From the IMG/VR virus record IMGVR_UViG_3300042542_001400, positions 1 to 25,756 of that record: 25,756 nucleotides of DNA. One strand, written 5' to 3'. The translations under genes were made by a program, and so were the position numbers. The notes beneath the pieces are model-generated. The model saw nothing but the letters and a program-made list of their open reading frames with translations, was not told where the DNA came from and did not search any database. Of this stretch, positions 1 through 25,756 are shown piece by piece. The stretch is from a virus. The stretch's first letter is position 1, and each line of letters opens with the position of its first letter.

Positions 1-615
1 TTGTTCGCCAATTGTGCCATGCCCAGAATTGGCCGTTAATTGCTCAATAATGCCTTGAATCTCGAATCTTCTGCCATGTGTTGCAGTGATAGTCAATTCT
101 GACCTCAAGTCGGATAAAATCGAATCCTTGTGCAATTCCCATGCATCCGCCGGGATGATGCCCCTCCCAACCATGTGCCGGTACATGATGCCTCCACCAT
201 CCATGAATGTGCCATACCTCTGCCAATCTGCTTTCATTCGCTTCCACAATGCAGGATAATCCACTACCCTCTCAATTTTTACCTCTGATTGCCTTGCCAA
301 CATCATCACGTTATCCCTTAGCCACTGGCTTCGATGTTCGCTTCGTTTGTAAACTTTCACCCAATCATTGATTGTCTTGCCTGATATTGTCTTAAAATCG
401 CCTAATTCACCCTTTGCACCAAGATTGAAAATTAATGGCAATTCATCCCGGTATAAATTGCCATGCAGCATATTGATGTCAATTGCACAATGTTTGGCAA
501 TGGTTGCCAATTGCTCTGCCTCCGGAATGTGCCATCCGATATACTGGAATACGAATGTTAGCAATGGCATTATCTGCTCACTGGTTATGGGATTGTTTTT
601 GATGATTGTTCTCAT
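1..615 (-). CDS. Unknown phage protein, C-terminus beyond the left edge
   Basis: An open frame of 205 codons starts at ATG 615 and runs off the left edge without a stop. Its start overlaps the stop of the replication-initiation candidate by ATGA, so the two are translationally coupled. The protein begins MRTIIKNNPITSEQIMPLL and is mixed helical and fairly basic, with many Trp, His and Met (for example GGGIMYRHMVGRGIIPADAW at about residues 143-162). I see no Walker motif, zinc finger, signal peptide or membrane segment. I do not recognise the family. Its place after a DUF1376-like gene suggests a role in replication or early functions, which is inference only. The minus-strand frame at 44-247 and the plus-strand frame at 368-619 lie in other frames of this gene and are not real. 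Confidence 0.75.
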   Translation of the reverse strand, partial: MRTIIKNNPITSEQIMPLLTFVFQYIGWHIPEAEQLATIAKHCAIDINMLHGNLYRDELPLIFNLGAKGELGDFKTISGKTINDWVKVYKRSEHRSQWLRDNVMMLARQSEVKIERVVDYPALWKRMKADWQRYGTFMDGGGIMYRHMVGRGIIPADAWELHKDSILSDLRSELTITATHGRRFEIQGIIEQLTANSGHGTIGEQ

Positions 616-1367
616 TTGAATTCCGGTATTAATTGCGTTCCACTTTGCAGAATTTCCATTGCCTTTTTGACTTTATCCTCATTGCTCTGCTTTTTCGATT
701 CCCGAATGTCGGGAAAATCTCTTAGCCATGATTTCAAGGTCATGTATGCCGATTTATATTTTTTGGCCGCATCTTTCTTGTTCTCCAATGCCTCGCATTT
801 CTTCATTACTGCCTCCTTGCCATATTCCGCAATCAGATTCATCAATTGTTCCTCTGTGATTGGTTTCTGCATCTGCAACAAGGATGGGTAATGCTGAATG
901 ATGTATTCTCGCTTTTTTTCATCATGCCATTCGGATTTTTTTTCGCGATTTATTTTTAATTTATTTTTTTTTGAATCTAAATTATCATCTATATTTTCAT
1001 TTTCATTTTCATTTTCCATATGCTTAAGCATATGCTTATGCACTTGCTCTTTATCAGATTCTTTGTTTTTTTCTGTCAATCCATTGCGCCTGCGGCTTTC
1101 TGTGAATTTTGCCCGCTTCTCTTTTTCCTGATTCAATCTCTCATTCCAATACAAACCATCTTCACAAACGAATTTTTCAACGATGTTAGGCCAAGCTAAA
1201 TCAAAGCTACTGCCAAGCATATGCTTAGCATGTGCTAAAGTAAATTTTCCACGATTGAATTGGAGCATTAATAAATCCATGTAACATCCTTTTTCAAGAT
1301 GTGTCATGTGCATTGTGCCTCCTTGCCAATCACCGGGATAGAACAAAAAAGCAGGGTCTTTTGCCAT
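612..1367 (-). CDS. DUF1376-like phage replication-initiation candidate
   Basis: This is a 251-residue protein starting MAKDPAFLFYPGDWQGGT. The FYPGDW element followed by a helical segment (about residues 20-50) is typical of DUF1376-type winged-helix proteins that act as phage replisome organisers or initiators. A basic linker (KRAKFTESRRRNGL, about 85-98) leads to a low-complexity ENENENEN stretch. A helical C-terminal domain (about 150-245) includes a KSWLRDFP motif reminiscent of the helicase-loader-like ends of such proteins. The frame is open up to ATG 1430, adding 21 residues. I prefer ATG 1367 because the family normally starts just before the FYPGDW element and the extension reads through a hairpin and U-run. 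The initiator role is known for the family; its action here is inferred. Origin-like repeats lie inside the gene. Confidence 0.72.
   Translation of the reverse strand: MAKDPAFLFYPGDWQGGTMHMTHLEKGCYMDLLMLQFNRGKFTLAHAKHMLGSSFDLAWPNIVEKFVCEDGLYWNERLNQEKEKRAKFTESRRRNGLTEKNKESDKEQVHKHMLKHMENENENENIDDNLDSKKNKLKINREKKSEWHDEKKREYIIQHYPSLLQMQKPITEEQLMNLIAEYGKEAVMKKCEALENKKDAAKKYKSAYMTLKSWLRDFPDIRESKKQSNEDKVKKAMEILQSGTQLIPEFK
993..1016 (-). repeat. Four tandem ATTTTC hexamers (Glu-Asn repeat codons)
   Basis: Four perfect copies of ATTTTC read on the plus strand; on the minus strand they are GAAAAT units encoding Glu-Asn pairs. They sit at the end of a very AT-rich stretch (about 940-1016) inside the replication gene. 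Slippage in whole units would keep the reading frame. Confidence 0.9.
1017..1038. repeat. Nested perfect palindromes, origin-like repeat copy 1
   Basis: CATATGCTTAAGCATATG (1017-1034) is a perfect 18-base palindrome. It overlaps TAAGCATATGCTTA (1025-1038), a perfect 14-base palindrome. The core AAGCATATGCTT recurs at 1215-1226. The repeat directly abuts an AT-rich tract inside the replication-initiation candidate. Confidence 0.8.
1215..1238. repeat. AAGCATATGCTT palindrome plus inverted repeat, origin-like copy 2
   Basis: AAGCATATGCTT at 1215-1226 is an exact second copy of the 12-base palindrome at 1026-1037. It is followed immediately by TTAGCA-TG-TGCTAA (1225-1238), a second inverted repeat with related half-sites. 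Both lie in the region encoding the N-terminal domain of the replication gene. I saw no full copy elsewhere in the window. Confidence 0.8.
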
Positions 1368-1434
1368 AAAAAAGAAAACCCGGCTTCCATGCATCGGAAA
1401 GGCCTGAGACATTAGGCCATGCACATCCACCGGG
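1368..1434 (-). promoter_or_regulatory. Structured leader with terminator-like hairpin before the replication gene
   Basis: On the minus strand, CCCGG (1434-1430) can pair with CCGGG (1383-1379), enclosing an inner hairpin GGCCT/AGGCC (1418-1414 with 1405-1401, 8-base loop). The outer stem is followed at once by the U-rich run TTTTCTTTTTT and then ATG 1367. This resembles an intrinsic terminator directly abutting the start codon, so an attenuator is possible. The outer stem is only five pairs with a long interior. If translation starts at ATG 1430 instead, the same bases are coding. Confidence 0.4.
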
Positions 1435-1496
1435 ATTTATTTTTGATTTTTTCATTGTCTCCTTGCCTCGCATTTCCGATGCGATTTTTCGGCATT

Positions 1497-1527
1497 CAAA
1501 TATAGCAATTATTCGTCAATTTCCAAA
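1497..1527 (-). promoter_or_regulatory. Bacteroidota-type promoter for the replication gene
   Basis: Read on the minus strand, TTTG (1527-1524), exactly 19 bases, then TATATTTG (1504-1497) match the Bacteroidota sigma-ABfr consensus TTTG/TTG-N19-TAnnTTTG in every defined position. Transcription would start near 1490, giving a leader of about 120 bases before ATG 1367. The promoter overlaps the 3' end of the upstream zinc-finger gene. Confidence 0.7.
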
Positions 1528-1802
1528 GCCTCTGCCTCTGCTTCTTCCCTGAGGCAATCTTCGCATTCTTTTGGAAAAATATCGCAACATGGAACATCAA
1601 TGATGCCATGCCCATTGCAGGTATCGCATTGCTTTTCAATTGGCCTATGTTTTGCCGGCCAATTGTCCTCATCTTCAATGATTCTTGTTCCGTTCTCACA
1701 ATCGGGGCAATCTGCCTGATATGTGTGCGGAGCAACTCGGCCAAGCAATTGCACTGATGTTTTCTCATTGTAGCAATTGCGTAATGTGATTAGGTTGTTC
1801 AT
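1509..1802 (-). CDS. Small zinc-finger protein with a DnaJ-type cysteine motif
   Basis: This is a 97-residue acidic protein. Cysteine pairs CPDC (residues 32-35) and CDTCNGHG (59-66) form a likely zinc site, and the second matches the CxxCxGxG repeat of DnaJ zinc fingers. Further cysteines follow at 72-73 and in CEDC (80-83). The tail is Glu/Asp-rich. No J domain is present, so it is not a chaperone of the DnaJ class as such. Small proteins with DnaJ-like fingers are common in phage early regions, but their roles are mostly unknown. The leader upstream of ATG 1802 is nearly identical to that of the upstream gene. The overlapping frame at 1496-1768 has no such motifs and is a shadow. Confidence 0.75.
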   Translation of the reverse strand: MNNLITLRNCYNEKTSVQLLGRVAPHTYQADCPDCENGTRIIEDEDNWPAKHRPIEKQCDTCNGHGIIDVPCCDIFPKECEDCLREEAEAEALEIDE

Positions 1803-1822
1803 AGTGTGTGATTTGATGGTTT
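1803..1822 (-). repeat. Conserved leader repeat, copy 1
   Basis: On the minus strand AAACCATCAAATCACACACT lies directly against ATG 1802. It matches the bases against ATG 2356 except for one inserted A and the last base. With no Shine-Dalgarno sequence in either place, this A- and C-rich element may be the ribosome-docking leader or a regulator's binding site. Confidence 0.7.
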
Positions 1823-1870
1823 ATGGTTGGTTAAGGGTGCAGGACTGGCCTCTGGTTTCTTTTTTCTTTT

Positions 1871-2356
1871 TCACTTGTAAATAGTTATCTGTTTTTTAGG
1901 AATATGAACTTTAGCCATTGCAGGAAACTCTAACTGATTTATAATCTTTTCATCTTCATCACTTACATATCCGTTAGTTCCTTCACCATCTATAACCAAC
2001 CTACGCAAATTTGCACCGTATTTATTTTCATAAAATTTAATCAATTCGGCTAATTTATCGTAATCAATAACTTCAATTTTTTGTGCTGTTTTTATTGGAG
2101 CATATTCTCCAAGTGTTTTCCAACTATGTGGCATTTCGCACAATCTTTGATATGAATTGGACAACCGTTTTTCGTTTCTTTTCCCGATAACAAAATCCTT
2201 TGCAACCCCTTTTTCGATTACTGCTTTAGGTATCCAACATTCAAAAAATAGCTGTTTATGCTTTTTTACTCCATCAGATGTTGTTTCAAAATAAGGAACT
2301 TTAGCAAAAATCGCTTTTTCAGTTTCTTTTACTACTTCAAAATTAAACTGTGCCAT
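1871..2356 (-). CDS. Unknown early phage protein, 161 residues
   Basis: The protein starts MAQFNFEVVKETEKAIFAKV and is rich in Lys and Glu with short beta-like stretches. It has a helical middle (about 90-112, KLAELIKFYENKYG) and a C-terminus ending IPKKQITIYK. I recognise no domain and see no membrane segment or signal peptide. The frame is open up to 2443. ATG 2356 is preferred because the 20 bases in front of it are almost the same as those in front of the next gene's ATG (1802), and the extra 29 residues look random. It stands divergent to the plus-strand gene at 2609. A function cannot be assigned. Confidence 0.65.
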   Translation of the reverse strand: MAQFNFEVVKETEKAIFAKVPYFETTSDGVKKHKQLFFECWIPKAVIEKGVAKDFVIGKRNEKRLSNSYQRLCEMPHSWKTLGEYAPIKTAQKIEVIDYDKLAELIKFYENKYGANLRRLVIDGEGTNGYVSDEDEKIINQLEFPAMAKVHIPKKQITIYK

Positions 2357-2377
2357 TGTGTGTGATTTTGATGGTTT
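2357..2377 (-). repeat. Conserved leader repeat, copy 2
   Basis: On the minus strand the bases AAACCATCAAAATCACACAC followed by A abut ATG 2356. This is the partner of the copy at 1803-1822. A further partial copy (GTGTGATTTGA on the plus strand, 2381-2391) lies just upstream. The repeat supports ATG 2356 as the true start. Confidence 0.7.
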
Positions 2378-2485
2378 TTTGTGTGATTTGACACTGCAAA
2401 TATCAGCAAACTTTTTTAATAATATCATCCCCCACCACCCCAAAACACACTTTTTTCCTAACTCGCTGAAAATCAGCCTATTTAA

Positions 2486-2521
2486 TTTCGTGCAAACCTG
2501 CCTAAATTCTCAATATCTTTG
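2486..2521 (+). promoter_or_regulatory. Bacteroidota-type promoter facing the spanin-like gene
   Basis: TATCTTTG at 2514-2521 fits the TAnnTTTG -7 element exactly. The -33 element is poorer: TTTCGTG at 2486-2492, about 21 bases upstream. Transcription would begin near 2528. The 252-base divergent gap 2357-2608 holds this promoter, the following hairpin and a weak minus-strand -7 candidate (GATATTTG, 2404-2397). Confidence 0.5.
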
Positions 2522-2562
2522 TGGTCTATCATGCGGTGGTGACCTCATGTGTGAATTTGATG

Positions 2563-2598
2563 ACCGCTGCCGGGTAACACTTGCAGCGGTTTTTTTTT
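2563..2598 (+). terminator. Strong intrinsic terminator upstream of a gene (attenuator or end of a short RNA)
   Basis: ACCGCTGC (2563-2570) pairs perfectly with GCAGCGGT (2583-2590) across a 12-base loop and is followed by nine T residues (2590-2598). It lies only about 35 bases after the predicted transcription start and 10 bases before ATG 2609. The transcript would therefore either end as a roughly 70-base RNA or read through into the gene. GCGGT at 2533-2537 could also pair with ACCGC 2563-2567 and would compete with the terminator. Confidence 0.8.
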
Positions 2599-2608
2599 CT
2601 CAAAATCC

Positions 2609-3175
2609 ATGAAAACAACTCAAATCTTAATCATCATTGGCTTCAACATCCTGACCGCCATAATCGTGTATTTCCTTGCCAAAAACGGCCATGAAACCAT
2701 CACCAAAGCCACAACAATAATTCATCGTGATACAACTGCAATTCATTCCCATTACCCATCAACATACATCACCAAAAATTTTCACATTGATTCCTCAAGA
2801 ATAATCATTCCGGATGTCATTGATACCGCTGCCATCATTGAAAGATTTTTCACCGCAAAAAACTATCGCCAAACAATCAATGAGAATGATGTGGAGGTGA
2901 CAATCAATGATTCAATCTCAATGAATTCCCTACTCAATCGCTCGGTGAGCATTCGCAATAATCGTGAAACAAGAATCGAAACAATACTGCCATCACCACC
3001 AATGCCGACATTCTCATTCTATGCCGGAATTCGTGCAGGATATATCCAACGCTCAACCATCCCGGTGATGGTGCAGCCAGTTATCGGAATAAGATTCAAA
3101 GAAAAATGGAATGCTGATGCAGGAATTGACTTATTGAATCGCGCTGCCGTTGTTGGTTTGTATCGTAAACTCTGA
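2609..3175 (+). CDS. Membrane-anchored protein, Rz/spanin-like candidate
   Basis: This is a 188-residue protein with one N-terminal membrane segment (about residues 5-23, ILIIIGFNILTAIIVYFLA) and a short basic-poor cytoplasmic end. A long periplasmic-type region follows, rich in Thr, Ile and Asn, with a possible helical part (about 70-120) and a beta-like C-terminus containing FYAGIRAGYI. The shape fits small anchored proteins often found beside Bacteroidota phage lysis genes and would suit an inner-membrane spanin, though I see no diagnostic motif. It is one of only two plus-strand genes. It converges with the DUF5675 gene and overlaps its last 45 bases tail to tail. It has its own promoter and a terminator-like leader. 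Confidence 0.65.
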   Translation: MKTTQILIIIGFNILTAIIVYFLAKNGHETITKATTIIHRDTTAIHSHYPSTYITKNFHIDSSRIIIPDVIDTAAIIERFFTAKNYRQTINENDVEVTINDSISMNSLLNRSVSIRNNRETRIETILPSPPMPTFSFYAGIRAGYIQRSTIPVMVQPVIGIRFKEKWNADAGIDLLNRAAVVGLYRKL

Positions 3176-3697
3176 TCCTCTATCAACCTTGCACCATACA
3201 TCATTGCCGGCCATTAATTGCCGCATCACCATCGGGTAGAATTTCTGCATATAGAATGCCCGGCTTTGCACCACTGCATCCCTGCCATCCACAACGCCAA
3301 TCCTTGCCCCTACCAATGGGCATCCTAATGATTCCTTGTCTGTGTTTCCCCAATGGAACATAACGTGCTGAAATTGCGGAATGCCTGAAATCTCAATCAT
3401 GGGATGGTTGGAGGAAAATCGCCTTAAATCAGGATTGTCATTTCCTCCCAATGCATGATATTGTTTGCGGTGCATCAATTCAAACGTGCCTTTATCCCAA
3501 TAATACTCACCACTCATGGATGGTGAATGCCTTGTCTTAACGCGATATGTTCCCGGCCAAATTGCCGTTTCACCATGCACCTTTGTTTGCCTTAATTCAT
3601 CCTCGCAAACATAGCCAATCAAACGGCCATCAATCTCCAATGGCGAGATAGTCCAATCGGCTTTCCTGATTATTGGAAAACAAATGCGAATTATCAT
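3131..3697 (-). CDS. DUF5675 family protein, probable endolysin-type lysis enzyme
   Basis: This 188-residue protein has the layout of DUF5675 proteins: an N-terminal beta strand region, GTYRVKTRHSPS (49-60), HPMIEI (98-103), then HVMFHWGNTDKESLGCPLVG (111-130) with a His (115) and Cys (126) spaced as in the family. That His...GCxxVG arrangement resembles L,D-transpeptidase-like catalytic sites, and the family is thought to act on cell-wall peptidoglycan. The lysis role is inferred from this and from the holin-like gene directly upstream, which overlaps its start by ATGA. The last 45 bases overlap the plus-strand spanin-like gene. The window's only GATC falls inside this overlap and just beyond it. 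Confidence 0.75.
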   Translation of the reverse strand: MIIRICFPIIRKADWTISPLEIDGRLIGYVCEDELRQTKVHGETAIWPGTYRVKTRHSPSMSGEYYWDKGTFELMHRKQYHALGGNDNPDLRRFSSNHPMIEISGIPQFQHVMFHWGNTDKESLGCPLVGARIGVVDGRDAVVQSRAFYMQKFYPMVMRQLMAGNDVWCKVDRGSEFTIQTNNGSAIQ

Positions 3698-3951
3698 ATC
3701 TCTTTTTCTGATGGCTCAGGCTTTGAATCTTTATCCTTCCACAATGTAATTATCTGCTCTGCGGTAACAATACCCAGTGCAACCAATATCACAACGCAAT
3801 CAGCAATAAGGAAAGAAACCGGGTCACTCTGCCCATGCTTCCAATGCATGAATGCCGCCATCACAACGAATGCGAATGCAGTCAGTTTTCTTGCTGATGC
3901 ATTTTGGCCGTTATTGGCCGTAAATCCAAAAAATTTGAATAGCTTTTTCAT
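3694..3951 (-). CDS. Holin-like protein with two membrane segments
   Basis: This is an 85-residue protein with a basic N-terminus (MKKLFKFFGF), a first hydrophobic segment at about 22-37 and a second at about 47-69. It ends in a charged tail (KDKDSKPEPSEKEI). Small size, two membrane spans, a charged C-terminus and coupling by overlap to the DUF5675 gene all fit a class II holin. Holins are too diverse to be identified by sequence alone, so the role rests on topology and neighbours. Confidence 0.6.
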   Translation of the reverse strand: MKKLFKFFGFTANNGQNASARKLTAFAFVVMAAFMHWKHGQSDPVSFLIADCVVILVALGIVTAEQIITLWKDKDSKPEPSEKEI

Positions 3952-4307
3952 TTTAACCTCTCCGCAATTTCAATCTTAAAATTGTAATGCTGGTCTTTCA
4001 AATGGTCGATTTTATCATGCAGTTTATCCATCTGCTCTGTCATCTCTCTGCCTTGCTCCTGAATGAATATCCGGATATTGGTCTGCATCTGTCCGATGTT
4101 CTTTTCAAGGTGAATCAAATCACCATTCAACTTTTCAATTGTTCGCTTAAATTCCATTCTATCTGTGTTTGTGGCTTCCTCAATGGCATCTGCCCTAAAT
4201 TCCAATTTGTCAATTCGCGAATTCAAACGTAACGCCACCCCAATCAATGTGATGAATAAGCCAATGATGCCAATGATTTCCTTAGTGATGATTATCTCAG
4301 AAAGCAT
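3948..4307 (-). CDS. Membrane-anchored coiled-coil protein in the lysis cassette
   Basis: This 119-residue protein has one hydrophobic span near its N-terminus (about 8-28, EIIGIIGLFITLIGVALRL). The rest is a long heptad-patterned coiled coil (about 30-115), ending IAERLK. The order, anchor then coil, is the mirror image of XhlA-like proteins and also resembles i-spanins. Its start overlaps the preceding gene by 16 bases and its stop overlaps the holin-like start by ATGA. The coil points away from the membrane. A role in lysis timing or envelope fusion is a guess from context. Confidence 0.6.
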   Translation of the reverse strand: MLSEIIITKEIIGIIGLFITLIGVALRLNSRIDKLEFRADAIEEATNTDRMEFKRTIEKLNGDLIHLEKNIGQMQTNIRIFIQEQGREMTEQMDKLHDKIDHLKDQHYNFKIEIAERLK

Positions 4308-4687
4308 GATATATATGTGAAAATTCCCAATGCAAACATGACATATCTTGCATTGTAGGAAAAGTTAATTTCTGCGGATGATGTTGCTGATGGCTCTGAT
4401 TGCCACCTATCTGTGTACACATCATCATCAATATCATTTCTGTGCGAATACATCGCACCATTGTGGATGAATGGAAATACCAATAAATGCCCCAATGCCA
4501 ATAATGGATTCATGCAGGATGCAGCAACAAACACTGATGCCCGAATGTAAACCAATAACCTTGTTTTATGAGGATTAAATCCGAACACTGGATTCCTTGC
4601 CCAAACGTGCCAAAATAATGCTTCAAAACGTCCAATAAAGATGCAGAATGCAACCCACGATAATATGGCTAATGCTATCAATATCAT
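4292..4687 (-). CDS. Small membrane protein of unknown function
   Basis: This 131-residue protein has an N-terminal hydrophobic segment (about 1-20), a second hydrophobic region (about 46-75, with VFVAASCMNPLLALGHLLVF) and a C-terminal one (about 112-130). It therefore probably spans the membrane three times. A polar acidic loop (RNDIDDDVYTDRWQSEP, 83-99) separates the last two. I do not recognise the family. The ATGA start overlap with the upstream tail appendage gene and the 16-base overlap with the next gene place it at the head of the membrane and lysis cassette. It could be another holin-type or accessory lysis protein. Confidence 0.55.
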   Translation of the reverse strand: MILIALAILSWVAFCIFIGRFEALFWHVWARNPVFGFNPHKTRLLVYIRASVFVAASCMNPLLALGHLLVFPFIHNGAMYSHRNDIDDDVYTDRWQSEPSATSSAEINFSYNARYVMFALGIFTYISCFLR

Positions 4688-5292
4688 AATTCAGGAATGA
4701 GCATTGCGATTACATAAACAACAATATCACCATCCCCTGCCGATGCAGCGGTCACATTAACCTGAATCTTGTCATTCGTGTATTGTGATTGGTCTGCTGT
4801 TGGCTCAATTGCCATCATCTGCCCATTGAATGATGCGGTTTCAAAACCAAATGTGCCTGCCTTTGAGGTGAAAATTGCCCTTGCCGCATTCTCCATCTGA
4901 ACTTCAAAGATGAATCCCCCATTCATTGCGGTGGTCACAAAATTGTAAACAAAATGACAATTCAAAACATGATAACGATATCCGGATGGTGGCTTTCCGG
5001 TGATGTCGAAAAATCCTCCTGCAACAAGGTCAGCATTCGTCAATGCAAGTGAATATAACTTCGGCACAAATGGCACTGCCGTTGTTCCAATAATGTCGGC
5101 AACTGCTCCACTGGTCGGCACTTCATTATTATCATCATTCAGCGATGTCTTGACATCATCAATCCAATTCACCAATGAATCATTCAGAGCATTCTCAACT
5201 GCCCGATGCAATGCCGGTGTAATGGCCTCGCTCGTATTGTCAGCGATATTCGCTGCAATCAATGCCGATAATGATGCTCTGCTAATTGCCAT
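4684..5292 (-). CDS. Phage structural protein, probable tail appendage
   Basis: This is a 202-residue protein. The N-terminal 65 residues (ISRASLSALIAANIADNTSE, then HRAVENALNDSLVNWID) form a helical module often seen at the start of Bacteroidota phage tail-region proteins, and it reads into a VPTSGAVADII segment like those in fibre proteins. The C-terminal part (about 80-202) is beta-rich with FIFEVQMENAARAIF and ends in a hydrophobic strand (DIVVYVIAMLIPEL). It lacks a signal peptide. It sits at the end of the baseplate block and just before the lysis cassette, where fibre or tail-tip genes are often found. A virion location is likely, but the exact role is unknown. Confidence 0.55.
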   Translation of the reverse strand: MAISRASLSALIAANIADNTSEAITPALHRAVENALNDSLVNWIDDVKTSLNDDNNEVPTSGAVADIIGTTAVPFVPKLYSLALTNADLVAGGFFDITGKPPSGYRYHVLNCHFVYNFVTTAMNGGFIFEVQMENAARAIFTSKAGTFGFETASFNGQMMAIEPTADQSQYTNDKIQVNVTAASAGDGDIVVYVIAMLIPEL

Positions 5293-5294
5293 AA

Positions 5295-5801
5295 TTAATC
5301 ATACCCTGAGGAATATGCTGCATCCTGATACGATTTGCCAGTGACATTTGTTGCCATGTCAATCGTTCCACCTGCTGCCGTTCCCGGTTGTGTCAAAAAT
5401 ATGTACAGATTAAGGTCACTGACCTTATTTAAGTTAAATTTGAAATTTCTGCCTTTTGCCAAAATATAAGACAATGGCAGATTATCGGAATTGCGAATCA
5501 TCTCCACAACTCTGTCAATCGTTCCTAATGTCATCAATGCCACATCGAATATGCTTTGATTTTCAATGCCAGTGTATATCTTATCACCTGAATCAACTGC
5601 AGCACTTGTCAATTGAATGCCCGGCACAATTGCCACCACCAATGATTCATCATAATAGGCAATGCCGGGATTTGATGTGTTGAAATCAGGAAAGATTGCA
5701 GGATTGTCTAATACCAATTGCACTGCCATTGATACGCTGCCATAAGTCTTGATGGCAACATCAAACACACTCATTCCATTCAATACCTGATATTCTGCCA
5801 T
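5295..5801 (-). CDS. Tail protein with two LysM-like repeats (Tail X-like)
   Basis: This is a 168-residue protein. Two related segments, GMSVFDVAIKTYGSVSMAVQ (9-28) with VLDNP after it and NQSIFDVALMTLGTIDRVVE (about 81-100) with MIRNSDNLP after it, share the pattern of a LysM-like fold. Each is followed by a glycine and proline-rich strand region. Contractile phages carry LysM proteins such as P2 gpX at the tail hub, and this gene lies right after the gp25-like gene, so a small baseplate or hub role fits. The C-terminus (GTAAGGTIDMATNVTG) looks flexible. Its start overlaps the stop of the gp25-like gene (TAATG). Confidence 0.65.
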   Translation of the reverse strand: MAEYQVLNGMSVFDVAIKTYGSVSMAVQLVLDNPAIFPDFNTSNPGIAYYDESLVVAIVPGIQLTSAAVDSGDKIYTGIENQSIFDVALMTLGTIDRVVEMIRNSDNLPLSYILAKGRNFKFNLNKVSDLNLYIFLTQPGTAAGGTIDMATNVTGKSYQDAAYSSGYD

Positions 5802-6109
5802 TACTGCCTTATTGCCGTTACCTGATAACTGAATTGATTGTCAATAATCTTCGGTGTGACAAGGATATCAGAAAACCCATCAATCTGCAATTGCTCCAAT
5901 ATAACCCTTTCAAATTCTTGCGATGGCCGATTGTTGCTCAGATAATTTCCTGCCGAACATCCCATTGCAGGATATTCTTTCCACCATGTCGGGAATGCCT
6001 CAATGATATCATGAATGTTCTGATTATTGGATGCCTCAATGCCGAAATCACCATTGACTGCAATGATGTCCTGATTTTCCTCTGTGATATCGTAAAACTC
6101 AATTGCCAT
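5801..6109 (-). CDS. Baseplate wedge protein, gp25/GpW-like
   Basis: At 102 residues this has the size of gp25-like wedge proteins and the expected order of elements. DFGIEASNNQNIHDIIEAFP (21-40) contains the family's polar region before a helix. KEYPAMGCSAGNYLSN (44-59) matches the usual E-x-P-x-x-G element. The ILEQLQIDGF helix and a final beta strand follow. In T4 and Mu-like phages this protein joins the wedge to the hub and controls sheath contraction. It overlaps the spike gene by 11 bases. The assignment rests on size, the EYPAMG motif and gene order. Confidence 0.65.
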   Translation of the reverse strand: MAIEFYDITEENQDIIAVNGDFGIEASNNQNIHDIIEAFPTWWKEYPAMGCSAGNYLSNNRPSQEFERVILEQLQIDGFSDILVTPKIIDNQFSYQVTAIRQ

Positions 6110-6659
6110 GCTTGAATGTTTGATTCTGAATGTTTATGCTTATCATCGGTTGGTATGATGCAATTGCTGAATTGAATGCCGTTAATGATACCCCACTATC
6201 AATTGCACCCAATGCAGTGAATGCCGCAATCGCTGCCTGAATGATTGAATTGCATTGTGAATTCACTGAACTTGTCACATCATCGGCTTTAACCACCCCG
6301 CCATAAGATTCATCACCTTGAAATACTCCTTGAGCATTGATGATGAATTCCATCTGCGCAATGGTCACCCGGCATTCGTCCAAGTCTGAAAACTGCACCA
6401 CAAATCTCGGTTTCTTGTCATGAAATGCAACACGAACAAGACTGCCAATTGCAGGAATGCATATCAGGCCATCATTCGGCTCTGCGCTCAACATCACATT
6501 CTCCACTTGTGTAGGTGTTGCGCCATCAATGATTTTCACAACACAATTGCGCTCAGATTTATTCACCGATAAAACCTCACAATCCAATATTACCATCATA
6601 CTGCCCGATGTTCCGGTCAGCCTCTGAATTGCCTCTCTTATCTGCCTTGCTTCGTTCAT
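6099..6659 (-). CDS. Baseplate spike protein, Mu gp45 / GpV-like
   Basis: This 186-residue protein starts with a helix (residues 1-17), then an OB-fold-like domain (about 22-100). That domain contains ILDCEVLSVNKSERNCVVKI and IPAIGSLVRVAFHDKKPRFV, the typical strand pattern of GpV and gp45 proteins. The C-terminal half has a repeat-poor beta or helical stretch (AIAAFTALGAIDSGVSLTAF) instead of a long triple beta helix, so it looks like a short spike. Its start overlaps the stop of the hub gene. It would form the membrane-piercing tip at the end of the tail tube. Confidence 0.65.
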   Translation of the reverse strand: MNEARQIREAIQRLTGTSGSMMVILDCEVLSVNKSERNCVVKIIDGATPTQVENVMLSAEPNDGLICIPAIGSLVRVAFHDKKPRFVVQFSDLDECRVTIAQMEFIINAQGVFQGDESYGGVVKADDVTSSVNSQCNSIIQAAIAAFTALGAIDSGVSLTAFNSAIASYQPMISINIQNQTFKHGN

Positions 6660-7843
6660 AATCCTGCGTTAATTTCTTCGTCAGTTAATGTATCAATCCT
6701 CATATCCAAAGTCAATACTTGCCTACCTCCACCAGTGCCAAACTGATTCTCAACTCCCTTAATCATGTACTTTCCTGCCATCTCCGGGATGGTCGGATTG
6801 CGCAAAATTACTGCATCACCATGCTTTACATGAGGCAAGGCAAAAACAGTGATTGTACCGGTGTAACCTTGATAGAATATGCGGTTGTAATTGCGTTTGA
6901 CTGCATCCTCCAATTTGTTTTCCGGTGTACGAAATAAATTCAATGTCCTGATTTCACCTTGAAAATCTGATGGCCTTGAATCATATATCTTGACTTTGCC
7001 TTTCTGATATGTAGCGAATTTCTGAAACCTCTTTGTTTTCAGTTTTTTTGTTCCATCCTTGTTCGTTCCATTGTCCTCATAGGAATACGAAAATACCTCC
7101 ATCCCGACTTGCTCATCATCAATCCGCTGATACGTCAAATCATACTCAATGATGTTATACTGAAAATCAAATATGTGTTCCTTGCGGTCTGCCGGCCAAT
7201 AAACAATCGGTGAGCAAGTCAATACATTTCCCCGAAACCATGATTCAATCTTGTAATCTTTCCGCAACCTTGTCAATACATCGGCAATGGTTTCATTCTC
7301 GGTGACGAAATCACCAATGTTTGTGATGATGTCATTTGTTCGCACCTCAAATCCCAATGGCTCAACCAAATCTTTCACCATCTTTCCCATCGTATATTGT
7401 GATGCTTTCCAAGTCTTATTAGGTGCAAGGTTGTTCTGCAACACATACATATTATCCACCAGTTTCAATGTCATTGGCCTTGCAGGATTTATCTCTGCCA
7501 CCCATCCATCGAATTTTGTTTTCAATTCAACATAATACCTTTGAATGGTATCATCATACCAACGATAACCGCATCGCACTTTCACTTTGTCATTCTTCAT
7601 TATCAATGGTGATGAATCAGGTAGACCAATGACAGATTTGCCGTTAAATGTGTATTTCTGTTCGTTTTTATCAATGAAATACAATGTTCTGGGAATGGTT
7701 AATTCTGCCGTATCGCTCAGATTCTGCCATGTGCTGCTTGCCGAAAAATCAGCAAGAAAATCAAACCGAAATTCATTATTCCGATTAGGCCAATTGGGAT
7801 TCGGCTGCTGAGTAATGGTTATCTCTGATAGTAATTGTAACAT
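6656..7843 (-). CDS. Baseplate hub protein, Mu gpP (gp44) / GpD-like
   Basis: This 395-residue beta-rich protein carries the features of hub proteins of the gp27/GpD fold. An N-terminal strand region contains a DTAELTIPRTLYF element (about 44-56). KVRCGYRWYDD follows, and then a central domain of the late-control type in which VTENETIADVLTRLRKDY (204-221) resembles the LysM-like insertion helix. A C-terminal strand domain has HVKHGDAVILRNP (337-349). It overlaps neighbours on both sides and lies just before the spike gene, exactly as in Mu (gp44 then gp45). The hub would form the trimer that connects tube and spike. Confidence 0.7.
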   Translation of the reverse strand: MLQLLSEITITQQPNPNWPNRNNEFRFDFLADFSASSTWQNLSDTAELTIPRTLYFIDKNEQKYTFNGKSVIGLPDSSPLIMKNDKVKVRCGYRWYDDTIQRYYVELKTKFDGWVAEINPARPMTLKLVDNMYVLQNNLAPNKTWKASQYTMGKMVKDLVEPLGFEVRTNDIITNIGDFVTENETIADVLTRLRKDYKIESWFRGNVLTCSPIVYWPADRKEHIFDFQYNIIEYDLTYQRIDDEQVGMEVFSYSYEDNGTNKDGTKKLKTKRFQKFATYQKGKVKIYDSRPSDFQGEIRTLNLFRTPENKLEDAVKRNYNRIFYQGYTGTITVFALPHVKHGDAVILRNPTIPEMAGKYMIKGVENQFGTGGGRQVLTLDMRIDTLTDEEINAGL

Positions 7844-8478
7844 CAGACCAAATTCACAATGAAATCCATATCGCTCTTTGCCTCAATGACAAATGGCTGC
7901 ACAGAATACTGCCCCTCGTTTTGTGGGAATTCATAAGACAAAACAACCAATCTGAATATGTTAAACTGATTCAGAAACCATGAATTCACTCTCAATGACT
8001 GAGGTGCTTCCAATGCTGCCCAAAGATTCGCCATATTGTTCACACCATTGTATTCTGTCTGCTTTCCGGGATAAACTCCCTGAGGTGCGGTGAGAATGCC
8101 ACGAATCTGAACATTGTAATTAGCCATGCTCACATATTCAAACACACTTCCATTCTTGCCTTGTATGTTCGTTTCAATTACATTCTTTGAACCTGAAACA
8201 TTGAATAAGACCGTATCGAATGCGATGGTCGGAAAACTCACATCACCATTAATCCCCTTATATCTGTCACCCTGAATCTCAAGATTGCTCATGACAATAT
8301 TTCCAAGCATTTTGCTCACTCCCAAATCGCGAAAATCTTTATCCGCTGCCGGTGGAGGCATACCTGCCTGATATATCAATGATGTCACTGAATCCTGACC
8401 GAATGCTCTTTGAATGGCAATTGCTTTCTGAAATTCAGAACGTGCAATGTTTTGTGGGGAAATAATTACCGGATTCAT
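7843..8478 (-). CDS. DUF6046-like phage tail protein
   Basis: This is a 211-residue protein. The central part (about 75-205) is beta-rich with GDVSFPTIAFDTVLFNVSGS and TNIQGKNGSVFEYVSMANYN, followed by LRVNSWFLNQFNIFRLVVLS. It resembles DUF6046 proteins of Bacteroidota Mu-like phages, whose role is not established. The gene lies between tape measure and hub, the place of the Mu gp43 / GpU-N type proteins that join tube and baseplate. The VETNIQGKNGSVFEY element recalls the strand pattern of tube-fold proteins and suggests a tube-initiator-type protein. That last step is inference. Confidence 0.6.
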   Translation of the reverse strand: MNPVIISPQNIARSEFQKAIAIQRAFGQDSVTSLIYQAGMPPPAADKDFRDLGVSKMLGNIVMSNLEIQGDRYKGINGDVSFPTIAFDTVLFNVSGSKNVIETNIQGKNGSVFEYVSMANYNVQIRGILTAPQGVYPGKQTEYNGVNNMANLWAALEAPQSLRVNSWFLNQFNIFRLVVLSYEFPQNEGQYSVQPFVIEAKSDMDFIVNLV

Positions 8479-9962
8479 TGCGCTGCAATTCTTTGTGAAT
8501 CATTCAATGTTGTCAATAATGCCTCTGTCACTGCCGATGAAACTTTTTGCTTGAAATCCGCTGATGCCTGAGCAACTTTCACAACTTGTGTTTCTATTAG
8601 CTTGCCAATTGTGATATTGATTGTTGTCGGTTTGCTCGCACTGCTTTTTGGTGCGCTCGCGCCTGCCTTTACTCCGGTTGCGCCTGCCGCCGCTGCTGCT
8701 TGTGTTTTGCCCGGTGGCATCGGAATGGCCGCACCTTGCATCCCATCAGATAGCTTTTGCGTTTTGGCTAACTCCTTGTTGTATTCGCTTTGTTGGTTTG
8801 CCGCATATAATGCAAAAGTTCCAACTGCCGCACCTGCTGCCGCCAATGCAACCCAATTCATGGATAATGCTGCCGTCACTGCCAATGCTGCATTGTATGC
8901 TTGTTGCGCTATCCTTGCTATCATGATGGCCTTGTTTATCATATACATTGCCGTTGCAAAAGAGATAACTAAACCTACAATTGTTTTAACACTGGATGGC
9001 ATTTTGTTGTATATCTGCATCAATGTCAATGTCACTCCCACAACGGCATTAAATGCCGTATAAATCAATGATGCTGCCGGTGCTAATGTTTCTTTTAGGC
9101 TTCGGCCAAATTCAAGAATAATGGGAATGAATGGCCTTGCTCTCTCAATGAATGCGCTCACAGATTGCCCGAATGCCATCATTGCGGTAATTGTTCCATG
9201 AATGGCAGGACGAAAGGCAACAAACATGGCATTCTTCATCTCATCGAATGCATCGCCTAAATTGCTTCGCATTGTCTTGATGGAATTCTGCATTTTTTTT
9301 AATCCACCATCAAAATATCCTCCTGCTTTAGCCGCATCTCTGAATGCCTTTGAAAGCATCTCATAGCTGATTTCCATGTTTTCCAATTCTTTTGTTTGCT
9401 TCCCGGTTGATGCCTCTAATAATGAAAAAATGTTGATTCCGGCATAAGCAAACTGATTGATATCTCTGCCGTATGCTTTATTGAGGATGGCAATTTGTTG
9501 AAGATTCACCACCATCCTCTGTAATTCTTCATTGCCTCCACCACTTGCGCTGATAGCATTCGCTAATGCCAATACATCCTCCCTCGCTCTGCCTGCCTCA
9601 ATGCCTGATGATATCAATGCCCTATTCGCCATCAATAATGACTGAACATCAAATGGTGTTGTTTTCGCATCCTCACGAATGTTCTTGAAAACTTCCCTTG
9701 CCGCCTCACTGCTTTTCAGCAATGTCGATAATCCAATCTCCATCGCTTCAAAATCCTCCCCAACCTTTACAACTGAATTTCCGAATGCCGCAATTGCATA
9801 AACACTGAATGCCCCTGCAATCATATTGCCCATGCCCGACAATCTGCTCTGAACGCTGCTTACACTGCTATTCAGTTTGTCCGTTGCATTCGTTGCTCCC
9901 TGAATGCCCTTTGTGAAATAGTCTTGCAGGCTTATGACGTATGTAACTTTTTCCGTACTCAT
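8475..9962 (-). CDS. Tail tape measure protein
   Basis: This 495-residue protein begins with a helical region. TPFDVQSLLMANRALISSGI (about 105-124) and GNEELQRMVVNLQQIAILNK (145-164) are typical of tape measure proteins. A stretch of strong hydrophobic helices follows (about 295-385), and then a low-complexity Ala/Pro/Lys/Ser section (about 405-445) leads to the end. The size would suit a short tail, of the order of 75 nm if the usual 0.15 nm per residue applies. It begins directly after the tail chaperone frameshift extension, with an ATGA overlap, which is the expected place. The Ala-rich plus-strand frames opposite are shadows. Confidence 0.85.
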   Translation of the reverse strand: MSTEKVTYVISLQDYFTKGIQGATNATDKLNSSVSSVQSRLSGMGNMIAGAFSVYAIAAFGNSVVKVGEDFEAMEIGLSTLLKSSEAAREVFKNIREDAKTTPFDVQSLLMANRALISSGIEAGRAREDVLALANAISASGGGNEELQRMVVNLQQIAILNKAYGRDINQFAYAGINIFSLLEASTGKQTKELENMEISYEMLSKAFRDAAKAGGYFDGGLKKMQNSIKTMRSNLGDAFDEMKNAMFVAFRPAIHGTITAMMAFGQSVSAFIERARPFIPIILEFGRSLKETLAPAASLIYTAFNAVVGVTLTLMQIYNKMPSSVKTIVGLVISFATAMYMINKAIMIARIAQQAYNAALAVTAALSMNWVALAAAGAAVGTFALYAANQQSEYNKELAKTQKLSDGMQGAAIPMPPGKTQAAAAAGATGVKAGASAPKSSASKPTTINITIGKLIETQVVKVAQASADFKQKVSSAVTEALLTTLNDSQRIAAQ

Positions 9963-10497
9963 TTTTTTAACTCAATTAGTCCTGATTTACACAATGCCGA
10001 ATAAAAGCCTGCCCACCTATCATCATCAATTGTATCTGTATCAATGTGGAGGTAATGCCGAATAAGAACATCGGCCACCTGATACCATCCAACTGATTTT
10101 TGCGCATCATCTATTTTTTTTTTAACGCATTGAAATAGATTGATACCATTTCATTGGCTTTCATAATCATTGTGAAAGTAAGGATGTCATTCTCATTCCT
10201 GCCATTCGGCTCAATCGCATCCAATACATCATGATGATTCTCAGGAATGATGATGCTTTTCAAAAAATTCTGTGCTGCCAATGAATTCTGCGATGTCTGC
10301 ATCTGGTCGAAGAACATCATTTTCTGCAACCTTGATGGCTGCTTATAGAAAACATTGATTGAATCATTCTCTCGGTCTATCTGCCAAAATTCAATCTTCG
10401 TTCCGGGCATGATGCTCTGATACTTCTGTTCCAATTCTTGCGCCATTTCCTGCGCTGAAATCGACTTTTGCTCTGTGGGTTGGGTGATTGTTTCCAT
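9959..10497 (-). CDS. Tail assembly chaperone fusion made by -1 frameshift
   Basis: This is the long product predicted from slippage at the A10 run (10123-10114 on the minus strand). The first 127 or so codons are those of the short chaperone. After a -1 shift the ribosome reads Ile-Asp-Asp-Ala-Gln-Lys-Ser-Val-Gly-Trp (from 10114) and continues for 51 codons to a TGA at 9961-9959, which overlaps ATG 9962 of the tape measure gene. The extension contains RWAGFYSALCKSGLIELKK. This is the lambda G/GT and Mu gp41 arrangement: a short and a long chaperone bind the tape measure and recruit tube protein. The fusion would be about 178 residues. Confidence 0.75.
10111..10497 (-). CDS. Tail assembly chaperone, short form
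   Basis: This 128-residue protein has an N-terminal helical part with AQEMAQELEQKYQSIMPG (15-32), a strand region (KIEFWQIDRENDSINVFYKQ, 34-53) and a C-terminal helical part (about 60-125) ending in KKK at the slippery run. Its size and place immediately before the tape measure match the G-type tail chaperones. The zero-frame stop TAG (10113-10111) directly follows the A run. The short form should be the major product. A weak promoter may lie in the 118-base gap upstream (10498-10615), which otherwise holds only a terminator. Confidence 0.8.
   Translation of the reverse strand: METITQPTEQKSISAQEMAQELEQKYQSIMPGTKIEFWQIDRENDSINVFYKQPSRLQKMMFFDQMQTSQNSLAAQNFLKSIIIPENHHDVLDAIEPNGRNENDILTFTMIMKANEMVSIYFNALKKK
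10114..10123 (-). other. Slippery A10 run for -1 frameshifting
   Basis: On the minus strand the codons run TTA AAA AAA AAA TAG, with ten consecutive A residues. A shift of -1 (or insertion of one A by polymerase slippage) avoids the stop and enters an open frame of 51 codons. That frame ends exactly at the tape measure start. No strong downstream stem is obvious, so slippage may rely on the homopolymer itself. Confidence 0.75.
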
Positions 10498-10563
10498 ATT
10501 GCGAAAATACGGCCATATTACCTTATTATGTATGTTTCAATTTTTAAGAATTAACTATAAAAA

Positions 10564-10592
10564 AATCCCGGTCAGAATCAACTGCCGGGATT
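10564..10592 (-). terminator. Intrinsic terminator after the 10616-10837 gene
   Basis: AATCCCGG (10564-10571) pairs with CCGGGATT (10585-10592) across a 13-base loop. Read on the minus strand, the stem is followed by a run of T residues. It sits 24 bases past the end of the small gene and in front of the tail chaperone gene, so it would limit read-through into the latter. Confidence 0.7.
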
Positions 10593-10615
10593 CAATTGAA
10601 CGCCTCAGGTACTCA

Positions 10616-10837
10616 TCAAACGTGAAGGCATCCAATATACTTGTAACGCAATCTAACTGCCTGCCGCTTTGCGCCTCGCCTTGCTCCTGATGGTGCAGAA
10701 TAATCAGTGATTGTGGTGAATTTGCGAACATCCTTGCTCGTTGGCTCGCATATCAATACCATTGGTGCGCCATCGGCAGCATACGTCCATCCGGTTGTTC
10801 CGGGTTTCATTGTCGCTTTGATTTGTTTCAGTGACAT
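10616..10837 (-). CDS. Unknown 73-residue protein with its own promoter and terminator
   Basis: The protein starts MSLKQIKATMKPGTTGWTYA and ends in a strongly basic stretch (ARRGAKRQAVRLRYKYIGCL, about 52-71). No membrane segment or known fold is visible. It is an isolated unit with a near-consensus promoter about 16 bases upstream of the predicted start of transcription-to-ATG leader and an intrinsic terminator downstream. That independence from the tail operon makes it a candidate moron or regulatory gene. The basic C-terminus could bind nucleic acid, but this is only a guess. A small structural protein cannot be excluded because the gene lies between tube and chaperone. Confidence 0.6.
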   Translation of the reverse strand: MSLKQIKATMKPGTTGWTYAADGAPMVLICEPTSKDVRKFTTITDYSAPSGARRGAKRQAVRLRYKYIGCLHV

Positions 10838-10859
10838 TGGGTGATTTTTTTTGTTTCAA

Positions 10860-10889
10860 CAAATGTATAAAGATTTTCAATAAAACAAA
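10860..10889 (-). promoter_or_regulatory. Bacteroidota-type promoter for the 73-residue gene
   Basis: On the minus strand TTTG (10889-10886), 18 bases, then TACATTTG (10867-10860) fit the consensus. Transcription would start near 10853, about 16 bases before ATG 10837. The -33 element lies in the U-tract region of the upstream terminator, so the two signals share bases. Confidence 0.65.
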
Positions 10890-10890
10890 A

Positions 10891-10912
10891 ATGCCGGGAA
10901 AAATCCCGGCAT
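10891..10912 (-). terminator. Intrinsic terminator after the tail tube gene
   Basis: ATGCCGGGA (10891-10899) pairs perfectly with TCCCGGCAT (10904-10912) around an AAAA loop. Read on the minus strand, the stem is followed by TTTTGTTTTA. It lies 38 bases past the tube gene stop and should end the sheath-tube transcript. This is the cleanest hairpin in the window. Confidence 0.85.
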
Positions 10913-10949
10913 ATTGACCCTTGCGGATATTGTCATCACCCTATGACAA

Positions 10950-11372
10950 TTATCTGAGAATTTCCCCGATAATGATTGGAATCTCCACCTGAATTGATGT
11001 ATCTCCCTGCGCTGAATCTAATGGATTTTCCAAGAATTCACACGCAATTAGTCTGTCTGTGGTGGGTGTGTTGCGTCCGGATGTACCCAAAACAACGGTG
11101 ATGGGGAATGGTGCAATCTCTAATGGCTCACGATTAGGTGATGCCGCAATGATTCGCTTCCATTCCTCTGTGTATAGAGTAATGCTACCCTCATACTCAA
11201 TCTTTCCATAACCTCTGCTTGTGGGTTTATATCCCGCACCATACAGATTTTCCTTTTCTTGCTTCTTGTTGTAAGATATGGCAGTTATGCCGACAACCGG
11301 AAAGCCAAACAATACCAACTGAATGCTTCCCCAATCGTAACTTACGCCATTAACTAATACTCCCCTTGCCAT
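10950..11372 (-). CDS. Tail tube protein
   Basis: This 140-residue protein is beta-rich. It contains VSYDWGSIQLVLFGFPVVGI (about 10-29), then YNKKQEKENLYGAGYKPTSR (34-53), the exposed loop before the GYGKIEYEGSITLYTEEW strand element (54-71) that is characteristic of contractile-tail tube proteins. The C-terminus IQVEIPIIIGEILR is the final strand. It directly follows the sheath gene (TAATG junction), the fixed gene order of myophages (Mu L then M). It would stack as rings inside the sheath and form the DNA channel. Confidence 0.8.
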   Translation of the reverse strand: MARGVLVNGVSYDWGSIQLVLFGFPVVGITAISYNKKQEKENLYGAGYKPTSRGYGKIEYEGSITLYTEEWKRIIAASPNREPLEIAPFPITVVLGTSGRNTPTTDRLIACEFLENPLDSAQGDTSIQVEIPIIIGEILR

Positions 11373-12907
11373 TATGATTGTTGTGTTAATTGTGATACAT
11401 AGCCAATCTCAATGTTGATGTAATCGGCAACTCCTATCGGCAATAATTGAATCGCCTCATTGATTGTGTTTGTGGCAAGGACATTCTGTGATGGACTTAC
11501 AATGGTCTGACCATCGGAAAGTTCACCATCGGAAATCATCTGCAATAATGCAGTGTTGCCCAGTGTTTGCAGATTCTCAACCTGCCAATCAGGTAACGTG
11601 CCATTCGAATTCAGAACAATCGGACTGCTCACTGATGGCAATGTGTTTGCCCTCACCAACCTGATAGCTTTTTGCAGGACACGATTCAGATAGATATATC
11701 TGAAATCTGATGTTAGCAATGTGGCCGTATTCGGCTGATTGTTGTATGTTCCGGTGATGCCCTCAAGTTTTCTCAGAAAACAATAAGCATATCCATTCAA
11801 TGATTCCAATGCTCCGGCTGCAATGCTTGTATAAGCCTCGCCATTGCTGAATCCAATGGTGTCAAGTTCTGTACCATCGCTCATGTTGAATTGACCTACC
11901 CATGCCCATGATTGTGAAACACTGCTTGCAGATAGTACTCCCAACTTTGCGCCCAAATCAGAAATTGATTTTTTAATTGTCTGATAAAGGTACAATCCTC
12001 TTGCGCCTGCATCCTGCCCAATGGTAACGGAAACCATCTCAGAATCCAATGTCGAATTATTCGGCAAGGATGAAACTGATGCAGTGCCAGTAATCTCAGG
12101 TGCGAAGATTGCAACCATTGGTCTGTATTGTCCGAAAACTTCATCACAACGTGCCTGAATCTTCGTGACCTGACTTGTTGCGTAGGCAGTGCTGAAATCA
12201 TGCAATATGGCCATCTGTCTGATTGCACCATTCGCATAAGTCTGCACCAATGTCACTTCTTCAAAGTTCGTTCCGTATGCCGAATAAAGACCGATATACA
12301 ATTGGCCGTTAGGCTTCAAACGGAAATACTCGCTGATGTGATAATGGAATACGGCAATGCGACTGCCAACTCCACCGCTGAATGCCGCTGCGCTTCCTGC
12401 AATTGTTCCCACAATCGTTGCCGTTGCAGACAAGGTATTGAGATATGCTCCCAATCCTGCCGCTGCGGTGATGGTGATTGCTCCAGATGAATTCGTTGCG
12501 GTGAATCCATGCGAATATGTACCGGCATTGATGATGGCAACAATTGCCGCTGCCACTAATGTGACCGTTGTTTCTGCTGCCGTTTTCGTGTAAACTCCCA
12601 ATGATATGGGTGTTCCTGATGGCTGCGGAACAAACAATTCAATCGTATCGCCATTGCTTCCAATTGCGCTAATTGTATACGTTCCGGTGGCCTTTGTTTC
12701 GTCAGTGTAATTCAGATTGATTCCTAATGCCTCTGCCTCCTGCACACTGAATACTCTCTTAATTCTATCCGATGTTGTGAATCCTGCGGGTAAATTACCA
12801 TTGGCAATGTAGGCAATCAATCCGCTGATGTAATCATCATTGGCTGGCCTCCTGCCAAGTCCTCCCTGCTGGACTTCAAATGTTATCTGTGGTAATGGTA
12901 ATGACAT
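11372..12907 (-). CDS. Tail sheath protein, DUF2586-like, with an inserted beta domain
   Basis: This 511-residue protein begins LPQITFEVQQGGLGRRPAND and ends NIEIGYVSQLTQQS, framing a DUF2586-type sheath. Core elements include SRIAVFHYHISEYFRLKPNG (182-201), the Rossmann-like part with VAIFAPEI, and the C-terminal contraction domain with FRYIYLNRVLQKAIRLVRAN (about 405-424). Residues about 70-180 form a separate Thr/Ala/Gly-rich beta module with LGVYTKTAAETTVTLVAAAI (103-122), which looks like an outward-facing decoration inserted into the sheath. DUF2586 proteins are taken to be sheaths in Bacteroidota Mu-like phages. The tube gene follows with a one-base overlap. Confidence 0.8.
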   Translation of the reverse strand: MSLPLPQITFEVQQGGLGRRPANDDYISGLIAYIANGNLPAGFTTSDRIKRVFSVQEAEALGINLNYTDETKATGTYTISAIGSNGDTIELFVPQPSGTPISLGVYTKTAAETTVTLVAAAIVAIINAGTYSHGFTATNSSGAITITAAAGLGAYLNTLSATATIVGTIAGSAAAFSGGVGSRIAVFHYHISEYFRLKPNGQLYIGLYSAYGTNFEEVTLVQTYANGAIRQMAILHDFSTAYATSQVTKIQARCDEVFGQYRPMVAIFAPEITGTASVSSLPNNSTLDSEMVSVTIGQDAGARGLYLYQTIKKSISDLGAKLGVLSASSVSQSWAWVGQFNMSDGTELDTIGFSNGEAYTSIAAGALESLNGYAYCFLRKLEGITGTYNNQPNTATLLTSDFRYIYLNRVLQKAIRLVRANTLPSVSSPIVLNSNGTLPDWQVENLQTLGNTALLQMISDGELSDGQTIVSPSQNVLATNTINEAIQLLPIGVADYINIEIGYVSQLTQQS

Positions 12908-12913
12908 TGCCTT

Positions 12914-13126
12914 TTATTTTTTTGCGGGTTTTTTGGGCAAATCTGATGGCCTTTTCAACCATATCAATTCAACCTTGTTTTCGGCAGAATAACTCTCAAC
13001 CAATTCATCTGTGGTGTTGCAAAAGATTGTGCCATCGGAAAAGCAAACCACTGATTCAAATCTATCAATGATGATGCCTTTCCGACTGGCTAATGCCTCT
13101 GCGTGCTGCTTTGCGAATTCGCTCAT
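12914..13126 (-). CDS. Unknown 70-residue phage protein
   Basis: The protein begins MSEFAKQHAEALASRKGIII, has a beta-like middle (DRFESVVCFSDGTIFCNTTD, about 21-40) and ends in a basic KRPSDLPKKPAKK tail. I recognise no family. It overlaps the preceding gene by ATGA and sits 6 bases upstream of the sheath gene. The position between capsid and sheath genes suggests a head-tail joining or completion role (Mu has small genes here), though nothing in the sequence shows it. The lysine-proline tail resembles that of its upstream neighbour. Confidence 0.6.
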   Translation of the reverse strand: MSEFAKQHAEALASRKGIIIDRFESVVCFSDGTIFCNTTDELVESYSAENKVELIWLKRPSDLPKKPAKK

Positions 13127-13341
13127 TTCTTGCCTTTTTTCGGCTTTTCTGCGATATCCTCAGATGATTCTTCAATCGCACCAACTCCGATGATTTCAGC
13201 GGATGTTACTGCGTTTTCAAATCCCGGTCTTTTGCGAAATAGCCATTGGCCATTTTCGTTGAAATAAACCACTTTTACATGGCTTCCGGCATCTGATTGG
13301 AGGAATTCTACCAACTCAGGATTGTGTTGTGTTTTTGCCAT
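13123..13341 (-). CDS. Unknown 72-residue phage protein
   Basis: The protein starts MAKTQHNPELVEFLQSDAGS, then has a strand-rich part (HVKVVYFNENGQWLFRKRPG, 21-40) and an acidic then basic tail (ESSEDIAEKPKKGKK, 58-72). Such short proteins with a beta hairpin and charged end are common between capsid and sheath genes of Bacteroidota phages. The role is unknown. It is coupled to the next gene by an ATGA overlap and follows the secreted protein gene by 28 bases. Confidence 0.6.
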   Translation of the reverse strand: MAKTQHNPELVEFLQSDAGSHVKVVYFNENGQWLFRKRPGFENAVTSAEIIGVGAIEESSEDIAEKPKKGKK

Positions 13342-13369
13342 TGTTTGTCAGATTAGGGTGATTGATTGA

Positions 13370-13816
13370 TTAGGGTTGTATTGTTTTGCTTACCATGTGC
13401 CACTTACTGCCGTTGAATTTGAAATAAAATACGGCTGTTTTGCTTGCTCCAATGGTATATCGGTTTGAGGCAACATCATTGATGAATTGTGCGGTTGGAA
13501 ATCTTACTGCACCTGCACCACTGCCCTTTGAAACAATCACATATAATTCATCACCCATACGGCAATTGGTTAATGTGGCTTTGATGTTCACAGAATCAGT
13601 TATGTTACTGGATGGCCTTACAATTGTCTGCCATGCATTACTATTCACGCTGATGGTATCATTGCCGGCAGCATCATTCGAAGTAATGACCTTGTATGTC
13701 AATACTCGTCCGGTGTTGTCGGTGTTTTTGGTTGTGCCAAAACGAGGTGATGTGGATTGCGCAAACATTGAGAACGATAGCGCGACAAGGAACAAAAGAG
13801 AAACAAGTTTTTTCAT
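13370..13816 (-). CDS. Signal-peptide protein with a phage fibre-like beta domain
   Basis: This 148-residue protein starts with a clear signal peptide, MKKLVSLLFLVALSFSMFAQ (1-20), with likely cleavage after AQ as is common in Bacteroidota. The mature part is beta-rich. It has a GDELYVIVSKGSGAGAVRFP element (88-107) and ends FYFKFNGSKWHMVSK (131-145), the kind of closing strand found in phage fibre and decoration domains. It sits after the capsid terminator and before two small genes of the sheath operon. A virion protein would not need export, so it may act at the host envelope (for example superinfection exclusion). The signal is seen; the role is not known. Confidence 0.7.
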   Translation of the reverse strand: MKKLVSLLFLVALSFSMFAQSTSPRFGTTKNTDNTGRVLTYKVITSNDAAGNDTISVNSNAWQTIVRPSSNITDSVNIKATLTNCRMGDELYVIVSKGSGAGAVRFPTAQFINDVASNRYTIGASKTAVFYFKFNGSKWHMVSKTIQP

Positions 13817-13843
13817 TGTTGTTGGTTTTTTAAGGTTAAAAAT

Positions 13844-13865
13844 GAGCCGAGATTGCTCCCGGCTC
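13844..13865 (-). terminator. Hairpin terminator after the major capsid gene
   Basis: GAGCCG (13844-13849) pairs with CGGCTC (13860-13865) over a 10-base loop. On the minus strand it is followed by ATTTTTAACC. It lies 10 bases past the capsid stop and would trim the abundant capsid transcript. Partial read-through is likely because the next gene has no clear promoter. Confidence 0.6.
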
Positions 13866-13874
13866 TTGTTTTGT

Positions 13875-14855
13875 TTATGCGGTTTGGGTTGTGTACAATA
13901 CTAACTGCTCTCCCCATCCAATCTGCACATCCATTTTGAACAATCCTTTTGCGAAGAAAAGTTCTGAATTGGCTTGCAGTCTTTTCAGTTCCAACTGATT
14001 GTCCTCAGTGGAATTCATACCCAACCAAAGGTTTGATTCGGTTGTTGGCTTTGCAATTGTCACCATAAAGGTATTCTCAGGAATGCCGGCAATACGCTCA
14101 ACATTGTAGCCTTTGTATTGGCCATTAACAACTCCCTCAGGTGATGGTCCTTTGTAGGTAAGGTCAATCAATGCCTGCTCATACTTTTCGTAATCTTCGT
14201 ATGAAAGGAGGAATTTTGTTCCCAGTGCGCCAAACTTTCTCAGCAATGCCTTTGGAAGCAATGCTCTTGCTGCCTCAAGTTTGCTGATGATGTTTGCAGA
14301 TGTCAATGCAATCGGTGTAGCAACATCAATAACATTGGCATTATCAAGAGCCTTTTTGATAAGACCATCGAAATACTGATACTGACTTGCAGATGCAGGC
14401 GCACCAACTGATGCCGGTGTTGTGCCTGATGCATAGGCAGTACGGCCTTGCCAAATATGGCCATCCACGAATTCATCCAACTTTTCAAGGATGTACATCA
14501 TGAAGTATGCTTCAAAGGTTTGTGGCAATTCAGCATCCAACAATTTTGGATTCAACTGAACGGCATACCAATGTTCCTCAAAATCTCTCGGATTCATCTC
14601 TAAATAGAGCATGAAATCCTGAGGCTCAATTGCAGCACCTGCAACTGTCACATCCCCTTGTGATGTTGGTGTTGCTTGCCTTGCCTGAATGAAGTTTGAC
14701 ACATCCAATTTCGGGATGGTGAATTTCTTTTTGATGCCATCCTTAAGATAGATGTTGCCACCATCAATTGTATCTGCACCGGTTACGGCCTTAACAATCA
14801 TCACTGATGCCGCTTCACCGGCATATGTGGTATCTTGTATATTCAATGCTTCCAT
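13875..14855 (-). CDS. Major capsid protein, HK97 fold
   Basis: This 326-residue protein follows the protease-scaffold gene by 22 bases. It has a strand-rich E-loop region (about 45-90, KKKFTIPKLDVSNFIQARQA and following), a long helix (FEAYFMMYILEKLDEFVDGH, about 114-133), the P-domain AALLPKALLRKFGALGTKFL type segment (about 197-213) and a C-terminal ELFFAKGLFKMDVQIGWGEQ (about 299-318). These are features of the Bacteroidota variants of the Mu-like HK97 capsid family. There is no N-terminal delta domain, so scaffolding is probably supplied by the fused upstream gene. It is followed by its own terminator. Confidence 0.85.
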   Translation of the reverse strand: MEALNIQDTTYAGEAASVMIVKAVTGADTIDGGNIYLKDGIKKKFTIPKLDVSNFIQARQATPTSQGDVTVAGAAIEPQDFMLYLEMNPRDFEEHWYAVQLNPKLLDAELPQTFEAYFMMYILEKLDEFVDGHIWQGRTAYASGTTPASVGAPASASQYQYFDGLIKKALDNANVIDVATPIALTSANIISKLEAARALLPKALLRKFGALGTKFLLSYEDYEKYEQALIDLTYKGPSPEGVVNGQYKGYNVERIAGIPENTFMVTIAKPTTESNLWLGMNSTEDNQLELKRLQANSELFFAKGLFKMDVQIGWGEQLVLYTTQTA

Positions 14856-14877
14856 TGTTCTGTTTGTTTTGCTTTAA

Positions 14878-16293
14878 TTACTTTTTTTCTTTCAGTCTTG
14901 CGGCAATCTTTGCCATTGTCAATGCTGCGGAATTGGTTGCAGGCTTGATGTCTTTTGCGGTTGCAAAATTGGTCACGCTGCCCGGTGCTTTCTTAGCAAC
15001 TGGAATAGCATTCAATAATGCATTCGTTCCATCAAAATCATTCACCAACTTCTCAGACCATGTTGCTTTCGCTTCGTCTGTGTCGGCAATCTTGCCCAGT
15101 GTTACGGCATTGGTAATCACATCGGCCACCTTGCTTGCAAGGACTTCTGCCTCTGCGCTTTCAACTTTCGACTTGAATGTATCGCGCTCTGCGGCAACTG
15201 CATTCAGGCTTTCAGTAAGTTCAGTGACCTTGTTGGTCAGTTTGCCGATTTCGGCTTCTTTGCTTTTCGCGGTTTCAGATGCCTTAACAGATTTCTCTTT
15301 CAGCGCATTGATAGCCTGAGCGATAATATCTTCGGCAGCACCCTCTTGTAAACCGAGAGCATTGGTAATCTGCTTGTTCATATTGCTTGATTGGTTTTTC
15401 ATTGAATTGGTGATGGTCATTACGTTGGAATAGATTGATGATGCCATCTCTCCATCAATCTGCTTTAATTTCTTTTGCGCCCATGCGATACCCTCATCGC
15501 CTCCCCATGCATCCCACATTAGCTTGCCACATCCCTCACCATAAGGTGTATCTGAATTCTGTCGGTGACGCTCAAATGCCGCCATTCTCGCAATGGTATC
15601 TCTCGTTAATGATTCACGATTTGCCAATTGGCTTGCACGTTTTTTTCCCACTGGTGTTCCGCAATCTCCCCATCCGTTTTCCTCAGCATATTTTAATGCT
15701 CGCTTTGCGTTTTCTGTCGCTGCCTTAGGATAATCATTGTATGTCTTAACGGCATTTGTAATGCCTTTCAGACCTCCGGTGATGCTTGAACAAAATCCCG
15801 CTTCCAAACATTCGGCAGCGGTCATCCAATTATCATCCTGCATCAATGACATCACTTCTTCCCTTGTTCTCTTTCCGCTTCTGCATAACATGGTGACAAG
15901 GCTTTCGGTGGCTTTCTGCTCCAATTCTCCCTCAGCATTCTGCACCCCATGAATCATCATCAATGCATAATCTGCCATCTCTCTTTCATCTCCTGCCTGA
16001 AATATCACCGCTGCAATTGAGGCAACAAGACCGATGTTCATCATCTTAATCTTGCATTTGTTTTTCGCACCCTCAATGGCATTGAATATGCCCATGCCCT
16101 CAAACACTTGCCCACCAATGGAATTCATACGGATTTCGATTTCCGTTGCGCCATTGTCAATGAGCATCTGCATTTCACGCTGAAATTGCCCGGCCATAAT
16201 GCCGTAACCATCGCCATCAAGATATCCAATATGCTTGTCTATCATCATGACTGGCTTTTCAGAATACGGATTTATAGTGTACTGATATTCCAC
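14878..16293 (-). CDS. ClpP-like prohead protease fused to a scaffold domain
   Basis: This 471-residue protein starts at GTG (no ATG lies between the upstream stop and it; ATG 16248 would remove a conserved strand). Residues 20-175 form a ClpP-like fold: IRMNSIGGQVFEGMGIFNAI (54-73), nucleophile Ser92 in GLVASIAA, and His115 in ALMMIHG. The third triad residue, Asp in GLVDS of ClpP, is Ser169 here (GFCSS). Residues 185-280 hold a separate domain (NDYPKAATENAKRALKYAEE, then RMAAFERHRQNSD and WDAWGGDEGIAWAQKKLKQI). Residues 325-395 are coiled coil typical of a scaffold. Such proteases cut the scaffold off during capsid maturation. Confidence 0.82.
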   Translation of the reverse strand: MEYQYTINPYSEKPVMMIDKHIGYLDGDGYGIMAGQFQREMQMLIDNGATEIEIRMNSIGGQVFEGMGIFNAIEGAKNKCKIKMMNIGLVASIAAVIFQAGDEREMADYALMMIHGVQNAEGELEQKATESLVTMLCRSGKRTREEVMSLMQDDNWMTAAECLEAGFCSSITGGLKGITNAVKTYNDYPKAATENAKRALKYAEENGWGDCGTPVGKKRASQLANRESLTRDTIARMAAFERHRQNSDTPYGEGCGKLMWDAWGGDEGIAWAQKKLKQIDGEMASSIYSNVMTITNSMKNQSSNMNKQITNALGLQEGAAEDIIAQAINALKEKSVKASETAKSKEAEIGKLTNKVTELTESLNAVAAERDTFKSKVESAEAEVLASKVADVITNAVTLGKIADTDEAKATWSEKLVNDFDGTNALLNAIPVAKKAPGSVTNFATAKDIKPATNSAALTMAKIAARLKEKK

Positions 16294-16297
16294 GATG

Positions 16298-16327
16298 CAA
16301 TTCTAATTAGTGAATTCTTTATTGCAA
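16298..16327 (-). promoter_or_regulatory. Possible promoter for protease and capsid genes
   Basis: On the minus strand TTG (16327-16325), 19 bases, then TAGAATTG (16305-16298) differ from TAnnTTTG at one position. The predicted start would lie very near GTG 16293, giving an almost leaderless message. If so, ATG 16248 would gain weight as the start. Confidence 0.35.
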
Positions 16328-16359
16328 TTTTTTTAAGTTAAAACGCAATCGAAATAAAG

Positions 16360-16584
16360 TTAATTGCCATCCCAACTAATGCGGCTCATTCCGGGTGATG
16401 TGCTTATCAAGAATCCTCTGCCTTGCACATCCACAATGGTTTTTGCGCTCAAATCTGATTTGATGATAACAAAGTAATCACCGGCATAAACGGCATCGGC
16501 AATTTTCTGATTAACATCATTCAATTCATTCGTGTTGTCGGTATTCAATGAATCGGCTATCTGTTTTGCTTGATTTGCATCCAT
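16360..16584 (-). CDS. Small tail-fibre companion protein
   Basis: This 74-residue protein starts MDANQAKQIADSLNTDNTNE. The rest has AVYAGDYFVIIKSDLSAKTI (30-49) and ends MSRISWDGN, a pattern of small phage proteins that end in a beta strand with ISW. The open frame extends back to 16641, but ATG 16584 is preferred because it starts one base after the fibre gene's stop (16588-16586) and avoids a 56-base overlap. Following the fibre gene, it could be a fibre assembly factor or minor virion protein. I cannot say which. Confidence 0.6.
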   Translation of the reverse strand: MDANQAKQIADSLNTDNTNELNDVNQKIADAVYAGDYFVIIKSDLSAKTIVDVQGRGFLISTSPGMSRISWDGN

Positions 16585-16585
16585 A

Positions 16586-18346
16586 TTAATATTTGTTGAT
16601 GTAAACTGCCTGAACGAATGTGGAATCGCCTGCTGCGCCATTCTGCAAAAACAAATTGATGTATTGGTCGACAGTCCAATTTATTGCAGCGGTGTTCAAA
16701 GCATATCCGGTTGTCAATGCGTTGAATTCAGGTGTAAGGTTTGACGTTGGTGGTGCGTGCCTTGTGCCGTTGCCCGTTCCTGCCGCAACTAATATGCTCA
16801 ATGTTCTCTCGACTACGAAGATACCTCCACCCGCAATGGTTAGCTGAGATTGCGAAATCTGCGTTCCTCCGACTGATGCAGCGGTGTGAATGAACATCCT
16901 GCAAGTGACTTGCCCTGCTGTTCCGGTTTTTGTAACCATGCAGCGGAATACCAATGTGGTGTTATTGCTGAATGTGTTTGCAGGAATTAGTATTGACTTA
17001 ACAAGATTGGATGTTGTGTTACCAGTGTTTGCGGTTGTCGGTGCGCCATCGTTGAAGATGGTGATGAGATTTTGTTTGGTATTCAGCGCGGTTTGTGTTG
17101 CAGTGCTGATAGGCTTGTTTGCGTCTGAGGTGTTATCGACATTTCCTAACCCAACATCCGATTTTGTTCCTGCTCTCGCCGTCCATAAGCCAGTGACGGA
17201 ATTGTAAAACAGACCATCGTTATTGTTTGGTGACTGCGCTGAAACATCATGTATCTCGTCCAACTCATATCCATTCTGTACCTTAACATACATCCTGCCT
17301 GCATTGCCATTGCTTGCCGATGTGACATATCCGAGATAAACAAGGTGATTCGGTGCATAAGGCTTTACTTTAGTCACGCTGCCTGCCGTTGCTCCAAGAT
17401 AAACAAAGTCACCATCCGACCATGTGGAGGTTGGAAATATGTTCAAATTATCCAACTGACCTTGTATGATAATGATACCCTTCTGCCCTGCGGCAATGTT
17501 AGCGACTGCAATACCGATAGTCTGTGCGCTCGTTGTATCTGTGGTGTTATATGCTAACTTGACCGAGATTCTGTCTCCAGTGCCTCCAAAAACGTACACT
17601 GGCTGGCCTTTGTTTATCGTGACACTCTCAGCATTGGTGACGTAAGAAAAAAGCGAATTAGGCGATGTTCCTATGCACTGGAAACCATTTAAGGTTGAAT
17701 TGAAAATAACGAGCATCTCTGCCCCTGCCCATATATCACCGCCAATCAATGCTCCATCATTGTTGCGATATAGTGACCTTGCTCCAATCGAATTGATGTT
17801 CAATGTCGCTGCGCTTGTATTTCCATTCGGAAAACGTATGAGGTAAGCATCGCCATCGGTGTATGCCGTCACTCCGCTGATTGTTGCGGTATATGTGTCC
17901 GTTCCTGATGCCGTTCCTTTAAGAAGGCCTGCGGGAATGGTCGGCTTATTCTTGATGAAATCAACTGCCGCATTATTAGATTGATTCCAATCTGATTGTA
18001 TCTGTGCTGCGGGAATGGTTGGCTTATTAAGAATTTCTGCTACTCCGCTAACTGCATTCCAATCGCTATTTACCTGCGCTGCGGGAATTGGAGGCAATGC
18101 CGCTATCTCTGCATCGGTATAAGCATTTGCCGCTACCTCTGCCGCTGCCGCTGCCCCTGCAATATCTGCGCCTACATCATTTGCATCGAGAACAACGATT
18201 CCAGTTTGCCCATTTACGGAATCAACTGCACCACCACCTCCACCTCCACCTTGCTCAATGGTTATCTCAACATTGATAGGCTGAGGTTGAACATTGATTG
18301 TTGCCTCAATTGGCTGCTCAGTAATGTTAATCGTGATGTTATCCAT
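16586..18346 (-). CDS. Tail fibre protein, probable receptor-binding
   Basis: This 586-residue protein opens with a Val/Ile/Pro-rich part, a run of seven Gly (about 33-39) and the SVNGQTGIVVLDANDVGAD fibre motif. Two repeats of the SDWNAVSG / SDWNQSNN type, each ending NKPTIPA, follow (about 93-140). A long middle domain carries VTINKGQPVYVFGGTGDRIS and the element HLVYLGYV / NGYELDEIHDV (about 330-375), known from many phage fibres. A DVGLGNVDNTSDANKPIST linker leads to a C-terminal beta domain (about 430-586, SILIPANTFSNNTTLVFRCM) likely to carry receptor contacts. It overlaps the BppU-like gene by 8 bases. The C-terminal domain is expected to vary most between strains. Confidence 0.8.
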   Translation of the reverse strand: MDNITINITEQPIEATINVQPQPINVEITIEQGGGGGGGAVDSVNGQTGIVVLDANDVGADIAGAAAAAEVAANAYTDAEIAALPPIPAAQVNSDWNAVSGVAEILNKPTIPAAQIQSDWNQSNNAAVDFIKNKPTIPAGLLKGTASGTDTYTATISGVTAYTDGDAYLIRFPNGNTSAATLNINSIGARSLYRNNDGALIGGDIWAGAEMLVIFNSTLNGFQCIGTSPNSLFSYVTNAESVTINKGQPVYVFGGTGDRISVKLAYNTTDTTSAQTIGIAVANIAAGQKGIIIIQGQLDNLNIFPTSTWSDGDFVYLGATAGSVTKVKPYAPNHLVYLGYVTSASNGNAGRMYVKVQNGYELDEIHDVSAQSPNNNDGLFYNSVTGLWTARAGTKSDVGLGNVDNTSDANKPISTATQTALNTKQNLITIFNDGAPTTANTGNTTSNLVKSILIPANTFSNNTTLVFRCMVTKTGTAGQVTCRMFIHTAASVGGTQISQSQLTIAGGGIFVVERTLSILVAAGTGNGTRHAPPTSNLTPEFNALTTGYALNTAAINWTVDQYINLFLQNGAAGDSTFVQAVYINKY

Positions 18347-18674
18347 GTGCAGGATTCACCTTTATTGTGAATGTTCCCTCAACATATACCTTGACACTTC
18401 CATCCGACAATGTAAACTGAATAGCATAATTGTATGTGCCTTTCTCCCAATCAATCAACTGCTCGTCAATCCTGAATATACCTGATGCTGCATTCACAAT
18501 GGTTGTTTCAAACTGCCGAAACTTTGCAGGATTTGATTGCGGCCTTGCAACTGCTTTGATTGTCGCTGATGTAAGATTCAAAGGTGCTTCATCCACAAGA
18601 ATTGTGAATTGAATCGCCTCCATCGTTGTTCCCTCATATACTGATGGGATGGTATAATTGCCAACATCACTCAT
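18339..18674 (-). CDS. BppU-like baseplate domain protein
   Basis: This 111-residue protein is a single beta-sandwich. It has YEGTTMEAIQFTILVDEAPL (13-32), the NLTSATIKAVARPQ strand (33-46), FRIDEQLIDWEKGTYNYAIQ (66-85) and a final YVEGTFTIKVNP strand. The layout matches the N-terminal domain of BppU-type proteins, which fix receptor-binding fibres to the baseplate. It lies directly before the fibre gene and overlaps it, consistent with a fibre anchor. The upstream 69 bases (18675-18743) separate it from the divergent plus-strand gene and may hold a weak promoter. Confidence 0.6.
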   Translation of the reverse strand: MSDVGNYTIPSVYEGTTMEAIQFTILVDEAPLNLTSATIKAVARPQSNPAKFRQFETTIVNAASGIFRIDEQLIDWEKGTYNYAIQFTLSDGSVKVYVEGTFTIKVNPAHG

Positions 18675-18743
18675 ATTCTGCGAAATTACCTCCGCTATTG
18701 ACTTTCGTTTTCTTTTAAGTTAATTTAGCCAAAATTTATTCCA

Positions 18744-19001
18744 ATGGGCAGAAATAGAAAGTTACCGGGCAATGATGAATTATTCGACATCAAGAAAAAT
18801 TCAGCAAGAAGAGTACAAGCATACTGCAAGCCAGTGCCATTCAAGATTATCGTTGCCCATTGCGAAAACAACGGAATCACAACCGCCAATTTCGTTTCGA
18901 GAATTTTGGAGGATTATGTAAAAAATCTGCCTGAAAAAGAAAGGCAAAATCTCATCAGGAAATATGATGAGATTTCAACCAATGGCCGCAATAGATATTA
19001 G
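18744..19001 (+). CDS. Plus-strand 85-residue protein, possible ribbon-helix-helix type
   Basis: This gene sits on the strand opposite to all its neighbours. The protein is basic (MGRNRKLPGNDELFDIKKNS at the start). PVPFKIIVAHCENNGITTANFVSRILEDYV (about 29-58) resembles the strand-helix-turn-helix order of a ribbon-helix-helix DNA-binding protein, though the fit is loose. The rest is a charged helix (PEKERQNLIRKYDEIS). Its stop overlaps the stop of the fibre-like gene by 4 bases. TAATTTAG about 25 bases upstream is one base off a -7 element. A moron or a regulator are both possible; the frame could also be spurious, but its composition looks coding. Confidence 0.6.
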   Translation: MGRNRKLPGNDELFDIKKNSARRVQAYCKPVPFKIIVAHCENNGITTANFVSRILEDYVKNLPEKERQNLIRKYDEISTNGRNRY

Positions 19002-19846
19002 GAATTAAATCCTCTGTCTATTTCGAACACGATTTCACCCTCGACATCAAGTCCTCCGGTGATGGCTGCAATGTTTGTTCCGGTCACTCGCTCAATATAA
19101 ACACGATTGCTCGTTGCAGGACTTACCGCTACTCTTGCAATCTCATTGGCAGGAGAATTGTTTGAATTCTTCATAAAACAATATCCAACTGCTCTGCGTA
19201 TCGGAATAAGGCTGATTGCACCCAAAAACAAAATGTCAAATCTGATATTGGCCGTTGCTAATGATAATGTTCCGTTTGTGATTCGAAATTTCACCCTTGC
19301 CATACATCCGGTGACAGATACATTCACATCCCAATCCGATGCTCCCGGAATAGTCCATGCTCCTGATGATGCAGTCAATAATCCGGCATTGTATGAATTT
19401 ACATAGCCACTGCAAGCATATTCACAACTTGATAGATTCACACTGCCACTGCCTGCCGTTCCTGCGCTCCAAACAATGATTCTATCCATGTTCACATTGT
19501 TGCTGCTTCCATTGCTGAATTGTACCGGGTCAAGTGATGCACCTGATTGTGATTGTTCGGTGATTGTACCAATAACAACTTGCCCCACTCCCGGTGTTAC
19601 ATTGACTGAGGCAAACCGATATATCTCTCCACTGAGCAACAATGCGCCTGCTTCGAATTGATATGTTCCTCCGGATAGGGTATAACTGCCAAACAATATC
19701 ACTGGCTGACTTCCTGCCGATTGGTCAAATGCTCTGACAATTCGGGCATCGCAATCCTTAACATTGTCTTGCACAAGGTCAAGCATTCCGCTTTTCAATG
19801 GCATTGCCGCACCCGGCGCAATGGCTGATGTTTTAATTCTTTTCAT
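18998..19846 (-). CDS. Tail fibre or baseplate-associated structural protein
   Basis: This 282-residue protein has an N-terminal segment MKRIKTSAIAPGAAMPLKSG and a DLVQDNVKDCDARIVRAF helix (about 23-40). The remainder is a Ser/Gly-rich beta region (ILFGSYTLSGGTYQFEAGAL, 50-69; ARVKFRITNGTLSLATANIR, about 184-203). The C-terminal part ends GGLDVEGEIVFEIDRGFNS. Gene position and composition are those of fibre-network proteins that connect baseplate and fibre. I see no catalytic motif or chaperone domain. It does not resemble the long fibre at 16586. It follows the CBM-like baseplate protein with one base between them. Confidence 0.55.
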   Translation of the reverse strand: MKRIKTSAIAPGAAMPLKSGMLDLVQDNVKDCDARIVRAFDQSAGSQPVILFGSYTLSGGTYQFEAGALLLSGEIYRFASVNVTPGVGQVVIGTITEQSQSGASLDPVQFSNGSSNNVNMDRIIVWSAGTAGSGSVNLSSCEYACSGYVNSYNAGLLTASSGAWTIPGASDWDVNVSVTGCMARVKFRITNGTLSLATANIRFDILFLGAISLIPIRRAVGYCFMKNSNNSPANEIARVAVSPATSNRVYIERVTGTNIAAITGGLDVEGEIVFEIDRGFNS

Positions 19847-19847
19847 G

Positions 19848-20531
19848 TTAATATGTGTTGATTGTGTATGTTAGTCCTGCGGTGTTGATTTGGTCGGCAA
19901 ATCGCCTCACAACTGCCTCTCTTTCGGGGTTTGATGTTCCCAAAGCATTGAATACTGCTAATGGAATGTTGATGGAAAAATCGGCTGCACCATAGGTTGG
20001 ATTCGCTGATTGGATGAATGATATTGCCTCACCATTGATGGCAACAATCTCACTACTTTCATTTTCCTGATACCCAACAAAGAAATCGACAAGGTTTGAA
20101 TTAAGGTCATTGATATAGATGTCACTTGTCAATGGTGGCTGCCGGAATGTGGTATCAAACCAAAGATTCAAAGCATATTCGAATTTCAAATCCTCTGCGC
20201 TGAATTTTGCCCGGTCAATAACTCCGATGAAATTGTCTTGCACCTTAGTCCATGCGGTTGTGTTCAATGGTGTTGTTCCGGCCACTGCTAATGCAATCAT
20301 TTCATAAATGCCCTTGCTATACTTCACCCGGTCACCAATTGCATAGGTTGTTGCAGGATTGAAATCTGCCGTTGAATAATCACCCTCACGATAGCTTGTA
20401 AAGAGATTATCCCAAAGCCACTGCAATGGTTTCATCAATACGGCAAGCCATGCCAACCAACCTGATTTTCTTCTCGTTGGTGGCAAAAGATTCTGCCCTT
20501 GATTGTTTAGGTTGTTTGTGTAAAAAGACAT
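19848..20531 (-). CDS. Baseplate protein with a carbohydrate-binding-like module
   Basis: This 227-residue protein starts with a polar end and a Trp-rich helix (SGWLAWLAVLMKPLQWLWDN, 23-42). Residues 57-96, with NPATTYAIGDRVKYSKGIYE and WTKV, have the pattern of a CBM5/12-like fold: aromatic, GD.V.Y.G, then a final W. The C-terminal part (about 105-227) has KFEYALNLWFDTTFRQP and a strand region with DFSINIPLAVFNAL. It follows the J-like gene, so it takes the position of Mu gp48 / GpI, but I cannot confirm that fold. A surface-facing baseplate role is likely. Confidence 0.55.
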   Translation of the reverse strand: MSFYTNNLNNQGQNLLPPTRRKSGWLAWLAVLMKPLQWLWDNLFTSYREGDYSTADFNPATTYAIGDRVKYSKGIYEMIALAVAGTTPLNTTAWTKVQDNFIGVIDRAKFSAEDLKFEYALNLWFDTTFRQPPLTSDIYINDLNSNLVDFFVGYQENESSEIVAINGEAISFIQSANPTYGAADFSINIPLAVFNALGTSNPEREAVVRRFADQINTAGLTYTINTY

Positions 20532-21385
20532 CAGTAAACCGGTGAATATGTCAGTGTATCGGCAAAGGTATGTGATGATGTTGTTTCCTCAGTGATATAC
20601 CCTGCATAAGATTGATATTGCACCCCGTTGATGCCACTGCTTAATGAATACAATGTTGTTCCTGATGCATAGGAAACAGAATCACGTCTAACCTTAATCA
20701 GTGATAAATTCACGTCCAATACTCCACTAACTGCCTGAATTGCATCAATGACATCCTGCACTGATACAATGCCGTTGAATTCTAATGTTGCAAGGTAATT
20801 CACCAATGCATCCTCCACTGCCGTTTGAATGACTGAATTGTATTGGCCATCATAAAAAATCGTTCCCGCAATCTCAATCTTGTCGGATGGCTCATTCACT
20901 ATTTGATAAGTCACCCCTGCCACTCCCCACAATGCGACATATCCCTGCAATGATGTCTGCTCTGCTCCACTTAATTGCGTTGGTGGGTCAGATTTTGCAA
21001 CTTTGATTAAAACGGTCTTATTGTTCGTGACTTGTGTTGCCACCCTTGTAATGATTTGAAATGCCGTATTCACCACTGGATATTCAACCACCAATGTAGA
21101 TGTGTTCAATTGCGCCACTTGCGTTGTTGTTGCATTATATTGGAACTTCTGCACCATCCACCGCACCCATGCCTGCGTTCCTGCTTTCGCTGATGCCTGA
21201 ATGTCCTCAACCTCTGATTTGAATACATCCATCATCTGCTCAAAAATGTTAATTGTCTGAGCAACTACCCAAAGGAACAATCCCCATCGTGATGTTTGAG
21301 AATTTGAGGTGAATCCGCTTAATGATGATTGAGCATTCTTCTCTGCCACCATCTGATTCTTGATTTCTGCCGTACTTCTTGCCAT
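20531..21385 (-). CDS. Baseplate J-like protein
   Basis: This 284-residue protein has an N-terminal helical part (STAEIKNQMVAEKNAQSSLS, 4-23; LFLWVVAQTINIFEQMMDVF, about 36-55) as in the arm domain of J-type baseplate proteins. A beta domain follows (VEYPVVNTAFQIITRVAT), then a C-terminal alpha-beta part with EDALVNYLATLEFNGIVSVQ (190-209) and a VIDAIQAVSGVLDVNLS element (212-228). The latter two are strongly typical of J proteins. It is shorter than most. J proteins form the wedge periphery and carry fibres. Here it is separated from hub and spike by about 13 kb. Confidence 0.7.
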   Translation of the reverse strand: MARSTAEIKNQMVAEKNAQSSLSGFTSNSQTSRWGLFLWVVAQTINIFEQMMDVFKSEVEDIQASAKAGTQAWVRWMVQKFQYNATTTQVAQLNTSTLVVEYPVVNTAFQIITRVATQVTNNKTVLIKVAKSDPPTQLSGAEQTSLQGYVALWGVAGVTYQIVNEPSDKIEIAGTIFYDGQYNSVIQTAVEDALVNYLATLEFNGIVSVQDVIDAIQAVSGVLDVNLSLIKVRRDSVSYASGTTLYSLSSGINGVQYQSYAGYITEETTSSHTFADTLTYSPVY

Positions 21386-21885
21386 TATTGATAACTGCCT
21401 GATGTTACTATTGTCGGTGATGCCACCTGATTATTCTTCGGTCTTTGCGCGATATGGTCGGCAATGGATGTGGTGAATGTCATCTGATAAACATACCAAT
21501 TGCCATGATTGAAGTCAGGTGATTCCGATGTCCTGAACATCCTTGCCATTGTATCTGTGCTGAATTCCTGCAATGCGAAAAAAACCTGATTCCTGAGGTC
21601 AAAGATACTTAATGCTTCATCCATTGTATCACCATCTCCATTCAATTCCATCTGCCCAATGTGAATCGTGATTTCAATTGGCTCAAAAATCTGCACCCCA
21701 TCACCCAACTGCTGAATGGTGGATGGATTAAATTCAATTAGTGCTGCCGGTGATTCTATGTTGTAGCCAAAAGGATTTCCATCAGTGAGCATCTTTGTGA
21801 ATTGGTCATTGAACAATCGCACATCATGAATGCTTGTTTCATCCTTGATTTGTTGTTTTATTGCCTCAATTATTGCTCTTGTCAT
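21385..21885 (-). CDS. Tail terminator / Mu gp37-like protein
   Basis: This 166-residue protein starts MTRAIIEAIKQQIKDETSIH and carries a central GDGVQIFEPIEITIHIGQME strand region (61-80) and IFDLRNQVFFALQEFSTDTM (93-112). The end (PDFNHGNWYVYQMTFTTSIA, about 123-142) repeats the strand pattern that is characteristic of tail-completion proteins. This fits Mu gp37-like or GpU-type tail terminators. It follows the gpG-like gene with ATGA overlap. The C-terminal 25 residues are low complexity. The function is inferred from fold pattern and position. Confidence 0.55.
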   Translation of the reverse strand: MTRAIIEAIKQQIKDETSIHDVRLFNDQFTKMLTDGNPFGYNIESPAALIEFNPSTIQQLGDGVQIFEPIEITIHIGQMELNGDGDTMDEALSIFDLRNQVFFALQEFSTDTMARMFRTSESPDFNHGNWYVYQMTFTTSIADHIAQRPKNNQVASPTIVTSGSYQ

Positions 21886-22403
21886 GCTTTCTTAAACTTG
21901 AATTTGCCCGGCATAAAAACATTGGCTAATGCCACTCCAATGATGTTGCGTTGCGCCTTTTCCACTTCCTTGCCATGCCCCATAAATTTACGTTGCGGAA
22001 TGTTTGCCTTGTATGAATATGCTCTGACTTTCTTTCCATTCCTTACCGATGGACGAACACTAATCGTACCCCGAAAACCCTCATTATGCACCTCCGCATA
22101 AGGAACATTCGTGCTGATTGTCATTCTGCTGAACGTCTGCGAATTGATTACAATTGACCTCCGCAATGTTCCCGACTGAACAAGAATTGCCCTTGTTCGT
22201 GCGCTCTTTGTCGCATTCTTATATGCCCTTGTTCCCGGTGTTCGCCTCTGCACCTCTTTCCACTTCTCACCATCCCATCCCTGCTTTTTCCATGAATCAA
22301 CAAACATATTCTTTGAAACATTGGTCAGCAACTTAGGCAACTGATTCTTCGCCTTATTCCATCGCTGAACAACCTTGCTCATATCCAATTTATTCTTTGC
22401 CAT
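21882..22403 (-). CDS. Phage virion morphogenesis protein, Mu gpG / HK97 gp10-like
   Basis: This 173-residue basic protein starts at ATG 22403 (the codon before it, TTG, would add one residue; ATGA overlaps the upstream stop). It has helical start RWNKAKNQLPKLLTNVSKNM, then WKEVQRRTPGTRAYKNATKS (about 45-64), LVQSGTLRRSIVI (74-86) and NVPYAEVHNEGFRGTISVRP (about 97-116), ending with IPQRKFMGHG. Both LxxSGxLRRSI and the PxRxFMG element are typical of the gpG/gp10 neck-completion family. It would act at the head-tail interface. Confidence 0.75.
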   Translation of the reverse strand: MAKNKLDMSKVVQRWNKAKNQLPKLLTNVSKNMFVDSWKKQGWDGEKWKEVQRRTPGTRAYKNATKSARTRAILVQSGTLRRSIVINSQTFSRMTISTNVPYAEVHNEGFRGTISVRPSVRNGKKVRAYSYKANIPQRKFMGHGKEVEKAQRNIIGVALANVFMPGKFKFKKA

Positions 22404-22735
22404 CAAGCATTCACCTCCGATGTCATGTACTTAACAATCCACCTCTTATTCGTCATTGTGCCTGCATCCATAACCGCCACCCCATCGAATTCCAATGCCA
22501 TCAAACCCTGCTCAACCAGTGCTGCAGTTTCTGCATCTGATTTGGCAATGGCAAACTTTTTGAACTCACGAAAATACTCCTTGCTCAGATATATTGCCTC
22601 AGGTGGCATTCCCCTCCTGCGGTCATAATGGATGATTGCGGCAACTGCATCAACTCCGAGATTTCCGGTTGGCTCATATCCAAATCTGTCAATATATTCT
22701 GCTCTCTTAGCTGCTTGGGTGTATTGCTTTTTCAT
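22403..22735 (-). CDS. Unknown 110-residue connector-region protein
   Basis: The protein starts MKKQYTQAAKRAEYIDRFGY, with AAIIHYDRRRGMPPEAIYLS (32-51), a helix (REFKKFAIAKSDAETAALVE, about 56-75) and a C-terminal strand (EFDGVAVMDAGTMTNKRWIV). It resembles small connector-block proteins of Bacteroidota phages, but I do not recognise the family. It lies between the Mu F-like and gpG-like genes, separated from the former by 9 bases, and its stop overlaps the gpG-like start. A head-completion role is possible on position alone. Confidence 0.6.
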   Translation of the reverse strand: MKKQYTQAAKRAEYIDRFGYEPTGNLGVDAVAAIIHYDRRRGMPPEAIYLSKEYFREFKKFAIAKSDAETAALVEQGLMALEFDGVAVMDAGTMTNKRWIVKYMTSEVNA

Positions 22736-22744
22736 TGTGTAAAT

Positions 22745-23632
22745 TTATGCGGATTTTCTTTGAAATGCGAATCGCTCAGGAATAGGCAGATTGAAATTGT
22801 TTTGAGCATAACTCTTATACTTCGGACTGATGTTGAAATACGGATGCTTGCCCTTTCCAGTTTCTTTGAATATCAATTTCTCCTTTCCCGGATTCATCAT
22901 AAACAACTCCTGCATATTCGGCTCAATCTTTCCTGCCACCCTTTCCAACTTCTTCTTCCCGGTCTTTTTCACTGGCTCATATTGCGAAATCTTAATCAAT
23001 CTGCATCGGCAGTTAAAATGATTCAGAGGTGAAAACTTGTTCCAAAATGGATGATTCACCGGTAATGTGATGCCCTCCAATGGTCGGCAGATGTCCGATG
23101 TATTCGGGTCAATGATAGCATCATAACGGAGATAAGGAAACAACTCAATATCTTCCTCAAACTCCTGCCAATCTCTCGCTGATTGTGCGCTGCCTAATGC
23201 AGTGTTGTATTCTGCTTGCAACCATTGCTGATTGTATTTTCCGATGATTTTTTCCGCTTGCTTTTTGAACTGATTAAATGGCCTGACAATGCCATCCGGT
23301 GCGATATTATCTACCAACTCTTTCACTTGCTGAAAGGTCTTTGCTCCTGAAAAAACATAAACATTCTCAATCAATTCAGACCTCAATATCTCATCCGGTG
23401 TCATGTAGGATATTCCCACCTCGCTTGCAGGAATCTGAGGCTTTGGCATGGCAAATCCAGTGCCACCACCTATCTCTGTCGGTGGTGGCGCTTCCATACC
23501 CTTATTCACTGCCTCAATGAATTTCTCTGCCGTCTTTTGGTACAAACCTCGCGGCAAATTCCATTCATCAATTGCACCTGAATATATCGCTGCAATCAAA
23601 CGTGAAAAATCGTATTCAATCTCAGTTTTCAC
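22745..23632 (-). CDS. Mu F-like minor head protein
   Basis: This 295-residue protein has the MuF signature at the end of its core: YNTALGSAQSARDWQEF (142-158), then DPNTSDICRPLEG (175-187) and FSPLNHFNCRCRLI (200-213), which holds Cys182, His205, Cys208 and Cys210. These form the expected zinc-binding set. The GGGTGFAMP linker (about 55-63) joins an N-terminal helical part to this domain. It starts with GTG, overlapping the portal stop (GTGA). MuF proteins sit near the portal and help head assembly or genome ejection. No toxin domain follows the MuF core, as is often found. Confidence 0.8.
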   Translation of the reverse strand: MKTEIEYDFSRLIAAIYSGAIDEWNLPRGLYQKTAEKFIEAVNKGMEAPPPTEIGGGTGFAMPKPQIPASEVGISYMTPDEILRSELIENVYVFSGAKTFQQVKELVDNIAPDGIVRPFNQFKKQAEKIIGKYNQQWLQAEYNTALGSAQSARDWQEFEEDIELFPYLRYDAIIDPNTSDICRPLEGITLPVNHPFWNKFSPLNHFNCRCRLIKISQYEPVKKTGKKKLERVAGKIEPNMQELFMMNPGKEKLIFKETGKGKHPYFNISPKYKSYAQNNFNLPIPERFAFQRKSA

Positions 23633-24942
23633 AAATCACCATAAAGATTCCTCAACCTCGCCTGCATGGTTTCAGGTTGTGATATCTGACCGGGCATTGC
23701 AGAACTTACGGGTACTCCAATGCGGTCAGTTACCCACTTCGCATCAACCGCTAAGCCTGCATCAGTGAGGGTTTTCAAAAAGTCTGCAACTTGTTTCCTA
23801 TCCTCATTCTCTGCCTTAGCTGCCAATGCCTTTGCCGTATCATTGCGCAATGCAAACCGCAATCCCTCAGGTATCGCAATGCCGTTGGCTCTGAATCTCG
23901 GCAATACCATCGTATTCCAAGCATTGATAAGGAATTTGGAATCATCCCCTGCAATGTCATTCATTGCTTTCTGCACATCTTCATCCTTTGCACCCAACTT
24001 TCCTGCCTTGCTATCCATCGCATCAGCATGGCCTAATATGACCTTGCTGATTTTCTTTTCCATCCGCTGCTCAAAGTTATCGTACACATCATTCCCAGTG
24101 CCGCTGCTTTTTCCGGTGATGAATTCGATTTCTTCATCCGGGTCAATAATCGCATATCCTGAACTGCCCATGTCACGAATGGCGGCTTCGAAGTCACCTC
24201 TGTCTAATTCGCTCGTCTTTCGTGTCTTTCCAACTCTGAATGGTGCTGCGAATAATTCAATGTAGTCACCATTATATCCAAGATTGTTTCTAAGGAAAAT
24301 CTCATACAATGCCACTTTGTACAACAAACCATATCCGCATGGACTTTGCCCATTGTCCGATGGTGTTGTGAGGTAAAATATCCAATCTTTGATTTCATCC
24401 TCCGCATTCTTGCCGATGTCGATTCCACTTACTGCATACATGAATGCGAGATATTGCTCTCTGTCAGGTGAAACAAACCATCTCTTTCCCAATGTGAGAT
24501 TCTCAATATTCACATCCTGCACTCCCTCATACCATAGGAACGTATAACCGAAAAAAATCGTGTCAAGGATATATGATGAAAGCAAATCATAGGTTGGATT
24601 TTGAAGCCATGCAGTCCATTCCTCATTGATGTTCTCCTTATCATCAACAATAATCAATCCCTTGCTCAATGTCAGTTTTTTGCGCCTTTCCATGCAGGCA
24701 AAAACATGGCCGTTCAAGATGGTATCATTGAAAATCTGCTGCATCTTAACCCTATGTGGGTAATAAGATTGCTCTGCCTCTCTGATTGCATTCCTCCAAT
24801 TGCGTACATCCTGAGCAATGCGCTCAATGGGTACTCTTACCGGATAATTCTTAAGATTCTTTGGATTCAACTCGGCAGGATTTATTTTGGCCTGCTCAGT
24901 ATAAAAATTCGTGATTCCGGTTGTGCTTGACTTCCACTCCAT
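23629..24942 (-). CDS. Portal protein, DUF935 / Mu gp29-like
   Basis: This 437-residue protein shows the DUF935 pattern: VRVPIERIAQDVRNWRNAIR (34-53) and the HVFACMERRKKLTLSKGLII segment (78-97) common to portals. Then come SYILDTIFFGYTFLWYEGVQ (about 122-141), FAAPFRVGKTRKTSELDRGD (about 229-248), GSSGYAIIDPDEEIEFITG (256-274) and LGAKDEDVQKAMNDIAGDDS (about 314-333). These match Mu gp29-type portals. It forms the dodecameric channel through which DNA enters the head. It starts one base after the gp36-like gene ends, and the next gene overlaps its stop. Confidence 0.85.
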   Translation of the reverse strand: MEWKSSTTGITNFYTEQAKINPAELNPKNLKNYPVRVPIERIAQDVRNWRNAIREAEQSYYPHRVKMQQIFNDTILNGHVFACMERRKKLTLSKGLIIVDDKENINEEWTAWLQNPTYDLLSSYILDTIFFGYTFLWYEGVQDVNIENLTLGKRWFVSPDREQYLAFMYAVSGIDIGKNAEDEIKDWIFYLTTPSDNGQSPCGYGLLYKVALYEIFLRNNLGYNGDYIELFAAPFRVGKTRKTSELDRGDFEAAIRDMGSSGYAIIDPDEEIEFITGKSSGTGNDVYDNFEQRMEKKISKVILGHADAMDSKAGKLGAKDEDVQKAMNDIAGDDSKFLINAWNTMVLPRFRANGIAIPEGLRFALRNDTAKALAAKAENEDRKQVADFLKTLTDAGLAVDAKWVTDRIGVPVSSAMPGQISQPETMQARLRNLYGDL

Positions 24943-24943
24943 A

Positions 24944-25756
24944 TCAATACAGATTTATTCTTTTCACATTACCACCTGACCTTGTTCGCATTCCTGCTTT
25001 TGGCTGAATCAATGGAATGTCTGCCGTTACCCCATCCATCTGCCCTCCTGCCATGCGCAACCAGTCCTTTGAATTGTTGTACCTCTCAACTCTCAATGCA
25101 GGAATGTTGCCCGGTGCAAGTCTTGAATGAAGATGGAACAAACAGATGTCAATCATGCATTGCAATACTTGTTGGCTTCGGTTGTCACCCTCAATCCAAT
25201 AATCTGTATCGGTTGGCAATGTTCCTGCCGGAATCGTGTATGATGTTCCGCTTCCCCAGAATTGTGCGCCTCGCTCTGCATCATCAGGAAAAACATTCTG
25301 AATGCTTGCCTGACAGATGTATGTCTTTCCCGCATAGAATACCTCATTCCCTGCTTCATACTTTTTGTAAAAGTCAAACAATGGCTCAGGATATATCGCG
25401 TAAAATAGAGCATATTGTGCGCCCAATGCGGTGAAATTGTCTGCATCCCATGTTCCCGAATGATTGGTTGTGCAGATGTAGATGATGCCCTCATAATTTA
25501 CAAGGTCATCCACAACATAAGATTCTGTGGCCTGAAAATCCAATGCATCAAGATAAATTCGTGATGCACCTGAATATCCTGCCTCAGTCACATTCCATTC
25601 CTTTGTATCTGTGAATTCTGCCTCAGTATTGTAACGCTGAACAAGATATGAAACAACCTCCGCTTTGCCTGCCCTCTCTGTCAATATCCTGATTGATTCA
25701 TTACCTGATGTCAATTTTTCCAACTGCTCAGGCTGAATGTATGGGAAATAATCTGC
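24944..25756 (-). CDS. Mu gp36-like (DUF1320) head-tail adaptor with two CBM-like inserts, 5' partial
   Basis: The frame is open to the right edge (visible start ADYFPYIQPEQ, 270 residues). The TTG at 25723 that could begin a 259-residue protein is probably internal. The ends, SIRILTERAGKAEVVSYL near the front and RYNNSKDWLRMAGGQMDG near the end, fit the DUF1320 family of adaptor proteins (Mu gp36). Between them are two insertions of similar type: YVVDDLVNYEGIIYICTTN (about 80-98, followed by GTW) and YEAGNEVFYAGKTYICQAS (about 133-151, followed by FW and YW). Both show the beta and aromatic spacing of CBM5/12-like modules. The head order here is gp36 then portal, not the usual order of Mu. 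Confidence 0.65.
   Translation of the reverse strand, partial: ADYFPYIQPEQLEKLTSGNESIRILTERAGKAEVVSYLVQRYNTEAEFTDTKEWNVTEAGYSGASRIYLDALDFQATESYVVDDLVNYEGIIYICTTNHSGTWDADNFTALGAQYALFYAIYPEPLFDFYKKYEAGNEVFYAGKTYICQASIQNVFPDDAERGAQFWGSGTSYTIPAGTLPTDTDYWIEGDNRSQQVLQCMIDICLFHLHSRLAPGNIPALRVERYNNSKDWLRMAGGQMDGVTADIPLIQPKAGMRTRSGGNVKRINLY

Follow-up and report, generated by a model that had tools for sequence, protein, structure and literature searches.

Predicted −1 frameshifting at an adenine-rich slip site extends the tail assembly chaperone of Mu-like Bacteroidota phages

Results and Discussion

A short chaperone gene with an open −1 frame

The gene for the short tail assembly chaperone of a Mu-like phage contig probably encodes two proteins, the chaperone itself (G) and a longer fusion (G-T) that would be made by a −1 shift at a run of adenines lying directly before the G stop codon. 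The extension is conserved in the −1 frame in a large set of homologous loci, and slippage of the ribosome, to which we assign a probability of about 0.72, is a likelier source of the fusion than slippage of RNA polymerase. In most relatives with a long run, an RNA hairpin further downstream adds a second element to the locus.

The window, i.e., the whole stretch of DNA analyzed, is an IMG/VR virus contig of 25.7 kb (25,756 nt; IMGVR_UViG_3300042542_001400). It carries Mu-like genes with matches to Portal_Mu, Phage_Mu_F, CLP_protease, and DUF2586, and its sheath is ∼34% identical to those of Winoviridae members; on sheath and gene content, it may belong to this family. The features of the tail region are as follows.

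8475–9962, minus strand: tape measure protein (TMP_3; PF20155, 5e-17; PHROG tape measure, 4e-25)
9959–10117, minus strand: putative −1-frame T extension running for 51 codons past the AAA codons to the TGA at 9961–9959
10038–10085, minus strand: candidate RNA hairpin inside the T coding sequence, whose pairing starts ∼28 nt past the A run; weak here and clear in relatives
10111–10497, minus strand: G, predicted short tail assembly chaperone and zero-frame product, ORF of 128 aa ending in TAG, between the tail tube and tape measure genes
10114–10123, minus strand: candidate A10 slip site, which contains the heptamer A_AAA_AAA twice in frame and abuts the TAG that closes the zero frame (10113–10111)
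10950–11372, minus strand: tail tube protein (phrog_4579 tail protein, 2e-20)
11372–12907, minus strand: tail sheath (DUF2586; PF10758, 3e-32)

On the minus strand, the chaperone ORF ends in GCG TTA AAA AAA AAA TAG, with the A10 run at 10123–10114, precisely as had been described from the sequence alone. The −1 opening of 51 codons could likewise be read directly from the frames; its TGA (9961–9959) overlaps the tape measure ATG (9962–9960) as ATGA, while the +1 frame closes immediately past the run. The annotatable chaperone and tape measure ORFs are thus separated by a gap of 148 bases. Under a first-order Markov model, 0.2 sense-strand runs of at least 10 A are expected in the whole window; the single one observed sits exactly at the stop. 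The −1 frame reads across the TAG of the chaperone as ATA GAT and so places a constraint of its own on this stop.

Conservation of the −1 extension

Relatives came from scans guided by five proteins (chaperone, T, tape measure, sheath, and tube), to which named phages were added. A readable junction was present in 78 homologous loci, which belong to viral contigs, Bacteroidota prophages, and named phages of the Winoviridae; ∼60 remain when the T segments are limited to <90% similarity. The extension is in the −1 frame in every one of them, measures 51 to 84 codons in complete copies, and normally stops near the tape measure start. A run of exactly A10 followed by TAG is found throughout the close clade of the window (L001, L002, L005, L007, L008, and L013) and in the distant L019. 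The lineages have a T motif in common, roughly ALxRxxFxIDPxxLSDDEFAKxxxxLxxxL.

In comparisons of the window with L005, L008, and L013, dN/dS was ∼0.13–0.25 in the −1 frame and ∼0.6–1.5 in the other two frames, which also contain stops. By this measure, the T extension is under purifying selection in the −1 frame. An open frame of 51 codons would not be convincing by itself; it is the conservation in relatives, together with dN/dS, that excludes a chance opening. The original prediction had considered chance unlikely from the size, place, and fit of the frame, and this judgment is upheld on the stronger ground of conservation. It had also named relatives with neither run nor open −1 frame as evidence against itself; run-less relatives do exist, and their −1 frame is open.

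The slip site across the family

Run lengths in the 78 loci are A10 (12 loci), A9 (51), A8 (7), A6 (7), and A5 (1), and no locus has a bare A7. Runs of 9–10 A, found in 63 loci including the window, occur in all three codon phases. An in-frame A_AAA_AAN heptamer is present in 77 of the 78 loci and in most cases either abuts the zero-frame stop or is separated from it by one codon. The homologues with A6 followed by G or C lack a long homopolymer and are always in phase as A_AAA_AAG or A_AAA_AAC. The Winoviridae phages FPSV-S1, lotta8-1, and Peternella_1 read NTA AAA AAG NNN TAG/TAA (heptamer A_AAA_AAG), and a class of gut and flavobacterial prophages (L032, L035, and L036) reads NTA AAA AAC NNN TAG (heptamer A_AAA_AAC). 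In two further loci, the run is interrupted and the heptamer retained (AAA AAA AAG TAG in L115 and AAA AAA AAT TAG in L173).

The one locus without a heptamer is a Fulvivirgaceae prophage (L034, 7244–7290), in which the T extension is present and the overlap (ATA GTA AAA ACA TGG) has neither a long A run nor a heptamer; it may use another slip site or a separate ATG start. A gut phage scaffold (L026, 4209–4586) carries a −1 T-like extension (KLDEDEWLRLYAEY) without an A run. In a distant relative, Meiothermus phage MMP7 (L028, 4211–4408), a T-like ORF is offset by +1 from the frame of an XkdN-like chaperone and may reflect a +1 shift or a separate gene.

Readings without a frameshift were weighed against this pattern. 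T could be an independent small gene that is translated from its own start codon, or the opening could be a relic; part of T is indeed annotated as a CDS of its own in lotta8-1, and an ATG lies near the T start in L034. In the window, however, no start codon precedes the conserved portion of T, and an internal GTG is the only one inside it; moreover, the conserved sequence starts at the run and the slip heptamers are in phase. In 35 of the 78 loci, the −1 frame is shut just before the run, so that the two frames overlap by the 10 nt of the A run itself and entry into the −1 frame must occur there. Taken together, an arrangement without recoding is very improbable. An even smaller chance is left to an error in the homopolymer, the true gene having A11 and a single in-frame ORF: homopolymers are generally error-prone, but no result of the analysis points to such an error, exactly A10 recurs in independent contigs and the same frame break is seen at the non-homopolymer A6G and A6C sites of isolate genomes, so that the relatives contradict it. 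Equally negligible is the idea that TAG is reassigned and the zero frame simply continues. Such reassignment has precedents among Bacteroidota phages, and of 31 window genes checked, the chaperone alone ends in TAG, the others ending in TAA or TGA. Yet past the stop there is no sign of coding constraint in the zero frame, and TAA or TGA takes the place of TAG in 15 of the 78 relatives, which contradicts this reading.

Predicted fold of the chaperone

No significant Pfam or PHROGs family was found for the G or T of the window, and no library family connects G to lambda G; the only PHROG seen, phrog_19076, has no annotated function and matches 8 of 31 members. An AlphaFold2 model of G, built from an alignment of 30 homologues, reached a pLDDT of 85. 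Among the fold matches listed (Foldseek/VIA), the best was 3FGX (Z 8.5, 94 residues, 3.3 Å), followed by the V. cholerae PICI-like ORF19 (Z 5.8), YqbN (3KLU; Z 4.5), and the HK97 tail assembly chaperone gp14 (2OB9; Z 4.0). The predicted fold of G is accordingly similar to those of HK97 gp14, XkdN/YqbN-like proteins, and 3FGX (Z 4.0–8.5), although sequence identity is as low as 8–21%. Taken alone, the matches to YqbN and 2OB9 are modest. The family profile of G reaches 3FGX, a DUF6848 protein, by sequence as well (E 7e-5), and the G of the window matches DUF6848 weakly (E 0.019). Fold matches, profile match, and gene position together make the assignment of G as a tail assembly chaperone well supported and more than a guess from position. 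The identity proposed at the outset is hence strengthened by the likeness of the model to 3FGX, YqbN, and 2OB9.

An RNA hairpin downstream of the slip site

The original prediction had remarked on the lack of an obvious strong downstream stem. This holds to the extent that the stem is weak in the window itself, but not in most A8–A10 relatives, which carry a selected and covarying hairpin. The 75 nt starting 2 nt past the stop fold with a mean z of −3.0 relative to dinucleotide shuffles over the 78 loci (48 of them below −2), as compared to −0.3 for a control stretch 300 nt downstream (6 of 76 below −2). A synonymous-codon test compared each fold with those of recoded versions in which synonymous codons were resampled and the T protein was kept. 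Among 48 representative loci that belong to neither the window clade nor the A6 class, 33 folded better than the recoded versions at p ≤ 0.05; control stretches of the same loci gave 6 of 52, 10 of 52, and 9 of 51. Within the window clade, p was 0.245 for the window (not significant), 0.007 for L005, and 0.026 for L013. Three of eight A6-class loci pass the test, and we consequently dropped the absence of the hairpin from this class as a firm rule.

Covariation was counted with a 13-pair stem taken from L106 and scored on 47 diverse loci. Here, 69% of the cells are paired as opposed to 60% in shuffles and 44–53% when the stem is slid, and cells altered on both sides number 72 versus 36 in shuffles (0 of 500 shuffles). 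Consensus folding of the same number of diverse loci found no structure, probably because the register of the hairpin moves between lineages; in several of them (L029, L145, and L166), the register is shifted and the stem kept. Consensus folding of seven window-clade sequences gave almost no covariation, with both sides changed in 1 of 23 pairs. These comparative tests show that, in most A8–A10 relatives, selection acts on the hairpin as RNA over and above the encoded protein.

Classical frameshift stimulators are spaced 5–9 nt from the slip site. Instead of a stem or pseudoknot at this canonical distance past the heptamer, the hairpin begins modally 20–25 nt after the run and 28 nt after it in the window. 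The distance is 43–46 nt in L141 and L144, whose run precedes the stop by several codons. L036 has a stem ∼6 nt past its run. Counted from the zero-frame stop of the chaperone, the hairpin lies ∼15–26 nt downstream in L106, L115, L130, L145, L151, L166, and others. Since the spacing is unlike that of a textbook stimulator, a role in the shift is put forward as a hypothesis, and given the distance the hairpin may serve something else. In some loci its 3′ side is U-rich, as in an intrinsic terminator; judged by eye, this reading was set aside, as the U's lie in conserved Phe/Tyr codons and are missing from many loci. Rfam yielded nothing at the gathering threshold in seven relatives and no credible match in the stretch of the window.

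Ribosome or RNA polymerase

In the proposed mechanism, most ribosomes would stop at TAG and release G (128 aa). A minority would slip back one base with two lysine tRNAs on A_AAA_AAA within the A10 run, just before the stop, and would read 51 more codons to give a G-T fusion of ∼179 aa, the end of which overlaps the start codon of the tape measure gene. If the parts act as in lambda, G would coat the tape measure and the T part recruit tube subunits. That the fusion is made, and in what ratio to G, is inferred, as are the leading part of the ribosome in the slippage and a contribution of the hairpin. Two tRNAs slipping in tandem on the ribosome would account for every class of site except L034, which no other mechanism does. 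Ribosomal slippage is favored by the phase of the A6G and A6C sites and by the heptamer in all but one locus; a run of six A is below the lengths known for slippage of RNA polymerase.

Alternatively, RNA polymerase slipping on A8–A10 could be the main source, with transcripts that have gained one A or lost two being translated in the ordinary way into the fusion. Much of the family would suit this mechanism: the 9–10 A runs of most loci stand in all three codon phases, a bare A7 is missing, and frameshift product in reporter cassettes amounts to 63% with 11 A's, 40% with 9 A's, and 10% with 7 A's (PMC3711429). Furthermore, a run of 11 A's acts via RNA polymerase in Citrobacter tssM (PMC4256274), and homologous dnaX genes are known to use either route (PMC5009743; reference cited in PMC3711429). 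Ribosomes of E. coli shift less efficiently on A_AAA_AAA than on A_AAA_AAG (PMC5009743). That 9–10 A's nevertheless prevail and no bare A7 occurs is what homopolymer-driven slippage predicts and counts against the ribosome. The missing A7 is not decisive, as it would be equally compatible with selection that favors a third lysine codon within the −1 reading frame, and runs in phase 0 need 9 A's merely to hold the heptamer, so that A9 is no excess there. Against the polymerase as main source, a homopolymer of at least ∼9 A/T is not common to all members, the in-phase homologous sites of A6 plus G or C being too short, and the downstream hairpin is under RNA-level selection. While the polymerase is on the run, a downstream signal is not yet transcribed; if the hairpin serves the shift, it hence points to the ribosome. 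We regard the polymerase as a distinctly less probable main source, and its slippage at A8–A10 runs may contribute or help. Of the mechanism first proposed, programmed −1 slippage at the A run is supported, whereas its attribution to RNA polymerase, drawn from the run and the missing stem, does not agree with the A6G and A6C sites, the near-universal heptamer, and the hairpin of the relatives.

The chaperone frameshift of this group may depend on a composite signal, an idea we offer tentatively. A large group of Mu-like Bacteroidota phages would combine an 8–10 A run, usually abutting the stop, with a conserved hairpin 20–25 nt further on; sister lineages have a short heptamer at the homologous site, so that slippage on homopolymers and on heptamers would coexist, or alternate, within one gene family. 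The hairpin would then either act at a distance unlike known stimulators or link the frameshift to tape measure expression.

Relation to known recoding systems

Two overlapping ORFs between the tube and tape measure genes, a conserved second ORF in the −1 frame, a slippery sequence in the overlap, and a predicted chaperone fold of the first product place the locus, on comparative grounds, in the lambda G/GT type of −1 frameshift, a well-known class of phage recoding. As in lambda gpG/gpGT, a short protein and a −1 extended form are encoded between tail tube and tape measure, and the extension ends at the tape measure start. The slip site of lambda is G_GGA_AAG, whereas the site found here is poly-A or A_AAA_AAN, and the relatives carry the hairpin ∼20–25 nt downstream. 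A G-T fusion made at low ratio may, as in the lambda type, be needed for tail assembly.

The poly-A transcriptional slippage sites of Thermus thermophilus dnaX and Citrobacter tssM resemble the present ones in having 9–11 A at the frame change. They differ in that some homologues here lack the run, the phase of the heptamer is kept, and a hairpin lies downstream in relatives. E. coli dnaX, with A_AAA_AAG and a downstream stem, has the same heptamer class as the Winoviridae members, and a stem is found in the relatives, too; the latter is much further off, however, and the dnaX shift leads to a truncated product while the shift described here would lead to an extended one.

Annotation and implications

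As anticipated from the gap in the window, routine annotation misses this gene structure. In the deposited FPSV-S1 and Peternella_1 records, the extension falls into unannotated gaps of 185 and 240 bases, respectively, and the lotta8-1 record assigns part of it to a hypothetical CDS of its own, 42 codons long. None of these three records annotates the fusion. A group of Bacteroidota phages, including these three deposited isolate genomes, therefore carries an unannotated gene for a putatively frameshifted chaperone. Such genes can be found past the DUF2586 sheath and tube genes as an ORF that ends in A_AAA_AAN at or near its stop and is followed by a −1 tail of 50–85 codons reaching to the tape measure.

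In the literature searched, which lay mostly outside subscription journals, we found no description of a frameshift in this gene of Winoviridae or of a composite signal of an A run and a distant hairpin. By comparison with the known systems, the new piece is the distant hairpin, which the sequence tests indicate is selected as RNA in relatives and which is absent from Rfam, a new RNA element. To our knowledge, recoding has hardly been studied in Bacteroidota, and the series of sites from A6G to A10 offers a natural set for asking whether ribosome or RNA polymerase slips in these bacteria.

Other observations in the window

Outside the tail region, two minus-strand ORFs (1509–1802 and 1496–1768) overlap in different frames, and CxxC pairs in the longer of the two resemble those of a DnaJ-type zinc-binding protein. 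A tail-fibre-like gene (16586–18346, minus strand) with several PHROG tail fibre matches adjoins the Clp-type protease gene, apart from the tail module. The gene at 24944–25723 (minus strand), which adjoins the Mu-like portal gene, has a match to carbohydrate-binding module family 5/12 (1.7e-6).
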